Source: Crocinitomicaceae bacterium | GTDB taxonomy: Bacteria; Bacteroidota; Bacteroidia; Flavobacteriales_D; Crocinitomicaceae | Length of the DNA stretch: 64,000 nucleotides | Assembly: GCA_023262855.1 (NCBI GenBank) | Contig: JALQYQ010000009.1 | Coordinates: 1-64,000 of the forward strand | Direction: 5' to 3' | Shown here: in pieces, positions 1 to 64,000 of the stretch | How the letters are laid out: the number at the start of each line of letters is the position of its first letter | Position numbering within the stretch: the stretch's first letter is position 1 | Translations under genes and position numbers: made by a program | The notes under the pieces: generated by a model | Databases searched by the model: none | What the model saw: the letters and a program-made list of their open reading frames with translations, nothing else | What the model was told of the DNA's origin: nothing

Positions 1-1268
1 TCAAATTCTTCTCTAAAATGACGAATAGCTGCGGCTACCGGCCAAGAAGCAGCATCACCTAATGGACAAATTGTGTTCCCTTCGATTTTGCTTTGAATAC
101 TTAATAATAATTCGATGTCTTCTTCGCGACCGTGTCCGTTCTCAATACGGTGTAATACTTTTTCTAACCAACCAGTTCCTTCACGACAAGGTGTACATTG
201 TCCACAACTTTCATGGTGATAGAATCTAGAGAAATTCCATGTATTTCTAACAATACATGTTGTATCGTTATACACAATAAACCCTCCAGAACCTAACATA
301 GAACCTGTTGCAAATCCACCATCAGATAATGATTCGTAAGTCATTAAACGATCGTTTCCTGCAGCTGTTTTATAAATTAAATGTGCTGGTAAAATTGGCA
401 CTGATGAACCTCCAGGAACTAAAGCCTTTAAAGGTCTGTCGTCTATCATACCACCACAATATTCATCTGAATTTATGAATTCTTCAACTGAAACGCCTAA
501 TTCAATTTCATAAACACCTGGATTTTTAATATGTCCAGATGCAGAAATTAATTTAGTTCCTGTTGAGCGTTCAATCCCAATTTTTGCATATTCAGTACCT
601 GTATTTAATACAATCCATGGCACTGACGCAATAGATTCCACATTATTAACTACAGTAGGGTTTTGCCACAATCCTTTAACAGCTGGAAAAGGTGGTTTTA
701 AACGTGGATTTCCTCGTTTACCTTCTAATGATTCGATTAAAGCTGTTTCTTCTCCACATATATATGCTCCAGCACCGCAGTGTACGTGCAGGTCTAAATC
801 ATATCCAGAACCTTGTATGTTTTTACCTAACCAACCTGCTGCATAAGCTTCTTTGATAGCTCTTTCTAAGGTTTTATATACCCACATATATTCACCTCTA
901 ATGTATATGTATGATAAGTTTGCTCCTAAAGCATAACTTGATGTAATCATACCTTCAATTAAAAGATGTGGAATATATTCCATCAAATAACGGTCTTTGA
1001 ATGTTCCTGGCTCACTCTCATCCGCGTTACACAAAAGGTATCTTGGAACACCTTCTGGTTTTGCTAAAAACGACCATTTCATTCCTGTAGGGAAACCAGC
1101 TCCACCACGACCTCTTAAGCCTGATTTTTGAACTTCCTCAACAACTTGTTCAGGAGACATTGTTTTCAATGCTTTTTCTACAGAACGATATCCACCCAGT
1201 TTACGATAAACTTCAAACGTCTCAATTCCTGGTACATCATCATGCTCTAAAAGTAACTTTCTCGCCAT
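1..1268 (-). CDS. nuoF: NADH-quinone oxidoreductase subunit F, 3' end cut by window edge
   Basis: This is the complex I subunit that binds NADH and FMN and passes electrons to a [4Fe-4S] cluster. I translated it by hand from the ATG at 1268-1266, and 422 codons stay open to the window edge. The glycine-rich nucleotide/FMN motif RGRGGAGFP lies at about residues 52-60. The cluster cysteines are C355, C358 and C361 in SCGQCTPC and C401 in NTICPLGD. Only the C-terminal end is missing. It follows nuoE by about 10 bp as the last visible gene of the nuo operon, and nuoG should lie to the left of the window. Confidence 0.97.
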   Translation of the reverse strand, partial: MARKLLLEHDDVPGIETFEVYRKLGGYRSVEKALKTMSPEQVVEEVQKSGLRGRGGAGFPTGMKWSFLAKPEGVPRYLLCNADESEPGTFKDRYLMEYIPHLLIEGMITSSYALGANLSYIYIRGEYMWVYKTLERAIKEAYAAGWLGKNIQGSGYDLDLHVHCGAGAYICGEETALIESLEGKRGNPRLKPPFPAVKGLWQNPTVVNNVESIASVPWIVLNTGTEYAKIGIERSTGTKLISASGHIKNPGVYEIELGVSVEEFINSDEYCGGMIDDRPLKALVPGGSSVPILPAHLIYKTAAGNDRLMTYESLSDGGFATGSMLGSGGFIVYNDTTCIVRNTWNFSRFYHHESCGQCTPCREGTGWLEKVLHRIENGHGREEDIELLLSIQSKIEGNTICPLGDAASWPVAAAIRHFREEF

Positions 1269-1278
1269 GCTCTATTCA

Positions 1279-1818
1279 TTATTTAGGCAACTCACCTGAA
1301 CGGTAAGCGGCAATAATTTCATCAACTCTTTCTTTTGTAAGGTGCTCATGGTATTTTTTACCACATTGCAACATCGGAGCGTAACCACAAGCGCCTAAAC
1401 ACTCTGCAGTTTTCAATGTAAACATTCCGTCTTTTGTTGTTTCACCTACTTTGATATCCAATTTTTGTTGAATGTATTCCATGATGTTGTCGCTTCCACT
1501 GATCATACAAGGACCTGTGTGACATACTTCAAATACATGTTTTCCAACTGGATCAAGATTGAACATTGTATAGAATGTTGCAACCTCGTATACTTCGATT
1601 GGTTGAATGTTCAAAATCTCAGCAACGTAATCCATTGTTTCGATACTTAACCATCCGCCAAATTCTTCCTCTGCGATATGCAAAATACGAATCAACGCAC
1701 TTTTGCTTTTTCCTTCTGGATAAGACGCAATCAAAGCTTGAACTTCCGCCATTTTTTCGGGACTGAAGGTTGGCTTTTCGCTGTGTCTTTTGCTTAAATC
1801 TACGTGTGTATTACTCAT
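1279..1818 (-). CDS. nuoE: NADH-quinone oxidoreductase subunit E (24 kDa, [2Fe-2S])
   Basis: This thioredoxin-fold subunit of the NADH dehydrogenase module carries a [2Fe-2S] cluster. The 179-residue product has all four cluster cysteines in the usual spacing: C99 and C104 in CHTGPC, and C140 and C144 in ECLGAC. The length is normal for the family. It lies between nuoD (3 bp gap) and nuoF in one operon and is very probably co-translated with them. No truncation or odd residue is visible. Confidence 0.97.
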   Translation of the reverse strand: MSNTHVDLSKRHSEKPTFSPEKMAEVQALIASYPEGKSKSALIRILHIAEEEFGGWLSIETMDYVAEILNIQPIEVYEVATFYTMFNLDPVGKHVFEVCHTGPCMISGSDNIMEYIQQKLDIKVGETTKDGMFTLKTAECLGACGYAPMLQCGKKYHEHLTKERVDEIIAAYRSGELPK

Positions 1819-1821
1819 AAC

Positions 1822-3054
1822 TTATGCGTCTAATTCACCGGCAATAACATTCATACTACTCAAAGTCAATACAGCATCACTGATATTTTGACCGGTAATC
1901 ATTTCAGGATATGCTTGGTAGTAAATAAAACAAGGTCTTCTAAATTGTAAACGGTAAGGTGAACGTCCACCATCAGAAATTAGGTAATAACCCAATTCAC
2001 CGTTTCCACCTTCCACACTGTGATAAACCTCACCAGCCGGAATTGGTGTTTCTCCCATTACAATTTTGAAGTGATAAATCAAGGCTTCCATGTTATTGTA
2101 AACCTCTTCTTTCGGAGGTAAATAGAACTCAGGAATATCTGCTTTATAACTTCCTTCTGGAAGATTTTTGTATGCTTGTTCAATAATGCGAAGACTTTGA
2201 CGAATTTCTTCTTGTCTCACTTGGAAACGATCGTAGGTATCACCTTGCGTTCCGACTGGTACAATGAAATCGAAATCTTCGTAAGACGAATATGGATTCA
2301 TTACACGTACATCGTAATCAACACCTGCAGCACGCAAGTTTGGACCTACAAACGAATAATCTAAAGCACGTTGAGCAGAAATAGGACCTGCTCCAATCGT
2401 ACGATCCATGAAAATTCTATTACGCGATAAAAGTGAATCAAACTCGTTGAACACTTTCGGGAACGTTTTTAAGAAATTGTCTAATTTTTTATAGAATGTC
2501 GGAGAGAAATCTCTTTCGAAACCACCGATACGACCAATGTTTGTTGTAAGACGTGCACCACACACTTCTTCGTACAATTCATAGATTTTCTCACGCTCTT
2601 GGAATACATACGTAAATCCAGTTAAGGCTCCAGTATCAACACCAATTACCGAGTTACATACCAAGTGGTCTGCAATGCGCGCTAATTCCATGATGATTAC
2701 ACGCATGTACTCAACACGTTTTGGAATCTCAGCACCAATCAATTTTTCAACCGTCATTTCCCAACCCATATTGTTGATTGGCGATGAACAATAGTTCAAA
2801 CGATCAGTGATTGGCGTAATTTGGTTATAAGGTCTTCTTTCCGCTAATTTTTCAAATGCACGGTGAATGTATCCAACTGTTTGTTCAGAAGAAAGGATTT
2901 TTTCTCCATCTACTTTCAATACATTTTGGAAAATACCGTGGGTTGCAGGGTGCGTTGGCCCAAGATTCAATGTTGCTATATCGCCATCGATTGTCTCAGT
3001 TGATTTCTCTATGTGACCTGAATCGTGCAATTTTTCTTCCATCCAATTACTCAT
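1822..3054 (-). CDS. nuoD: NADH-quinone oxidoreductase subunit D (49 kDa)
   Basis: This peripheral-arm subunit forms the quinone-binding cavity together with NuoB. The 410-residue product carries the family hallmark LGPTHPATHG near residues 31-41 and the C-terminal GGRSPYR segment, and its length is normal for a stand-alone NuoD. NuoC is a separate gene here, not fused as in Escherichia coli. The start ATG at 3054 lies 12 bp downstream of the nuoC stop. Confidence 0.97.
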   Translation of the reverse strand: MSNWMEEKLHDSGHIEKSTETIDGDIATLNLGPTHPATHGIFQNVLKVDGEKILSSEQTVGYIHRAFEKLAERRPYNQITPITDRLNYCSSPINNMGWEMTVEKLIGAEIPKRVEYMRVIIMELARIADHLVCNSVIGVDTGALTGFTYVFQEREKIYELYEEVCGARLTTNIGRIGGFERDFSPTFYKKLDNFLKTFPKVFNEFDSLLSRNRIFMDRTIGAGPISAQRALDYSFVGPNLRAAGVDYDVRVMNPYSSYEDFDFIVPVGTQGDTYDRFQVRQEEIRQSLRIIEQAYKNLPEGSYKADIPEFYLPPKEEVYNNMEALIYHFKIVMGETPIPAGEVYHSVEGGNGELGYYLISDGGRSPYRLQFRRPCFIYYQAYPEMITGQNISDAVLTLSSMNVIAGELDA

Positions 3055-3066
3055 AACTCTGCAATT

Positions 3067-3576
3067 TTATCTACCGAAGAAACGGTCGTCTTTATCTTCA
3101 CGGGTTGCATCTTCCAAATGGTATTCTTTACGCATTGGGAAGTAATCCATTGAATCTTCATTTAAAATTCTTCTCATGTCTGGGTGACCATTGAATGTGA
3201 TTCCGTAAAAATCAAATGTTTCACGTTCCATCCAATTTGCTCCAGCATAGATATCTACGATTGAATCTACTTCAGTATTTTCTTTCGAAACGAATGCTTT
3301 TAAACGTAATCTGAAATTGTTCACCATACTTTGTAAGTGATAAACAATAGCAAACTCGCGCCCTTCGCTATCTGGATAGTGAACACCGCCTAAATTCGTT
3401 AAAAACGAAATTTGCAATTCGCTATCTGTTTTCAACCAAAAAATGATATCGTATAATTTAGCAGCATCCACTTCGATTGTCAAGAAATCATATGGCGTTT
3501 CCACCGATTTGATGTGCTCACCAAACTGTTTTTGTAAACGTTCAGCTACTTGCTCGTTGGTTAAATTACTCTTCAT
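3067..3576 (-). CDS. nuoC: NADH-quinone oxidoreductase subunit C (30 kDa)
   Basis: This peripheral-arm subunit packs against NuoD and NuoB. It is 169 residues when started at the ATG at 3576. A TTG three codons upstream (3585) is also open, but the ATG is preferred and gives an 11-bp overlap with the end of nuoB, which suggests translational coupling. The 30-kDa subunit signature is recognisable near the C-terminus ([20 protein letters not shown]), followed by RRIL. Length and position are typical. Confidence 0.95.
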
Positions 3577-4111
3577 TGTTTTCAATATTGTATGAATTCA
3601 ACAATGATTTATATTCATCTGAATATCTTCTTCGTAGCGATTCATGTTTCACCATTTCGTGAATCTTCATGATACCGTCGATGATTTGTTCTGGTCGCGG
3701 TGGACATCCTGGAACGTAAACATCGACTGGAATTACGCGATCGATACCTTGCAATACTGAATACGTATCGAAAATCCCACCTGAACTTGCACAAGCACCA
3801 ACAGAAAGCACCCATTTCGGTTCAGCCATTTGTTCGTACACTTGTTTCAATACTGGTGCTAATTTTTTCGAGATTGTACCAGCTACGATTAATAAATCTG
3901 CTTGACGAGGTGAGAAGGACATACGTTCCATTCCAAATCGCGCTAAATCGTAGTTACTTCCCATTGTTGCCATGTATTCAATACCACAACAAGAAGTTGC
4001 AAACGGCAAAGGCCAAACTGAATTGGCACGTGCACTTGCTACAACTTTTTCAAGTGATGAAAGCTGATATCCTTCACCATTTATCACTTGTAAATCTTCT
4101 ATTTTTCCCAT
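3566..4111 (-). CDS. nuoB: NADH-quinone oxidoreductase subunit B ([4Fe-4S] cluster N2)
   Basis: This subunit carries the terminal cluster N2, which reduces quinone. The 181-residue product has the tandem cysteines C41-C42 plus C107 and C136 (PGCPPRPE), the complete N2 ligand set. It overlaps nuoA by 13 bp and nuoC by 11 bp, as expected for a coupled operon. The sequence is strongly conserved and shows nothing unusual. Confidence 0.98.
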
Positions 4112-4467
4112 TCTAATGCTCCTTTTTTAAGTACATAGAAAAAGCCAATTAAGAAAAAGGCTACAAATAGTATAACAGCCAAAAGGCCTTCTAGTTCTAA
4201 AGCTTTAAAATTAACTGCGTAAGGATAGAAGAAAATCACCTCCACGTCAAACAAAACGAATAAGATCGCCGTCATGAAATAACGGATAGAAACAGGAAAA
4301 CGCGCATCTCCTTTCGATTCTACACCACATTCCCAGTTCGCATCTTTTTTCTTTGATTTTAGGCGTGGCCCAAGATAGTGCGTAATGAACAATACAAACG
4401 CAACAAAACCACCTACCACTCCAATTTGAAGTAATATTGGTAAATAATCGATTCCTGTTGATTTCAT
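4099..4467 (-). CDS. nuoA: NADH-quinone oxidoreductase subunit A
   Basis: This small membrane subunit of the proton-pumping arm is the first gene of the nuo operon. The 122-residue product has three hydrophobic segments (about residues 8-30, 65-85 and 93-113). The conserved loop [13 protein letters not shown] between helices 1 and 2 carries the family cysteine. The ATG at 4467-4465 is the only sensible start. A good -7 element lies about 100 bp upstream. Confidence 0.96.
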
Positions 4468-4564
4468 TTCTTAATCAATTTAATCCTCTAAAAATGTCCG
4501 TCTTTTCTACTTACGTTACATTCAGAATTGCAATAATTCTTAAAGAACGTTAAAAAAACACGTG

Positions 4565-4598
4565 CAAATTTATTCTTTCCTTTCGTCTTTGCGACCAA
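4565..4598 (-). promoter_or_regulatory. predicted nuo operon promoter
   Basis: On the minus strand, TAAATTTG (4572-4565) matches the Bacteroidota -7 consensus TAnnTTTG. A TTG at 4598-4596 lies 23 bp upstream, at the long end of the accepted spacing. Transcription would start near 4561, leaving a leader of about 95 nt before nuoA. This is a consensus match only. Confidence 0.45.
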
Positions 4599-4670
4599 AA
4601 AAGTGAGATAATTTTAAAAAAAACTGATTCTTTTATGAACAGCGTATTAACTCATTGAAAATGAATTGAA

Positions 4671-5390
4671 TTAGCGAACGATTTTTTTCGAATGAAATTC
4701 AAGGGTTGCTTCAATGTAACTTGGCGAATAATTGCCGTCTTCGTTGCGAATTAGGAAGACTTCCTTCTTAACATTCGAAGCGATTTTTTTGAAACACGCA
4801 ACCATTCGTGTCGGACGATTTGGCTTTCCTTGAATTTCAACTAATTGAGACGGAAACAGCCCTATTTCACTTGCTTTTGACTCCACAAACGAATGTGTTT
4901 CGCAGGGATAGATTAACCAAAAGGAGCCATCTAATAAAAGTAGCTGATTTACGCGGTTAAAAAGTGAGTCAAAATTCAATCCATTTGAATGTTTTGCTGT
5001 ATTATTTCGTTCATCTAAACTTACTAAACCATCCACGTAAAAAGGTGGATTCGAAACTATAAGATCGTATTTATTCGTGAAGGAATGCGTTAAAAAATCA
5101 CCTTCAATCAAAGACAAGCGATCTTTCCATTTTGAGTTCTCAAAGTTGAGATTTGCATCGAGACAAGAAGCTGCATCAATCTCAATAGCATCGATCGTCA
5201 ATGTTGCATTTTTCTGAGCTAACATTAAGGCCAAAACACCAGTTCCAGTTCCAATATCTAATGCAGATTTTTCGTTCGTGGTTTCTATTAAAGCACCGAG
5301 AACCATGGCATCCGTTCCAACTTTAAGTGCTGAATTGGATTGAGAAATGGAAAAATGTTTGAATTGGAAAACTTGTGATTTGGGATTCAT
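4671..5390 (-). CDS. trmN6: tRNA1(Val) (adenine37-N6)-methyltransferase
   Basis: This SAM-dependent enzyme methylates A37 of tRNA-Val. The 239-residue product has the SAM-binding loop DIGTGTG at residues 45-51 and the N6-adenine catalytic motif NPPF at 114-117. I start it at the ATG at 5390; an upstream TTG at 5423 only adds unconserved sequence. The motifs place it firmly among N6-adenine methyltransferases. The trmN6/YfiC assignment rests on overall resemblance and the setting beside rimM and rpsP, so another RNA or protein target is possible. Confidence 0.85.
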   Translation of the reverse strand: MNPKSQVFQFKHFSISQSNSALKVGTDAMVLGALIETTNEKSALDIGTGTGVLALMLAQKNATLTIDAIEIDAASCLDANLNFENSKWKDRLSLIEGDFLTHSFTNKYDLIVSNPPFYVDGLVSLDERNNTAKHSNGLNFDSLFNRVNQLLLLDGSFWLIYPCETHSFVESKASEIGLFPSQLVEIQGKPNRPTRMVACFKKIASNVKKEVFLIRNEDGNYSPSYIEATLEFHSKKIVR

Positions 5391-5431
5391 AATTGATGAT
5401 TTCTGGGATATTGCATTCAACAAACCAGATT

Positions 5432-5959
5432 CTACCCTAAATACAACTCTATCAGCCCAGCTGGAGCATTGATAGTCATTGTTTTTTTCTTGCGATCAAC
5501 TTCCTGAACGATGCCATCGATAAGTGGAATAAGTACCTCTTTTGAACCGTTCATGATTTGCAACAATGGATTCACAGACAAATCAATTACCGACTCCATT
5601 ACTCCTACTTTACCGAAGTTAACATCAATTACGGTGAACCCAACAACTTCGTGATCATAGAAGTTTTTACCAGAAAGTTTTGGAAGAATTTGAGCCGGTA
5701 GGAACAAATTTTTGCGCAACAAGATACGCGCGTCATTTTCTGAATCAACACCTTCAAACTTTACAGCGGCAAAGCCTTTGTTTTTCAATTTAAAGGAAGA
5801 AACGAAAAAGGGTGATAATTGCCCGTTAATTTCAATAAACAAGGCATCTAGCGTTTCGTAATCTTCTGGATTCGTAACGTCTAAAAACAGCGAAACTTCA
5901 CCTTTAAATCCGTGAAGTTTCGCTACATATCCTAAATGAAAGCAGTCTGCTTTATTCAT
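5432..5959 (-). CDS. rimM: 16S rRNA processing protein RimM
   Basis: This factor assists maturation of the 30S subunit head and binds ribosomal protein S19. The 175-residue product has the N-terminal beta-barrel (GYVAKLHGFKGEVSLFLDV) and a C-terminal PRC-barrel-like domain ending near VPLIDGIVQEVD-type sequence. It follows rpsP by 12 bp, the common rpsP-rimM pairing. The length is normal. Confidence 0.95.
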   Translation of the reverse strand: MNKADCFHLGYVAKLHGFKGEVSLFLDVTNPEDYETLDALFIEINGQLSPFFVSSFKLKNKGFAAVKFEGVDSENDARILLRKNLFLPAQILPKLSGKNFYDHEVVGFTVIDVNFGKVGVMESVIDLSVNPLLQIMNGSKEVLIPLIDGIVQEVDRKKKTMTINAPAGLIELYLG

Positions 5960-5972
5960 TCAATGTCAATTT

Positions 5973-6560
5973 TTACTCTGCAGATGCTTCTGCTTCTCCT
6001 GCTTCTTCAGCTGGAGCTTCAGTTGCTTCTTCAGATGCTTCTGGAGCCGCTTCTTCTGTTGCTTCAACTTCAGCAACTTCTTCTGCTACTTCTTCAACAG
6101 CTGGAGTGTTTTTAGCTTCGATTGCCGCTGCTTTCGCTGCGTTTGCATCTGCCTCAGCTTTCAAACGAGCTGCTTTGTCAGCATCTGCATTTTTAGCTAA
6201 TCCGCTTACTTTTCCTGCAATTTTAGCATCTTTCTCAGCTAACCAAGCTGCAAATTTAGCTTCAACTTGATCAGCAGTCAACGCACCTTTTTTAACACCA
6301 TTCAACAAGTGGTTTTTGTACAAAACACCTTTGTATGATAAAATAGCGCGAGCTGTATCTGACATTTCAGCACCAACTTGCACCCAGTTCAACGTACGAT
6401 CAAAATTGATGTCGATTGTCGCTGGATTTGTGTTTGGGTTGTAAACACCCAATTTTTCGATGAATTTACCATCTCTTTTCGCTCTGCTGTCTGCAGCTAC
6501 GATGTGGAAGAAAGCTTTTCCTTTCTTACCATGTCTTTGCAATCTAATACGAGTTGCCAT
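5973..6560 (-). CDS. rpsP: 30S ribosomal protein S16 with long acidic Ala/Glu tail
   Basis: This is a structural protein of the small ribosomal subunit. The N-terminal MATRIRLQRHGKKGKAFFHI and the following 80 or so residues are the canonical S16 core. Beyond that, the 195-residue product has a long extension: first a Lys/Ala-rich helix-prone segment (about 95-150), then an Ala/Glu-rich acidic tail (about 155-195). Extended S16 proteins are known in Bacteroidota, so this is a lineage trait and not a fusion error. It heads the rpsP-rimM-trmN6 cluster. Confidence 0.97.
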   Translation of the reverse strand: MATRIRLQRHGKKGKAFFHIVAADSRAKRDGKFIEKLGVYNPNTNPATIDINFDRTLNWVQVGAEMSDTARAILSYKGVLYKNHLLNGVKKGALTADQVEAKFAAWLAEKDAKIAGKVSGLAKNADADKAARLKAEADANAAKAAAIEAKNTPAVEEVAEEVAEVEATEEAAPEASEEATEAPAEEAGEAEASAE

Positions 6561-6619
6561 AGTTGTTTTACAATGTGAGGTACGAAACCTCGATTTATAA
6601 ATTAATTTATTTAAGGGTG

Positions 6620-6627
6620 CAAAGATA
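6620..6627 (-). promoter_or_regulatory. predicted rpsP promoter -7 element
   Basis: TATCTTTG on the minus strand matches TAnnTTTG exactly and lies about 60 bp upstream of the rpsP start. I see no clear TTG at the -33 position. Ribosomal genes often carry strong -7 elements, so this is plausible but unproven. Confidence 0.45.
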
Positions 6628-6712
6628 GAGAATAATTCGTTTGTTCAGCCATAGGATTGATTTTTTCTACTTAGTTGGTGTATTTTTTCTATTTTTAACT
6701 ATCATTACGCTT

Positions 6713-7723
6713 ATGAAACAAGACATTCAAACTACCCTATTCCAGCTACTCAAGCAAAAAATTGCAGGAGAAGACTCTATTGGAAATGCTTTATCAGACA
6801 TTTTGAGTATTAGTCCGGATGCCGTTTATCGTCGTTACCGCAATGAAACGCCGCTTACCATTCAAGAGGTGAAAAAAATATGTGGTCATTACAATATTTC
6901 ATTCGATGCATTGTGCGAATTTGGCAATGGAAAAGTTGTTTTTTCATATCCACCGTTAGACACGTTTGATTTCAGTCTTGAATCGTATTTAGAAGGAATT
7001 TTACAAGCCTTTCAAAAGCTAAAAACATTATCTTCTCCAGAAATAGTTTTATCCGTCAATAATATACAGTTGTTTCAATTGTTGAATTTCCCACAATTGG
7101 TTCGCTTTAAATTGTATTTCTGGGCTAAAACGCATTTACAAATTAGCGCTTATAAGGACATGCCTTTTAAGCACGAAAAAACGAGTGATTCGGCATTTTC
7201 ATTGGGGAAAGAGATTTTACAGATTTACAACTCCATCCCGTCACAAGAAATATACGATCCTGAATTCATGCGTGGCTTCTTGCGTCAAATCCATTATTAT
7301 TACAATGCGCATTTATTTGAAGATCCAGAATATGCAGTTTTCTTGTATGATCGTGTTTTGATGCTTTCTTCCCATTTGCGTGAACAGGCAAACATCGGAA
7401 AGAAGTTCATGTTTGGCACACAAGCACCAGCTGGAGGGAATGATTTTAAAATGTATTTGAATGAAACCATTAATTCGGATGCAACATTCTTCTATCAAAG
7501 TAAAGAATTGCAAGGATTGTATTTGACACACAACATCATGAATTATTTGGAAACAACCAATGAAAATTATGTCAATGATTCAAAATTGATCATCGACAAA
7601 CAATTGGCCAATTCAAGTTTGATTAGTATTGTCAATGAGAAAGAACGCAATAATTTCTTCTTCGAATTTGAACGCACAATCAATTCGTTTAAAAAGAAAA
7701 TTGAAGCAGATTTAAGTTTTTAG
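6713..7723 (+). CDS. uncharacterised protein with N-terminal HTH-like domain
   Basis: I do not recognise a named family. The 336-residue product from the ATG at 6713 begins with a helix-turn-helix-like region (about residues 18-62, GNALSDILSISPDAVYRRY then EVKKICGHYNIS), resembling phage-repressor or BetR-type DNA-binding domains. The remaining 270 residues look alpha-helical and cytoplasmic, with no signal peptide or membrane segment. An in-frame TTG at 6641 would add 24 very hydrophobic residues; I reject it because the helical domain starts cleanly at the ATG. It diverges from rpsP and lies upstream of the 7917-11410 operon, so it could regulate that operon, but nothing proves this. Confidence 0.7.
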   Translation: MKQDIQTTLFQLLKQKIAGEDSIGNALSDILSISPDAVYRRYRNETPLTIQEVKKICGHYNISFDALCEFGNGKVVFSYPPLDTFDFSLESYLEGILQAFQKLKTLSSPEIVLSVNNIQLFQLLNFPQLVRFKLYFWAKTHLQISAYKDMPFKHEKTSDSAFSLGKEILQIYNSIPSQEIYDPEFMRGFLRQIHYYYNAHLFEDPEYAVFLYDRVLMLSSHLREQANIGKKFMFGTQAPAGGNDFKMYLNETINSDATFFYQSKELQGLYLTHNIMNYLETTNENYVNDSKLIIDKQLANSSLISIVNEKERNNFFFEFERTINSFKKKIEADLSF

Positions 7724-7897
7724 CAACACATTTTTAGTTCATTATTTGCGACTTACACAACAAAAATTTCATCAGCTTTTGTTTTCCGCATTTAAAAGGT
7801 CATTCTATCAAATAGTGTTTTGACTAATTTGCATTTCACGCAAGGTCTTCGCAAGCTGTTTTAAAAATCAATTTCACGTCTTGGTCGATAAACTCAA

Positions 7898-7918
7898 ATT
7901 TTGACAAAAAGTCAAAAT
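7898..7918. promoter_or_regulatory. perfect inverted repeat overlapping a start codon
   Basis: ATTTTGAC (7898-7905) and GTCAAAAT (7911-7918) are exact reverse complements separated by AAAAA. The right arm covers the first two bases of the ATG at 7917. It could be an operator for a dimeric regulator or, in the mRNA, a hairpin occluding the start codon. Confidence 0.6.
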
Positions 7919-8906
7919 GAGAGAAAAAGTACTTGTTACAGGGGCTGATGGAATGCTTGGAGCTTCTATTTGCAGAGAATTAATAAAGCAACATTATTCA
8001 GTTGTAGCATTTGTGCTACCTCAGAGTAAATCAACTGTTTTAGATGGTCTTGAATTAGAAATTAGGCATGGCAATATTCTAAACCAAGAAGAAGTTCTAT
8101 CAGCTATGAAGGATTGCCAGTTTTTAATTCATGCAGCCGCATCAACAGCTGTTTGGCCAAGAAAATCAGACGCAATAACGAATGTAAATTTTCAAGGCAC
8201 AAAAATCGTTTCGCGCTGTGCAGAAATTTCAGGAATTAAGCGCATGATTCACATTGGAACCGCAAGTTCTTTTGGAAATGGAACATTAGCAAAACCGGGT
8301 AATGAAACCTTCACATTTAACAGTGGCCATTTTAAAATGGATTATATGTTGAGTAAATACAATGCTCAGAACTATTTGTTGGATCGACACAAAAATGTAG
8401 ATTTTCCAATCATCATCATCAATCCAACATTTATGATCGGACCGTATGATTCAGGTCCATCTTCGGGAAAGATGCTACTTGCGTTGTATAAAGGAAAATT
8501 ACCAGCTTATACAAAAGGAGGTAAAAACTTTGTTTACTCTGTCGATGTTGCAACCGCTGCCGTGAACGCTTTAAAACTGGGAAAACTCGGTGAATGTTAC
8601 ATTACTGGTAATGCTAACATGAGTTACAAAGATTTTTTATCCACTGCATGCTCGCTTCGAAACAAGGAATTCAAATTAATTAAATCTCCGCATGTTGTTT
8701 CCTTAAGCGTTGGCTTTATAAGTTCTTTAATGGCGAGAATCACAAAAAAACCGCCTCAAATCAGCTATACGATGGCGAGAGTAGCTGCCATTAATCAGTT
8801 TTATGAAGCGAAAAAAGCGGTTCAAGAACTGAATATGCCACAAACACCCATTGAAAAAGCTATAGAACATTGTACAAATTGGTACGAAGAAAATGGTTAT
8901 TTGTAA
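7917..8906 (+). CDS. NAD(P)-dependent epimerase/dehydratase family protein (first of two)
   Basis: This is an extended short-chain dehydrogenase/reductase acting on an unknown small molecule. The 329-residue product has the Rossmann motif TGADGMLG at residues 8-15, a Ser in GTASSFG (115-120) and the catalytic pair Y143-K147 (YMLSK). The sequence resembles dihydroflavonol-4-reductase and 3-beta-hydroxysteroid dehydrogenase-like enzymes, a group in which substrate cannot be inferred. It opens a four-gene operon: CPBP protease 16 bp downstream, then hydrolase and second reductase with overlaps. The palindrome over its start codon may regulate the whole unit. Confidence 0.85.
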   Translation: MREKVLVTGADGMLGASICRELIKQHYSVVAFVLPQSKSTVLDGLELEIRHGNILNQEEVLSAMKDCQFLIHAAASTAVWPRKSDAITNVNFQGTKIVSRCAEISGIKRMIHIGTASSFGNGTLAKPGNETFTFNSGHFKMDYMLSKYNAQNYLLDRHKNVDFPIIIINPTFMIGPYDSGPSSGKMLLALYKGKLPAYTKGGKNFVYSVDVATAAVNALKLGKLGECYITGNANMSYKDFLSTACSLRNKEFKLIKSPHVVSLSVGFISSLMARITKKPPQISYTMARVAAINQFYEAKKAVQELNMPQTPIEKAIEHCTNWYEENGYL

Positions 8907-8922
8907 TTAATACTTTTTTATC

Positions 8923-9684
8923 ATGATTCAACATTTATTCAATCATCATCACTTTGCTTTTAACGCTGACGATCAATCTGTTTTATTCACCGTTCTCTTA
9001 GCAACGTTGGCATTTATTGCTTTTTGGTTTATCACACAGTCAGAGAAATTGAAACTAAAACTATGGAATAAACAATCATTTGACGAGCAATCCATCAATC
9101 ATTTTCTATTTAGTAAAGTAAGTGGATTTTTTATTCTCGGTATTTTCCCAGGACTCTCAATGCTACTATTTCACAACAATTGGGATTTAAGACTGATCGG
9201 TTTATACATTAATTATGACACTTTATTATTAAGTTTAGAATGGATTTTTTTGTTGATTTGTTTAGTCGTTCCTTTGGTACATTTCTCTGCTAAACAACCG
9301 AAAAATTTAATCAACTATCCACAAATCAGGGCAACACTTTGGACACGGAAAACGTTCATTTTAAATTTAACAGGTTGGGCAATTTATTTATTTGGGTATG
9401 AATTGTTGTTTAGAGGAATTTTATTTTTTCCGTTAATTGATACATTGGGTATTTGGCCAACAATCGCTATCAATTTGGCTCTCTATTCGACCACACATAT
9501 TCCCAAAGGTTTGGACGAGACAATTGGTGCATTAATCCTTGGATTGGTACTGTGTATCTTAACGTTTGTTACAGGAACAATTTGGATTGCGTTTTTAGTG
9601 CATGTTGCAATGGCGTGGACAAACAGTCTAACTGCTTTAAAATATCACCCTGAAATTCATTATTCAAAATGGAAAAAGAAATAA
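8923..9684 (+). CDS. CPBP-family intramembrane glutamic endopeptidase
   Basis: This is a membrane-embedded protease-like protein of the CAAX/bacteriocin-processing (CPBP, Rce1-like) group. The 253-residue product has about six to eight hydrophobic helices. The motif residues are E160 and R164 in YELLFRG (the family usually has EExxxR, here only one Glu), H192 in TTHIPKG, and H227 with N234 in LVHVAMAWTN. The active-site set looks complete apart from the first Glu. It overlaps the hydrolase gene by 16 bp, so the two are translationally coupled. Substrate unknown. Confidence 0.82.
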   Translation: MIQHLFNHHHFAFNADDQSVLFTVLLATLAFIAFWFITQSEKLKLKLWNKQSFDEQSINHFLFSKVSGFFILGIFPGLSMLLFHNNWDLRLIGLYINYDTLLLSLEWIFLLICLVVPLVHFSAKQPKNLINYPQIRATLWTRKTFILNLTGWAIYLFGYELLFRGILFFPLIDTLGIWPTIAINLALYSTTHIPKGLDETIGALILGLVLCILTFVTGTIWIAFLVHVAMAWTNSLTALKYHPEIHYSKWKKK

Positions 9685-10427
9685 ACATCTATCTACTAAG
9701 AGGATTATCGCGTGAATCTGAACATTGGGGAAATTTTGGAGAATATTTAAACACTAATTTTCCAAAAAGTTCTATCCACTATATTGATATGCCTGGGGCT
9801 GGAATTTATCACCAATCCAAATCTCCGACCAGTATTCCTTCAATTGTAGAAACATTACGTTCAAAGGAATTAGTTCAAACAACAAACAATCTACTGATTG
9901 CTTCCTCATTGGGAGGAATGGTTGCTTTGGAATGGATCAGTAAGTATCCAAATGATTTTCAATTTGCAACAACAATTTGCTCTAGCTACAAAGGAATTTG
10001 TAATCCTCGGGAACGATTTAATTTAAAATTCACATTTCCAATACTCACATTTCTACTCTCAAGCAATGTTCGACGAAGAGAAAAAATAATTTTACGAATT
10101 AACAGTAATCATGAGACGATTCGAAAAGAACTCATTGAACAGTGGGTTGACATTCAACACAAGCGAAAACTTAGCAAACTCAATTTTATGCGGCAAGTGC
10201 TTGCAGGTATGCGGTACGCACCTGTGAATCCGTCAATTTCAATCCCACTACTTATCATAGGGTCTAAAAAAGACGATCTTGTAAAACCAAACTGCATTGT
10301 AAAAACACACGAACAATTTGGCGGAACATTAAAATGGCATGAAACAGCTGGGCATTGCGTTCCAATAGATGAACCCAAATGGCTTTCAGACACAATTTAT
10401 GAATGGCTTAAAACGATTGATGTATGA
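9669..10427 (+). CDS. alpha/beta hydrolase
   Basis: This is a cytoplasmic hydrolase of unknown substrate. The 252-residue product has a nucleophile elbow ASSLGG with S80, a probable acid D202 or D203 (SKKDDLVKP) and catalytic H229 (TAGHCVP), a complete triad in the correct order. The elbow has Ala-Ser in place of the more common Gly-x. No signal peptide is present. It overlaps the CPBP gene by 16 bp and the next gene by 4 bp (ATGA), so it belongs firmly to the four-gene operon. Confidence 0.82.
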   Translation: MEKEINIYLLRGLSRESEHWGNFGEYLNTNFPKSSIHYIDMPGAGIYHQSKSPTSIPSIVETLRSKELVQTTNNLLIASSLGGMVALEWISKYPNDFQFATTICSSYKGICNPRERFNLKFTFPILTFLLSSNVRRREKIILRINSNHETIRKELIEQWVDIQHKRKLSKLNFMRQVLAGMRYAPVNPSISIPLLIIGSKKDDLVKPNCIVKTHEQFGGTLKWHETAGHCVPIDEPKWLSDTIYEWLKTIDV

Positions 10428-11410
10428 CAAAAATATTTATTACGGGTGCAACAAGTAGTATCGGAGCACACCTCGTTAAATTTCTACTACTTGAAGATAC
10501 AGTGCTTCATTTGTTGGTTCGAAAGAATCCGGGTTTTGAATTATTCAATGATCCTCGTATTGTAATATTTAAGGGAGATCTTTCTTCAGAAGAAACACTT
10601 TTAAAGGCGATGGAAGGCTGTTCTCAAGTTTATCATCTCGCTGCGAATGCAAGTGTTTGGCAAAAAGATCCTAAAGTCTATTTTGACACCAATGTTCGTG
10701 GAACAAAAGCCATTTTAGACGCAGCAATAAAACGTAAAATTAATCGCGTTGTTGTCACAAGTTCTGCTGGTGTCTTGGGACCATCGATAACGAGTATCAT
10801 TTCTGAAACAAAAGCTCGCGAACTTGATTTTTTCAATGAATATGAAAGTTCCAAGGCCTTGTCTGAATTATTGATTAATAATTATATCAGTGAAAAAGGA
10901 TTGGATGTTGTTATCGTCTCTCCTACCAGAGTTTACGGTCCAATTTTAATCGGTCCAATTTCGTCAACCACTTTACTTATTGACAAATTCGTCAACGGAA
11001 AGTGGAGGATCTATCCAGGAACAGGAAAGGAAATAGGCAATTACGCATATATTGAAGATGTAGCAATGGGACATGTACTGGCAATGAAAAACGGAATTAA
11101 GGGCGACACTTACATTTTGGGAGGAACAAATTGTACTTATATCGAATTTTACGGACTGTTGGGTAAACTTTCTGGCATAAAAAGACGCATGTTTGTTGTT
11201 CCTAAATTCATGCAGAAGCTGTTTGCATCAATACAACTCATTAATGCTCAATTGTTTGGAATGAAACCTGCAATTACTCCAAAATGGCTTGCGAAAGGAT
11301 ATTACAATTGGGAAGTTTCATCTGACAAAGCTATTTCTACCATCGGTTATCGTATTACACCATTGGAAAAAGGTATTAACAACACACTACAATCAATTTC
11401 TAAAAATTAA
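10424..11410 (+). CDS. NAD(P)-dependent epimerase/dehydratase family protein (second of two)
   Basis: This is a second extended SDR enzyme, a distant paralogue of the protein at 7917. The 328-residue product has TGATSSIG at residues 7-14, Ser113/114 in VVTSSAG and the catalytic pair Y140-K144 (YESSK). The C-terminal half resembles steroid dehydrogenase or dihydroflavonol reductase-like proteins. It overlaps the hydrolase by 4 bp. Two such reductases flanking a hydrolase suggest modification of one small lipid-like molecule, but this is inference only. Confidence 0.85.
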   Translation: MTKIFITGATSSIGAHLVKFLLLEDTVLHLLVRKNPGFELFNDPRIVIFKGDLSSEETLLKAMEGCSQVYHLAANASVWQKDPKVYFDTNVRGTKAILDAAIKRKINRVVVTSSAGVLGPSITSIISETKARELDFFNEYESSKALSELLINNYISEKGLDVVIVSPTRVYGPILIGPISSTTLLIDKFVNGKWRIYPGTGKEIGNYAYIEDVAMGHVLAMKNGIKGDTYILGGTNCTYIEFYGLLGKLSGIKRRMFVVPKFMQKLFASIQLINAQLFGMKPAITPKWLAKGYYNWEVSSDKAISTIGYRITPLEKGINNTLQSISKN

Positions 11411-11450
11411 TTTTCAAAAATAAGTACCATAATTTGTGAAATACGCAATT

Positions 11451-11462
11451 GACTAAATAGTC
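11451..11462. other. short palindrome downstream of the four-gene operon
   Basis: GACTA and TAGTC are exact inverted arms around AA, followed by a T-rich stretch (TCTATTTTGATTTT). It lies about 40 bp after the operon stop codon. It might be a weak terminator or a protein site. The arms are too short and AT-rich for confidence. Confidence 0.25.
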
Positions 11463-11613
11463 TATTTTGATTTTCGCAACAAATTATTTTAATCATGTTT
11501 TTTTAACCAATTAATTTACGTTAATCACATTTTTACAGATCGTGTTTTCAAAATTCGATTATGAGAAGGCCTTGAGAATGTGAAATATTTGTTCAACTAA
11601 AAATTGAATAATT

Positions 11614-12813
11614 ATGAAAACATCTATTTCTCTAATCGTATTATTTTTCTGTGTTTCATTCCTTGGAATGAGTCAAGAATCCTTACCAACAATAGCTGTT
11701 GCGAATCCAAATATTAACAGTTTAGAAACTCGACCTGAAATTGCAGCTAAAATGATGCGCCTTGAGCTCATTAAAATGGCGAAATACAAAGTATATGATG
11801 AATTTGACATGGCTGATGCAATGAAAGCAAATGCTGAATTCAAAACTGATTGTTACGGTCAAAATTGCTTGGTTAAACTTGGAAAAGAACTGAATGTGGA
11901 TTACGTCCTATGTGGTAGCATCGATGGATTGGGTAATAAAATTGCTGTAACTATGAAAATTGTGGACGTAAAAAACCACACCATATACATGTCCTCAGTT
12001 AAAGAATTTGATGATCAAGAAATTGAATTGCAGCGCATGATCGAAATTCTTTTGAAGGAAATGCACAAAGTTGAAGTTCAAAAAGAAGTTGCTGATCGCT
12101 TAGAATTTAAAAATGAGTTGATTACTTCAAACAATGTTGGAAAAATCAACAATACTGGACCACGAATTGGAGGTGCGTATTTGACAGGAGCAATGAATGA
12201 ATTTGCCATGCGTCCTGAGTCTCAAGGAGGATTAGGAATTGTTCCTGTAGTAAGCATGATTGGTTTTCAAGTTGAAGGACAATATGTCGGAACTGAAAAT
12301 TTTTCAGCATTGGTTGAGGGAATCTTTAATGTTTCTGGTTTAGAGCAAGGACAATTTATCCCTTCTATTACGATCATGAATGGGTTCCGTTTTGGAAAAT
12401 CAGGTTGGGAATTGGCGTTTGGTCCTGGATTCAGTGTGAAAAAGACCTCAAGAGGTTTCTTTGATACAGAGAACTTGTTTAGCGATAATCATCAATATTT
12501 TTCACAAGATGATTGGGATTCGTACGCCTTGCGTGAATTTGAAAATGATCCACAATACAACACAACAGGAACGTTTATTGCTCCAACTCCGATGGATTTC
12601 AATCATACGTACAATTTTGACAAGCGCTATGGCGATACACGTGGAGACCTTGCTATCAATACTATGTTCGTGTTTGCTTTTGGTAGAACATTCCGTGCAG
12701 GTTCATTAAACATTCCCGTAAATGCATTTTATTCATCACAAAAAGGAGGAGGAATGGTTGGATTGAATGTTGGATTTAACGTTCAAAAGAACAAACGACC
12801 GATACACAATTGA
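11614..12813 (+). CDS. exported protein with CsgG/TolB-like N-terminal domain and barrel-like C-terminal half
   Basis: The 399-residue product starts with a Sec signal peptide (about residues 1-20, ending SQE). Residues 25-150 resemble the CsgG/TolB N-terminal fold: TIAVANPNIN, then a variable helix, then VDYVLCGSIDGLGNKIAVTM and a VDVKNHTIY strand. From about 175 on, the sequence is Gly- and aromatic-rich with alternating hydrophobic strands, like an outer-membrane beta-barrel. I infer an envelope protein. No function is recognised. It is a single gene followed at once by the hairpin repeat and a terminator. Confidence 0.65.
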   Translation: MKTSISLIVLFFCVSFLGMSQESLPTIAVANPNINSLETRPEIAAKMMRLELIKMAKYKVYDEFDMADAMKANAEFKTDCYGQNCLVKLGKELNVDYVLCGSIDGLGNKIAVTMKIVDVKNHTIYMSSVKEFDDQEIELQRMIEILLKEMHKVEVQKEVADRLEFKNELITSNNVGKINNTGPRIGGAYLTGAMNEFAMRPESQGGLGIVPVVSMIGFQVEGQYVGTENFSALVEGIFNVSGLEQGQFIPSITIMNGFRFGKSGWELAFGPGFSVKKTSRGFFDTENLFSDNHQYFSQDDWDSYALREFENDPQYNTTGTFIAPTPMDFNHTYNFDKRYGDTRGDLAINTMFVFAFGRTFRAGSLNIPVNAFYSSQKGGGMVGLNVGFNVQKNKRPIHN

Positions 12814-12881
12814 TTTGTGATTCCCTGTCTGTCGTAGCCTCCAGCGCAGACAGGGTAATTCGTGATTCGTAATTCGTGATT
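12814..12881. repeat. hairpin repeat copy A, directly after a stop codon
   Basis: A GC-rich hairpin, CCCTGTCTG (12823-12831) with CAGACAGGG (12847-12855), sits in AT-rich DNA and is followed by short degenerate attcgtgatt-like repeats. The same element, nearly identical, occurs at 19903. The hairpin starts exactly 9 nt after the upstream stop codon in both copies. It could act as a 3'-end stabiliser, terminator or mobile palindromic element. Confidence 0.8.
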
Positions 12882-12911
12882 ACTACTTCAATTTAACAAC
12901 TAACCTAAAGG

Positions 12912-12945
12912 AAGACTTCATTTTCGGATGAGGTCTTTTTTATTT
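12912..12945 (+). terminator. rho-independent terminator
   Basis: AAGACTTCAT (12912-12921) pairs with ATGAGGTCTT (12928-12937), with one G-U pair, over a TTTCGG loop, and is followed by a T tract. It should end the transcript of the gene at 11614. Within the 315-bp gap between genes here I also see the hairpin repeat before it and the 11-bp tandem array after it. Confidence 0.8.
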
Positions 12946-12959
12946 AACATAATTTTTTT

Positions 12960-13046
12960 CATGCATTCCTCATGCTCTTGCATGCACTATCCATGCTTTA
13001 TCCATGCTTTATCTATGCCTTTGTTATGCTTTTGCCATTACTTATC
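12960..13046. repeat. tandem array of about eight 11-bp units
   Basis: Degenerate units of consensus CATGCTTTATC run head to tail: starts at 12960, 12971, 12981, 12992, 13003, 13014, 13025 and 13036. All are 11 bp except the second (10 bp). Units 4 and 5 are identical. The array ends 82 bp before the ATG of the S9 peptidase. The period equals about one DNA helical turn, so a bound protein would meet every unit on the same face. It does not code for anything I can recognise. Confidence 0.8.
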
Positions 13047-13128
13047 CTTTTCTCGGACAATACAATCATCAGAAGATAAGAATACCAGTAATTAGAGGGA
13101 TTTTCTATTTTTACAAAAAATTGTCATT

Positions 13129-15474
13129 ATGCGTTGTTTATCACTTCTATTGAGTTTTCTTTTTGGTTCATTTGCCTTTTCACAAACATTTCCGAACAAC
13201 TCTTCCTTGGTTTTAAAAGAAATCATGAAAGGAAATGAATTCATTGGTAATCAACCTGATAATATTCGATGGTCTGTAGATGGCAGTATGATTTATTTCG
13301 AATGGAATCCTACGAATGAGCCAGGCACGAGTACGTATTCCTATGCAGTGAATGCGAAAAATGCACAACCAACAAAAGCGGATCCAACATCTATTTTTGA
13401 ATTTGATCGTTTACAACATGCTTTTTCGCTTAACTATTACAGCATTGATGGTGCTTTAGTTTCCTATGATAAAAAGGCTAAAAAAGCTAATATTGTCTAT
13501 CAAACTGCTCAAGGTGTGTATTCAATTCAACGTGTTAATGCAGCTAATTTGGTTTACTTTCAACAAGGGATCAACTTGTTTCAATTCGACCAAACTTCGG
13601 GTAGTGTCAAACAAATCACCAACTTTAAAAACGGTAATGCTCCAGAAACGGGCACTGATTCCACTTTTTTAATGAAAGAGGAAAACCGACTGTTTGAATA
13701 CATACAAGATCAAAATACGCGTAACGCTTGGTATGAAAAAAATGCTGTTACCCGTTATTCATTTCCAGCGGTCTTTTTTACAGGAAAGGAGCAATTGGAG
13801 AATCTTCAAATTTCTCCAGCATCAACTTTTGTAAGTTTTCGTTTATCGAATTATCCAAAAGAAATTGAAACACATGTAGATCATCACATTTCTGCAGACG
13901 GACACACCTACCCTGTTATTGCCCGTGCAAAAGTAAACGACGAGGATGCTTCACATCGTTTGGGAATCATGAATCTTAAAAATGACAGCATCTATTTTGT
14001 TGACTTTTCGAAATTAAGTGACATTCGTAAAAAACCTGCTTATCTGAATGATGCAACTCCTTATGATACTGATCGCAAAATCATCATGCATTCATTGAAA
14101 TTTGCAACAAACTCAAATTTAGCAGTTTGTGATGTTCGCTCGTATGACAACAAAGATCGTTGGATCGTATTAATTGACCTGGAAAAAGGAACATTCACAG
14201 AAATAGATCACCAGCACGACGAGGCATGGATTGGAGGACCTGGGATTTCAAGTTGGAATGGTGAAGAAGGAACGTTGGGATGGTTAAAAGACTCAAAAAC
14301 AGTTTACTTTCAGTCAGAAGCAACTGGCTATTCTCACCTTTACACCTTCAATGTAGATTCGAAGAAAAAAGAACAGCGAACTGAAGGTAATTGGGAAGTT
14401 TACAAGCTTGAATTATCGAATGATGGCAACTCATTTTATGTAATGTGTAACAAAACACATCCTGGTAATCGTGATTTCTATCGTTATGATATCGTTGTAC
14501 GAAAAATGGTTCCAATCCTCACAAAACCTGGTTATCACGATGTAACGCTTTCTCCTGATGAGAAAACACTTGCTGTTCGATATTCATTCAAAAACAAACC
14601 GTGGGAATTGTATACCGCTGTGAATGTATCAAGCACACAATTGAAGCAAATCACTCACTCGACTACCAAACAATTTGACTCATACAAATGGCGGGAACCA
14701 GAAGTGATTACGTTCAAAGGTTCAGATGGGAAAGATGTGTATGCTCGTTTGTACAATCCTTCTGGAAACAACAACCAAGCTGCTGTAATCTTCGTGCATG
14801 GTGCTGGATATTTGCAAAATGCTCACAACTATTGGAGCAATTATTACCGTGAATACATGTTCCACAATTTATTGGTTGACAATGGATTTACAGTTTTAGA
14901 TATCGATTATCGAGCTAGTGAAGGTTATGGAAGAGACTATCGAACAGCGATTTATCGTCACATGGGTGGACAGGATTTACAAGATCATTTGTCTGGTAAA
15001 GACTATTTGGTGAATCAACTGGGAATCGATTCAAACCGTGTTGGAATTTATGGCGGTTCGTATGGCGGTTTCATTACGTTAATGGCCATGTTGACGACTC
15101 CGGGAGAATTTCCATGTGGAGCCGCATTGCGTTCTGTTACCGATTGGGCACATTACAATCACGAATACACGAGCAATATTTTGAATTATCCAGGAACAGA
15201 TCCAGAAGCATATCGCAAAAGTTCACCGATTTATTACGCCAACAATCTTGAAGGAAAGTTGTTAATGCTACATGGAATGGTGGATGACAATGTGCAATTT
15301 CAGGATGTTGTTCGATTGAGTCAACGATTTATTGAACTTGGAAAAGAAAATTGGGAATTAGCTGTATTTCCAGTTGAAGCGCATGGATTTAAAGAAGCCT
15401 ATTCTTGGAACGATGAATACCGCAGAATTTATGAGTTATTCTACAATGAATTGATTTTAAACTACAAAAAATGA
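13129..15474 (+). CDS. S9 family prolyl oligopeptidase (dipeptidyl-peptidase IV type)
   Basis: This is a secreted or periplasmic serine peptidase that probably trims dipeptides after proline or alanine. The 781-residue product has a signal peptide (1-19, ending AFSQ), a DPPIV-type beta-propeller (about 60-520) and an alpha/beta-hydrolase domain (about 540-781). The triad is S644 in YGGSYGG, D719 or D720 in MVDDNVQF, and H752 in VEAHGF. Length and order match the S9B group. The next gene overlaps its stop by 4 bp. Confidence 0.93.
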   Translation: MRCLSLLLSFLFGSFAFSQTFPNNSSLVLKEIMKGNEFIGNQPDNIRWSVDGSMIYFEWNPTNEPGTSTYSYAVNAKNAQPTKADPTSIFEFDRLQHAFSLNYYSIDGALVSYDKKAKKANIVYQTAQGVYSIQRVNAANLVYFQQGINLFQFDQTSGSVKQITNFKNGNAPETGTDSTFLMKEENRLFEYIQDQNTRNAWYEKNAVTRYSFPAVFFTGKEQLENLQISPASTFVSFRLSNYPKEIETHVDHHISADGHTYPVIARAKVNDEDASHRLGIMNLKNDSIYFVDFSKLSDIRKKPAYLNDATPYDTDRKIIMHSLKFATNSNLAVCDVRSYDNKDRWIVLIDLEKGTFTEIDHQHDEAWIGGPGISSWNGEEGTLGWLKDSKTVYFQSEATGYSHLYTFNVDSKKKEQRTEGNWEVYKLELSNDGNSFYVMCNKTHPGNRDFYRYDIVVRKMVPILTKPGYHDVTLSPDEKTLAVRYSFKNKPWELYTAVNVSSTQLKQITHSTTKQFDSYKWREPEVITFKGSDGKDVYARLYNPSGNNNQAAVIFVHGAGYLQNAHNYWSNYYREYMFHNLLVDNGFTVLDIDYRASEGYGRDYRTAIYRHMGGQDLQDHLSGKDYLVNQLGIDSNRVGIYGGSYGGFITLMAMLTTPGEFPCGAALRSVTDWAHYNHEYTSNILNYPGTDPEAYRKSSPIYYANNLEGKLLMLHGMVDDNVQFQDVVRLSQRFIELGKENWELAVFPVEAHGFKEAYSWNDEYRRIYELFYNELILNYKK

Positions 15475-15911
15475 TTGTTCGCGAATTAGAAGGAAAAGCT
15501 GAAATGCTAGCTCAATTGGAAGTGATGCAAGAATTATATCCAAGCCTGACAAAAGAGGCTTATGAACAGGATTTAGAAAACATGCTGCCAAACAATCGCT
15601 ATGGTCAAGCAGCAGTGTTTGAAGGTGATAAATGTTTGGGAATTGCTGGATTTTGGATAGGAACCAAATTGTGGTGCGGTAAGTATTTGGAAATTGACAA
15701 CTTGGTTGTTTCATCAAAATTCCGTTCAAAAGGTGCTGGAAAAGCCTTATTTAGCTATTTAAAAAACAAAGCAAATGATGAAGGATGTTCAATGATTGCA
15801 CTGGACTCTTATACTTCCAATTTCAAAGCGCACAAATTTTTCTATAACGAAGAATTTGGTCCAAAAGGATTTCATTTCATACATGTAATCAAAGAGGAAC
15901 AGCTTCGTTAA
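15471..15911 (+). CDS. GNAT family N-acetyltransferase
   Basis: This cytoplasmic acetyl-CoA-dependent transferase has an unknown acceptor. The 146-residue product has the acetyl-CoA pyrophosphate loop RSKGAGKAL (about residues 84-92) after the strand LEIDNLVVS, and a late SYTSNFKAHKFFYN segment typical of GNAT motif B. ATGA overlap with the S9 peptidase stop shows coupling, though one protein is exported and the other is not, so a shared pathway is not obvious. Confidence 0.88.
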   Translation: MIVRELEGKAEMLAQLEVMQELYPSLTKEAYEQDLENMLPNNRYGQAAVFEGDKCLGIAGFWIGTKLWCGKYLEIDNLVVSSKFRSKGAGKALFSYLKNKANDEGCSMIALDSYTSNFKAHKFFYNEEFGPKGFHFIHVIKEEQLR

Positions 15912-15962
15912 GTTTTTTGTTTCTAAGTTAGATTCACTACTTTAGTGTTCTTAAATCAAACT

Positions 15963-17927
15963 ATGAAACATATTTTCTCTCTTCTTATTGCTGGAATTGC
16001 AACGTTTAGTGCTTTAGCACAAGATGAAAACTCGACATCTTGTTCGAATCGTTCCAAATTTCACGGACAATCCTTAAAAAGTAATTCACTTTCTGTTGCC
16101 CAAATAGCAGAAACAGAGCGTTACAATGTTCACTATTATGACTTGGATTTGTCTATGACGAATTTGAACACTTCTGTTTCTGGAACCGCAGAAATTCATG
16201 CAACTGCGAACGAAAACTTAGATTCAGCCTTATTTGAATTGTTTCACACATTTACTATTTCTGAAATTCGCGTGAATGGAACACCCGTCACTTATTCGCG
16301 TGTTAATTCAGCAATTAAAGCTCCGGTAAATGCTAATACAGGTGATGCTTTCATTATTGCAGTGGATTACAACGGAACTCCTCCAACAGCAGCAACGAAT
16401 CCATTAGGTGGTTCTGGAATGACCAACGCTACATCACCTTCTTGGGGAAACAAAGTTACTTGGTCATTGTCTGAATCTTTTGCGGCATATGAATGGTGGC
16501 CGTGCAAACAATCGTTGACGGATAAAGCAGATAGTTCGGCTGTAAAATTGACAGTTCCAAACAATTGTAAAGGTGGATCAAACGGTATTTTAGAAAATGT
16601 TGTTCCGCTGGGAAATGGTACGACACGTTACGAATGGAAAAATCGCCACATGATTGATTATTACTTAATTTCTGTGGCAGTTGCAAAGTACATTGAATAC
16701 AACGTATATGCGAATCCTGTGGGTGCTCCTGCCCCAATCTTGATTCAAAATTTCATTTACGATAATCCGGCTACCTTACCAAATTTCCAAGCAGAAATTG
16801 ATGAAACCGTTGATTTTCTTGAATTGTATTCAGATTTGTTCGGATTGTATCCATTCGCTGATGAGAAATATGGACATTGTATGGCTCCTTTGAGCGGAGG
16901 AATGGAGCATCAAACGATGACGACCCAAGGATTTTTTGAAAAAAGTTTAACATCCCATGAATTGGCTCATCAATGGTTTGGTGATAATGTTACGTGCGCA
17001 TCTTGGACAGATATTTGGGTAAATGAAGGATTTGCAGCCTATTCAGAATATTTGATGAAGGAACATTTGTACCCAGCAGAAACAACTCAACACCTGATTG
17101 ATATTCATGCAAACATTATGTCACAACCGAATGGCGCTGTTTGGGTTTTAGATAGCCTCAATGAATCACGCATTTTTGATGGAAGATTGACCTATGACAA
17201 AGGTGCGGCGATTGTTCATACGTTCCGATTTATAATCAACAATGATTCTATCTTTTTTGCTGCTTTGAAAAATTATCAAACGAATTTTAAAGATAGTGTC
17301 GCTGTTGGAACAGATGTTCAAGCTGAATTGGAAGCAGCAAGTGGGATTGACTTTACAGAAGCATTCGACCAATGGTATTATGGTGAAGGTTATCCAACCT
17401 ATTCAACACGATGGAATTCTGTGGGATCCGATTTACTATTGGAAATAACGCATACTGCGTCGGCTTCAAGCGTTACTCCAACATTTACAAATCCTTTGGA
17501 AATTAAATTTGCACGCAGCGGACAATCAGACACCACGATTCGTTTCGATATTTCTTCTAATTTGAATCAGTTTTTTGTACCGGCAATTGGAACTGTCACG
17601 AATATATCAGCAATTGACCCATCGAATTGGATCATCAACAAGGTTGGAACAACTAATCATGACGTGAATTTCCTTGCTGGTTTGGAAGAACAAATGAATG
17701 TTTCAAGTATCCAATTATTCCCAAATCCATCAAACTCTTTAATTACAATTCAAGCTTCTCAAAACTGTGAATTATCAATTTATTCAACGGAAGGAAAAAC
17801 AATTGGGAATCACTTAGTGGATGGGAAGTTATCATTGGATATTTCAGCATATAGAAATGGCAACTATCTATTTGTCTTTAAAGCAAATGGTCGAATCATT
17901 GACATTGAAAACGTTGTGAAAAATTAA
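15963..17927 (+). CDS. M1 family metallopeptidase with T9SS type A sorting domain (first tandem copy)
   Basis: This is a secreted zinc aminopeptidase-like enzyme. I start at the ATG at 15963 (654 residues), because it begins a clean signal peptide ending ALAQ; the upstream TTG at 15945 does not. The zinc site is H332-E-x-x-H336 with E355 in NEGFAAY. The exopeptidase motif reads GGMEH where the family usually has GxMEN. The C-terminus carries a T9SS type A tail (LFPNPSNS to the end). The next gene is a paralogue only 4 bp downstream, so they form an operon and a tandem duplication. Confidence 0.92.
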   Translation: MKHIFSLLIAGIATFSALAQDENSTSCSNRSKFHGQSLKSNSLSVAQIAETERYNVHYYDLDLSMTNLNTSVSGTAEIHATANENLDSALFELFHTFTISEIRVNGTPVTYSRVNSAIKAPVNANTGDAFIIAVDYNGTPPTAATNPLGGSGMTNATSPSWGNKVTWSLSESFAAYEWWPCKQSLTDKADSSAVKLTVPNNCKGGSNGILENVVPLGNGTTRYEWKNRHMIDYYLISVAVAKYIEYNVYANPVGAPAPILIQNFIYDNPATLPNFQAEIDETVDFLELYSDLFGLYPFADEKYGHCMAPLSGGMEHQTMTTQGFFEKSLTSHELAHQWFGDNVTCASWTDIWVNEGFAAYSEYLMKEHLYPAETTQHLIDIHANIMSQPNGAVWVLDSLNESRIFDGRLTYDKGAAIVHTFRFIINNDSIFFAALKNYQTNFKDSVAVGTDVQAELEAASGIDFTEAFDQWYYGEGYPTYSTRWNSVGSDLLLEITHTASASSVTPTFTNPLEIKFARSGQSDTTIRFDISSNLNQFFVPAIGTVTNISAIDPSNWIINKVGTTNHDVNFLAGLEEQMNVSSIQLFPNPSNSLITIQASQNCELSIYSTEGKTIGNHLVDGKLSLDISAYRNGNYLFVFKANGRIIDIENVVKN

Positions 17928-17931
17928 ACTT

Positions 17932-19902
17932 ATGAGATTAATTCTGCTAATAACTGCGCTTGTTTTTTCCTTTAATTCGATTGGTTATTGTCAAGAGGAT
18001 GAAGTTCATTCATGCGCGTTGTCACATCAAGCAACAAAACAACTTTCAGGTCAAAAAACGCTTACTCCGACTCAAGAAAATGATGCCAACAAATACGATG
18101 TTCATTTCTATAAATTGGATTTAGCTATGTCAAATTTGGTTACTGCATTGAGTGGAACCGTTGATATGCATGCAACTTCTTTGGAACCAATGGATTCGAT
18201 TGTTTTGGAATTGTACCCAAGCATGGTGATATCAGAATTGCGTTTAAATGGTACGGTTACACCTTATAACCGAACAGCATCTGTTTTAAAAGTTCCAATC
18301 AATTCAAATGCCAATGACAATTTTATTTTGTCGATTGATTATGCAGGGACGCCTCCAAATCCAGCAAATAATCCATTTGGTGGTAGCGGCGTAACAAATG
18401 CGCAAGTTGTGTCGATTGGGTCGCGTGTAACTTGGACTGTTTCTTGTCCCTTCTTGGCGCACGAATGGTTTCCGTGTAAGCAAATTTTGCGTGACAAAGT
18501 TGATAGTTCAGAAGTACATGTTACAGTTCCATCAACTTGTAAAGCAGGTTCGAATGGTGTTTTACAAAATGTTGTTAACCTAGGAAATGGAACAACACGT
18601 TACGAATGGTTTAACGATCGACCAATTCTTTATTACTTGATCAGTGTTGCAATTGCGCCTTATACAGAATACAATGTATACGCACATCCAACGCAACTTG
18701 CTGGAGATTCTGTACTGATCCAAAATTTCATTTACGGTTCTGCTTCTTCCCTTTCGACGATTCAAGGCCAATGTAATTTACTCCCTGGATTCTTAGAATT
18801 GTACTCTGATTTGTATGGCTTATATCCATTTCACGAGCAGAAATATGGTCAGTGTGTTGCTGCCTTGAGTGGTGGAATGGAGCATCAAACAATGACGACA
18901 ATAGGCGTATTTGAGAAAAAAACAACAACGCACGAACTAGCGCACGAATGGTGGGGAGATCATGTTGGAATTGCTTCTTTTTCTGATGTTTGGTTAAGTG
19001 AAGGTTTTGCAACATATTCAGAATATTTAATGTTAGAGCATTTTTATCCGACGGAGAAAACAGCTTTGTTAAATGGTTGGCATACATCTGCTTATTCGCA
19101 ACTGAATGGAAGTGTTTATAATCCAGACACTTTAAACATCAATCGCATTTATGACAGTCGTTTAACGTATAAAAAAGGAGGAGCGATTATTCATACCTTG
19201 AGAAACATCTTAGACAACGATTCCCTCTTTTTTCAAACATTACAAGATTTCCAAGTTGAGTTCCACGACAGTGTTGCTTATGCAATGGATTTGAAAAATA
19301 GTTTTGAACTTTCAACTGGCTTGGATTTAACGAACTTTTTCAATGAATGGTATTTTGGAGAAGGTTACCCAACCTACTCTGCTCGTTGGAATACTGTTGG
19401 GAATGATTTGTTAGTTGAAATAACGCATACAGCAAGTTATCCTTCTGTAACACCAACATTTACAAATCCTTTGGAAATTAGTTTTTCAAGAACAAGTTTG
19501 CCAGATACTACAATCCGATTCACAATAACGACGAATCAAAATCAATTTCTGTTACCAAATTTAGGTGATATAACGTCAATGAATACGATTGATCCTGAAA
19601 ATTGGGTGATTAATAAGGTTGGTACGTTGGTTCACGATACGGCTTTTGTGGCTGGAATTAATGAAAGTAGTTTGAGTAAACTGAACATTTATCCAAATCC
19701 AACAAATGGCATCGTTTTAATTTCAGGTATTTCAGGAAATTACTCTGTTATCGTATTTGACAATACAGGTAAAGAATTAAAACGAATCCTTGACACTTCA
19801 GAGGTTGATTTGTCGCAATTTTCGGCTGGTCATTATCTTTTTAAGGTAATTGATGAAAATGGTAATTCAGTTGTAAAAAATATTGTAATTAGTGATTTAT
19901 AA
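17932..19902 (+). CDS. M1 family metallopeptidase with T9SS type A sorting domain (second tandem copy)
   Basis: This is a paralogue of the preceding gene over its whole length (656 residues): signal peptide (1-20), M1 propeptide-like beta domain, catalytic domain with H334-E-x-x-H338 and E357 (HELAHEWWGD), and a T9SS type A tail starting IYPNPTNG. It also has GGMEH in place of GxMEN. The two copies have diverged clearly, so the duplication is not recent. Export across the outer membrane by T9SS is inferred from the tail. The hairpin repeat follows its stop codon. Confidence 0.92.
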   Translation: MRLILLITALVFSFNSIGYCQEDEVHSCALSHQATKQLSGQKTLTPTQENDANKYDVHFYKLDLAMSNLVTALSGTVDMHATSLEPMDSIVLELYPSMVISELRLNGTVTPYNRTASVLKVPINSNANDNFILSIDYAGTPPNPANNPFGGSGVTNAQVVSIGSRVTWTVSCPFLAHEWFPCKQILRDKVDSSEVHVTVPSTCKAGSNGVLQNVVNLGNGTTRYEWFNDRPILYYLISVAIAPYTEYNVYAHPTQLAGDSVLIQNFIYGSASSLSTIQGQCNLLPGFLELYSDLYGLYPFHEQKYGQCVAALSGGMEHQTMTTIGVFEKKTTTHELAHEWWGDHVGIASFSDVWLSEGFATYSEYLMLEHFYPTEKTALLNGWHTSAYSQLNGSVYNPDTLNINRIYDSRLTYKKGGAIIHTLRNILDNDSLFFQTLQDFQVEFHDSVAYAMDLKNSFELSTGLDLTNFFNEWYFGEGYPTYSARWNTVGNDLLVEITHTASYPSVTPTFTNPLEISFSRTSLPDTTIRFTITTNQNQFLLPNLGDITSMNTIDPENWVINKVGTLVHDTAFVAGINESSLSKLNIYPNPTNGIVLISGISGNYSVIVFDNTGKELKRILDTSEVDLSQFSAGHYLFKVIDENGNSVVKNIVISDL

Positions 19903-19993
19903 TTTGTGATTCCCTGACTGTCGTAGCCTCCAGCGCAGACAGGGTAATTCGTGATTGGTAATTTGTAATTCGTAATTTGTGATTTGTGATTTA
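19903..19993. repeat. hairpin repeat copy B, directly after a stop codon
   Basis: This is the same element as at 12814: tttgtgatt, then a hairpin of CCCTGACTG (19912-19920, one mismatch in the stem) with CAGACAGGG (19936-19944), then a longer run of degenerate attcgtgatt/atttgtaatt units. It again begins immediately after the stop codon. Over the first 54 or so bases it differs from copy A at one position. Confidence 0.8.
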
Positions 19994-19996
19994 AAG

Positions 19997-20045
19997 TTAC
20001 TTTTCAAGTAATCATAAATAGTTTTATATTTGCATTTCATAAATA
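19997..20045 (+). promoter_or_regulatory. predicted promoter and operator of the toxin-antitoxin pair
   Basis: TATATTTG (20025-20032) is an exact -7 element 24 bp before the antitoxin ATG. Upstream, TTACTT (19997-20002) and AAGTAA (20006-20011) form an inverted repeat at the -33 region. A direct repeat TCATAAATA (20012-20020 and 20037-20045) flanks the -7 box. Such repeats fit autorepression by the antitoxin, which is common for these modules. Confidence 0.5.
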
Positions 20046-20055
20046 TGATTTACAA

Positions 20056-20289
20056 ATGACAACATTCACTTCCACACTTCCAGATGATTTAATGAATCAA
20101 TTGAATGAAAAGGCTCAATCGCTATCAATGCCGAAAAACAAACTGATTGAGAAAGCTTTGCGTATTTATCTTGACCAACTAAATAGAGCTGAATATGTTC
20201 GTTCATATAAACAACTAGCAGAAGACACAGATATCCTTTCGATTGCTGAAGAAAGTATGATTGATTACTGCAAAGATTTGGACGTATGA
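20056..20289 (+). CDS. antitoxin, ribbon-helix-helix (CopG/MazE-like)
   Basis: This 77-residue DNA-binding antitoxin probably neutralises the downstream PemK/MazF-like toxin. The N-terminus (TTFTSTLPDDLMNQLNEKA) has the beta strand plus two helices of a ribbon-helix-helix fold, and the acidic C-terminus is likely the toxin-binding tail. Its stop overlaps the toxin start (ATGA at 20286-20289), the usual coupling. It probably represses its own promoter at the repeats upstream. Confidence 0.85.
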   Translation: MTTFTSTLPDDLMNQLNEKAQSLSMPKNKLIEKALRIYLDQLNRAEYVRSYKQLAEDTDILSIAEESMIDYCKDLDV

Positions 20290-20618
20290 AACAAGGAGAA
20301 ATCTGGTATGCAAATTTAAATCCAACGAAAGGAAGTGATCAAGCTGGGCATCGACCTGTTGTGATCATTAGTGGCGACTTGCTGAATGCCCATTTACCCA
20401 TTGTGATTTGTTGTCCTTTAACAACTCAAATCAAAAACTATAAAGGAAATGTTGTATTGCAGCCAACCAGCAAAAATAAACTTGATAAACCTTCTGAAAT
20501 TTTGACATTTCATATTCGGTCTTGCTCAAAAGATCGTTTATCTAAAAAGCTGGGAGTAATTAGCAAACAAGAGTTAAATGAAATTGTGACCGGTTTAAAC
20601 GATTTACTGCGGTATTGA
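20286..20618 (+). CDS. PemK/MazF-type mRNA interferase toxin
   Basis: This is a sequence-specific endoribonuclease toxin. The 110-residue product shows the family features: N-terminal GEIWYANLNPTKGSDQAGHRP with the conserved Gly-x-Glu-x-Trp and HRPVVIIS, the central CCPLTT strand, and a C-terminal ISKQELNEI helix. The length is typical. It is probably intact, since both conserved ends are present. A strong bidirectional terminator follows. Confidence 0.92.
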   Translation: MKQGEIWYANLNPTKGSDQAGHRPVVIISGDLLNAHLPIVICCPLTTQIKNYKGNVVLQPTSKNKLDKPSEILTFHIRSCSKDRLSKKLGVISKQELNEIVTGLNDLLRY

Positions 20619-20654
20619 AAACACAGAGTCCATTCCGTGATGTTCAACCAATAA

Positions 20655-20680
20655 AAAAGCCCCGCAAATTCGGGGCTTTT
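20655..20680. terminator. bidirectional rho-independent terminator
   Basis: AAAAGCCCCG (20655-20664) pairs perfectly with CGGGGCTTTT (20671-20680) over a CAAATT loop, with A and T tracts on either side. It sits between the convergent toxin gene and the gene at 20701-21084 and should serve both. Confidence 0.92.
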
Positions 20681-20700
20681 ATCTTGTTGTTTGTTTTGGT

Positions 20701-21084
20701 TTACATCCATTTAGATGCGAAAACGTTAAACTCTTCTCTAAGATCGTTAAAGTTCTTCTCAAAAGAATCTACTAAATCTTGCTCTTGTGCATGGTATTCC
20801 ACTTTACGGTGGTCTACAGCTACTGGATTTGATTTAATCTCTTCAATCAAAGCTGCCTCATTTTCTTTTACAGCATGTAGAATCTCATCGATGTTATTGC
20901 GTTGAATGATCAATTGATTTTGAAATCTCTCCACTTCTGCCAACGCATCGTTACTCGAATTTTTAGAAGCAATTTCTTCCAATCTGCCTTTCAAAATTGA
21001 AACTTCATCTTTGTAGAAATTCAATTTGTTTGTCCATTCTGTGTTTTCCTCGTGTTGCTTGTAAATTGATTCGTTTGTGCTCAT
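20701..21084 (-). CDS. conserved coiled-coil protein of unknown function
   Basis: I do not recognise a named family. The 127-residue product is highly charged, nearly all helical by eye, and has heptad-like spacing (about residues 18-120), with no signal peptide or membrane segment. That suggests a soluble coiled-coil protein. The ATG at 21084 begins MSTNESIYKQ. It stands alone between the toxin-antitoxin pair and the vWA gene. Confidence 0.7.
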   Translation of the reverse strand: MSTNESIYKQHEENTEWTNKLNFYKDEVSILKGRLEEIASKNSSNDALAEVERFQNQLIIQRNNIDEILHAVKENEAALIEEIKSNPVAVDHRKVEYHAQEQDLVDSFEKNFNDLREEFNVFASKWM

Positions 21085-21221
21085 AATTCTCCAATTATTT
21101 AGTTGAACTTGTTTTTAAATTCTGGGTTAATCACTTTGCTAACCCTTCATTACAAACTTCGCAAAATCGAGCTCCAAAAAACATGAGATAGGTCATGGAT
21201 GATGCTGATTGATGTCAACAA

Positions 21222-21261
21222 TGAATTTGTGATTCGTGATTTATGATTCGTAATTAGTGAG
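21222..21261. repeat. degenerate attcgtgatt-type repeat next to a stop codon
   Basis: AT-rich units (gtgattcgtgattt, atgattcgtaatt) like those that follow the hairpins at 12814 and 19903, but without the hairpin itself. It directly abuts the 3' end of the vWA gene, whose stop is at 21262-21264, though in the opposite orientation to the gene. The 177-bp gap holds nothing else I can see. Confidence 0.55.
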
Positions 21262-22395
21262 TTATCTCTTTTCCTTTTCGTAACCGATTTGAGTGGCTTT
21301 TTTCAACAAGCTAGCATTTACGGCTGAACCAAAATCATCTTGCCCTTCAGGGAGTTTTTTCATTTCTTCATCAATGTATTTTTGTCGTTCAACAGCCAAT
21401 TCATTGATTTTGTTTTGATAAGCTTCACGATCCTTACGTTTGGCATCCAAAAGAGCATTTTTCTCTTCATCAGTTTTACCTTGAAATTCAGCTGGCAATT
21501 GCGCTTCAGGGATTGATGCAACCCCTACTTTACCTTCGTCAACCGCGTCTATCAAATCCCAAGAACTATTCGTATACGAAGCCTTAGATTTTACAATTGC
21601 ACGTTCCGTTTTAACCGATATAGCTTCAGATTGTGCATTCATATCTTGCATTAACTGATTAGATTTTTTTGAAACGCCCAAGGAACCATAACCGTAATAG
21701 GTTTTGTTCAATGAATCATTGTACGAATTAATTTGGGTATCGTAAGGTGTATCGATGTGCACTACTTGTTTGTTTGCATCGATGTTAAAGTAATCTCCTC
21801 CCGCTATTGTAGCACAATCTTTCCAAAATTCTCGAATTCCTTGATCGTAATTACCACAATAAATTGTATTCACGAAAATAGAACGACTACCTGCCGTTTT
21901 ACAGACTTCATTGTAGGCAATTGAGCCTTGATTGAATGGTTCATTTCCTGCAATGTAGATCATCTTTAAATCCAATGGATTCGTTGACCATCCTAATTCT
22001 TGCATTGATTTTTGAATCACGGCTCCGCAATATTCGTCACCGCCATTTGTTGTTAAACCAAATAATTTTTCGGAGATTAAGTCCAAATCAGTTGTTAAAG
22101 CCGTTTGAAGGCGAATGTAATTATTGTCTAGAGACAAGGAGGAATTTCCATAGTCATACAATGCAATTTCTATACTTGGCATTTGTCCTTGATAGCGCAA
22201 AGCACTCAGTTCATTAATAATGCTCCAAATTCTGGTTTTTGCTTGATCTATCAAACCGTCCATGCTATTCGAAGTATCGAACAAAATGGCCACTTGGACT
22301 TTTCGTGGACTAGGTTGAATGATTGGTGTAATTTGTGCTAAGCCGGTAAAAGCCACAATAATTGAGGAACTTAAAGAGAGAATTACGTTTTTCAT
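21262..22395 (-). CDS. exported von Willebrand factor A domain protein
   Basis: The 377-residue product has a signal peptide (1-20, ending GLAQ) and a vWA domain (about 33-225) with the metal-ion site D40-T-S42-N-S44 in LFDTSNSMDG. The C-terminal part (about 300-377) is rich in Lys, Glu and Gln and probably helical. vWA domains bind protein partners through the metal site. No T9SS tail is present, so a periplasmic location is most likely. It is a single gene; partner unknown. Confidence 0.85.
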   Translation of the reverse strand: MKNVILSLSSSIIVAFTGLAQITPIIQPSPRKVQVAILFDTSNSMDGLIDQAKTRIWSIINELSALRYQGQMPSIEIALYDYGNSSLSLDNNYIRLQTALTTDLDLISEKLFGLTTNGGDEYCGAVIQKSMQELGWSTNPLDLKMIYIAGNEPFNQGSIAYNEVCKTAGSRSIFVNTIYCGNYDQGIREFWKDCATIAGGDYFNIDANKQVVHIDTPYDTQINSYNDSLNKTYYGYGSLGVSKKSNQLMQDMNAQSEAISVKTERAIVKSKASYTNSSWDLIDAVDEGKVGVASIPEAQLPAEFQGKTDEEKNALLDAKRKDREAYQNKINELAVERQKYIDEEMKKLPEGQDDFGSAVNASLLKKATQIGYEKEKR

Positions 22396-22449
22396 ACTAC
22401 AAGATTTGTTCTACTTTACACCTTGATTTTGAAAACGTTCAAAAGAAAT

Positions 22450-23214
22450 TTATTTCTTCTTGTTTTGATGTTCTAGTATTGGATCATAACAACACTTCAT
22501 CACCACATCCACTTTTTGATTGTTTTTGTTGAGATGAACTTCTTCCATTTTAGGAGAGATATAAGGAATGTCTAAATTCAATCCTCTGAGAATGATTAGC
22601 ACTCCAACAAGTGTTAACATATAAGGAACAACTTTGGTTAATTTATTACGCAATTGCATGCTAATTTTGTTCGCTGCAAAACCGACGGCAATCATTGTGG
22701 CAAATGTTCCAACTCCAAAAGCTGCCATCGCATAAACACTTTTCAAGGGAGAACCAGCAACCAGGGCATTTGTCAATCCAATGTACACCATCCCGCAAGG
22801 CAACAATCCGTTCAACATGCCTAACAACGATAGTTTAAAGGGAATTTCAGAAGCAATTACCTTACCTAAGTTTCTACTTACAAAGCCTTGTAAACCGAAT
22901 TTAGGTCCATCAAATGAAAGATGAATTACAAGCCATTTTCGCCATGCATAAACAATCATGAATACACCAGCGAGAATACTTACCCATTGTAAAAAACCAA
23001 ATGTTTCAATTGTAATTCCTACACTGCCGATAATAAACCCGAGCCATGCGTAGGTTAAAATGCGTCCAATATTGTACTGAAATACACCCGCTAAAATCGT
23101 TAGCGAATTTGTTCTGTTAACAGGTACTGCCATGGCGATGGGTCCGCACATGCCTACACAATGTAAACTTGATGCGAGACCCAATACCAAACCCTTTAGC
23201 AATACATCATCCAT
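22450..23214 (-). CDS. SafE/TauE-like membrane protein of the cbb3 oxidase cluster
   Basis: This is an integral membrane protein of about six helices (254 residues) with the N-terminal LGLASSLHCVGMCGPIAMA and the internal LGMLNGLLPCGMVYIGL, the paired Cys/Gly motifs typical of the sulfite exporter/urease-accessory-like (UreH/SafE) group. In Bacteroidota this gene commonly ends the cbb3 cluster. A role in copper or haem handling during oxidase assembly is inference from position. It starts 1 bp from the ccoH stop, so it belongs to the ccoG-ccoH unit. Confidence 0.8.
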   Translation of the reverse strand: MDDVLLKGLVLGLASSLHCVGMCGPIAMAVPVNRTNSLTILAGVFQYNIGRILTYAWLGFIIGSVGITIETFGFLQWVSILAGVFMIVYAWRKWLVIHLSFDGPKFGLQGFVSRNLGKVIASEIPFKLSLLGMLNGLLPCGMVYIGLTNALVAGSPLKSVYAMAAFGVGTFATMIAVGFAANKISMQLRNKLTKVVPYMLTLVGVLIILRGLNLDIPYISPKMEEVHLNKNNQKVDVVMKCCYDPILEHQNKKK

Positions 23215-23215
23215 T

Positions 23216-23635
23216 TTAAATGGTCACAGATTCTTTTTGTAAACATGGCTTATTGTCAACCATGTAGCTCAACTCAACCGTGTACAATCCTTTTTGAAGG
23301 TCTTTTTTATTAATTAAAAATGATTTCGTTCCTTCAATTTTGAATAATTTATCCATTTTTTGATCATTAGGACGCGCCAAATGCATTTCAATCTTAGTGA
23401 ATTCACCCTCAGGAACTTTTACGATTACAAATTCTTCGTTTGAAATAATTTCAATTTTTGCATCCAATTTATTTGCGTTTTCTTGCGCAACTATTTCCTG
23501 TTGATAATTGATTTCACGCTTGTAGTAATCTTCACTTTCAAGGTCAACTCTGTTTGTCATAAGTCCCACCACCAAAAAGATGATAAACCCCATAAACGTT
23601 GCCATTCCAATTACTATTCCTTTTCCCCAATTCAT
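23216..23635 (-). CDS. ccoH: cbb3 oxidase assembly protein CcoH/FixH
   Basis: This 139-residue protein has one N-terminal transmembrane helix (about 5-27) and a periplasmic beta-rich domain, the FixH/CcoH arrangement. The family helps assemble or stabilise the cbb3 oxidase. The recognition rests on topology, the N-terminal MNWGKGIVIGMATFMGF segment and the position between ccoG and the SafE-like gene. It follows ccoG by 10 bp. Confidence 0.85.
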   Translation of the reverse strand: MNWGKGIVIGMATFMGFIIFLVVGLMTNRVDLESEDYYKREINYQQEIVAQENANKLDAKIEIISNEEFVIVKVPEGEFTKIEMHLARPNDQKMDKLFKIEGTKSFLINKKDLQKGLYTVELSYMVDNKPCLQKESVTI

Positions 23636-23645
23636 ATTTCAATTT

Positions 23646-25061
23646 TTATAACATTGGACCAATAAACTTGGTTTTAACGGTTTCTATCACCTCACCATTT
23701 CCGATGATTTGAACATGTAGAATCGTTTTACCGTGATCTATCTTTTCCATTGGCAATTTAATAATAAATCGCTCTTTTAAGTAGAATTCTTTTTTCAATT
23801 TGAATTTATCGACAACCATTTCGATTTCACCATCTGGATCATCCAATTTCAAGGTAACGACATAATCTTTGCTTGTTTTATTGGTCAAGTTAATTTCGAA
23901 AATGTTACTAACCATTCCATCATTCGTTAATTGATAAGTTGTTCCACGTTGGCGAATAATTGTAGTTTCAAAATCTTTTCGTGTTATTAATAAAACTAAA
24001 AGGATCGTAAACATTGCACCCAATAATACAGTGTATGATTTTACTCTTCTTGTCCATTGGAATGGAGTTCTATTTTTAATTCCATTTTCAGAAACGAATC
24101 GAATCAAACCTTTTTCCATACCAACAGAGTCCATGATGTTATCACAGGCATCCATACAAGCTGTACAATTGATACATTCTAACTGCGTACCGTTTCGAAT
24201 ATCAATTCCAGTTGGACAAACGTGCACACAATGTCCGCAGTCAATACAATCTCCTTTCCCTGCTGCGACACGGTCTTCACCTTTTTTAATTTTGGCTCTT
24301 CCCTCACCTCTTTTGTGATCATAGGCAACAACCATTGAATTTGGATCTAGTAAAACACCTTGTAAACGACCATAAGGACAAATTGTAGTACAAACTTGTT
24401 CCCTTAATTTTGCAAAAACGAGGTAAAAAACAGTTGTAAAAATGACGATTGCTATTAGTCCGCCAAAGTGTTTTCCAACTGGATCTGTTTGAATTTTCAA
24501 CAATTGTTCACTTCCAATGATGTATGCAAGAAATGTATTTGCAATTAAGAACGAAATCAACCAAAAAATTAAATGTTTGGAAGTTTTCTTAAAGATTTTT
24601 TCTTTGGACCATGGAGCATCTTTCAATTTTTTCTGGTGCGTCCAATCGCCTTCAATCCAATATTCAATTCTGCGAAACACCATTTCCATAAAAATGGTTT
24701 GAGGACAGACCCAACCGCAGAAAAACCTTCCATATATGATCGTAAATAGGATCACAAAGACGATTCCAACGATTATTGACAATGCAAACAAATACATATC
24801 TTGCGGCCAGAATACTTTGCCGAAAAGTATGAATTTGCGTTCAAGTAAATTAAATAATAAAAGCTGGTGTCCTCCTATTTTAATCCAAGGAGCGGTGAAT
24901 AGAAAAGCAAGCAAAAGATAGCTCACTATTTTTCGTTTGTTGTAATAAGGTCCTACTGGTTTTTTTGGAAAAACCCAAACACGTTTTCCCTTTTCATTCA
25001 CTGTAGAAATGCGGTCTCTAAAACCTTCTTCATCTCTAAATTCATCTTCTTTCTCAATCAT
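23646..25061 (-). CDS. ccoG: cbb3 oxidase accessory protein CcoG (polyferredoxin)
   Basis: This membrane iron-sulfur protein is required for copper loading of the cbb3 oxidase; family members reduce copper(II). The 471-residue product has several membrane helices, an FCGWVCPQTIF motif, a cysteine pair in CTTICPYGR and two ferredoxin-type cluster motifs (CIDCGHCVHVCP and CINCTACMDACD). A C-terminal immunoglobulin-like domain (about 370-471) follows the last helix. It starts a unit with ccoH and the SafE-like gene and is separated from ccoP by a terminator. Confidence 0.94.
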   Translation of the reverse strand: MIEKEDEFRDEEGFRDRISTVNEKGKRVWVFPKKPVGPYYNKRKIVSYLLLAFLFTAPWIKIGGHQLLLFNLLERKFILFGKVFWPQDMYLFALSIIVGIVFVILFTIIYGRFFCGWVCPQTIFMEMVFRRIEYWIEGDWTHQKKLKDAPWSKEKIFKKTSKHLIFWLISFLIANTFLAYIIGSEQLLKIQTDPVGKHFGGLIAIVIFTTVFYLVFAKLREQVCTTICPYGRLQGVLLDPNSMVVAYDHKRGEGRAKIKKGEDRVAAGKGDCIDCGHCVHVCPTGIDIRNGTQLECINCTACMDACDNIMDSVGMEKGLIRFVSENGIKNRTPFQWTRRVKSYTVLLGAMFTILLVLLITRKDFETTIIRQRGTTYQLTNDGMVSNIFEINLTNKTSKDYVVTLKLDDPDGEIEMVVDKFKLKKEFYLKERFIIKLPMEKIDHGKTILHVQIIGNGEVIETVKTKFIGPML

Positions 25062-25075
25062 GATCTCTCAAATTT

Positions 25076-25126
25076 GTATACCGTTTAAAATGTTGTTTTC
25101 AGTTTTATTGAGCAGTGGTATACCGT
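25076..25126. repeat. direct repeat of GTATACCGT upstream of ccoG
   Basis: GTATACCGT occurs at 25076-25084 and 25118-25126, exactly 42 bp apart (about four helical turns). The second copy sits in the palindrome GGTATACC (25117-25124). Both are in the short gap that must hold the ccoG promoter. They could be a regulator's paired sites; chance is not excluded. Confidence 0.35.
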
Positions 25127-25150
25127 CTTGTAATATTACGTTTAACGATA

Positions 25151-25182
25151 AAAAGCCGATGCAACTATTGTTACACCGGCTC
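25151..25182 (-). terminator. rho-independent terminator after ccoP
   Basis: Read on the minus strand, AGCCGGTGTAAC pairs with GTTGCATCGGCT (two G-U pairs) over a four-base loop and is followed by a T tract. It lies just after the ccoP stop, so the ccoS-NO-Q-P transcript should end here and ccoG should have its own promoter. Confidence 0.8.
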
Positions 25183-25193
25183 TTATTGTTAAC

Positions 25194-26648
25194 TTATTTT
25201 TTTGCTGGGTAAAGTTTCCCATCTGGGGCTTTACCTGGTGTATTTGGTAAGGATAACACAAAGGATGCAACTTGTTGTATTTGAACAGGATTCAATTTAG
25301 AAGCATGTTCAGGCATTCCGTTTGGTGTTCCCAATTTGATTGTTTTAAACAAGTCTTTGATATCAGGACCATAAATCCAATGGTCATCTGTTAAGTTCGG
25401 ACCGATATTACCTTCACCTTTCGGGTTGTGACATACTACACAGTTCGATTCGAAGATTGCCTTTCCTGAAGAGATTGCAGCGTCGTCAGTTAAGAGAGTT
25501 GCATTTGTTTCATCGACATTCATTGCATGTTCTTCTTGGTATTTTTTCACATCCGCTTTCGCTTGAGCAATTTCTTTATCGTATGCTTTGATTTGTAAAT
25601 CGCTTGTTTGGAAGATATGGTAATTGAATACATAAACTACTGCGAAGATAATTGTAGCGAAGAATCCCCAAACCCACCAAGGTGGTAAGTTGTTGTCCAA
25701 CTCGCGAATTCCGTCGTATTCATGTTGCATTAAAATTGTATGTTCTTCTTCAATTGCAACAGCATCTGTTAAGATTACATTTATTTTCTTAATCGCTGTT
25801 TCCGGAGCAACTTCAGCTGCTTTTGGACGAGCCATTGCCATGAAGTCTCTGAACATTCTTCTTAAGTAGAACAATACACCTAATAAAATCACATTGATGA
25901 CAACCATGAAATACAAATCCATGTTTTCAACCACTAACCAAGGTGTTCCTTTTTCAGCTTCTCCAGCTGCCATGAATGTTAAAGCGTGAGAGTTATTTCC
26001 AATTGTCATTGCACCAAATGCTCCGATGATAGCTAAAATAGAAGCTACAGGAGTTGAGTTCTCACCATTAGCTTTTGATTTTTCTTCCAATTTTTTCTTG
26101 AAGTAATCAGATTTCACCAAGGTTGTAATTGAAGTTGACATAATGATAATTGCAATTAACAATACAACGATACTTCCAAACAACCAATAGAACAATGTTA
26201 AGTTCTCATTGTAATCTGGAACGAAAGTTACGTTTGCGTTTGGATCTGTTACTCCTGCTGTTGCACCATCTGCTGGAGCTGCAGCAGAGGCTGCTGCCGG
26301 TGCGTACGTGTCAATGTAATTTAAGATTGCATCCAACTCTTCGTTTGTAACAACTTGTGGAGTCATGGCAGCAGGACTAAACCCTTTAATTTCGTTTGCC
26401 ATTTTACTTTTTCCAGAAGCAATCAACGCTTCAGAGTTTTTAACCCATTCGTAGATTAATTCTCCTTCACCTGCATCGGTCCATTTTTGTTTTACACCTT
26501 TAAGGTTAGGTCCAGTAGAATTTTTATCTACCATGTGGCAGGTATTACACTTTGCCTTGAATAACTGCTCACCATCTTGAGCAATTGCTTGCTGCCCACC
26601 CAACCAAAGGGTGAAGACAGCTAAACTTATATTGAAATACTTTTTCAT
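25194..26648 (-). CDS. ccoP: cbb3-type cytochrome c oxidase subunit CcoP (dihaem, rearranged domain order)
   Basis: This membrane-bound dihaem cytochrome c donates electrons to the catalytic subunit. The 484-residue product has a signal peptide (about 1-24), a first cytochrome c domain with C34-x-x-C37-H38, two membrane helices with a loop between them, a FixP_N-like helix (about 320-345), and a second cytochrome c domain with C403-x-x-C406-H407. Classical CcoP has its membrane anchor first and both haem domains after it, so here one haem domain precedes the helices. It follows the small ccoQ-like gene by 29 bp. Confidence 0.92.
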   Translation of the reverse strand: MKKYFNISLAVFTLWLGGQQAIAQDGEQLFKAKCNTCHMVDKNSTGPNLKGVKQKWTDAGEGELIYEWVKNSEALIASGKSKMANEIKGFSPAAMTPQVVTNEELDAILNYIDTYAPAAASAAAPADGATAGVTDPNANVTFVPDYNENLTLFYWLFGSIVVLLIAIIIMSTSITTLVKSDYFKKKLEEKSKANGENSTPVASILAIIGAFGAMTIGNNSHALTFMAAGEAEKGTPWLVVENMDLYFMVVINVILLGVLFYLRRMFRDFMAMARPKAAEVAPETAIKKINVILTDAVAIEEEHTILMQHEYDGIRELDNNLPPWWVWGFFATIIFAVVYVFNYHIFQTSDLQIKAYDKEIAQAKADVKKYQEEHAMNVDETNATLLTDDAAISSGKAIFESNCVVCHNPKGEGNIGPNLTDDHWIYGPDIKDLFKTIKLGTPNGMPEHASKLNPVQIQQVASFVLSLPNTPGKAPDGKLYPAKK

Positions 26649-26677
26649 GACTTTCTTATTAAATGAACATCAATCGA

Positions 26678-26869
26678 TTATTGTTTGTATTCACCAGCGG
26701 CATCCTTTTCAAAAGGGATATCGCTTAGTTCTGTTACCTCAGCCTTTGTCATTCGAATTACCATTGTGATAACAACAGCGAAGAAGATGACAAAGATTAA
26801 CAAAGACAGTAATGGATAAAATTCAACACCATCGATATTTGTTAAGTTATGTTTGATAAATCGTAACAT
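26678..26869 (-). CDS. ccoQ: small CcoQ-like membrane protein
   Basis: This 63-residue protein has one transmembrane helix (about 18-42, PLLSLLIFVIFFAVVITMV). It sits between ccoNO and ccoP, exactly where the small subunit CcoQ is found. Sequence similarity to proteobacterial CcoQ is not obvious; the call rests on size, topology and position. CcoQ stabilises the oxidase complex in other bacteria. Confidence 0.7.
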   Translation of the reverse strand: MLRFIKHNLTNIDGVEFYPLLSLLIFVIFFAVVITMVIRMTKAEVTELSDIPFEKDAAGEYKQ

Positions 26870-26887
26870 GTTCTTTGTTTTTTGATG

Positions 26888-29086
26888 TTATTTTTTAACT
26901 GTTTTTGTTTGTGCTTTGATGTCAGTACCCAAACGTTGTAAGTAAGCGATGATTGCAACTACTTCTTTCGATTTCATTTTCTCAACCTCCGCTTTTTTGT
27001 TGAACGTTTTCTGCATTTTCGGAGGTAAAGAATTGTACATTTCATCTACGATGTTTTCAGCGATTGCAAGTGCTTGTTTTTCTGCATCACCTTGTGCTTT
27101 TTTCTCGTATCCTTTTGCGTAAGGAACACCAAGCGTTTGCATTGCACTAATTTTCGCTTCGATCATTGATAAGTCAAGTGAATTTTCATCATCCATCCAA
27201 ATGTAAGCTGGCATGATAGAACCTTGAGATACATCTTTCGGACGAATCATGTGTTGGTAGTGCCAGTAATTACTTCTTAAACCACCTTCACGAGCTAAAT
27301 CTGGACCTGTACGTTTAGAACCCCATTGGAACGGGTGATCGTAAACAAATTCTCCTGATTTAGAATACTCACCGTAACGTGCAGTTTCAAAACGCAATGG
27401 ACGAACCATTTGAGAGTGACAGTTGTAACATCCCTCACGGATATACATGTCACGTCCTTGTAATTCAAGTGGCGTATATGGTTTCACACTAGAGATTGTT
27501 GGAACGTTGCTTTTCACAATCATCGTTGGGATAATTTCAACCAAACCACCAATCGCAACAACAACGATACTAACAATCATGAAACGAATTGGACGTTTTT
27601 CAATACTTCTGTGCCAGTATTCTTTTCCTTCTTTCAGTTTAACATTTGCGTTTTTAGTCACTGTTGCCTCTGCTTCTTCGTTAGCCAAGAAGTTTCCTGC
27701 TTTAGCAGTTTTAATCAAGTTATAGAACATCATAACTGCACCAGCGATGAACAATAGACCACCAATAGAACGTAGGATGTAGTATGGGTGCAAAGCATCA
27801 ACTGTTTTCAAGAAATCTGAATTTACCAACGTTCCATCTGGATTGAAATCTTGCCACATCAAACCTTGCATGAAACCAGCAATGTACATTGGAATTGCAT
27901 ACAATAAGATACCTAATGTTGCAATCCAGAAGTGTTGGTTCGCTAATTTTTTAGAGTATAATTCAACACGGAATAATTTAGGGAATAACCAGTATAACAT
28001 ACCAAATGTCATCATACCATTCCATCCTAAACCTCCAACGTGAACGTGAGCAATTGTCCAATCTGTAAAGTGAGACAACATGTTCACATTTTTCAATGAT
28101 AACAATGGACCTTCAAAGGTTGCCATACCGTAACATGTTAAGGCAACAACCATGAATTTCAACATTACATCGTCACGAACACGGTCCCAAGCTCCACGCA
28201 TTGTTAACAAACCGTTCAACATACCACCCCAAGATGGAGCAATCAACATCACAGAGAAAACAACCCCTAAACTTTGTGCCCAATCAGGAAGTGAAGTATA
28301 TAATAAGTGGTGAGGTCCAGCCCAGATATAGATGAAGATCAATGCCCAAAAGTGGATAATTGATAAGCGGTATGAATAAACTGGACGTTGTGCAGCTTTC
28401 GGCACAAAGTAGTACATCAAACCTAAATAAGGAGTTGTTAAGAAGAATGCCACCGCATTATGTCCGTACCACCATTGTACAAGCGCATCTTGAACTCCAG
28501 CGTACCAAGAGTAACTTTTCAAGAAAGATACTGGTAATTCAAACGAGTTAAAGATGTGTAAGATAGCAACTGTTACAAATGTTGCGATGTAGAACCAAAT
28601 TGCAACGTACAAGTGTTTTACACGTCTCGTTAAAATCGTTGCGAACATGTTGAATCCGAACACTACCCAAAGTAAGGTAATTAAGATATCGATCCACCAC
28701 TCTAGTTCAGCGTATTCTTTACCTGAAGTGATACCAAAAGGCAAGGTTGCAACAGCACATAAAATGATAAACTGCCAACCCCAAAAGTTGATATTACTCA
28801 ATTTATCACTCCACATTCTTGTTTTTAACAAGCGTTGTAACGAGTAATAAACCCCCATGAAAATTCCATTCCCTACGAATGCAAAAATCACTGCATTGGT
28901 ATGCAATGGTCTTAATCTACCAAAGGACAAGAAACTGAATCCTAGGTAATCATTAAAAAATTCCGGAAAAGCTAATTGCAATGCAATTATTAATCCGACC
29001 AGCATACCCGTGATACCCCAAATAATTGTGGCCCAGGCAAAATTTCTTACGATCTTATTGTCGTAACTAAACTTCTGTACTTCCAT
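26888..29086 (-). CDS. ccoNO: cbb3-type cytochrome c oxidase, fused CcoN-CcoO
   Basis: This is a fusion of the catalytic subunit and the monohaem cytochrome c subunit of the high-affinity oxidase. In the 732-residue product, about 1-465 is CcoN (twelve helices, with haem/CuB histidines in motifs such as WWYGHNAVAFF and AGPHHLLYTSLPDW). After a linker and one helix (about 500-522), the CcoO part has CYNCH near residue 553 and an M-rich region after it. Such fusions are common in Bacteroidota. It overlaps ccoS by 20 bp. Confidence 0.96.
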   Translation of the reverse strand: MEVQKFSYDNKIVRNFAWATIIWGITGMLVGLIIALQLAFPEFFNDYLGFSFLSFGRLRPLHTNAVIFAFVGNGIFMGVYYSLQRLLKTRMWSDKLSNINFWGWQFIILCAVATLPFGITSGKEYAELEWWIDILITLLWVVFGFNMFATILTRRVKHLYVAIWFYIATFVTVAILHIFNSFELPVSFLKSYSWYAGVQDALVQWWYGHNAVAFFLTTPYLGLMYYFVPKAAQRPVYSYRLSIIHFWALIFIYIWAGPHHLLYTSLPDWAQSLGVVFSVMLIAPSWGGMLNGLLTMRGAWDRVRDDVMLKFMVVALTCYGMATFEGPLLSLKNVNMLSHFTDWTIAHVHVGGLGWNGMMTFGMLYWLFPKLFRVELYSKKLANQHFWIATLGILLYAIPMYIAGFMQGLMWQDFNPDGTLVNSDFLKTVDALHPYYILRSIGGLLFIAGAVMMFYNLIKTAKAGNFLANEEAEATVTKNANVKLKEGKEYWHRSIEKRPIRFMIVSIVVVAIGGLVEIIPTMIVKSNVPTISSVKPYTPLELQGRDMYIREGCYNCHSQMVRPLRFETARYGEYSKSGEFVYDHPFQWGSKRTGPDLAREGGLRSNYWHYQHMIRPKDVSQGSIMPAYIWMDDENSLDLSMIEAKISAMQTLGVPYAKGYEKKAQGDAEKQALAIAENIVDEMYNSLPPKMQKTFNKKAEVEKMKSKEVVAIIAYLQRLGTDIKAQTKTVKK

Positions 29087-29264
29087 CTGATTGTTTATTT
29101 GTTTTTTGATTTGTTTTTTGACTTATTTCGTCGTCGAAGAGAATTCTTACTGAAGGCGTGTAATCATCATCGAATTGCCCTGATTTTGTTGCCCAAAAGA
29201 ACGACGCTAAAAAGAACAGCGCGACGATTAAACTTACGATTAGCATTATGTATATCATTCCCAT
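29067..29264 (-). CDS. ccoS: cbb3 oxidase maturation protein CcoS
   Basis: This 65-residue, single-helix protein (N-terminal YIMLIVSLIVALFFLASFFW) contains the family segment WATKSGQFDD. CcoS is needed to insert haem b and CuB into the catalytic subunit. It overlaps ccoNO by 20 bp, so the two are coupled. It is the first gene of the oxidase operon and follows a TGAT-N4-ATCA palindrome. Confidence 0.92.
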   Translation of the reverse strand: MGMIYIMLIVSLIVALFFLASFFWATKSGQFDDDYTPSVRILFDDEISQKTNQKTNKQSDGSTEV

Positions 29265-29286
29265 AGTACAAATGTCATGAGATTGT

Positions 29287-29333
29287 CAAAAGAAAAGAAT
29301 GATAGGTGTTAGTCTAAAAACTGATTTCTATCA
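29287..29333 (-). promoter_or_regulatory. predicted ccoS promoter with Fnr box
   Basis: TGATTTCTATCA (29322-29333) is an exact TGAT-N4-ATCA Fnr-type palindrome. On the minus strand, TTCTTTTG (29294-29287) matches the -7 consensus TAnnTTTG at all but one position. The box centre lies 40.5 bp from the end of that element, close to the class II activator position. Confidence 0.6.
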
Positions 29334-29378
29334 TGTTTTTCAAATAGTGGTTTCTCATTGAGCCAATGTAAGATAGAA

Positions 29379-31733
29379 CTATTTTTTTAAATAAACTAAA
29401 AAAGTACTAATTAAAACAACTGTAATCGAGCTGATTGGCATTAAAATAGCGGCTATCAGCGGAGTTAAGTTTCCTGAAATTGCAAAGCTTAAACCGACAA
29501 TATTGTATGAAACAGAAAAGGCTAAACAGACTTTTAATACTGTTTTTGAGAAATTAGAAATACTCAATAAACGATCCAATTGTGCCAATTTTGAAGCCTC
29601 AATAATTGCATCTGAAGAAGGTGTAAATCGAAATACATCTTCTGAAACAGCAATACCAACATCTGCTTTTCCTAATGCACCAGAATCATTTAATCCATCT
29701 CCAACCATCAAGACACTTTTTCCTTGTTTATTTAACGATTCAATGTAATCGAGTTTGTCTTTTGGTGTTTGTTGAAAAAGCAAAACACTATCCTTTGGAA
29801 ATAATTTTTGCATGAGCGCTTTATCTTTGTCTTTGTCACCCGATAACACATGTAAACGATAGGATTTTAATGAATGAAGTAAATCTTCTATTCCAATTCT
29901 TAACTCTGAACTAAAGATAAAACGACCTGTTTTCCCATTACTCAAACGCACAAACGAAGATGTTTCGTTTTCATCAACTACACTTAAATCAGTAAAAAAT
30001 GGATTTCCAATCTTAACATTTAAACCGTGAATTGAACCTGAAATTCCCTTTCCTGAAACCTCATCAAAATCTGCTATTTCGTCTGTGCTGGCAATGTTTT
30101 GGGCTTTCAAACAAGCAACAATTGCCCTAGAAAGTGGGTGCGTTGACGAATTTGCCAAACAATAAATTGCTTCCTTATCTTCCACTGATAATTCGTCCCC
30201 TACAAAATCTACTTTGTGCGTTGTACCAGTCGTTAAAGTTCCAGTTTTATCAAATACAATATCTGTGATTTCATTCATGCGTTCAATAACTCCGGTATTC
30301 TTCAAATACAACCCTTTTCTACCCAGTAAACGCATCACATTTCCAAACGTGAATGGAGCCGAAAGTGCCAAGGCACATGGACAGGCAACAATCAAAATAG
30401 AAACTACAATTTGCGTGATTCGCGTTGCATCGACAAAAGCCCATGCAATGGAAGAAACACCTGCAATAATCAAAATAATAATTAAGAAATAGAAGGACAA
30501 ACGGTCTTGATACAAGAAACTTGTGCGTGTTTTTTTATCTGTTTGTACGTCGTTCCATAATTGCGTCAAATGACTTCTATTACTTTCCTTTTCAACTTGA
30601 AGCGTAATTCGTTGGCCTAATAACTTTCCTCCGGCATATATAAAATCTCCTTTCTTTTTATTGATCGGAACGGCTTCACCGGTAACAAAACTATAATCAA
30701 TTTTTGCTGAGTCGGACAATAAAATACTGTCACAAGGAATCACTTCTTCGTTACGGATCAACACCGTATCTTGTACATTTAACTGCTCAATTTCAACAAT
30801 TTCCTCTTTTCCATCAATTAATCGCGTAACGGCAACTGGAAAGTAGGATGTGTAATCACGCTCAAAGGAAAGGGTTTTATAAGTTTTATTTTGGAACCAT
30901 TTCCCTATCAACAAGAAGAAAATAAATCCTGCAAAAGAATCCATGTATCCTGGACCGTAACCAGCCATAATGCTGTAAGAACTTTGTGCGTAAAGAGCGA
31001 TAATACCAATTGTAATCGGCACATCTAAATTCAAACTTTTGTAGCGCAAAGCTTTGTACGCAGAAATAAAATACTCGGATGCAGAAAATAACAATACTGG
31101 AATAGAAACTGCGAAAGACAAGTAAGAGGTAAAATTTCTAAACTCTGGATTATCGCCTTCAATGCCCAGGTATTCAGGAAAACTCCAAAGCATAATGCTT
31201 CCAAATGCAAAACCAGCGACACCGAGTTTGTATAAAAATTTCTTATCTAGTTTTTTCTCTGTTTGATTTCTGTTTCCAAAATTAGGTGCATATCCAATTC
31301 GATCCAACAACAAGGCTAATTGCGCCAAACTCAAAACTGATTGGTCAAATACAATTGACGCTTCTCGTTTTGCAAAATTAACTTGGCAATTCAAAATGGC
31401 AGGTTCAATCTTGGCGATGTTTTCAAGTAAATAGATACATGAAGAACAGTGGATTTGTGGTAAAAAAAGTGTTACTCGAGCAGTCGTTTCATCCTCAAAA
31501 TCAATGAATTTTGTTTTAATCGATTCAACTTCTAAAAAAGCATATTTGTGTTGGTTACTTTCTGAGGGCTTTGCACCAGCATTTGATTCCAAGGTGTAAA
31601 AATTGCCTAAATTATTATCTTTCAATAATTGATAAACAGTTTTACATCCGTTGCAACAGAAAGGTTTTTCGTCAAAAAAATAACCTTTTCCGATTACCTC
31701 ATCTCCGCAGTGGTAACAAATTTTGTCCGTCAT
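29379..31733 (-). CDS. ccoI: copper-transporting P-type ATPase for cbb3 oxidase assembly (CcoI/FixI)
   Basis: This copper exporter supplies the cbb3 oxidase. I start at the ATG at 31733 (784 residues), because it gives an ATGA overlap with the hemN stop and a clean N-terminus MTDKICYHC. In order: an N-terminal cysteine-rich zinc-finger-like motif (CYHC, CCNGC), a metal-binding HMA domain (CSSC), membrane helices, the CPC ion motif near residue 452 (VACPCALALS), DKTGT near 494, an HP motif (SSTHPLSRA) and GDGLND. All catalytic motifs are intact. Confidence 0.94.
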   Translation of the reverse strand: MTDKICYHCGDEVIGKGYFFDEKPFCCNGCKTVYQLLKDNNLGNFYTLESNAGAKPSESNQHKYAFLEVESIKTKFIDFEDETTARVTLFLPQIHCSSCIYLLENIAKIEPAILNCQVNFAKREASIVFDQSVLSLAQLALLLDRIGYAPNFGNRNQTEKKLDKKFLYKLGVAGFAFGSIMLWSFPEYLGIEGDNPEFRNFTSYLSFAVSIPVLLFSASEYFISAYKALRYKSLNLDVPITIGIIALYAQSSYSIMAGYGPGYMDSFAGFIFFLLIGKWFQNKTYKTLSFERDYTSYFPVAVTRLIDGKEEIVEIEQLNVQDTVLIRNEEVIPCDSILLSDSAKIDYSFVTGEAVPINKKKGDFIYAGGKLLGQRITLQVEKESNRSHLTQLWNDVQTDKKTRTSFLYQDRLSFYFLIIILIIAGVSSIAWAFVDATRITQIVVSILIVACPCALALSAPFTFGNVMRLLGRKGLYLKNTGVIERMNEITDIVFDKTGTLTTGTTHKVDFVGDELSVEDKEAIYCLANSSTHPLSRAIVACLKAQNIASTDEIADFDEVSGKGISGSIHGLNVKIGNPFFTDLSVVDENETSSFVRLSNGKTGRFIFSSELRIGIEDLLHSLKSYRLHVLSGDKDKDKALMQKLFPKDSVLLFQQTPKDKLDYIESLNKQGKSVLMVGDGLNDSGALGKADVGIAVSEDVFRFTPSSDAIIEASKLAQLDRLLSISNFSKTVLKVCLAFSVSYNIVGLSFAISGNLTPLIAAILMPISSITVVLISTFLVYLKK

Positions 31734-33094
31734 ATTGTTTGAGAGAACATGCGTTCTAATTTTATATTTGGTTCCAAGTCTTGATCGAAAATCATGCAGC
31801 AATTTCGCACAAATGGTATTCCTTCTGTCGTGACTAGAACCTTATCTCCATCAAGTTGTACCAAGCCATCTGAAATCATTCCTTTAAGACGTTTTTTAAT
31901 CAATTGATGTACTTCTTTGAATACTGAATCTGCTTTAAAAGTCGTTTCAAAATGACACATTAAATCCAAAATATACGTGCGGATTTCAACATCCAACTCA
32001 CTCAACAAATGTCCACGAAAAACTGGTAATTGACCATTTTCAATTTGTTCCAAATAACCTTCAACTGATTTATCGTTTTGAGCAAATCCGAACCAACTAT
32101 CTGAAATAGCTGACATTCCAAGTCCAATCATTAAATTGGTATCTTGAGTAGTGTAGCCCATGAAGTTACGGTGTAAATTTTTAGAATTAAAGGCGATTGC
32201 TAAATCGTCGTGTGCGAGTGCAAAGTGGTCCATTCCAATTTCCATGTATCCTTCAGCCTCCAACATTTCTTTGGCTTTTTCATACAAGGCACGTTTCACT
32301 TCACTTTTTGGTAAATCTGACTCATCGAATCCGCGTTGACCATTTCCTTTGATCCACGGAACATGTGCATAACTGTACAAAGAAATACGATCTGGACGCA
32401 ATTCCAAGGTTTTTGTAACGGTATCGATAATATCTTCTAAGGTTTGTTTTGGTAGACCAAAAACCAAATCGTGACTAATCGATTTATACCCCATTTCACG
32501 TGCCGAAGTGTGAACAGCTTTCACTTGATCAAATGATTGGATGCGGTGAATTGCCTTTTGAACCACAGGACTGTAATCTTGAATTCCAAGGCTCAATCTT
32601 CTAAATCCGAAGTTATACAACTCTGTCAAGTGTTCATTGGTTGTATTGTTAGGATGAGCTTCAATACTCAACTCTACAAATTCTGGATCTACTTTTTCAG
32701 CCTTGAACAAGCCTTTCAATAAACGGATTAATTCACTTGGCGCAAAAAAAGTTGGGGTTCCTCCGCCGAAATGTAATTCTCGGATGTTTGGTTGAATGTT
32801 CAACTTCTCTTGATACATTTCCCATTCCTTCAAGACAGCATTGATGTAGGGAGATTCAACATCGTGATTTTTCGTAATTCTTTTGTGACAACCGCAGAAG
32901 GTGCACAAGCTTTCACAAAACGGCAGATGCACGTAAACACTGCAATCCTCTGAATTAAAAACAGTTAAATTGCGTTGAATCGTTGCTAGCCAATCAGCAC
33001 TTGAAAGTGGATCATTTTTCCAAAACGGAACGGTTGGATAAGAAGTATAACGCGGTCCCGGAACATTGTATTTGTCAATTATTTGCTTATCCAT
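31730..33094 (-). CDS. hemN: oxygen-independent coproporphyrinogen III oxidase
   Basis: This radical-SAM enzyme makes protoporphyrinogen IX without oxygen, needed for haem under low oxygen. Started at the ATG at 33094 it is 454 residues, close to the usual length, and begins MDKQIIDKYNVPGPRYTSYP. The radical-SAM cysteines are in CESLCTFCGCH. The region LHFGGGTPTF and the C-terminal HemN domain are present. The frame extends 21 codons further upstream but this crosses the predicted promoter. It is coupled to ccoI by a 4-bp overlap. Confidence 0.95.
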   Translation of the reverse strand: MDKQIIDKYNVPGPRYTSYPTVPFWKNDPLSSADWLATIQRNLTVFNSEDCSVYVHLPFCESLCTFCGCHKRITKNHDVESPYINAVLKEWEMYQEKLNIQPNIRELHFGGGTPTFFAPSELIRLLKGLFKAEKVDPEFVELSIEAHPNNTTNEHLTELYNFGFRRLSLGIQDYSPVVQKAIHRIQSFDQVKAVHTSAREMGYKSISHDLVFGLPKQTLEDIIDTVTKTLELRPDRISLYSYAHVPWIKGNGQRGFDESDLPKSEVKRALYEKAKEMLEAEGYMEIGMDHFALAHDDLAIAFNSKNLHRNFMGYTTQDTNLMIGLGMSAISDSWFGFAQNDKSVEGYLEQIENGQLPVFRGHLLSELDVEIRTYILDLMCHFETTFKADSVFKEVHQLIKKRLKGMISDGLVQLDGDKVLVTTEGIPFVRNCCMIFDQDLEPNIKLERMFSQTI

Positions 33095-33112
33095 GCTGAA
33101 AAAAATGTCTGA

Positions 33113-33190
33113 CAAAGGTACGCACCACTCATTTTTAAAAAAAATGATATTTATCATCTTTGAAATAATAATAGGAATATTTTATCTTTA
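33113..33190. promoter_or_regulatory. divergent hemN/fnr promoters sharing one Fnr box
   Basis: The palindrome ATGATATTTATCAT arms (33144-33157; core TGAT-N4-ATCA) lie between two -7 elements: TACCTTTG on the minus strand (33120-33113) for hemN, exact, and TATCTTTA on the plus strand (33183-33190), one mismatch, with TTTG at 33159-33162 as -33. The box centre is 37.5 bp from one -7 end and 39.5 bp from the other, so one Fnr dimer could control both genes. Confidence 0.7.
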
Positions 33191-33210
33191 CGGTGAGAAA
33201 ACCGAATAGA

Positions 33211-33900
33211 ATGTTGGATAAATCGCACAAACATGTGTCATGTGAAACCTGTGGAGCACGAAAAAGCTCACTTTTTGGTAGTTTTTGCGACCATGAAATT
33301 TCGCACGTTGACGAACAAAAATCATGTGCTTATTATAAAAAAGGTCAACCAATATTTATTGAAGGCAGCTTTCCACGTGGTGTTTTTTGCTTGAATCAAG
33401 GAAAAGTCAAAATTTTTACGCGAGGAGACGAAGGAAAGGAACAAATCATTCACATTGCAAAAGAGGGAGAAATCATAGGTTTCAGAGCTATGTTTAGTGG
33501 CGAACCCTATAAAGTTGCTGCTTCAACACTTGAAGAATGCAACATTTGTTTTATCGGCAAAGAGGATTTCTTGAATATGATTGATACCAATCCAACGTTG
33601 CGAAACGGTATCATGAAAGAATTGTCTAAGGAATTAGGTGATCGTGCGATTTTCATTACCAATATGGCACAAAAATCAGTTCGTGAACGTTTGGCGTTTG
33701 CCTTGTTAATTCTTGGAGATATTTATGGTGATGAACAAATCAATTTGACGCGAGAGGACATGGCGAACTTTGTAGGTACAGCCACTGAAACATTGATTCG
33801 TTTGTTAAAAGATTTCAAGGATGAGGGCATGATTGAAATTCACACCCGCAAACTTGAAATTATTGATGCTGATAAATTAATGCAATTGGCGGGAAGATAA
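33211..33900 (+). CDS. fnr: Crp/Fnr-family regulator, Fnr type
   Basis: This is a probable oxygen-sensing activator. From the ATG at 33211 it is 229 residues: an N-terminal cysteine group C11, C14, C26 and C39, a cyclic-nucleotide-binding-like domain (about 30-140), and a C-terminal winged helix with LTREDMANFVGTATETLIRL (about 178-197). A GTG at 33193 is also in frame, but the predicted transcription start near 33194 excludes it. The cysteines could bind a [4Fe-4S] cluster as in Fnr. The position beside hemN and the cbb3 genes supports an oxygen role. Confidence 0.85.
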   Translation: MLDKSHKHVSCETCGARKSSLFGSFCDHEISHVDEQKSCAYYKKGQPIFIEGSFPRGVFCLNQGKVKIFTRGDEGKEQIIHIAKEGEIIGFRAMFSGEPYKVAASTLEECNICFIGKEDFLNMIDTNPTLRNGIMKELSKELGDRAIFITNMAQKSVRERLAFALLILGDIYGDEQINLTREDMANFVGTATETLIRLLKDFKDEGMIEIHTRKLEIIDADKLMQLAGR

Positions 33901-33902
33901 TC

Positions 33903-34652
33903 CTACCATTTTGCATCGGGATATTTACTCGGCAAAAACTGCATTTCGGTTAAAATAAACCCTAAATTTTCAGAGTGTTTACCTTGTTTACCTCCATTTA
34001 ATTGGAATTGGTTTTCTGGAATTGACAAATGGGCCATGTAAAGAATTTCTCTTACTTTTTGGAACCATTGGTCTTTAACAACTTGTAAGTCTACCCCTAC
34101 TCCAGCTATGATCATTGCTGATTCTGCTTCACTTGGAACAAAGAATTCTTGAGAATATCTCCACAAGGTATCCAAAGCAAATTGTGTTTTACCATTTGCT
34201 AATTCCGTTCCTGCTCCCAAACGAATCATCCATTCAGAACTGCGGCGCAAATGATAGGTAACTTGTTTGATTGCTTTAAATCCAATCGATTTCAAGAATT
34301 CATCCTTGCTCTTTATCATTTCTGAATAGAAATAAAAGTTAAAAGCATCTGTTAGGAACTGACGAACCATGATGAATGCAAAGTCGCGATTTGGTTGTTC
34401 CACTAGAAGACAATTGTAGAATTCATGTTCACCTCGGCGGTACGGAAAATCGTCACCGATTCTACCTTTTCCTTCGATACGTGCGCACTCGTTGTAAATT
34501 GATTCTGCGATTCCAATTAAATCTAAAGCCACATTTGTATTCGCCAAATCCTCTTCCAAAAAAGGTCCATGGCTTGAATATTCACTCAAACGATGACTAA
34601 GAATCAGTGCATTGTCTGCAATTTGCAGGTAATAGTTAATTTTCGTTTCCAT
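33903..34652 (-). CDS. paaC: 1,2-phenylacetyl-CoA epoxidase subunit PaaC
   Basis: This is the structural partner of the diiron subunit PaaA in ring epoxidation of phenylacetyl-CoA. The 249-residue, all-helical product has the ferritin-like features LGIAESIYNECARIEGK-type and the KEVTYHLRRSSEWMIRLGAGT-like segment near residues 130-150. Length and position after paaB fit. Its stop lies 2 bp from the stop of the convergent fnr gene, with no terminator between. paaD and paaE would normally follow but cannot, since the next gene is fnr. Confidence 0.92.
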   Translation of the reverse strand: METKINYYLQIADNALILSHRLSEYSSHGPFLEEDLANTNVALDLIGIAESIYNECARIEGKGRIGDDFPYRRGEHEFYNCLLVEQPNRDFAFIMVRQFLTDAFNFYFYSEMIKSKDEFLKSIGFKAIKQVTYHLRRSSEWMIRLGAGTELANGKTQFALDTLWRYSQEFFVPSEAESAMIIAGVGVDLQVVKDQWFQKVREILYMAHLSIPENQFQLNGGKQGKHSENLGFILTEMQFLPSKYPDAKW

Positions 34653-34660
34653 CGTTGAAA

Positions 34661-34954
34661 TTACATTTGTTTAACACCTTCTGGTAAATCGTAAAAAGTT
34701 GGATGACGGTAAATTTTCTCATCAATTGGCTCAAAGAAATATTCTGCTTCGTTGATTGTTACTGCAACGATTTCTTTACCTGGAACAACCCATAATCCAG
34801 TTCCTTCACCTCGACGCGTATAAATATCGCGTGCATTTTCAACTGCTAAATCTTTATCAAAAGCATGCACACTTCCTACGTGCTTATATGCTTGACCTGG
34901 TTTTGATTGGATGAATACCTCCCATAATTGTCCTTGTGATTCTGCTGCTTCCAT
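34661..34954 (-). CDS. paaB: 1,2-phenylacetyl-CoA epoxidase subunit PaaB
   Basis: This small subunit bridges PaaAC heterodimers in the epoxidase. The 97-residue product has the family features LWEVFIQSKPGQAYKHVGSVHA, YTRRGEGTGLWVV and ...DPIDEKIYRHPTFY-like sequence. The length is normal. It lies 8 bp before paaC and 11 bp after the Gre-like gene, so all are in one operon. Confidence 0.94.
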   Translation of the reverse strand: MEAAESQGQLWEVFIQSKPGQAYKHVGSVHAFDKDLAVENARDIYTRRGEGTGLWVVPGKEIVAVTINEAEYFFEPIDEKIYRHPTFYDLPEGVKQM

Positions 34955-34965
34955 TTTCTAATTTT

Positions 34966-35409
34966 TTAATTAATTTCTAAAATCTTGTAATCATTGCCAG
35001 CATGAGAAAAAGAATCCCCATTTCCTTTTCCTTTCATAGTTGGAAAAATTGGCGAATCAACTGAAATACCGACGATGTGTTTCCCTTCAAAATCGAAAGG
35101 CATGGTTGCATGTCCTACGAAAAAATGAAATTTCTCTGTAGCGACAAATGCGCCCGCTTCCACTAATGATTTTTGATCAACATTCAAGTTTTTAAGTTGA
35201 TTTAATTCGACTTCTGCACGAAAAAGTTTTTTCTCGAACAATTGCTTCATTTCACCTGATTCCGTTTGATGGGATAAATCTTCAGGATCAATCGTATCTG
35301 TTTCATCGATATCGACCATTCCATTCGACGAAGCAATTTTTTCACGTAAGTCATGAATTATTTCTTCTTGACTTTTTATTAAATGCTGATGCAAAAGTTG
35401 TTTATTCAT
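34966..35409 (-). CDS. GreA/GreB-like protein inside the paa operon
   Basis: The 147-residue product resembles transcription cleavage factors: an N-terminal coiled coil (about 1-70) and a C-terminal FKBP-like domain (about 78-147) with VEAGAFV, HIVGISVDSPIFPTMKGKGNGDSF and a final YKILEI strand. In GreA the coiled-coil tip motif is DLKEN with two acidic residues; here the aligned stretch is D44-LSHQ, so only one acid is kept. It may bind RNA polymerase without the usual cleavage activity. Its place between paaA (4 bp) and paaB is odd. A second such protein is at 43765. Confidence 0.72.
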   Translation of the reverse strand: MNKQLLHQHLIKSQEEIIHDLREKIASSNGMVDIDETDTIDPEDLSHQTESGEMKQLFEKKLFRAEVELNQLKNLNVDQKSLVEAGAFVATEKFHFFVGHATMPFDFEGKHIVGISVDSPIFPTMKGKGNGDSFSHAGNDYKILEIN

Positions 35410-35413
35410 GTTT

Positions 35414-36349
35414 TTATTTTTGATTTAATCCAGCCACATAAGCTGTTTCTCTCACCCAAGCTCCATTGTCATGAGCGCGTTTATGATGTTCTAAGCGTTG
35501 TTGGTTGCAAGGTCCATTTCCTTTTACCACTTCCCAAAATTCATCCCAATTGATATCTCCGTGTTTATAAGTGCCATCTTCCAATAATTGAAGATTTGCA
35601 TCAGGAACTTTCAATCCAATTAATTCAGCTTGAGGAATTGTTTTATTAATGAATTTCTCACGCAATTGATCGTTTGATTCACGTTTGATTTTCCATTTCA
35701 TTGCATTGGAAGTATTAGCAGACTCATTGTCATGAGGTCCAAACATCATCAACGCAGGCCACCACCAGCGGTTCAATGCATCTTGCGCCATTTGTTGCTG
35801 ATCTTTTGTACCTTCCATCATTTTCCACATGATTTCATAACCTTGTCGCTGATGGAACGATTCTTCTTTACAAATTTTCACCATTGCTCTTGAATACGGA
35901 CCATAAGAAGTACGTTGCAAAGAAACTTGGTTTGTAATTGCAGCACCATCAACTAACCAACCTATTGCACCAATATCAGCCCAATTCAGTGCTGGATAAT
36001 TAAACACTGATGAGTATTTTGCTTTCCCTTCGTGTAACCATTGAATATATTGTTCACGACTTACGCCAAGCGTTTCTGCTGCACTGTATAAATACAAGCC
36101 ATGTCCACCTTCATCTTGAATTTTAGCTAATAGAATTTTTTTACTTCTTAAAGATGGGGCACGCGTAATCCAGTTTCCTTCTGGCTGCATACCAATAACC
36201 TCTGAATGTGCGTGTTGCGAAATTTGACGAATCAAGTGTTGACGGTATTCATCCGGCATCCAATCTCTTGGTTCGATTTTCATTTCAGCAGCTATTTTCG
36301 ACTCAAACTCAGCAAGAAGCTGTTCTTTTGAAGGGGCGATAGTACTCAT
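35414..36349 (-). CDS. paaA: 1,2-phenylacetyl-CoA epoxidase catalytic subunit PaaA
   Basis: This is the diiron subunit that epoxidises the aromatic ring of phenylacetyl-CoA. The 311-residue product has the two metal-binding ExxH motifs, E80-GG-H83 and E163-SF-H166, in ferritin-like helices, and is typical in length. It opens the operon paaA, Gre-like gene, paaB, paaC. Upstream is a near-palindromic Fnr/Crp-like box, which suggests control by one of the two Crp/Fnr regulators nearby. Confidence 0.95.
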
Positions 36350-36418
36350 TTTTCAATTCGTTTTAAGTTAATGCTTGAATAGAATTCCCCTTCTGTTTGA
36401 GAGGGTTCTTCATTCTTG

Positions 36419-36484
36419 CAAAGGAAACGCAAACGAAGAGCTTGATAAATGATAAAATTCAAATGAAAACATGATAAATGTCAT
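36419..36484 (-). promoter_or_regulatory. predicted paaA promoter with Crp/Fnr-like box
   Basis: On the minus strand, TTCCTTTG (36426-36419) is a one-mismatch -7 element about 70 bp before paaA. TGATAAATGTCA (36472-36483) is TGAT-N4-GTCA, a Fnr box with one half-site change (ATCA to GTCA). Its centre is 58.5 bp from the -7 end, about two helical turns further out than the hemN and ccoS boxes. Confidence 0.4.
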
Positions 36485-36551
36485 AAAAATCGAGTTGCTT
36501 GACATTCAAATTTGTACACAAAAAAAACAGGAATGCTGAATGCAACTTAGG

Positions 36552-36585
36552 TTGCAAAGCTAGATAAGAGTGGCTATTAACTTTG
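36552..36585 (+). promoter_or_regulatory. predicted promoter of DUF983-crp
   Basis: TAACTTTG (36578-36585) matches TAnnTTTG exactly, with TTG at 36552-36554, 23 bp upstream. The predicted start near 36589 lies before the ATG at 36604, and this argues against an in-frame TTG at 36583 as start. Confidence 0.6.
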
Positions 36586-36603
36586 TGTTATAAATTGAGA
36601 GTT

Positions 36604-36999
36604 ATGATTTTCGGAAAAGGTTCAAGACTATACAGTATTTTCAAAATGCGTTGTCCAAAATGCCAAGAAGGCGAATTTATGGTTTCACATCCATACGATT
36701 TATCGAAAGTTGGAGAAATACATGAACATTGTAATGTGTGCGGTTTAAAATATTCAAAAGAGCCAGGATTTTATTACGGAGCAATGTATGTTGCTTATGC
36801 GTTGGGAGTTGCTTTATTCGTTACCCTTTGGGTTTCATTCAATTTATTTTTCGACAATGTTCCAATCGGTTGGCAAATTGGCCTCATAATTTTTGCAACT
36901 ATTCTTTTAGCTCCTTATCTTTATGCCTTGTCTAAAATTATTTGGGCAAATATGTTTATAAAGTATGACAAGGACGCAATTAAAAGAGAACAAGCATGA
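36604..36999 (+). CDS. DUF983 family membrane protein
   Basis: The 131-residue product has an N-terminal zinc-ribbon-like pair of motifs, MRCPKCQEG and CNVCGLKYSKEPGFYYGAMY, then two transmembrane helices (about 58-80 and 86-108). The DUF983 family is widespread and has no established role. The start at 36604 is favoured by the predicted promoter. The downstream regulator gene begins inside its last 35 bp, so the two are coupled. Confidence 0.88.
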   Translation: MIFGKGSRLYSIFKMRCPKCQEGEFMVSHPYDLSKVGEIHEHCNVCGLKYSKEPGFYYGAMYVAYALGVALFVTLWVSFNLFFDNVPIGWQIGLIIFATILLAPYLYALSKIIWANMFIKYDKDAIKREQA

Positions 37000-37624
37000 T
37001 TATTTACATGACGCACTTGGTTATGTATTAGAAGAACCATTAATTGATGAGATCATTAAAATCTCACAAGTAAAGGAAGTTATTGCAGACGAGATAATTC
37101 TCAATGTTGGCGATTCGATGCAATACATTCCAATTGTATTGGAAGGTTCAATAAAAATTTCACGTGAAAATGATGAGGGAGATGAGCTCCTACTTTATTA
37201 CATAGAAGGTGGTGATACCTGTGCTATGACTTTACAATGTTGTGTACGTCATACATCCAGTGAAATCAAAGCAACAAGCATGGAAGATTCTTTGTTATTA
37301 ATGATTCCTGTTGAAATGATGGAAACATGGATGAACAAATATCGTTCATGGCGAGAATTTATCCTTCAGAGTTATCATACGCGATTAACGGAGTTGATGG
37401 AAACAGTAGACGCCATTGCTTTTATGCGCCTGGATGAGCGTTTATTAAAATACCTTACAGATCAAGCGAAACTACTAGGGAGTCTTGAAATTCATCACAC
37501 CCATCAGCAAATTGCAGAAGATTTGCATTCTTCAAGAGTTGTCATTTCGCGTTTATTGAAACAACTTGAAATAAAGGGTAAAATAAAAATTCAACGCAAC
37601 AAAATTATTTTAGACACAATTTAA
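36965..37624 (+). CDS. Crp/Fnr-family regulator (second in the window)
   Basis: The 219-residue product has a cyclic-nucleotide-binding-like domain (about 25-140) and a C-terminal winged helix with HQQIAEDLHSSRVVISRLLKQL (about 178-199). It lacks the N-terminal cysteine group of the regulator at 33211, but has cysteines in DTCAMTLQCC (about 79-88), a feature of some Bacteroidota members. The signal is unknown. Candidate targets nearby are the paa operon or its own unit. It overlaps the DUF983 gene by 35 bp. Confidence 0.88.
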   Translation: MTRTQLKENKHDYLHDALGYVLEEPLIDEIIKISQVKEVIADEIILNVGDSMQYIPIVLEGSIKISRENDEGDELLLYYIEGGDTCAMTLQCCVRHTSSEIKATSMEDSLLLMIPVEMMETWMNKYRSWREFILQSYHTRLTELMETVDAIAFMRLDERLLKYLTDQAKLLGSLEIHHTHQQIAEDLHSSRVVISRLLKQLEIKGKIKIQRNKIILDTI

Positions 37625-37658
37625 CATATCTATGTGGAATTAATTTTGTGTGTGTTTT

Positions 37659-37686
37659 TTTGAAAACTTTTTTTAATGTATATTTG
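37659..37686 (+). promoter_or_regulatory. predicted promoter of the T9SS protein at 37715
   Basis: TATATTTG (37679-37686) is an exact -7 element, with TTTG at 37659-37662, 16 bp upstream. The predicted start near 37690 gives a leader of about 25 nt. Confidence 0.6.
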
Positions 37687-37714
37687 ACAACGTTTAACTT
37701 AATTTTATTAGAAT

Positions 37715-38602
37715 ATGAAAAAAATTTTACTTTCTCTTGGAGTTGTTTTGACTTCTATTGCAGCAAATGCACAAGTTGATACATTAACAGAGTTCTTTAC
37801 AGGAACACCAACAATTTATGGTGCTCAAGGTGGAGGATATGTATCTGGGAACAATTCTTATGGTGATCTTGGTAAAGGAATGCGTTTCAACAATGCTAAT
37901 GGTTTAACAAATGGTGGTTCTATTTCAAATGTATTACTTTGGGCTCCAATTAAAAGTGATAATGGAGGTTCTTTTATCGTGAAAATTCATGAATTTGGTA
38001 CAACAACTACATTAGGACCAGTTTTAGGAAGTGTTACGATTCCTTTAAGTTCAGTGGATACTACATTAGCAACTGGTTATGCAATAGCTGGAGGTCTTCC
38101 ATATAATGTAAACGCAACTTTTAGTTCTCCTGTAACAATTCCAGCTTCAAAAGATGTTGTAGTTATGGTATACTTACCTACAACTGCTGGCGATACAATT
38201 GCCATGGTATCAAATACTTCTGATGACTGGGCTAACGCAGGAACTCACACATTTGAAATTTGGAGTGACAATACTTTAAATGATTTTGCTACTGCTTGGC
38301 AAGGTGGGGTTAATGTTGCTTTAGCAATTTTCCCAGTTGTAAACTTTGTTCTTGGTGTTGACGAAAACGCAATTACTACATCAGTTTATCCAAACCCTGC
38401 AAACGACGTATTGAACATCAACTTAAGTGCTAACGCTACTTCAGTTTCAATCATTGGAATGGATGGAAAAGTTATCTCAACAGAAGCTATCAACGCTAAC
38501 ACTGCTGCAGTTAATGTTTCTAACTTAGTTGCTGGTGTATACTTCTACGAAATCGTTGCTGAAAACGGTACAGTAGTTCGTAACACTTTCGTTAAAAAAT
38601 AA
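37715..38602 (+). CDS. secreted protein with T9SS type A sorting domain
   Basis: The 295-residue product has a signal peptide (about 1-19, ending NAQ), a beta-rich mature domain of unknown type (about 25-210) and a T9SS type A tail (about 220-295) with VYPNPAND, MDGKVIS and GVYFYEIV. The tail predicts passage through the outer membrane and attachment or release. The central domain is not recognised; it is rich in Gly, Thr, Ser and Asn. It has a strong promoter and a strong terminator of its own, so it is probably well expressed. Confidence 0.85.
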   Translation: MKKILLSLGVVLTSIAANAQVDTLTEFFTGTPTIYGAQGGGYVSGNNSYGDLGKGMRFNNANGLTNGGSISNVLLWAPIKSDNGGSFIVKIHEFGTTTTLGPVLGSVTIPLSSVDTTLATGYAIAGGLPYNVNATFSSPVTIPASKDVVVMVYLPTTAGDTIAMVSNTSDDWANAGTHTFEIWSDNTLNDFATAWQGGVNVALAIFPVVNFVLGVDENAITTSVYPNPANDVLNINLSANATSVSIIGMDGKVISTEAINANTAAVNVSNLVAGVYFYEIVAENGTVVRNTFVKK

Positions 38603-38622
38603 TTAAGAATCTCTTAATATGA

Positions 38623-38651
38623 ACGGGACTATTTTTAGTCCCGTTTTTTTT
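38623..38651 (+). terminator. rho-independent terminator
   Basis: ACGGGACTA (38623-38631) pairs perfectly with TAGTCCCGT (38636-38644) over a TTTT loop, followed by a run of T. It ends the T9SS gene upstream. Confidence 0.93.
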
Positions 38652-38721
38652 GCTCTATTATTTAACAAACTACTGGAACCACATTTCCTTCTTTGCTTTG
38701 ATGCCTTTCATTTGGACACAA

Positions 38722-38750
38722 AAAAGCCCCATTCTGCGAATGAGGCTTTA
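38722..38750 (-). terminator. rho-independent terminator of the aminotransferase gene
   Basis: On the minus strand, AAAGCCTCATTC pairs with GAATGGGGCTTT (one G-U pair) over a short loop and is followed by TTTT. It lies just after the stop of the minus-strand aminotransferase. Confidence 0.85.
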
Positions 38751-38768
38751 AACTATAATAAAGAAATC

Positions 38769-39968
38769 TTAGTTAGTTCTTCCTGGATAAACCTTCAATG
38801 CTTCTTCCAAACATTTTACAGCTTTACGCAACGAATCTTGGTTTAAAACATAAGCAATTCGCGCTTCTTGTTGTCCAGCACCTTTTGTCGAATAGAATCC
38901 ATTGGCTGGTGCCATCATTACAGTTTGACCTTCGTATTCGAAATCTTCCAATAACCATTGACAGAATTTTTCAGCGTCATCAACTGGAAATTTCGCAACT
39001 GCGTAAAATGCTCCACTAGGTTTTGGACAAAAAACGCCTGGAATCGCATTCAAACCGTCCACTGTAATGTTTCTGCGTTGCACATATTCAGCAACAACAT
39101 CATCAAAATACGATTGTGGTGTATTCAACGCTGCTTCAGCTGCAATTTGATCAACAGTCGGCGGAGATAAACGTGCTTGTCCAAATTTCAAAGCGGCTGC
39201 CATGATTTCAGAATTCTTTGTAATTAATGCTCCGATTCGAGCTCCACACATTGAGTAGCGTTTCGAAACAGAATCAATCATAATCACATTGTTTTCCAAG
39301 CCTTCCAAATTCATCACTGAAAAAGGAATTGCTCCATCGTAACAAAACTCACGGTAAACCTCATCAGCGAACAAAATCAAATCGTGTTTCAATACAATAT
39401 CTCGCAATTGCTCCAACTCTTCTTTTGAATACAAATATCCTGTTGGATTTCCTGGATTACAAATTACGATTGCTTTCGTTTTCGACGTGATTTTTTTCTC
39501 AAATTCCTCAACTGGAGGCAATGCAAAACCTGTTTCAATTGTTGAAGTTACAGGAACAACATTTAAACCTGCCGTTACAGCAAAACCATTGTAATTTGCG
39601 TAAAATGGCTCAGGAATAATCACCTCATCACCTGGGTCACATGTTGTCATGAAACCAAAAATCAAGGCCTCTGAACCACCAGTAGTGATTAGTATATCTT
39701 CTGGATTAACATTAATTCCTGTTTTCTTATAATACGCCGACAATCCATTACGGTAACTTTCAAAACCAGCCGAGTGACTGTATTCAATCACCTTACGATC
39801 CATGTTTTTAATTGCATTCAAAGCAACTTCTGGCGTTTCAATATCTGGTTGACCAATGTTCAAATGGTAAACAATTTTACCTTGCTTTTTAGCTGACTCT
39901 GCGTAAGGTACTAACTTACGAATCGGAGACGCTGGCATATCAATAGCCTTCTGTGATAATTTCGGCAT
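38769..39968 (-). CDS. pyridoxal-phosphate aminotransferase (aspartate/aromatic type, class I)
   Basis: This enzyme transfers amino groups between amino acids and 2-oxoacids; substrate most likely aspartate or an aromatic amino acid. I start at the ATG at 39968 (399 residues, MPKLSQKAIDMPASPIRKL), because the predicted -7 element at 39993-40000 excludes the upstream TTG. Family landmarks are NIGQPDIETP, NPGNPTG, FADEVYREF and the PLP lysine in DSVSKRYSMCGAR. The protein is intact. Confidence 0.92.
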   Translation of the reverse strand: MPKLSQKAIDMPASPIRKLVPYAESAKKQGKIVYHLNIGQPDIETPEVALNAIKNMDRKVIEYSHSAGFESYRNGLSAYYKKTGINVNPEDILITTGGSEALIFGFMTTCDPGDEVIIPEPFYANYNGFAVTAGLNVVPVTSTIETGFALPPVEEFEKKITSKTKAIVICNPGNPTGYLYSKEELEQLRDIVLKHDLILFADEVYREFCYDGAIPFSVMNLEGLENNVIMIDSVSKRYSMCGARIGALITKNSEIMAAALKFGQARLSPPTVDQIAAEAALNTPQSYFDDVVAEYVQRRNITVDGLNAIPGVFCPKPSGAFYAVAKFPVDDAEKFCQWLLEDFEYEGQTVMMAPANGFYSTKGAGQQEARIAYVLNQDSLRKAVKCLEEALKVYPGRTN

Positions 39969-39992
39969 AACTTTTCTGGTTTTTTGTTGCCG

Positions 39993-40000
39993 CAAATTTA
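39993..40000 (-). promoter_or_regulatory. predicted aminotransferase promoter -7 element
   Basis: TAAATTTG on the minus strand matches TAnnTTTG exactly. It lies 25 bp before the ATG at 39968 and upstream of the predicted start near 39989. I see no well-spaced -33 element. Confidence 0.5.
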
Positions 40001-40054
40001 CGTCAAATGTTCAAATAGTTAGGCGCAATTGAATTCTTTTTCGAACTTTGAAGC

Positions 40055-40819
40055 ATGAAGTTGTTAAATCTGTTCATACTTGCAATTCTACTCGTTTCTT
40101 GTTCTATGCAACAGGAACCAGAGAAATCTTCATCATTCAGAAAAACACAAGTCAATACAACAACTTCAACAGATAATGTAGTTGGCAAGGACTCATCAAT
40201 TGATTCGGTACTTTCGTTAACAGATTTAGTGAATGTTCAATCAATCAACCCTTCCATTTTTGTAGACTTAAAATATAGTACGACTGATAATTTTATGAAA
40301 ATGAAGTTGTATGAACGATTAAAAACGGCTTATTTACAAAAAGATGTTGCTGAACGTTTATCAAAATGTCAGGCTTATTTAAGTTCAATTGATTCGTCTT
40401 TGCATTTGCTTATTTACGATGCAGTTCGTCCTGTTAGTACTCAAGCTAAAATGTGGAAGGCACTAGATTCAATCCCAAGTAAAGAACGTGGAAAATACGT
40501 TTCGAATCCTGCCAATAAAAGCCTGCACAATTTTGGCGCTGCCGTTGATCTAACTATTTGTGACTCCAAAGGAAAAGCCTTAGATATGGGGGCTCAATTT
40601 GATGAATTCAATGAAATTGCTTATCCAACCATGGAAGCACATTTTCTTTCAAAAGGACTACTTACACAACAACAAATTAACAACCGCAAGCTACTTCGAA
40701 AGGTTATGAAGTCGCAAGGATTTCGGAATTTACCAACTGAATGGTGGCACTTCAATGCTTGTTCGCGAAATGATGCTTTGACTAAATATAAAATTCTTGA
40801 CAAAGAACCTAAACTTTAA
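40055..40819 (+). CDS. ddpX: D-alanyl-D-alanine dipeptidase (VanX/DdpX type), lipoprotein
   Basis: This is a zinc peptidase of the M15D family that cleaves D-Ala-D-Ala dipeptide from cell-wall turnover. The 254-residue product has a lipoprotein signal with lipobox LVSC (Cys16). The active site is in SLHNFGAAVD (about 157-166) and TEWWH (about 228-232), and IYDAVRPVS carries the conserved Arg. It is likely anchored in the envelope. In free-living bacteria it is usually metabolic, and no vanHA-type resistance genes are nearby. The next gene starts 3 bp downstream. Confidence 0.92.
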   Translation: MKLLNLFILAILLVSCSMQQEPEKSSSFRKTQVNTTTSTDNVVGKDSSIDSVLSLTDLVNVQSINPSIFVDLKYSTTDNFMKMKLYERLKTAYLQKDVAERLSKCQAYLSSIDSSLHLLIYDAVRPVSTQAKMWKALDSIPSKERGKYVSNPANKSLHNFGAAVDLTICDSKGKALDMGAQFDEFNEIAYPTMEAHFLSKGLLTQQQINNRKLLRKVMKSQGFRNLPTEWWHFNACSRNDALTKYKILDKEPKL

Positions 40820-40822
40820 TCC

Positions 40823-41338
40823 ATGGAACCAATCGAACAAACATCTCCTCTGCTCTATTTAGAGAAACTAAAATTGCATTACATCGAATTATCTGGAGAC
40901 ACCCTAACCTTATTGAACGGAGGTGAAGAAAAAGGTAAATTCAATCAGCGCGTAATTGTAAAAATCAATCAACAAGTTGAATGGCAAGGAGGCGTTGTAG
41001 CTCTCGGGGAAGGCAAAGGATATGTAGCAGTTTCGAAAGCTCGCATGAAAGAACTGGACATTCATTTTGGTGATGAAGTGAGCATTGAATTCACAAAAGA
41101 TTTTTCAGAATTTGGACATGAATTCCCGCTTGAATTAAATGAAGTATTGAAGCAAGATCCTGATGCGCATGAACGCTTTTATCAATTAACACCCGGCAAA
41201 CAGCGAACCTTGATTTATTACATTCTTCAAATGAAAACTTCCGATAAACGCATTGAACGTTCCCTTCAATTTATGCACAATTTAAAGCGCTGTACACCCG
41301 GAAAAGAAACCATGCGCCAATTGTTCGGAAAGGAGTGA
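40823..41338 (+). CDS. YdeI/OmdA-like protein with DUF1905 domain
   Basis: The 171-residue product has an N-terminal DUF1905 beta-barrel-like part (about 20-95, with VIVKINQQVEWQGGVVALGEGKGYVAVSKARMK spread across it) and a C-terminal YdeI/OmdA segment (about 100-165, with LTPGKQRTLIYYI and RIERSLQFM). The family is linked in some bacteria to protection from bacteriocins or stress; its activity is not established. It follows ddpX by 3 bp and may share its transcript. Confidence 0.85.
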   Translation: MEPIEQTSPLLYLEKLKLHYIELSGDTLTLLNGGEEKGKFNQRVIVKINQQVEWQGGVVALGEGKGYVAVSKARMKELDIHFGDEVSIEFTKDFSEFGHEFPLELNEVLKQDPDAHERFYQLTPGKQRTLIYYILQMKTSDKRIERSLQFMHNLKRCTPGKETMRQLFGKE

Positions 41339-41426
41339 GACTAAACATTAATAAGTATCCAAGAATAAGGAGCAATTTCCCTTCCAGTTACGCAGCAAAT
41401 AATTATCTTCGCGAAAACTTTATTCT

Positions 41427-42566
41427 ATGCGCGTATATCTTGACAATGCTGCCACAACACCTATTGCTCCAGAAGTAGTTGAAGCAATGTTACCGGTTTT
41501 AAAAGACGGTTTTGGGAATCCTTCATCAACCCACTTTTATGGACGTCAAACAAAAGCATTGATTGAGACTTCGCGTAGAACAATTTCTAAACTGTTGAAT
41601 TGCCAAGCATCTGAAATCATTTTCACTTCTGGAGGAACTGAAGCGGATAACATGGCTTTGTATTCAAGTGTTTATCAATTGGGTGTTAAACACATTATCA
41701 CCTCTTCAATCGAACATCATGCAGTTGGACATACAGCAGAAGCTATTCAAGCAGAAGGACTAGCACGTGTGAGTTATGTAAAATTAGACGATAAAGGAAC
41801 TGTTGATTTAGCAGATCTTGAACGCTTATTGAACACTGAGGATAAAACATTGGTTTCATTAATGCATGCCAACAATGAAATTGCGACTTTACTTCCTTTG
41901 AAAGAAGTTAGCGCTTTGTGCAGAAAATACAATGCTTATTTTCATTCAGATACTGTTCAAACAATGGGGCATTATGCCTTTGATTTGAAAGAATTGGATA
42001 TTGATTTTATTACATGCGCTGCACACAAGTTTCATGGACCAAAAGGAATTGGCTTTTTGTATGTGAACAAAAATGTGAAAGCAGAAGCCTTAATTCATGG
42101 AGGCGCACAAGAGCGTGGTTTACGCGGAGGAACAGAAAATGTCTATGGAATTGTCGGATTAGCAAAAGCCATGGAATTAGCCTATGATGATGTAGAAGGA
42201 CATCAGCAACATGTTCAAGGATTAAAATCATACATGATTGAACAATTGAAATCAATTTTTTCTGATATTTCTTTCCACGGCCAAACGGAACCTGCAAAAG
42301 CACTTTACACCGTATTGAATGTTTGTTTCCCACGAACTGAAAAAGCTGGAATGTTATTGTTCACGTTGGATTTGAAAGGCGTTGCTGTTAGTGGTGGATC
42401 GGCTTGTTCTTCAGGAGCTGCAAAAGGATCTCATGTACTTGAAGGAATCAATGCTGACATGACGCGACCAAATGTACGTTTCTCATTTTCACGTTTCACG
42501 ACAAAAGAAGAAATTGATTTTGCCTTGGAGCAAGTGAAAGAGGTTTTTTCAAAAACATTGGCATAA
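41427..42566 (+). CDS. cysteine desulfurase (NifS/IscS-like)
   Basis: This PLP enzyme takes sulfur from cysteine for iron-sulfur clusters or thio-modification. The 379-residue product starts MRVYLDNAATTPIAPEV, has the PLP lysine K201 in HKFHGPKG, and the sulfur-carrying C327 in GGSACSSGA. It is the class I (IscS/NifS) loop type. No iscU or other cluster gene is next to it. The upstream stretch TATCTTCG near 41400 is a one-mismatch -7 element. Confidence 0.94.
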   Translation: MRVYLDNAATTPIAPEVVEAMLPVLKDGFGNPSSTHFYGRQTKALIETSRRTISKLLNCQASEIIFTSGGTEADNMALYSSVYQLGVKHIITSSIEHHAVGHTAEAIQAEGLARVSYVKLDDKGTVDLADLERLLNTEDKTLVSLMHANNEIATLLPLKEVSALCRKYNAYFHSDTVQTMGHYAFDLKELDIDFITCAAHKFHGPKGIGFLYVNKNVKAEALIHGGAQERGLRGGTENVYGIVGLAKAMELAYDDVEGHQQHVQGLKSYMIEQLKSIFSDISFHGQTEPAKALYTVLNVCFPRTEKAGMLLFTLDLKGVAVSGGSACSSGAAKGSHVLEGINADMTRPNVRFSFSRFTTKEEIDFALEQVKEVFSKTLA

Positions 42567-42585
42567 GTTTATAAAGCCGTTTTTC

Positions 42586-43758
42586 ATGCAAGCTGAAAGA
42601 AAACTAAATGTTCTAACTCTTTGTTCATGGTATCCCAACCGAACAAATTCAACCCTTGGAAACTTTGTTCAGAAACATGCAGAAGCAGCTGGCATTTATA
42701 ACAACGTAACGGTAATAAGTCAATTTTCTGACCCACGTATTTCAACCGTTGAAGTCACGAAAAGTGTACAAAACGGTATAACGGAAATTATCGCTTACTA
42801 CCCAAAAAGTTCATCATCCATTGGATTCATTCGAAAAGTAAGTAGCTTTTTGAATCATCGTAAGGCATTTCGTAAATCCTATCAACTGGCTTTAGAAACG
42901 ATGGGGAAACCAGACATCGTTCATCTAAACATCATTTATCCAATGGGCACATGGGCATTGTGGTTAAAAATGCGCCATAAGATTCCTTTTGTCATAACTG
43001 AAAATTCTAGTGGATTGCATGTTGGAAGTGATCATGCTTACCCACCTGCAGCCATGAAATTATGCAAAAAAGCCTTGAACGAAGCTTCAGTATTGATGCC
43101 AGTGAGTTTGAATTTAAAGTCACACATGCAAAAACTAGCTCCTCAAGCAACATTTGAAATTATCTCCAACGTTGTGGATGAAGAAAAATTTGCTGTGAGC
43201 ACGAAATCGAAAGAAGGTGTTGTTAAGTTAATACACATTTCGACTGGTGTTGATTCAATTAAGAATCTAACGGGAATGATTCACACCTTAAATCATTTGA
43301 GGTCAAAGCGTTCTGATTTTCATTTAGATATTGTAAGTGACGGTGATACTGAATATGCAAAGCAATTAGTGAATGAACTAAGTTGCCAATCTGTTGTTAC
43401 TTTTCATTCTACTAAAACAACAATCGAAGTTGCACAAATGCTGAGTGAGAGTGATGCCCTTCTAATGTTTAGTAATTACGAGAATTTCCCTTGTGTCATT
43501 GCTGAATCTTTCATGACTGGTTTGCCAGTTATTTCGAGTAATGTGAATGGAATTCCTGAACATGTAAACGCCTCGAATGGACTGTTGGTTCAACCAAGAA
43601 ACGAGGAAGAACTAGAGCGAGCGATTGAACAATTTTTGGATGGAACGGTAACATTTGATCGTAGTTCAATTCGTTCATATGCGGAGGAGCACTTTGGCTA
43701 TCGCGCAGTTGGAAAATCATTTGATACTATTTACCGCAAGGTTTTAAAGCAATCTTAA
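42586..43758 (+). CDS. glycosyltransferase family 4 protein
   Basis: This cytoplasmic sugar transferase has the GT-B fold. The 390-residue product has an N-terminal acceptor-binding half (about 1-190) and a C-terminal GT4 half with the nucleotide-sugar motif ALLMFSNYENFPCVIAESF (E-x7-E type, about 303-321) and GLPVISSNVNGIPEHV. The donor and acceptor cannot be told. It follows the desulfurase by 19 bp and precedes a Gre-like gene by 6 bp, so it is in the same unit. Confidence 0.9.
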   Translation: MQAERKLNVLTLCSWYPNRTNSTLGNFVQKHAEAAGIYNNVTVISQFSDPRISTVEVTKSVQNGITEIIAYYPKSSSSIGFIRKVSSFLNHRKAFRKSYQLALETMGKPDIVHLNIIYPMGTWALWLKMRHKIPFVITENSSGLHVGSDHAYPPAAMKLCKKALNEASVLMPVSLNLKSHMQKLAPQATFEIISNVVDEEKFAVSTKSKEGVVKLIHISTGVDSIKNLTGMIHTLNHLRSKRSDFHLDIVSDGDTEYAKQLVNELSCQSVVTFHSTKTTIEVAQMLSESDALLMFSNYENFPCVIAESFMTGLPVISSNVNGIPEHVNASNGLLVQPRNEEELERAIEQFLDGTVTFDRSSIRSYAEEHFGYRAVGKSFDTIYRKVLKQS

Positions 43759-43764
43759 ATCCTA

Positions 43765-44223
43765 ATGTTAGATTCTAGCTTCAAAATCAACTTACATCAT
43801 GCACTTATTGCGGAAGTAGAAAAACGCAACAACAATCTTTTAGCTTCTCTCAACGATGCATTGGATTCAACAGCCAATGAAACAAAATCTACAGCTGGAG
43901 ACAAGCATGAAACTGGTCGAGCAATGGCACAATTGGAACAAGAAAAAATTGGAAGTCAGCTTACCGAAATTGGCAAATTAAAAGAAATACTATTCCGTAT
44001 TAACCCAGAAAAATCTTCCATTAAAATTGAATTGGGAAGTTTGGTCGAAACATCAACTGGTATTTTCTTCATTTCAATTGGAATTGGTGCATTTACCTTT
44101 GAAGGAAAAAGTGTGTTTTGCATTACACCGATGGCACCTGTTTGTCAACTACTATTAGGCAAACAAGCCGGAGATACTATTGAATGGCAAGGAAAGAAAA
44201 TTGCAATTACATCCGTTTCTTGA
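43765..44223 (+). CDS. GreA/GreB-like C-terminal domain protein (second in the window)
   Basis: The 152-residue product has an N-terminal helical, coiled-coil-like part (about 1-78) and a C-terminal beta-rich domain (about 82-152) with GSLVETSTG, a central strand pair and LLLGKQAGDTIEWQGKKIAI, the shape of the GreA/GreB FKBP-like domain. Proteins like this are often mislabelled as 3-oxoacyl-ACP synthase in databases; no thiolase motif is present. The acidic coiled-coil tip of true GreA is not obvious. Its 3' end overlaps the convergent methyltransferase by 17 bp. Confidence 0.65.
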   Translation: MLDSSFKINLHHALIAEVEKRNNNLLASLNDALDSTANETKSTAGDKHETGRAMAQLEQEKIGSQLTEIGKLKEILFRINPEKSSIKIELGSLVETSTGIFFISIGIGAFTFEGKSVFCITPMAPVCQLLLGKQAGDTIEWQGKKIAITSVS

Positions 44224-44815
44224 AACTACAAAAGATGAAGTTCTGTATTGTGTCAAATGGTGTTTGATGATTTTCAAATTCGCACTGTAATTTTTCAAAC
44301 CCTTTGAATTGGTTGATCATACTTGCCTCTGAGTACTGTTGAATTTCTAATCCACTACATTTTAGCGGCCCATCTTCAGAAAACGTTCCTATAACCATAA
44401 AATCGCTTACCGCTTCATTCACCATCTTCACATAACGTGCTTGCTCCTCAGCTGAAGTCAAGAAATGAAATGCTGCGCGATCATGCCAAATAGCATATTT
44501 CTTTGAAGGAACAAAATCATTGATATCCGATTCTATCCAGGTTACTTCTTTAGCTCGTTCACCTAATCGAATTTTAGCACGTTCAATGGCTTTTCCGGAA
44601 ATATCCAGTACGGAAATATCTGAATATCCTTGATTGAGCAGAAAATCAACTAATTTGCTATCTCCACCTCCGATATCAATAATTGAAGCATCTTTATCCA
44701 AGCCGAAACCTTGAATAAACTGCAAAGAAATTTCTGGCTTTTCTTGTGTCCAACTTACCTGTTCAGGTGATTTTGTTTCGTAAACAGTTTCCCAATGTTG
44801 CTTTTTCGATTCCAT
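44207..44815 (-). CDS. class I SAM-dependent methyltransferase
   Basis: This 202-residue soluble methyltransferase has an unknown acceptor. The SAM-binding loop is IIDIGGGDSKLVDFL (about 45-59), and the acidic residue after strand 2 is in VLDISGKAI (about 69-77). The segment WHDRAAFHFL (about 119-128) is reminiscent of thiopurine- or tellurite-type methyltransferases. It is a single gene, convergent with the Gre-like gene and overlapping it by 17 bp. Confidence 0.87.
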   Translation of the reverse strand: MESKKQHWETVYETKSPEQVSWTQEKPEISLQFIQGFGLDKDASIIDIGGGDSKLVDFLLNQGYSDISVLDISGKAIERAKIRLGERAKEVTWIESDINDFVPSKKYAIWHDRAAFHFLTSAEEQARYVKMVNEAVSDFMVIGTFSEDGPLKCSGLEIQQYSEASMINQFKGFEKLQCEFENHQTPFDTIQNFIFCSFKKRM

Positions 44816-44875
44816 TTCTTACTTTTTGTACAAAAAGACAACATTTCTTTTAAACAAAATGTGATAAAAGTTGCA

Positions 44876-46684
44876 CTAGCGCACTAAATGAATAAACCCT
44901 TGGCCTTCAAACTCTTCGTTCTGAATACCTTTCGCTTTATAAATGTAGAAATAAACGCCTGGTTCGGCCTCTTTACCATTACTTTTTCCATTCCAACTAG
45001 CATTCACATCCGTTGTTGTAAACATAACATTTCCCCAACGGTTCAAAATTGTCAATTCAATTTCAACAATGTTCACCAATTGAAACTGATAAACGTCATT
45101 TGCACCATCATTGTTTGGTGTAAACACATTCGCCGTTTCCAAATCTACAGGTAAAATAACTGGTGGCTCTAAAACATTAATTGTTACATAAGCTGTATCA
45201 GAACAAGCTGAACTTCCCGCAACTAACATGACTGTGTAAACACCTGTTGTGTCATACACTTGCGTTTGACCATTCGTTGTTGTCTCATTTAATGTGTTTC
45301 CATTTCCAAAATCCCAATAAAACTGATTTGCATTTTGACTCGTGTTTTGGAAATTAACAGTCAAGGGATAATAACCTGTAATTGGTGTTGCAACTAAACC
45401 AGCTTGAGGTGGATTATTAGGTATAATTTCAACTGAATCATATTGGAAACATCCAGCAGATTCAACTTCAAGGTAATACCAACCAATTGGCAAATTCGTC
45501 CACACTGAGGCATTGATTTGATTTGGATTAGCTGCACCAGGACCAGACCATGTATAATTAGCTGGGTCATTAAATGTTCCTGATGTAATTGCAGAAACAT
45601 ATCCGTTATTCGCGCCACAATCAGTTGGACCCGATAAAACTTGACTTATCGTCCAATCAACTGGAATTATTGTCACTTGAGCTCCATCCATTCCAACACA
45701 TCCATTTTGACTTGTTGCAACAACTTGATATAAGCCCGAAATATCTGGTACAACCGTAGGAACTGTTTGACCAGAACCCCATGACCAAGTTGCAATTGGA
45801 ACATTTGAAGTAGCAGTTATTAATCCTGTTTCATTTTCGCAATATGTTAAATCTGGTCCAGCATCAATTATGACTTGTTCAACTTGAACATTAATAGAAT
45901 CAGTAACTGTACAAATGGGAGCAAAGAAAATATCATCAATCGAAAAATCGTTTCCAGAAGACAAAATACTTTGATTAACAATCGAAAGCACAGCCGTTGA
46001 AGACGTTCCCGAATTCCAGAATCCTGTATTTTCCAACCAAGTACAAGCTGTTGTAGATGTAGGTATGATTCCAGAAATTGGCACATTGTTAATGTACAAC
46101 TGAAGATTAGAAACCTCAACTGCATTCAAGGCATTGGCTTGCCAAAATGAAAACACATAATCAGATCCAGGAGTCACATTCACTGTTTGCGACCAAACAA
46201 TTGTATTTGCTGTAGACGATCCATTTGCAATAAGCATATTACCTGTTCCGGTTGTATGATCTCCACAAACCGAAAAATTCGAATGAACTAAATTTGGAGA
46301 AGTAGAAATAGCATATTGCCCAGGATTCGAAAGAAGTCCCCAAGAACCACCCGTCCCAGGAATGTAAGACGATGTAAAATTATTCGCCGCAGCTGTTGTT
46401 CCGCCTTGAAAATTTCCATTTAATATAAGATTCGATCCCACAATACTTCCTGCTACAGAATATGTACCAGCCGCATTTACAGTAATATTATTGATCATAG
46501 AACCATTCGACCATAAGTAATAATCAAATCCAGACGGTGCATTCAATGTCAAACTTTGACCTAAACAAATTACGGTATCGTTTCCTAAATTAATTTGAGG
46601 TTCACTTCCATCACATTGAGCAAATGTATATGTTCCAACTAAAAGGGTAATTGCTAAAAAAATTGTTTTCATCAAATAATTCAT
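44876..46684 (-). CDS. secreted PKD-domain protein with T9SS type B (gliding-type) C-terminus
   Basis: This is an exported protein of 602 residues. It has a signal peptide (cleavage near FAQ at about residue 23), a carbohydrate-binding-like region (about 85-260), Ig/PKD-like repeats including a PKD domain near 430-510 (VNFQNTSQNANQFYWDFGNG), and the C-terminal gliding-associated domain (NVFTPNNDGANDVYQF to the end, about 515-602) that directs T9SS export. A second Met at position 5 is an alternative start. It is probably a surface adhesin; that role is inferred. Confidence 0.88.
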   Translation of the reverse strand: MNYLMKTIFLAITLLVGTYTFAQCDGSEPQINLGNDTVICLGQSLTLNAPSGFDYYLWSNGSMINNITVNAAGTYSVAGSIVGSNLILNGNFQGGTTAAANNFTSSYIPGTGGSWGLLSNPGQYAISTSPNLVHSNFSVCGDHTTGTGNMLIANGSSTANTIVWSQTVNVTPGSDYVFSFWQANALNAVEVSNLQLYINNVPISGIIPTSTTACTWLENTGFWNSGTSSTAVLSIVNQSILSSGNDFSIDDIFFAPICTVTDSINVQVEQVIIDAGPDLTYCENETGLITATSNVPIATWSWGSGQTVPTVVPDISGLYQVVATSQNGCVGMDGAQVTIIPVDWTISQVLSGPTDCGANNGYVSAITSGTFNDPANYTWSGPGAANPNQINASVWTNLPIGWYYLEVESAGCFQYDSVEIIPNNPPQAGLVATPITGYYPLTVNFQNTSQNANQFYWDFGNGNTLNETTTNGQTQVYDTTGVYTVMLVAGSSACSDTAYVTINVLEPPVILPVDLETANVFTPNNDGANDVYQFQLVNIVEIELTILNRWGNVMFTTTDVNASWNGKSNGKEAEPGVYFYIYKAKGIQNEEFEGQGFIHLVR

Positions 46685-46739
46685 TTGTAGTCACTACTAT
46701 GACTATCATTTACAACAAAAAGTTGTCTGAGTGGTTCAA

Positions 46740-47456
46740 TTAAATTAAGTCGTCAAAGGAATTAATTCCTAATTCTCGTTCAACGGTGAATCCTTCTGCA
46801 TATTTTGCACCAATTGGTCGACCGTATTGCATCATTCTACCTTTAATGAAATCGAAAAATTCTTCACCAGAAATTGGAGTTACAGGCTCTTTCGAATTCG
46901 GATCGTAGAATTGTGTTTTATATGCTTTTATTGCTTCTATCTTTCGATCTACAAAAGCTGTAACATCGACACAAAAATCAGCTTTCAAATAATGATCTTG
47001 AATGTAATGGTAAACTGCTTTTGGGCGATGTGCACTTTGTGACTCTCCATCCCAGCTTGTTTCAATTTTTCTCAGGCCTGCTAAAAAACAAGCATCTGAA
47101 ACCAGTTTAGCTGCACGTGCGTGGTCTGGATGTCTGTCTTCAATGGCATTCGCCAATACAATTCTTGGTTGAAAACGACGAATCTGTTCGATAATCAAGC
47201 GTTTGTTTTCTTCAGAATCAGTAAAAAATCCATCTTCCATTTTCAAATTAACGCGTGCGGAAATTCCCAAAATCTTTGAAGCCAATTCAGCTTCTTGATA
47301 ACGCGTTTCAATTGTACCACGTGAGCCCAATTCACCTTGCGTCAAATCAACAATACCAACAGTTTTACCTTCTGCAATGTGTTTCATCAACGTCCCAGCT
47401 GCTGATAACTCAATATCATCTGGATGTGCCGCAAACGCTAAAATATCTAGTTTCAT
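46740..47456 (-). CDS. bshB1: bacillithiol biosynthesis deacetylase BshB1
   Basis: This zinc enzyme removes the acetyl group from GlcNAc-malate in bacillithiol synthesis. The 238-residue product has the metal and catalytic motifs H11-P-D-D14 (AAHPDDIE) and H109-P-D-H112. The LmbE/PIG-L fold, the segment GELGSRGT and the length match BshB1 rather than other deacetylases. bshA and bshC are not in the window. It precedes nothing co-directional within its transcript except the upstream ccsBA, 19 bp away. Confidence 0.92.
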   Translation of the reverse strand: MKLDILAFAAHPDDIELSAAGTLMKHIAEGKTVGIVDLTQGELGSRGTIETRYQEAELASKILGISARVNLKMEDGFFTDSEENKRLIIEQIRRFQPRIVLANAIEDRHPDHARAAKLVSDACFLAGLRKIETSWDGESQSAHRPKAVYHYIQDHYLKADFCVDVTAFVDRKIEAIKAYKTQFYDPNSKEPVTPISGEEFFDFIKGRMMQYGRPIGAKYAEGFTVERELGINSFDDLI

Positions 47457-47475
47457 CTTTTCTCTTTTTAGACGT

Positions 47476-50400
47476 TTAAAATTCCCGTTCCAATTCAGCT
47501 TTCATTCTTTTGTTGTATTGATAATTGACAAAGACTGCCACCGCTGAAAAAGCTGCGAATCCTAAAATTATAAATACCAACCATTCTGGGAATTTCAAAA
47601 TGCTATCTCCTTGTGCATATGAATGTAATCCTCCCAATACGAAATTCACTCCAAAGAATGTAAACAAAATTGAGGAGAAGCCCCATAAACTCACCATATT
47701 GAATGTGAATTTACTTTTCAAACCTGGAATGTATCGCAAGTGTAAAATTATCGCATACACTAAAACAGATACCAAGGCCCATGTTTCTTTCGCGTCCCAG
47801 CCCCAATATCTACCCCACGATTCATTCGCCCAAACACCACCAAGGAAGGTTCCAATGGTTAACATAAACAAACCAATCGTCATTGCCATTTCTGACACAT
47901 ATGTTATTTCATTGATATTCAAGGTTACAATTTCATTTCTTTTAGTACCTCTCGAAATGTATAATATCAAATTAATCAGTCCAAGCAAAGCACTCAAACC
48001 GAGAGGTGCATAGCTACCCGTAATTATAGCCACATGAATCATTAACCAATATGATTTTAAAACAGGTTGCAGAGGAGTGATTTCTGGATCCAATAAATTC
48101 ATTTCAGACACAAAAATTAAAAAGAACGCAAACAAAGCAGCAGCCGCTATCACAACTGGATTTTTCTTTGCAAAAACAAAACCAGCAATCATCGCAACCC
48201 ATGCAATAAATACAACCGCCTCATACCCGTTACTCCAAGGAGCATGACCTGAAATGTACCATCTAAATCCTAAACCTGTTCCGTGGTAAACGAATATCAC
48301 AACTAACAATCCGACAAAAATACGTCCGATTCGTTTAAAGAATTTTTCTGTTCCAACCGTTGGTTTCGTGAAAATACGTGCGAAGAAAATGATCAATAAG
48401 ACAAATCCAAACAATAAATAACTGTACATTGAATTTTTGAAAATTCCCATTTTGTTGTAACTGATTTCCACCTTCACTTTTGTTTCTGAAGGACAAATAT
48501 CACCTGCCTCATTGCGTTGGAACTTTTTCAATTCAACCAATAAATCATCCACAACACCAAACTTGTTCAATTTCGCAGCTTCATCTAAACCTGCAATATA
48601 GCGTAAAGCCAACATTGAAGAATTAGAATCCAATTGCATTACTTCCTGAGACATTGGAACATACCATGTTTTCGTTTTATCCTTTTCAACAGGAAGGATT
48701 TTCATGTATTGCCAACTAAAAATGGCTTGAACCACCTCAAATTTCTCTACAACCTTTATCAATTTTTTATCAAACTCATCGCGCTGTTTGTCTAAACGCT
48801 GGTGAGCTTCGTTGTATTTTTTCATCAATTTGAATTCACCATTTAAATCTGCTAATTCTTTAAATGATGCATATTCACCAACATTCAATTCACCTCGAAC
48901 AACAGCTGGAATCTGAATAACCTTTTGATCCATCCAGTAGCTTGGATACATGTGCATACTCATGATTGTTTGCACGGCATTGTATTCTTTGTACTTATTC
49001 GAACGAGAAATCTTTCGCAATAACTGATCACATAAAGTGTGAATTGGAATGATTCTTCCTTGAAAATCTTGTACCAACAAACTTGCTAATTCATCTGAAT
49101 GCTCTTTTGAAATAACCCTGTAAATCACTTTTGCTGGAGCCGCAGCTTTCTGCTGATGATCTGCATGATTATGCTCTTGTGCTGAACCAATTGTTCCAAA
49201 TCCAAGCGTAAAAGCTAGTACAAACAGACCTAACAAATTCTTGCGTTTTTCACGTGATTTTTTCAATAATCCGTTCAATTCTTTGAAGCGTCCAATTCGT
49301 GCAAAAAGCGACATTACCATTCCAATTGACATTAATAAATACCCAATGTATGTAATATTTGTTCCCCACCAATCGTGGTTCACACTCAAACGCGTACCTT
49401 TTTCGTCTTGATCATAGCTTGATTGGAAGAAACGATAACCACCATAATCCATCACATTGTTCATGAAAATATGTTGATCGTGTGTATGATTGTTTTTCTC
49501 ATCGATTACTGTAACATCACTTGCAAATGAACTCGCTGCAGAAGATCCAGGATAGCGTTCCAATTGGAAGTCGCGACAAGCTACATAAAATGGTAGTTCA
49601 ATTTTCATTGGACCGTATTCCATTTCATACGTTAACCCACCAAAGCTAAAAACCTCATGTGTTGGAATTGAACCTAAACCACCTTCCAATTGCACAATTT
49701 TCGATTGATTACCATCGGTGATTTTCAAGGTCAAATAGTCTGAACCAACATTTTTATTTCCAGAAGGCAATAACATTTTCTTCGCATGTTGCACGACACT
49801 TTTGAACACGATTTGCTGATTTCCGATTTGATATAAAGTTGTTGTTTGGAAAGGAACTAATGTATCCGCTGGAATTTCAACAAACAAGGAATCTGAAACT
49901 TGTTGTCCAGACTGACGTGCTTTTTGCATTTCTGCCATCGGCAAATAGCGCATTGGAACGGCTGATTTTACCATGATTTTATTTCCTTTACGGAATAAAT
50001 GAACACCTGGCATCGCATCTTTTTTCTCGAATGAAATAGCCAAATCACCCGCCATTAAAAAACCACCTTGCGCTACATAATTGGATTGCATTCCATCGGT
50101 AACAATTTCAAGCGCAACAGTATTAAACTTTTTATCAATCACTAATGAATCAACCATTTTTTTGTCAAAACGAACATATTCAATGTTAATAGGCGTTTTG
50201 TGATTTGGGAACTCAACTGGAATTTCAAAGTAGTTATCCGTCTCTGTTGACATGTAGTGTTTTTCACTGAACGTATATTGCAATTTTCCATCATTGATTT
50301 TCATCCAGACATACGGCTCAGAAGAATAAATGAAATTACTTTTCTCCCCTTCTCGGATTAACATTAAGCCTTCAAAACTAAAATAGCGTGTTACTCCAGC

Positions 50401-50673
50401 ACCAATTAAAATCACAATAAACGAAAGGTGAAACATGAACATCGCGATTTTTTCACGTTGATACATTTTGTATCTAAAAATATTCGCGATTAAGTTGATC
50501 CCCAAATAGAACAGCAACAATTCAAACCAGCCAGCATTGTAAACAATAATTTTAGCTGTTTGAGTATCATACATTGATTCTAAAAATGTTGCCCAACCTA
50601 TAGCAACAAGAAATGCTAGCAAGCCCAAAGTCATTGCTCCAACCGAAAAAAATGCGCGTAGGAATTTATCCAT
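47476..50673 (-). CDS. ccsBA: cytochrome c biogenesis protein, fused CcsB-CcsA (ResB-ResC)
   Basis: This membrane complex moves haem out and attaches it to CxxCH motifs of cytochromes c. Started at the ATG at 50673 it is 1065 residues; an open frame upstream (to 50739) crosses a predicted -7 element. The N-terminal part (about 1-470) is ResB-like with four helices and a periplasmic domain. A helix and a further periplasmic region follow (about 470-750), then the CcsA part with the haem-binding WGRYWGWDAKETW near residues 955-967. It is needed for CcoP and CcoO maturation. Confidence 0.94.
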   Translation of the reverse strand: MDKFLRAFFSVGAMTLGLLAFLVAIGWATFLESMYDTQTAKIIVYNAGWFELLLFYLGINLIANIFRYKMYQREKIAMFMFHLSFIVILIGAGVTRYFSFEGLMLIREGEKSNFIYSSEPYVWMKINDGKLQYTFSEKHYMSTETDNYFEIPVEFPNHKTPINIEYVRFDKKMVDSLVIDKKFNTVALEIVTDGMQSNYVAQGGFLMAGDLAISFEKKDAMPGVHLFRKGNKIMVKSAVPMRYLPMAEMQKARQSGQQVSDSLFVEIPADTLVPFQTTTLYQIGNQQIVFKSVVQHAKKMLLPSGNKNVGSDYLTLKITDGNQSKIVQLEGGLGSIPTHEVFSFGGLTYEMEYGPMKIELPFYVACRDFQLERYPGSSAASSFASDVTVIDEKNNHTHDQHIFMNNVMDYGGYRFFQSSYDQDEKGTRLSVNHDWWGTNITYIGYLLMSIGMVMSLFARIGRFKELNGLLKKSREKRKNLLGLFVLAFTLGFGTIGSAQEHNHADHQQKAAAPAKVIYRVISKEHSDELASLLVQDFQGRIIPIHTLCDQLLRKISRSNKYKEYNAVQTIMSMHMYPSYWMDQKVIQIPAVVRGELNVGEYASFKELADLNGEFKLMKKYNEAHQRLDKQRDEFDKKLIKVVEKFEVVQAIFSWQYMKILPVEKDKTKTWYVPMSQEVMQLDSNSSMLALRYIAGLDEAAKLNKFGVVDDLLVELKKFQRNEAGDICPSETKVKVEISYNKMGIFKNSMYSYLLFGFVLLIIFFARIFTKPTVGTEKFFKRIGRIFVGLLVVIFVYHGTGLGFRWYISGHAPWSNGYEAVVFIAWVAMIAGFVFAKKNPVVIAAAALFAFFLIFVSEMNLLDPEITPLQPVLKSYWLMIHVAIITGSYAPLGLSALLGLINLILYISRGTKRNEIVTLNINEITYVSEMAMTIGLFMLTIGTFLGGVWANESWGRYWGWDAKETWALVSVLVYAIILHLRYIPGLKSKFTFNMVSLWGFSSILFTFFGVNFVLGGLHSYAQGDSILKFPEWLVFIILGFAAFSAVAVFVNYQYNKRMKAELEREF

Positions 50674-50697
50674 AATTTGTCCGTCTAATTTTACGGG

Positions 50698-50705
50698 CAA
50701 AAATA
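50698..50705 (-). promoter_or_regulatory. predicted ccsBA promoter -7 element
   Basis: TATTTTTG on the minus strand matches TAnnTTTG. The predicted start near 50694 leaves about 20 nt before the ATG at 50673. A well-spaced -33 element is not visible. Confidence 0.45.
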
Positions 50706-50793
50706 CGCATTGCCTCGTTGATACGGAAAAGAAAAACAATAAAACTACTTATTGAAAATCCAAAATTTCATAAAAAGCAAGCAATGATTTCTT

Positions 50794-51153
50794 TCAATAT
50801 TCACCAATTGAAAGCAAAACCAAGGTACAAGCTTCCTCTGTTTCGATTTTTTTTGAAGCTAAAAGTGCTGCGAAATCTGCATTTTCAGTCCCTGGATTGA
50901 AAATTACCCGTTTAGGATGAAGCGCAATAATTTTGTCATAAAGCTCAACTTGTCGTTGCGGATTAACATACATTGTCACAGTGTCAATATCGGAATCAAA
51001 ATCCCATTCTTTCTGAATGGCAACATCTGCAACTTCGCCTTCTTTTAAACCGAAGGCAAGAACTGGATGATCAGCATTTCTCAAGGCATTAATTGCTTTA
51101 AACGAATAACGATCAGGATTCAAACTAGCCCCAACAACCAAGGTCTTTTTCAT
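50794..51153 (-). CDS. CoA-binding domain protein (YccU-like)
   Basis: The 119-residue product is a single Rossmann-like CoA-binding domain: GASLNPDRYSFKAINAL (about 8-24), VDVAIQKEW-like middle, TMYVNPQRQ and a C-terminal RVIFNPGTENADF with an acidic EEACTLVLL end. Such proteins bind CoA or acyl-CoA; the physiological role is not established. It follows purC by 6 bp and probably shares its transcript. Confidence 0.85.
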   Translation of the reverse strand: MKKTLVVGASLNPDRYSFKAINALRNADHPVLAFGLKEGEVADVAIQKEWDFDSDIDTVTMYVNPQRQVELYDKIIALHPKRVIFNPGTENADFAALLASKKIETEEACTLVLLSIGEY

Positions 51154-51159
51154 GGAAAA

Positions 51160-52107
51160 TTAAAGCGTTTTCAAGAAAGCTTCAACATTGGCTTGAATGC
51201 GTCCTTCAATATTAGAAGTATCTGCTTTTTCAAAGGCATTTCCTGTAATTCGTTCGTACAATTCGATATAGCGATCTGTCACTGTTTGAACAAATTCATC
51301 TGGCATTACTGGCATTGTTTGTCCGTCCAAGCCTTGAAAATTATTTTCAATTAACCATTGACGCACGAATTCTTTCGACAATTGCTTTTGAGGCTCGTTC
51401 TTATCTTGACGTTCCTGATATCCTTCAGCATAGAAATAACGCGATGAGTCTGGCGTGTGAATTTCATCAATCAACACCACTTCTCCGTTGCGGATTCCAA
51501 ATTCATATTTTGTATCCACCAAGATTAATCCACGCTCTGCAGCCATTTCAGTTCCACGCTGAAAAAGTGCGCGTGTGTAGTTTTCCATTTGGACATAAAT
51601 TGCTTCTGGAACAATATTTTGAGCAATGATTTCTTCACGTGAAATGTCTTCATCGTGTCCTTCTTCAGCTTTAGAAGCAGGCGTGATGATTGGCTCAGGA
51701 AATTTATCGTTCTCTTTCATACCTTCTGGCAGAGCAACGCCGCATAATTCGCGTTTTCCTAATTTATATTCACGTGCTGAGTGACCCGCTAAATAACCAC
51801 GAATGACCATTTCAACGCGCACTGGCTCGCACGCATAACCAACTGCAACTGCAGGATCTGGCGTACCAATCAACCAATTCGGTACAATATCTTTTGTTGC
51901 ATTTAAAAACATGGTCGCAACTTGATTTAAAACTTGTCCTTTGTGAGGAATTCCTTTTGGCAAGATGTGATCAAAAGCAGAAATACGATCGGAAGCCACC
52001 ATTACAAGAATATCATTCTCTAAGGTATAAACATCACGTACTTTTCCTTTGTATACCGCTTTTTGGCCTGGGAAATTAAAATCTGTTTTAATAATTGCGT
52101 TGCTCAT
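51160..52107 (-). CDS. purC: phosphoribosylaminoimidazole-succinocarboxamide synthase
   Basis: This enzyme joins CAIR and aspartate in purine synthesis. The 315-residue product has the SAICAR synthetase features [40 protein letters not shown] and [12 protein letters not shown], all intact. The length is that of the longer PurC form found in Bacteroidota and yeast-like enzymes. It follows phoH by about 45 bp on the same strand. Confidence 0.96.
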
Positions 52108-52151
52108 GTTATGCTTGTTTTAATCTATTTATTCGAATAAATCCAACAGGA

Positions 52152-53147
52152 TTAATCTTGATTTTTTGCTTTTTGTTCTTTTTCGTATTTCGCTTGTTTT
52201 TCAGCTGCTTCAACAACATCAAATGCCTCAATGATACGCTTCACGAGGCTGTGACGAATAACATCGTTTTGTCCCAAACGCACAATGTCGATTCCTTCTA
52301 CTTCCTTTAAAACATCTAAAGCGTATGCTAAACCAGAACGTTGTTTATGCGGTAAATCGACCTGAGACATATCACCTGTTATGACAAATTTAGCTGTCAT
52401 CCCCATTCGGGTCAAGAACATTTTCATTTGCATTGAAGTTGTATTTTGCGCTTCATCCAGAATTACAAATGCTTTGTCCAACGTTCTTCCTCGCATGAAT
52501 GCCAAAGGTGCAATTTCAATGATTCCGAATTCCAACATGTCAGCCAATTTTTCAGGTGGAATCATATCGCGCAAGGCATCGTACAAAGGCATTAAATAAG
52601 GATCTAATTTCTCCTTCAAATCACCTGGTAAGAAACCTAGATTCTCACCTGCTTCAACAGCTGGACGAGTTAATACAATTCGTTTTACTTCCTTCGCTTT
52701 CAATGCACGAACTGCCATCGCAACAGCCGTATACGTTTTTCCAGTTCCAGCAGGTCCAACCGCAAACACCATGTCGTGTGCTTTAATCGACTGAACAAGT
52801 TTCTTTTGATTTAGGGTTCTTGCTTTGATTTTTGTACCACCATTACCATGAACAATCGTTTCCGACCCATCGTCAAGAGAAATCATTTTGGAACCATCTT
52901 CCATCATCAAATTATCGATGTTATTTTCAGTCACCGCATTGAATTTGTGGTAATGTTGAACAATCAATTCAAACTTGCGTTCAAACTCATCCATTACTTC
53001 CTCATCCCCAGCGATGGTCAACACATTTCCACGTGCTACTACTTTTAATTTCGGGAAGAAACTTTTGATGTGTTTCAAATTTGCATTATTCACACCAAAC
53101 AGTTCGACGGGATTAATCCCTTTGATTTCGATTATTTTCTCTTGCAA
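52152..53147 (-). CDS. PhoH-family ATPase
   Basis: This cytoplasmic ATPase of 331 residues has an N-terminal KH-like domain (about 10-75) and a P-loop domain with Walker A GPAGTGKT (131-138) and Walker B VILDEAQN (about 227-234), then GDMSQVDLPHKQRSGL. Family members are linked to RNA metabolism; in Bacteroidota the gene is widely conserved next to purC. The predicted substrate is RNA, not shown here. Confidence 0.93.
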   Translation of the reverse strand: MQEKIIEIKGINPVELFGVNNANLKHIKSFFPKLKVVARGNVLTIAGDEEVMDEFERKFELIVQHYHKFNAVTENNIDNLMMEDGSKMISLDDGSETIVHGNGGTKIKARTLNQKKLVQSIKAHDMVFAVGPAGTGKTYTAVAMAVRALKAKEVKRIVLTRPAVEAGENLGFLPGDLKEKLDPYLMPLYDALRDMIPPEKLADMLEFGIIEIAPLAFMRGRTLDKAFVILDEAQNTTSMQMKMFLTRMGMTAKFVITGDMSQVDLPHKQRSGLAYALDVLKEVEGIDIVRLGQNDVIRHSLVKRIIEAFDVVEAAEKQAKYEKEQKAKNQD

Positions 53148-53194
53148 TCTAACTAATTTGTGGTTTGTTTCATTAAAAATCGGTCAATTTACCT

Positions 53195-53213
53195 TATTTT
53201 TGCTTCAAAATTA
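53195..53213. promoter_or_regulatory. two facing -7 elements between phoH and the SAM hydrolase gene
   Basis: TATTTTTG on the plus strand (53195-53202) and TAATTTTG on the minus strand (53213-53206) both match TAnnTTTG. They face each other, 3 bp apart, so each predicted transcription start falls in the other's -7 box. One may be spurious, or the two may exclude each other. Clear -33 elements are not visible for either. Confidence 0.4.
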
Positions 53214-53252
53214 GAAAATTATTCGGGACGAAATACGCCAGAATCGAAGCTT

Positions 53253-54110
53253 ATGCAAATAATTACATTAACAACAGATATGGGAGTTCGCGATCATTAC
53301 GTCGCAGCAATCAAAGGCGCAATTTATCGCCATTGTCCTTCCGCACACATTGTTGATGTTTCGCATACGGTTAAACCCTTTGATATTGCTGAAGCTGCCT
53401 TTTATGTTTCATCGTGTTTTGAAGAATTTCCTGAAGGAACTGTTCACGTTATTGGTGTTGACAGTGAGCCAATGGTTAACTTTTCAGGATCTGAAGGTTC
53501 ATTTCCATCGATTATGAAGTTAAAAGGTCACTATTTTATTTCGAATGATAACGGTTTTTTCGGTGCATTTTTAAAAGACCAAGACCACGAAGGTTTCTAT
53601 CGAATTGATGACGTTTTATCGCGTATGGATTTGTTTAAGTTTCCAACAAAAAACATGTTAGTTCCTGCCGCGTGTCGCATTTTAAATGGTGAATCGATTG
53701 ATACCTTTGCGTCACCTTTTACTTCATTCAAAAAGGCTTTTGCCATCAATCCTGTTATTGAAACGAATCTCATCAAAGGATCTGTTCAACACATTGATAA
53801 TTATGGCAATTTAATTACAAACGTACACGAAAGTTTATTTGAACGTTTTGGTAAGGACACACCTTTTACCATTTTCTATCGTAACAAAGATTATCACATC
53901 GACGAAATTTCTGCCACTTATAATTCTGTTCCAAATGGTGAAAAAGTTGCCATTTTCAACAACAATGGCTTATTGGAAATCGCTATCAATCGTGGCGCAA
54001 ATTTGAGCAATGGCGGTGCTGAGCGTTTATTCGGTGTTCGAATTGGTGATGTTATCCGCATTGAATTCACACCTCGTGGATCAAGAGAAACCCTTCATTC
54101 CCTATTTTAA
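53253..54110 (+). CDS. SAM hydroxide adenosyltransferase (SAM hydrolase, DUF62 family)
   Basis: This enzyme splits S-adenosylmethionine into adenosine and methionine; it is related to fluorinase and chlorinase. Started at the ATG at 53253 it is 285 residues and begins MQIITLTTDMGVRDHYVAA, the family N-terminus with the active-site Asp. Further landmarks are HTVKPFDI, DNGFFGAF and HIDNYGNLITN. A frame opening at 53160 lies before the predicted promoter. The next gene's ATG overlaps its stop. Confidence 0.9.
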   Translation: MQIITLTTDMGVRDHYVAAIKGAIYRHCPSAHIVDVSHTVKPFDIAEAAFYVSSCFEEFPEGTVHVIGVDSEPMVNFSGSEGSFPSIMKLKGHYFISNDNGFFGAFLKDQDHEGFYRIDDVLSRMDLFKFPTKNMLVPAACRILNGESIDTFASPFTSFKKAFAINPVIETNLIKGSVQHIDNYGNLITNVHESLFERFGKDTPFTIFYRNKDYHIDEISATYNSVPNGEKVAIFNNNGLLEIAINRGANLSNGGAERLFGVRIGDVIRIEFTPRGSRETLHSLF

Positions 54111-54418
54111 TGATTATTCGCATCGTAAAACTTCACTTTCAAGCCGACAAAATTGATGGTTTTTTAGAATTCTTTGAAACCGTTAAACACAAAGTAAATG
54201 GCTTTCCAGGTTGTTTGGGGATGAAATTGCTTCGAGACATTAATGACCCAACTATCGTGATGACTTATAGTCATTGGGAAGATGAAAGTGATTTGGAAAA
54301 TTACAGAACTTCTGAAACTTTCGGTGAAATTTGGCCGAAGATAAAACCGTGGTTTGCTGAAAAACCTCAAGCTTGGAGTGTGTCAGAACACTTCAATGGT
54401 TTTGATTTAAAAGCTTAA
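54110..54418 (+). CDS. antibiotic biosynthesis monooxygenase (ABM) domain protein
   Basis: This 102-residue protein is a single dimeric alpha+beta barrel domain: MIIRIVKLHF strand, FLEFFETVKHKVNGFPGC helix, then SHWEDESDLENYRTSETFGEIW. Members range from quinol monooxygenases to haem-degrading enzymes, and the substrate cannot be told from sequence. It overlaps the SAM hydrolase stop by 1 bp (TAATG arrangement), so the two are coupled. Confidence 0.85.
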   Translation: MIIRIVKLHFQADKIDGFLEFFETVKHKVNGFPGCLGMKLLRDINDPTIVMTYSHWEDESDLENYRTSETFGEIWPKIKPWFAEKPQAWSVSEHFNGFDLKA

Positions 54419-54497
54419 TGCTTCTTTCTCCCAAAGTGTCTTAATGAATTCTATTTCAGAAATTTCAAAAAAAATCGCGCTAATTAAATTATAAGTA

Positions 54498-54505
54498 TAT
54501 CTTTA
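54498..54505 (+). promoter_or_regulatory. predicted cspA -7 element
   Basis: TATCTTTA matches TAnnTTTG except for the last base and lies 22 bp before the cold-shock gene. If this is the start site, the leader is short, unlike the long cold-responsive leader of Escherichia coli cspA. Confidence 0.4.
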
Positions 54506-54527
54506 ACAAAAATTAATACTAGTAATA

Positions 54528-54719
54528 ATGAGTAAAGGAGTTGTAAAATTCTTCAATGAAACGAAAGGATTCGGTTTCATTATCGAGTCTGAGTCAAGTA
54601 AAGAGTACTTTGTACACGTTTCAGGTCTTGTTGACAAGGTAAAAGAAAACGACGAAGTTGAATTCGAACTTGAAGAAGGAAGAAAAGGATTGAATGCTGT
54701 GAATGTGAAGTTAGCGTAA
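54528..54719 (+). CDS. cspA: cold-shock domain protein
   Basis: This is a single OB-fold nucleic-acid-binding protein of 63 residues. RNP1 is KGFGFI (13-18) and RNP2 is YFVHV (27-31). It binds single-stranded RNA or DNA and may act as an RNA chaperone. A good terminator follows, so it is a single-gene transcript. Symbol by family only; cold induction is not shown. Confidence 0.95.
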   Translation: MSKGVVKFFNETKGFGFIIESESSKEYFVHVSGLVDKVKENDEVEFELEEGRKGLNAVNVKLA

Positions 54720-54745
54720 CTAATATATTTCATAAATTAATTCTG

Positions 54746-54780
54746 AAAAGTCTCGTTCAATTTTTGGACGGGACTTTTTT
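54746..54780 (+). terminator. rho-independent terminator after cspA
   Basis: AAGTCTCGTTC and GGACGGGACTT form a stem with two G-U pairs over an AATTTTT loop, ending in a T run. It lies shortly after the cspA stop. Confidence 0.88.
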
Positions 54781-54882
54781 GATTTTCTTCTCCTTTTGAG
54801 ATAAACTCAAAATTCTGAATAGAAAGAAGGTTATAAACAATTCCCTTTTAATCAATAATTGTCGCTATAAACTAAATCCCTA

Positions 54883-54912
54883 TTGATGTTTCAAAAGGAA
54901 ATCTTAATTTTG
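54883..54912 (+). promoter_or_regulatory. predicted promoter of gldF-gldG
   Basis: TAATTTTG (54905-54912) is an exact -7 element, with TTG at 54883-54885, 19 bp upstream, the ideal spacing. The predicted start near 54916 gives a 20-nt leader before gldF. Confidence 0.7.
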
Positions 54913-54935
54913 GGGACATTAACTAAATACATCGA

Positions 54936-55679
54936 ATGAGAGCACTTTATTTCAAAGAAATAAAAAGTTTCCTAACCTCAATTATTGGGTACATTTTCAT
55001 CCTAATATTTTTGATTGCTTCGGGTCTTTTGCATTGGGTAATGCCAAATAACAAATACTTGTATGCCAATTTGTTGGAAGGAACGGAATCGAACCTTATT
55101 CCATTTTTCGACATCGCACCTTTCATCTTGCTCATTTTAATTCCAGCAATTACGATGCGTATGATTGCAGAAGAACGTAGAACGGGGACGATTGAATTAC
55201 TTTTTACACGACCAATTTCGGATCTGAACATTGTCTTAGCAAAATATTTTGCTGGAGTCACATTGGTTATTTTCTCTTTGATTCCTACAATTGTTTACTA
55301 CATTTCCATGCATTACTTGGGAAGTCCAGTTGGTATTATGGATGACGGTGCAACAATTACCTCTTACATTGGATTGATTTTACTTGGGTCTGTTTTCGTT
55401 TCTATCGGGTTATTCGCCTCTTCCCTAACAAACAATCAAATTGTTGCTTTTATCATTGGCGTATTTTTATGTTTCTTGTTTTATTCAGGATTCACGCTAC
55501 TTGGAAGCTTTGTACTTCTTGGAAATTTCGACTCAGTAATTCAATACGTTAGTTTATCCTATCACTATGATTCGATTATGAAAGGTGTTGTTGATACAAG
55601 TGACATTGTATATTTCATTTCGATTATTGGATTGTTCATTTTTGCTGCTTTGACAGTGATCAAAACCTTAAAAAAGTAA
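54936..55679 (+). CDS. gldF: gliding motility ABC transporter permease GldF
   Basis: This membrane permease works with GldG and the ATP-binding GldA in gliding bacteria. The 247-residue product has about six helices, the start MRALYFKEIKSFLTSIIGY and the segment RMIAEERRTGTIELLFTRPI (about 75-94) typical of ABC-2 permeases. It is followed by gldG after 3 bp. gldA is not in the window. Confidence 0.93.
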   Translation: MRALYFKEIKSFLTSIIGYIFILIFLIASGLLHWVMPNNKYLYANLLEGTESNLIPFFDIAPFILLILIPAITMRMIAEERRTGTIELLFTRPISDLNIVLAKYFAGVTLVIFSLIPTIVYYISMHYLGSPVGIMDDGATITSYIGLILLGSVFVSIGLFASSLTNNQIVAFIIGVFLCFLFYSGFTLLGSFVLLGNFDSVIQYVSLSYHYDSIMKGVVDTSDIVYFISIIGLFIFAALTVIKTLKK

Positions 55680-55682
55680 CGC

Positions 55683-57467
55683 ATGTCAGAAAAGAAAAAA
55701 CTCACCAAAGGCTTATTCAATTGGACTTTTCTAGGAATTGTTGTTGTTGCATTGATTTTAATCAACATCATCAGTTCGTTTTTGTACACACGCATTGACA
55801 TGACAGAAGATCAACGTTATTCGTTGACAGATGGAACAGTCGCATTTCTAGAAAACAAGGAGCAATTTAAAAACCGAGTAAGTATAAAAATTTACCTCGA
55901 AGGAAATTTACCTGCTGAAATCAAACACTTTCGAGATGAAATTGAAGCCAAGCTAGTTGAATTCAAGCAAATTGCTGGAGACCGCATTGAGTATCAGTTC
56001 TTAGATCCGAACGTTGGAACAGAAGGTGAAAAACAAGCGCTATTCGAACAATTGTACGCAAAAGGAAAAGGTATAATGCCGTTGGAAATTGTCTACATGA
56101 AAGACGGTTCTCAAAGTAAAATGATGTTGTGGCCAGGTGCAGTTATTGACTACGGCGGAACAACTGTTCAAACAATTCAATTTTTACCTGGAACGCCTGT
56201 TGAGCATCCTTATGTATTGGATGAATTAACAGATTTAATTGACAATTCAACAAAAAATTTAGAGTACATCCTTGTTAGTTCTTTGCGAAAAACAACGTTG
56301 ATTAAAAAACCACGTGTTGCCTTTTTACAAGGACATGGCGAGTTAAATTTCCAGCAAACTCAGCGCGTGAGATCGTTGATTGCACCTTATTTTTCAATTG
56401 CAGATATTACAATCAATGATTCATTAGCTGCTTTGGATAATTTAGACGGATTAATCATTGCTCGACCAACTCAAAAATTCAGTGATAAAGATTTATTTGT
56501 TATTGATCAATTTGTCATGAAAGGTGGCCGTTTGATGTGTTTTATTGATGCGCTTTATTTGAACGAGGATACACTTAATCGCAATGGTACAACCCATACG
56601 ATGCGCTACGACACTGGAATAGAACGCATGCTATTTGATTATGGATTAAAGCTGAACGATAATTATGTTGTCGATGTGAGTTGTGTTGACAAACCTGTTC
56701 CATTCGCTAATCAATCTAAGATTCCTTGGTTCTTCCATGTGTTAGCAACACCGACAAAACATCCTATTTCAAGAAATCTTGAGCCTGTTTCATTAAAATA
56801 CACAAGTCAAGTTGATTCAGTTGGATCCGGAAACTACAAGTTTACACCAATCTTAACTTCTTCGACGAATGCAAGTGTTACTGGACTTGCGCCAATGGTT
56901 AGTTTAGCGATGCCGCTTAATTATGGTGACAATCCTGTTTTGGTTCCTAATCCATCGGATGAAAGTAACAAAGTGATTTTAGCTGCTTTGACTGAAGGTA
57001 AGTTTGAATCTCATTTTAGAAACCGCATTGTTGAAGAATATTCGAATAATCCATCTGCAAGGTATTTAGCTGAATCGAAAAAAGAAGGGAAAGTTTTGTT
57101 GATTGGAAATGGTCGTTTCATTGCAAACGCTTATGACTCAATGCCTGCTAGAAATGGCCAAGGTTACATGTACCGTCCAACTCAATTCAACGATTTACGA
57201 ATGGATTTAGAAATGGCGAGCATTAACATTCCAGTCTATTTTGGAAATCAAGAATTTTTCCAAAACTTAGTTGATTACATGTTGGGCGACAATTCTGTTT
57301 TGGACATTCGCAGTCGTCAAATTGACATCCATGCAATAGACAAAGAGAAAGTCAAAGCAGATGCGACATTCTACAAACTGATCAACATTTTTATCCCTGT
57401 TCTTTTAGTGCTTCTTTTCGCTTTCATCATGAGCTATTTAAGAAGAAGAAAATACGTTCAAAAATAA
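55683..57467 (+). CDS. gldG: gliding motility ABC transporter protein GldG
   Basis: This 594-residue protein has an N-terminal helix (about 13-35), a large extracytoplasmic domain related to ABC-type uncharacterised transport proteins (RVAFLQGHGELN and LMCFIDAL are landmarks) and a C-terminal helix (about 563-585). It partners GldF. The unit gldF-gldG-DUF4340 is tightly spaced (3-4 bp). In other gliding bacteria these genes are needed for motility, but the genes here do not prove gliding. Confidence 0.93.
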   Translation: MSEKKKLTKGLFNWTFLGIVVVALILINIISSFLYTRIDMTEDQRYSLTDGTVAFLENKEQFKNRVSIKIYLEGNLPAEIKHFRDEIEAKLVEFKQIAGDRIEYQFLDPNVGTEGEKQALFEQLYAKGKGIMPLEIVYMKDGSQSKMMLWPGAVIDYGGTTVQTIQFLPGTPVEHPYVLDELTDLIDNSTKNLEYILVSSLRKTTLIKKPRVAFLQGHGELNFQQTQRVRSLIAPYFSIADITINDSLAALDNLDGLIIARPTQKFSDKDLFVIDQFVMKGGRLMCFIDALYLNEDTLNRNGTTHTMRYDTGIERMLFDYGLKLNDNYVVDVSCVDKPVPFANQSKIPWFFHVLATPTKHPISRNLEPVSLKYTSQVDSVGSGNYKFTPILTSSTNASVTGLAPMVSLAMPLNYGDNPVLVPNPSDESNKVILAALTEGKFESHFRNRIVEEYSNNPSARYLAESKKEGKVLLIGNGRFIANAYDSMPARNGQGYMYRPTQFNDLRMDLEMASINIPVYFGNQEFFQNLVDYMLGDNSVLDIRSRQIDIHAIDKEKVKADATFYKLINIFIPVLLVLLFAFIMSYLRRRKYVQK

Positions 57468-57471
57468 ACCT

Positions 57472-58536
57472 ATGAAGAAACTAATTATTTTAATCGTTGC
57501 AGTTGGTGTTTTAGGCTTTTTAGCTTGGTTCACAATGGATTTAATGAAGGGAAAAGGAAAATCCGATACAGAGTTAATTGAATTCAATGTAACTGACACG
57601 AGCACAGTCGATAAAATAATTATAACAGATGCTTTTTCGAATAAAATTGAATTGGTTCGAAATGGTAAAACTTGGAATGAAGCAAGCGGTGATTGTATTT
57701 CTACTCCGAATGTCAATTTCATCCTTGAGACTTTCAAAAACATTGAATTCAAAGGGTATTTACCTGAAAATTCAATTGAGAAATTCACGAATTTAATGGC
57801 GTCACAGAGCACGAAAGTGGAAATTTTCCAAAATGGTGAATGGACAAAAACTTGGTACATCGGACCTGCATCGGCTGATCATTATGGACAAATCATGTTA
57901 CTTGATTCTGACGAATATGGGAAAAGTGGTAAACCAGTTATCATGAAAATCAAAGGTGAAAATGGTATTATTGAACCCCGTTTTTTTGCTGATAAACGCA
58001 AATGGGCTTGTACCAATATTTTTGCGTTGGGAATCGACCAAATTTCGAAAGTTGACCTGAAAGTTTATGATGATCCTTCTTTGAGTTTCACAGTTACCAA
58101 AACTGGCAGTCGTGTTGATGTTTATCAGCAAGGCAGAAAACTACCAAACGTTGATACAGCAATGGTTTATCGTTATTTACAGAAGTATAAAAAAGTACAT
58201 TTCGATCTTGCTAATTTTGAACTTTCAGACAAGCAAGTTGACAGTTTGAAGAAGACGATGCCGTTTGCCAAATTAACAGTTTCTGAAACATCTGGAAAAA
58301 AGACAGCTTTACGCATGTTCCGCATTAAAACGAATAATCAATCAGTGAACGAATTTGGTGAAATTGTTGATGTTGACATGGATCGTTTTTGGTGCCAATT
58401 GCCTTCAGGGGATTTAGTAAAATGTCAGTACTTTGTGTTTAATCCATTAATCATGGGGCATATTTATTTCCCAATGGATTTAAGCAAACGTAAAACTGCA
58501 CCTTCACAAGGAAGCGCCGTGTACAATGCTCTGTAA
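57472..58536 (+). CDS. DUF4340 domain-containing protein
   Basis: The 354-residue product has an N-terminal helix (about 3-21) and a periplasmic domain of repeated beta-rich units (about 30-300, IEFNVTDTSTVDKIII, WTKTWYIG and GENGIIEPR). DUF4340 proteins commonly follow GldG-like ABC components, as here (4 bp gap), and are thought to be accessory parts of that transporter. Function not established. Confidence 0.85.
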   Translation: MKKLIILIVAVGVLGFLAWFTMDLMKGKGKSDTELIEFNVTDTSTVDKIIITDAFSNKIELVRNGKTWNEASGDCISTPNVNFILETFKNIEFKGYLPENSIEKFTNLMASQSTKVEIFQNGEWTKTWYIGPASADHYGQIMLLDSDEYGKSGKPVIMKIKGENGIIEPRFFADKRKWACTNIFALGIDQISKVDLKVYDDPSLSFTVTKTGSRVDVYQQGRKLPNVDTAMVYRYLQKYKKVHFDLANFELSDKQVDSLKKTMPFAKLTVSETSGKKTALRMFRIKTNNQSVNEFGEIVDVDMDRFWCQLPSGDLVKCQYFVFNPLIMGHIYFPMDLSKRKTAPSQGSAVYNAL

Positions 58537-58594
58537 CTATTGTTACAAGTTTTAATTTCCATTTATCTTAGTTTCGTCAAATCAATTTTTTGAA

Positions 58595-60289
58595 ATGAAA
58601 CGAATCTTCTTGCTTTTTCTCGGCCTTGGAAATCTTGCGTACGGACAAAATCCACTTTTTATCCCAAGTACATTAAGTGGTAACACTATAAATCTGAGTC
58701 TTCAAAATGGAAGTGTAAACTTTTATCCTGGAAATGCGACTCAAACAATGGGCGTAAATGGAAATTTATTGGGTCCAACCATTCTTTTGGATCGTTATCA
58801 AACGGTTACGATGAATGTTACTAATAACCTTACCGATACAACAACAATTCATTGGCACGGAATGCATGTTGCACCACAAAACGATGGTGGTCCTCATACT
58901 GTTATCCCACCAGGAACAACTTGGTCACCTTCTTTTCCTGTCTTGGATTGGGCAACAACTAATTGGTATCATCCACATTTACACATGAAAACAAATGAAC
59001 ATGTGCAAAAAGGAATTGCTGGAATGATTATCGTTCGTGATGATATTGAAGCAGCTTTAGACCTGCCAAGAACCTACGGTGTTGATGATATCCCATTGGT
59101 AATTCAAACAAAAGCATTCGATGCTTCCAATCAAATAATTACGCTTGAAACAGCACTTGATACGTCTTTGATGATCAATGGAACAATTGATCCTATAAGC
59201 AATTTACCAGCCCAAGTGGTTCGATTGAGATTATTAAATGGTTCTTCAGAACGTGTGTACAACATTGGTTTTTCTTCAAATCAAACCTTTTATCAAATTG
59301 GATCAGACGGCGGTTTATTGACAGCACCAGTCGCTTTGACCCGTTTGCGAATTGCTCCTGGTGAACGCATGGAAATATTGGTTGATTTCACGGGCATGCA
59401 AGGTCAAAACACAGCATTAATGAGCTATGGAAGCGAACTGCCTTCTGCAATTTACGGTGCATCTCAACCGGGAATGGGAGCAGGACAAACAATCCCGAAT
59501 TACACATTAAATCCACTGAACGGTGCCAATTTTCAGCTCCTAGGTATTTCAATCGGAGCACAAACGAGTAATCCAATTACAACGATACCAAGTTCATTGG
59601 TCGCGCATTCTCCTTGGCTTCAAGCAAATGCATCAACAACTCGAACTTTGACCTTTTCGCCACAAACAATGGGTCCAACAGCCATTCAAGGTCCTTTTTT
59701 AATCAACATGATGCCTTTCGACATGATGATGATCAACCAATATATTCCGTTTGAGAACACAGAAATATGGACATTGACAAACAATACTCCAATTGCACAT
59801 CCATTTCACATTCATGATGTTCAATTTTACGTTTTGGACATCAATGGCGTTGCGCCACCTGCCAATCAACAAGGGAGAAAAGATGTGATTTTAGTTCCAG
59901 CTGGTGGTGGAGTCGTTCGATTCATTACAAAATTTGAAGATTTTTACAACGACACCATTCCTTACATGTACCACTGTCATATGTTAACGCATGAAGATGG
60001 AGGAATGATGGGCCAATTTATTGTGAATTCTCCAATTGTCGGGCTGAATGAAAGCCAAACAAGCATGGAATCGTTCGTTTATCCAAATCCTGTTATTGAT
60101 TTTCTAACAATTGACACACCGATTGGTTCTAGACTTGTTCTTTATGACAATACTGGTCGATTCATCTGGGGAGAAACAACGGACAAAATGAATCAAAAAA
60201 TTGATTTTTCTGGTTTAAAAACTGGGGTTTATTTCTTAAATCAGGTGGAGAATGAACAAACTCGGGTGATTAAAATTTTCAAAAATTAA
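58595..60289 (+). CDS. multicopper oxidase with T9SS type A sorting domain
   Basis: This is a secreted copper enzyme that oxidises metals or phenols. The 564-residue product has a signal peptide (about 1-16), copper motifs HWHGMH (about 86-91), WYHPHLH (about 127-133), HPFHIHDVQF (about 401-410) and YHCHMLTHEDGGMM (about 459-472), and a T9SS type A tail from YPNPVIDF (about 495) to the end. The full type 1 and trinuclear ligand set looks present. Clusters of Met near residues 370-378 suggest a CueO-like copper-related role; T9SS-directed export would place it on the cell surface. Confidence 0.92.
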   Translation: MKRIFLLFLGLGNLAYGQNPLFIPSTLSGNTINLSLQNGSVNFYPGNATQTMGVNGNLLGPTILLDRYQTVTMNVTNNLTDTTTIHWHGMHVAPQNDGGPHTVIPPGTTWSPSFPVLDWATTNWYHPHLHMKTNEHVQKGIAGMIIVRDDIEAALDLPRTYGVDDIPLVIQTKAFDASNQIITLETALDTSLMINGTIDPISNLPAQVVRLRLLNGSSERVYNIGFSSNQTFYQIGSDGGLLTAPVALTRLRIAPGERMEILVDFTGMQGQNTALMSYGSELPSAIYGASQPGMGAGQTIPNYTLNPLNGANFQLLGISIGAQTSNPITTIPSSLVAHSPWLQANASTTRTLTFSPQTMGPTAIQGPFLINMMPFDMMMINQYIPFENTEIWTLTNNTPIAHPFHIHDVQFYVLDINGVAPPANQQGRKDVILVPAGGGVVRFITKFEDFYNDTIPYMYHCHMLTHEDGGMMGQFIVNSPIVGLNESQTSMESFVYPNPVIDFLTIDTPIGSRLVLYDNTGRFIWGETTDKMNQKIDFSGLKTGVYFLNQVENEQTRVIKIFKN

Positions 60290-60371
60290 GGAATTAAAAT
60301 TCAATTTTGCGATTGTTAATAAAAAGTTTAAAAAAACACTTTGAACGTGTGATTTAAAGGCGTTCGATGAA

Positions 60372-60379
60372 TAAATTTG
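60372..60379 (+). promoter_or_regulatory. predicted dnaN -7 element
   Basis: TAAATTTG matches TAnnTTTG exactly. The predicted start near 60383 lies 14 bp before the ATG at 60397 and downstream of an in-frame ATG at 60367, which it therefore excludes. The -33 element is not well placed. Confidence 0.5.
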
Positions 60380-60396
60380 TTATAAATTTCAGAGAA

Positions 60397-61515
60397 ATGA
60401 ATTTTATAATATCAAGTACAACATTACTTCGTCACTTACAAAGTATTTCTGGTGTTTTAAGCACTAGCAACACTTTACCAATTCTAGATAACTTTTTATT
60501 CGAAATAGTTGACGGACAGCTGACAGTTTCTGCTTCAGATTTGGAAACAACAATGCGCACTTCCTTGGAAGTTGAAGCGAATGAAGCTGGAAAAATTGCT
60601 ATTCCTGCAAAATTATTGTTGGATGTTTTAAAAAATCTTCCAGATCAACCTTGTACTTTCTTAGTTGACAAAACAAACTTCTCTGTTGAGATTGCTTACG
60701 ACAATGGAAAGTCGAAAATGGTTGGTTACAACGGTGAAGATTTCCCACGCACTCCTGCAATTGAAAACAGTAGTAAAACAAAAGTTTCAGGTGAAATCAT
60801 TTCAAAAGCAATTAATAAAACATTATTTGCTACTGGAAATGATGATTTACGTCCTGTAATGAGTGGTGTTTTTTGTCAGTTTAGTCCACAAGACATTACA
60901 TTCGTTGCCACGGATGCTCACAAATTGGTACGTTACAGAAGAACGGATTCTACAGCAACTGGAAGTTCATCTTTCATTCTTCCAAAAAAACCATTGAATT
61001 TGTTAAAATCAAATTTAAGTGGCGCTGAAGAAGTATTGTTGGAATACAATGAATCAAACGCCATTTTTACGTTCAACGACATTGTATTAGTTTGCCGTTT
61101 AATCGACGGAAAATATCCGAATTATGAAGCCGTAATTCCGAAAGAGAATCCAAATGTATTGATCATTGATCGTGCACAATTCTTAAGTTCAATTAAGCGC
61201 GTTTCGATTTTTGCGAATAAAACAACGCATCAAATTAAATTGAAATTAGCTGGTTCAGAATTATCATTATCTGCTGAAGATATTGACTTCTCAAATGAAG
61301 CGAACGAGCGTTTGACATGTAATTATGATGGTGATGATATGGAAATTGGTTTCAATTCACGATTCTTAATGGAAATGTTGAACAACCTTGACACAACGGA
61401 AGTGAAACTTGAAATGAGCGAACCTTCTCGTGCTGGTTTATTGATGCCTGCTGTAAAAGACAATGAAGACGAAGACATACTGATGCTTGTAATGCCAGTG
61501 ATGTTGAATCGTTAA
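60397..61515 (+). CDS. dnaN: DNA polymerase III beta subunit (sliding clamp)
   Basis: This is the ring-shaped clamp that holds the replicative polymerase on DNA. From the ATG at 60397 it has 372 residues and begins MNFIISSTTLLRHLQSISG, the normal DnaN N-terminus. The frame also opens at 60367, which adds ten unconserved residues. The three clamp domains and a C-terminus ending LVMPVMLNR are intact. It lies downstream of gldF-gldG, a synteny common in Flavobacteriia; the chromosome origin is not nearby by any sign I see. Confidence 0.96.
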   Translation: MNFIISSTTLLRHLQSISGVLSTSNTLPILDNFLFEIVDGQLTVSASDLETTMRTSLEVEANEAGKIAIPAKLLLDVLKNLPDQPCTFLVDKTNFSVEIAYDNGKSKMVGYNGEDFPRTPAIENSSKTKVSGEIISKAINKTLFATGNDDLRPVMSGVFCQFSPQDITFVATDAHKLVRYRRTDSTATGSSSFILPKKPLNLLKSNLSGAEEVLLEYNESNAIFTFNDIVLVCRLIDGKYPNYEAVIPKENPNVLIIDRAQFLSSIKRVSIFANKTTHQIKLKLAGSELSLSAEDIDFSNEANERLTCNYDGDDMEIGFNSRFLMEMLNNLDTTEVKLEMSEPSRAGLLMPAVKDNEDEDILMLVMPVMLNR

Positions 61516-61531
61516 TCAACAAAAACATATG

Positions 61532-61560
61532 AAAATCCATCCTTAGTGATGGATTTTTTT
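61532..61560 (+). terminator. rho-independent terminator after dnaN
   Basis: AAAATCCATC (61532-61541) pairs perfectly with GATGGATTTT (61548-61557) over CTTAGT, followed by a T run. It lies 16 bp after the dnaN stop. Confidence 0.92.
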
Positions 61561-61592
61561 TTGCTTTAACTAATTTATAGATTTCAATTTAG

Positions 61593-61600
61593 TAAATTTG
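61593..61600 (+). promoter_or_regulatory. predicted -7 element for the lipoprotein gene
   Basis: TAAATTTG matches TAnnTTTG exactly and lies 21 bp before the ATG at 61622. No TTG is visible at the -33 position. Confidence 0.45.
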
Positions 61601-61621
61601 AACATAAGCTAAACTCGTTGC

Positions 61622-62530
61622 ATGGTTCGAATTCTTTTCTTTTCATTGTTTCTGTTTTCACTTGGATCATGTGGATTGAAGTATATTCCAGTTGAATCTC
61701 CGGTGGCATTTGAACAGCGTCGTCATGATACGATTGAAAGTTATTTATCGAGAACTTTTCATTCAAGCACAAACAATTATAAATCAATCGCTTTTGGTGA
61801 AACACAGACGATAAAACCACTTAGTTATCAAAAATTGGATTCGCTTTTTGGCGTCAAATATGCAAATGAAAAAAACGGTGTTAACGACAAAGAATTGGAT
61901 AATTTGATCCAAAATCAACGCATGATTGCGCTCAATGACACAAATAAGGTCATTTACATTGAAAACCACATTTTTGCCTTAGTTCAGGGTGATTCCTTGG
62001 AAATTTATGACGGAAACTTCAGGCTTTCAAACGATTTAGTTGTTGAAGATATGCACTTAAATGAAAGCGTCTATCTCCCTAAGAAATTTGAAGAAATGTA
62101 CAAGGTTTATTTGTTTGAAGAAGCATTTATTACAGCTGGATTCCCTCCTACTGAAGCCGAAAAACAATTTTACAGCTTGTATAAATCTGAAAGTAACCAG
62201 CGAAAAGGAAGTGATCGCGATAATTTCATCAAAAACACATTGCTTGTAATGGATTACGCTTCAAAATCGCATACCCTGGATGTAGAAACCTTGATCAAAT
62301 ATGCCGTATTAAAAAATCTACACGGCAATAGTTACGTCAATCATTTGGACAAGTTTTCTCAATTAGAACAGCTTATTGAAATTGATAACAATCAGCAACA
62401 AGCACTTATTGGATATACAATTACTTGCACTTACATCGATAAAAATGAAGCAGGTGTTCAATTCTCAAAATCAGTCAAATTTGTTTTTGATTCCTTCCTA
62501 CAATTAACAGAAAAAGAAGTTCTGAATTAA
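61622..62530 (+). CDS. uncharacterised lipoprotein
   Basis: I do not recognise a family. The 302-residue product has a lipoprotein signal with lipobox LGSC (Cys17) and a mature part that is mixed alpha/beta, hydrophilic and without repeats. It should be anchored in the envelope. Its stop codon shares the tetramer TTAA with the stop of the convergent comEC gene, so the two transcripts must overlap. It stands alone between dnaN and comEC. Confidence 0.75.
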   Translation: MVRILFFSLFLFSLGSCGLKYIPVESPVAFEQRRHDTIESYLSRTFHSSTNNYKSIAFGETQTIKPLSYQKLDSLFGVKYANEKNGVNDKELDNLIQNQRMIALNDTNKVIYIENHIFALVQGDSLEIYDGNFRLSNDLVVEDMHLNESVYLPKKFEEMYKVYLFEEAFITAGFPPTEAEKQFYSLYKSESNQRKGSDRDNFIKNTLLVMDYASKSHTLDVETLIKYAVLKNLHGNSYVNHLDKFSQLEQLIEIDNNQQQALIGYTITCTYIDKNEAGVQFSKSVKFVFDSFLQLTEKEVLN

Positions 62531-64000
62531 AGACTTGAGCGATAGGCTCCTTTTGACAACTCGATTGCGTTTACATCTTCCAAATAAGGCATTGCAATTT
62601 CAATTCCTTTTAAATTAGATTCTTGCTCATACCCTGTTCGTATAGCATACGCCGAGTCGTTCACCATTATTTGCCAATCTCTGCCTTTTATCTCCGTTTT
62701 AATTAAAAAATCTGTGGATTGAATGTGGTAATTATGTTTTGACAAATCAAAATACTGAGCTTTTGCGGGATAAATTTTACTGTAAGCCTCAACTAGATTT
62801 TCAACTTTATCAAAGTCCTCCCCTTTTGCTTTGTAAAAACAAAACAAATCTTGCTCCTTTTTAACAACAAAGACCAATTGTTTCGAATTGAATACACACA
62901 ATTCATTTTTACTCACATTCTGATAGCGTTCAACAACTATAAACGCCAGCAAACAAAAGCCAAATCCCAAACCAATATACATGTGGCTTCGTTTGCGGAT
63001 GATTAAAAATAGCACCAACACTAATAAGGTAAATCCAATCACGGTAACCATAGAAAGTGTAAAACCATAAGCCACTCCACCCGGTAAATGTTCTACCCAT
63101 TCAATGAAGGCCAGGGACAAAAAGATAATCCAAGTCAACACAATTCCTGTGATTTTTGAGAGCGCTTTCCACCAACTCGTTGCAAACAAAAATATTCCTG
63201 CACCTAAAATCAGTCCAGACGAAGCCATTAAGCCAATATTGGTAAGAATAAAGTAATTTGGAAATTGATGAAAATAATACAGTGACAGTGGAGTTGTAAT
63301 AAGTTGAGCAGCGAAACCAATTGCCGTACCTTCCCACACTTTGTGCAACCATTTGTTTTTGATGTAAACCAAGCTACCAATTGGTTTATAAAACAAAAAG
63401 ATGCCCAACATGGCTAAAAAGGACAATTGAAATCCGATGTCATACAAAACGAAAGGATCCGCTAAACAAAGTGAAAAACCAGTAAAAAAAAGCGCATTCA
63501 TCGTGCTGTATTGCCTTCCCGCTAATTGTGCAATCACTAATACTGAAAACATAAAAACGGCACGAACAACCGAAGGCGACATTCCCGTGATGAAGGCATA
63601 AATCCACATGACAATTAGCACAAGTGTTAAGGCCTTTTTACGACTTATGATTTTTGGAAAATAGCCCAACACAACCATCAAAATCTGCATGATGATTCCG
63701 ATATGAAGACCTGAAACGGCTAAAACGTGCATTGCTCCAGTATTCGTAAAACTATTCTTTACTTCCTGATCTAGCAGACTTTTATCTCCTAAAATCAACG
63801 CTTGTGCGATTGCCAATTCTTTGCCTTTTAAATTTTCCGAAAGCGACTCACTTAAGTAAATCCTGCAGTTTTCCATTGATTGAATCACCCAATTGGATGG
63901 TTGATGCTCGATTAATTTATAATCCTCCTCACCAACAAAAGCCGTGTAAAATATTCCTTTTTTAGCCCAATAATTTTCAGCATCAAATTCACCCGGATTG
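62527..64000 (-). CDS. comEC: ComEC/Rec2 family DNA-uptake protein, 5' part cut by window edge
   Basis: This is the inner-membrane channel for single-stranded DNA in natural transformation. I followed the frame by hand to the window edge: upstream of a GTG at 63888 it stays open and reads NPGEFDAENYWAKKGIFYTA, typical of the region after the N-terminal OB-like domain. The competence domain follows (GAMHVLAVSGLHIGII), with about eight to ten helices. The C-terminal part after about 62970 is short and lacks the metallo-beta-lactamase domain of longer ComEC proteins, which is common in Bacteroidota. The start lies beyond the window. Confidence 0.9.
   Translation of the reverse strand, partial: NPGEFDAENYWAKKGIFYTAFVGEEDYKLIEHQPSNWVIQSMENCRIYLSESLSENLKGKELAIAQALILGDKSLLDQEVKNSFTNTGAMHVLAVSGLHIGIIMQILMVVLGYFPKIISRKKALTLVLIVMWIYAFITGMSPSVVRAVFMFSVLVIAQLAGRQYSTMNALFFTGFSLCLADPFVLYDIGFQLSFLAMLGIFLFYKPIGSLVYIKNKWLHKVWEGTAIGFAAQLITTPLSLYYFHQFPNYFILTNIGLMASSGLILGAGIFLFATSWWKALSKITGIVLTWIIFLSLAFIEWVEHLPGGVAYGFTLSMVTVIGFTLLVLVLFLIIRKRSHMYIGLGFGFCLLAFIVVERYQNVSKNELCVFNSKQLVFVVKKEQDLFCFYKAKGEDFDKVENLVEAYSKIYPAKAQYFDLSKHNYHIQSTDFLIKTEIKGRDWQIMVNDSAYAIRTGYEQESNLKGIEIAMPYLEDVNAIELSKGAYRSSL

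Follow-up and report, generated by a model that had tools for sequence, protein, structure and literature searches.

A conserved Fnr-type box between divergent hemN and fnr genes in Crocinitomicaceae is probably a class II operator of hemN

In the window, the 64,000-nucleotide stretch of Crocinitomicaceae DNA analysed here, a 12-bp Fnr-type box lies between the divergent genes hemN and fnr, and it is probably the hemN operator for Fnr at the class II position, kept by selection on hemN, with fnr sharing it incidentally. We infer that the neighbouring Fnr-type regulator binds the box, with low oxygen as the signal, and would activate hemN from about -41.5 (-42.5 in this genome), where the box would overlap the -33 region of a sigma-ABfr promoter with the -7 element TACCTTTG; selection on hemN would hold the box in place. 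The divergent fnr promoter on the other side of the box would lie 2-3 bp off the class II position and the upkeep of the box would be independent of fnr, so that any effect on that gene would be incidental, weak and of either sign. The region comprises the following features:

31730-33094, minus strand: hemN, oxygen-independent coproporphyrinogen III oxidase (TIGR00538, 404 bits against a cut-off of 325)
33113-33120, minus strand: hemN -7 element TACCTTTG (plus-strand letters CAAAGGTA), exact TAnnTTTG of the sigma-ABfr type
33137-33144, plus strand: A-tract abutting the box on the hemN side; when loci lacking a strict box are also aligned, each of positions -6 to -1 is A in 36-41 of 42 rows
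33145-33156, no strand assigned: Fnr-type box TGATATTTATCA, centre 33150.5, family consensus AAAAAnTGAY-N4-RTCAnnTTT
33159-33161, plus strand: TTT flanking the box towards fnr, from the sequence and the alignment of relatives
33183-33190, plus strand: fnr -7-like element TATCTTTA, one mismatch to TAnnTTTG
33211-33900, plus strand: fnr-like regulator with a cNMP-binding fold and a Crp HTH (PF00027, PF13545; 5cvr, E 9.3e-20)

The hemN start that fits relatives is the ATG at 33094 on the minus strand, and a longer open frame listed from 33157 is not preferred; the best start of fnr is the ATG at 33211, with a GTG at 33193 also in frame. On the same strand and 3' of hemN are genes for a heavy-metal P-type ATPase of the FixI/CcoI kind, ccoS (FixS) and a fused ccoNO, and further genes that resemble cbb3 genes as judged by eye. 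The minus strand at 33903-36349 carries genes resembling a phenylacetate ring-oxygenase cluster. The closest named relatives are mostly Flavobacteriales MAGs, several of them labelled Crocinitomicaceae or Fluviicola.

The arms of the box, TGATA and TATCA, are perfect, and its central TT is not self-complementary, making it an inverted repeat round a 2-bp centre; the perfect palindrome described in the initial annotation holds for the arms and not for the centre. Measured from the outer end of each -7 to the box centre, TACCTTTG stands at 37.5 bp and TATCTTTA at 39.5 bp, and both of these previously annotated distances, like the exact hemN match and the single fnr mismatch, were confirmed on the sequence. 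Another reading of the TTTG at 33159-33162 is as a possible -33 element of fnr, spaced 20 bp from the fnr -7. A pattern with an additional outer base, TTGAT-N4-ATCAA, gave 41 palindromic sites in the genome of the window (control 2) and was dropped, the family box being without the outer T.

As a bare pattern, TGAT-N4-ATCA is weak, with 6 occurrences in the window compared with 3.23 expected from shuffles, a count that would agree with a chance resemblance. When the 116-bp intergenic region was dinucleotide-shuffled 20,000 times, the box was present in 102 shuffles, the box plus an fnr-side -7 (at most one mismatch, 34.5-41.5 bp) in 12, and the box plus an exact hemN-side -7 (34.5-41.5 bp) in none. 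Conservation in relatives is stronger support for the box than these statistics; chance is contradicted by that conservation, by the shuffles and by the genome-wide spacing described below, and we regard it as exceedingly improbable.

Our set of relatives comprised 56 fnr genes, namely that of the window and 55 of the 69 loci found, with L054 and L061 left out for a missing fnr start and L062-L073 because they are partial or about 30 percent identical. A divergent hemN adjoins fnr in 41 of the 56, and 36 of these 41, window included, have a strict TGAY-N4-RTCA box; the five without it (L025, L034, L036, L037 and L043) all fall in one clade, and L034 among them has a one-mismatch box. Measured from its centre, the box is 36.5 bp away from the end of the TAnnTTTG of hemN in 34 of the 36 strict-box loci and 37.5 bp away in the other two, the window and L027. 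The element is exact in 31 of the 36, with no second exact one between 20.5 and 59.5 bp from the box, and in the five with one mismatch the sole such element between 30.5 and 45.5 bp sits at 36.5. Start-site mapping in Flavobacterium psychrophilum places the TAnnTTTG -7 element at -12 to -5 (PMC9723704), and with this placement the spacing puts the hemN box at -41.5 in the family and at -42.5 here. The class II activator position (about -41.5) is therefore occupied on the hemN side, with transcription starts predicted from the Flavobacterium mapping.

The fnr side behaved differently. In this set of 36 the spacing of the fnr -7 (TAnnTTTR) is 39.5 bp in 13, 38.5 in 10, 37.5 in 4 and 40.5 in 2, with single cases at 33.5 and 34.5 and three at 115-123 (L030, L033 and L059, where hemN stays at 36.5); a clear fnr -7 was not found in 2/36, and none of the 36 has it at 36.5. 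Second fnr-side elements occur at 31.5 or 28.5 in L005-L007 and L038 and at 57.5 in L027, and L007 has a second box match. On a quick fnr tree, in which 24 of 53 inner branches are weak, hemN spacing changed 2 times and fnr spacing 13 times over 35 loci, a count that omits L020, L021 and L023 (hemN absent, or fnr -7 not clear), omits L025, L036, L037 and L043 (strict box absent) and keeps L034. The class II position is thus not occupied on the fnr side, the 37.5-bp spacing being reached in 4/36 loci and the window standing at 39.5, and with the F. psychrophilum placement (PMC9723704) the box would be at about -44.5 for the fnr of the window. In the genus-level histogram described below, spacings of 38.5, 39.5 and 40.5 hold 4, 4 and 5 sites against a background of 3.1 per spacing, although this histogram counts only elements ending in G and the fnr element in the genus mostly ends in TTTA. 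The earlier claim that both distances are close to -41.5 therefore survives for hemN alone.

These data bear on a reading in which one bound Fnr dimer activates both genes from near -41.5 on each side, giving positive autoregulation. The box does lie between both promoters, the fnr -7 is at 37.5-40.5 in 29/36 loci, and a start 2-4 nt after the -7 would put both promoters near class II; moreover, the Fnr site table of Sphingopyxis granuli contains small displacements and one site at -43.5, that of regB (PMC7713065). Against it, the fnr-side spacing drifts and its commonest values are at background genome-wide. The standard geometry is also available to genes of this kind, as some other Crp/Fnr-type genes in the order and class have a 36.5 box (L106 and, by coordinates, G826, G827 and G829). 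With the loss of the box where hemN is absent or elsewhere, detailed below, these points led us to reject positive autoregulation as the main reading of the shared box, and we consider it unlikely. The clustering on the fnr side (23/36 at 38.5 or 39.5, and 4/36 at 37.5, the hemN value of the window) nevertheless leaves room for some role in fnr expression.

The hemN spacing proved to be general. In 11 genomes of the genus, 137 sites combine a box with an exact -7 element 13-33 bp away, compared with 30 for a reversed-pattern control; 63 of the 137 are at 36.5, 12 at 37.5 and 6 at 35.5, with every other spacing holding 0-8 (mean 3.1). Twelve genomes representing 12 other families of the class gave 141 sites (control 38), 54 of them at 36.5, and the number per genome at this spacing ranges between 1 (G825, G832 and G835) and 9 (G829 and G837); this count excludes the genome of the window, G833 and G834 are not displayed, and two places in G825 and G827 were counted twice through overlapping matches. 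Both histograms count orthologous promoters more than once, and their lengths were transcribed by hand from site listings. In this and other families, hemN is among the genes that follow 36.5 sites, as are homogentisate dioxygenase-like genes, an HlyD-like adaptor, a pyridoxal decarboxylase, a ferredoxin oxidoreductase, DUF983 and universal stress proteins, identified by Pfam for one example each and, for the stress proteins, by eye, as was a uspA-like gene in L137. Such a spike is what a position-specific activator would leave behind. The initial annotation had the box serving hemN and fnr alike; this is strongly supported by the sequence for hemN, whose 36.5/37.5 spacing is fixed in the loci examined and coincides with the genome-wide mode, and is not supported as class II activation for fnr, with 0/36 at 36.5. 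A link across the class between the number of 36.5 sites and the presence of an N-terminal-type Fnr was looked for and is not clear.

Two further groups of sites were observed. In L074, L170, L174, L175 and L185, the start of a homogentisate dioxygenase-like gene, for an oxygen-using enzyme, follows a -7 by 100-124 nt, and this -7 has its box at the activating spacing; Pfam HgmA_N was found for L074 only. In family f17 of the same class (L116-L118 and L126-L128), a conserved, probably secreted protein starts 25-30 nt behind the -7, with the box at 36.5.

A bidirectional pattern was present in 100/399 genomes of the order and 39/395 of the phylum; by our reading, the reversed-pattern control matched 9 and 6 genomes respectively. 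The 60 loci returned comprise 13 fnr-hemN pairs (window included), 2 with hemN but not fnr, and 45 with neither the pair nor hemN. A phylum-wide spread of the fnr-box-hemN arrangement was not borne out, as all 13 pairs among these 60 loci fall within the family of the window.

Natural losses of hemN allowed the two genes to be compared apart. Full hemN was not found in 12 genomes with fnr, which are MAGs of unstated completeness, and in 3 genomes hemN is present but away from fnr. In 14 of the 15 loci without an adjacent hemN the box before fnr is missing; L047 has an unusually placed pattern match and was scored both ways, the count being 13 of 15 when that match is accepted as a box. L018 offers only 121 bases upstream, and L011 pattern matches over 300 bases upstream were counted as no box. 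L020 keeps the box before fnr with no hemN there. By contrast, all 3 of the hemN copies not beside fnr keep a 36.5 box, which is strict in L148 and has one mismatch in the other two, L146 and L147; the -7 of all three also has one mismatch. The operator was not retained at both genes when they parted (hemN 3/3; fnr 1/15, or 2/15 with L047). In L008 a 26-residue hemN remnant (2721-2798) stands beside fnr with a box in which one half is ruined and an intact fnr -7, in what appears to be an intermediate of hemN loss. In another family (L114), hemN has its box at 36.5 in a region shared with a universal stress protein-like gene rather than fnr. Because hemN spacing is fixed and fnr spacing drifts, and because fnr alone mostly loses the box and a lone hemN keeps it, we assign the box mainly to hemN.

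HemF was found in 10/11 hemN-less genomes tested and in 7/7 others, and its presence in the former makes hemN loss plausible biology and not only missing sequence. Restricting the analysis to well-supported branches left 6 independent comparisons, of which 5 agree and 1 shows no difference (sign test, 0.0625). The hemN-less genomes also have fewer boxes overall, with 25 sites in 11 genomes (control 6) versus 141 in 21 (control 8), and for this reason the box at fnr could have been lost as the regulon shrank overall.

The regulator has the cNMP-binding fold and Crp-type HTH (PF00027, 75 bits; PF13545, 60 bits) but falls short of the curated Fnr model, NF008365, its best NCBIfam match at 93.5 bits against a cut-off of 228. 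Its best solved match is the Crp/Fnr chain 2gau, followed by the FNR-type chains 9qly, 8qto and 5cvr. C11 and C14 (56/56) and C113 (55/55) align with the CxxC and the central Cys of 9qly and 8qto, the aligned Cys being ligands in FNR; the third N-terminal Cys of those chains faces a Ser here, and C39 (53/56) or C60 (56/56) could take its place. In the recognition helix of FNR, a Glu, a Ser and an Arg make the contacts with DNA. The E..SR of that helix is not conserved as such, since E193 and R197 are present in 53/53 but an Ile stands in 53/53 where FNR has Ser, a change that fits a box without the outer T of TTGAT.

Whether a different Crp/Fnr protein reads the box was also considered. In other families, sites at 36.5 do occur in genomes whose best match to this Fnr starts only after its N-terminal part, such as G837 with 9 sites. 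When the genome of the window was queried with this Fnr, however, nothing was returned beyond fnr itself, crp2 (21 percent) and a fragment at the end of a contig, and crp2, aligned by eye, has Val in place of the DNA-reading Glu of Fnr, making another reader very unlikely. The fragment (G000:C39:7-177) is Fnr-like, matching at 40 percent over 57 residues with one stop.

A further alternative gives the box opposite signs, with Fnr activating hemN and repressing fnr by covering its -33 region in a negative feedback. The fnr of E. coli represses itself. Consistent with such an arrangement, the box would lie at about -44.5 for fnr, its flank runs into the possible -33 TTTG at 33159-33162, and the fnr spacings cluster, mostly not at the activating value; the box is, however, mostly not kept at fnr once hemN has gone. 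We hold this alternative to be possible but doubtful, and the box possibly represses fnr. Under the preferred reading, in which the box is kept for hemN, its effect on fnr from about -44.5 is probably incidental.

The cbb3 oxidase locus cco is a classic Fnr target. Two other places in the window carry boxes of the same type:

29322-29333, minus strand: strict Fnr-type box TGATAGAAATCA before ccoS, at 58.5 bp from the -7 of that gene
29300-29311, minus strand: half-degenerate second box TAACACCTATCA in the 36.5-bp slot of the ccoS promoter
29269-29276, minus strand: ccoS -7-like element GACATTTG, one mismatch
36472-36483, plus strand: box TGATAAATGTCA upstream of a DUF983 gene and crp2, a strict box in 13/18 loci
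36507-36514, plus strand: -7-like element CAAATTTG, one mismatch, 36.5 bp from TGATAAATGTCA

The S. granuli study likewise lists cco as an Fnr target (PMC7713065). In all 25 cco loci with enough sequence upstream of ccoN there is a strict box, and in 24 its distance to the -7 (the far -7 being picked by fewest mismatches beyond 50 bp) is 58.5 or 59.5 bp; 19/25 have a proximal RTCA half-site at the 36.5 slot, and in L043 and L050 the strict box itself has a -7 at 36.5 bp. The ccoS promoter of the window is thus a tandem (29269-29333), with boxes at about -63.5 and -41.5. If its -7 stands at -12 to -5, ccoS transcription would start on the ATG itself, at 29264, in a conserved start region, and a leaderless ccoS mRNA is possible. 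Upstream of DUF983/crp2, the box is accompanied by a -7 (at most one mismatch) at 36.5 in 11/18 loci, window included.

That Fnr controls hemN and the cbb3 oxidase is familiar from Proteobacteria; how it does so on the unusual promoters of Bacteroidota has been little described. The targets of proteobacterial FNR/FnrN/FnrL regulons include hemN, cco and fnrN itself (PMC4999443, PMC4634722). Those systems share with ours a Crp-fold regulator with N-terminal and central Cys and a TGA-N6-TCA dyad; they differ in a consensus of the TTGA-N6-TCAA type (PMC4999443), where we find an outer base A and a core TGAY-N4-RTCA, and in that fnrN is among its own targets, whereas use of the site by fnr itself is not conserved here. 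The class II Fnr sites given for S. granuli, at -41.5 for ccoN, -42.5 for hemN2 and -41.5 for uspA (PMC7713065), likewise lie at or next to -41.5, with overlapping targets (hemN; uspA-like in L137; cco, here tandem), but on -10/-35 promoters, whereas here the promoters have the sigma-ABfr TAnnTTTG and starts are predicted. HcpR is a Crp/Fnr-family protein of the same phylum but a different regulator with a different site, reported as GTAAC-N4-GTTAC in most HcpR2 genomes, with Porphyromonas gingivalis differing, and with hcp as target (PMC1274295). In F. psychrophilum, cbb3 oxidase and haem synthesis rise at low oxygen, and the main text of that study does not mention fnr, crp or hemN (PMC9723704). 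Among the matches listed, we found no account of Fnr site geometry in Bacteroidota in the open-access full-text literature.

The natural losses of hemN are valuable here as they separate the two halves of a shared promoter. A more far-reaching reading, which we put forward only tentatively, is that of a two-faced switch, in which Fnr would activate hemN from -42.5 and repress fnr from about -44.5, 2-3 bp out of phase, the 36.5-bp rule from box to TAnnTTTG being the general geometry of Crp/Fnr proteins on sigma-ABfr promoters throughout the class. If that is true, the sensor would limit itself while making haem for the adjoining cbb3 oxidase. A fixed 36.5-bp rule, equivalent to -41.5, would allow target genes of Fnr-type regulators to be predicted from sequence across the class.
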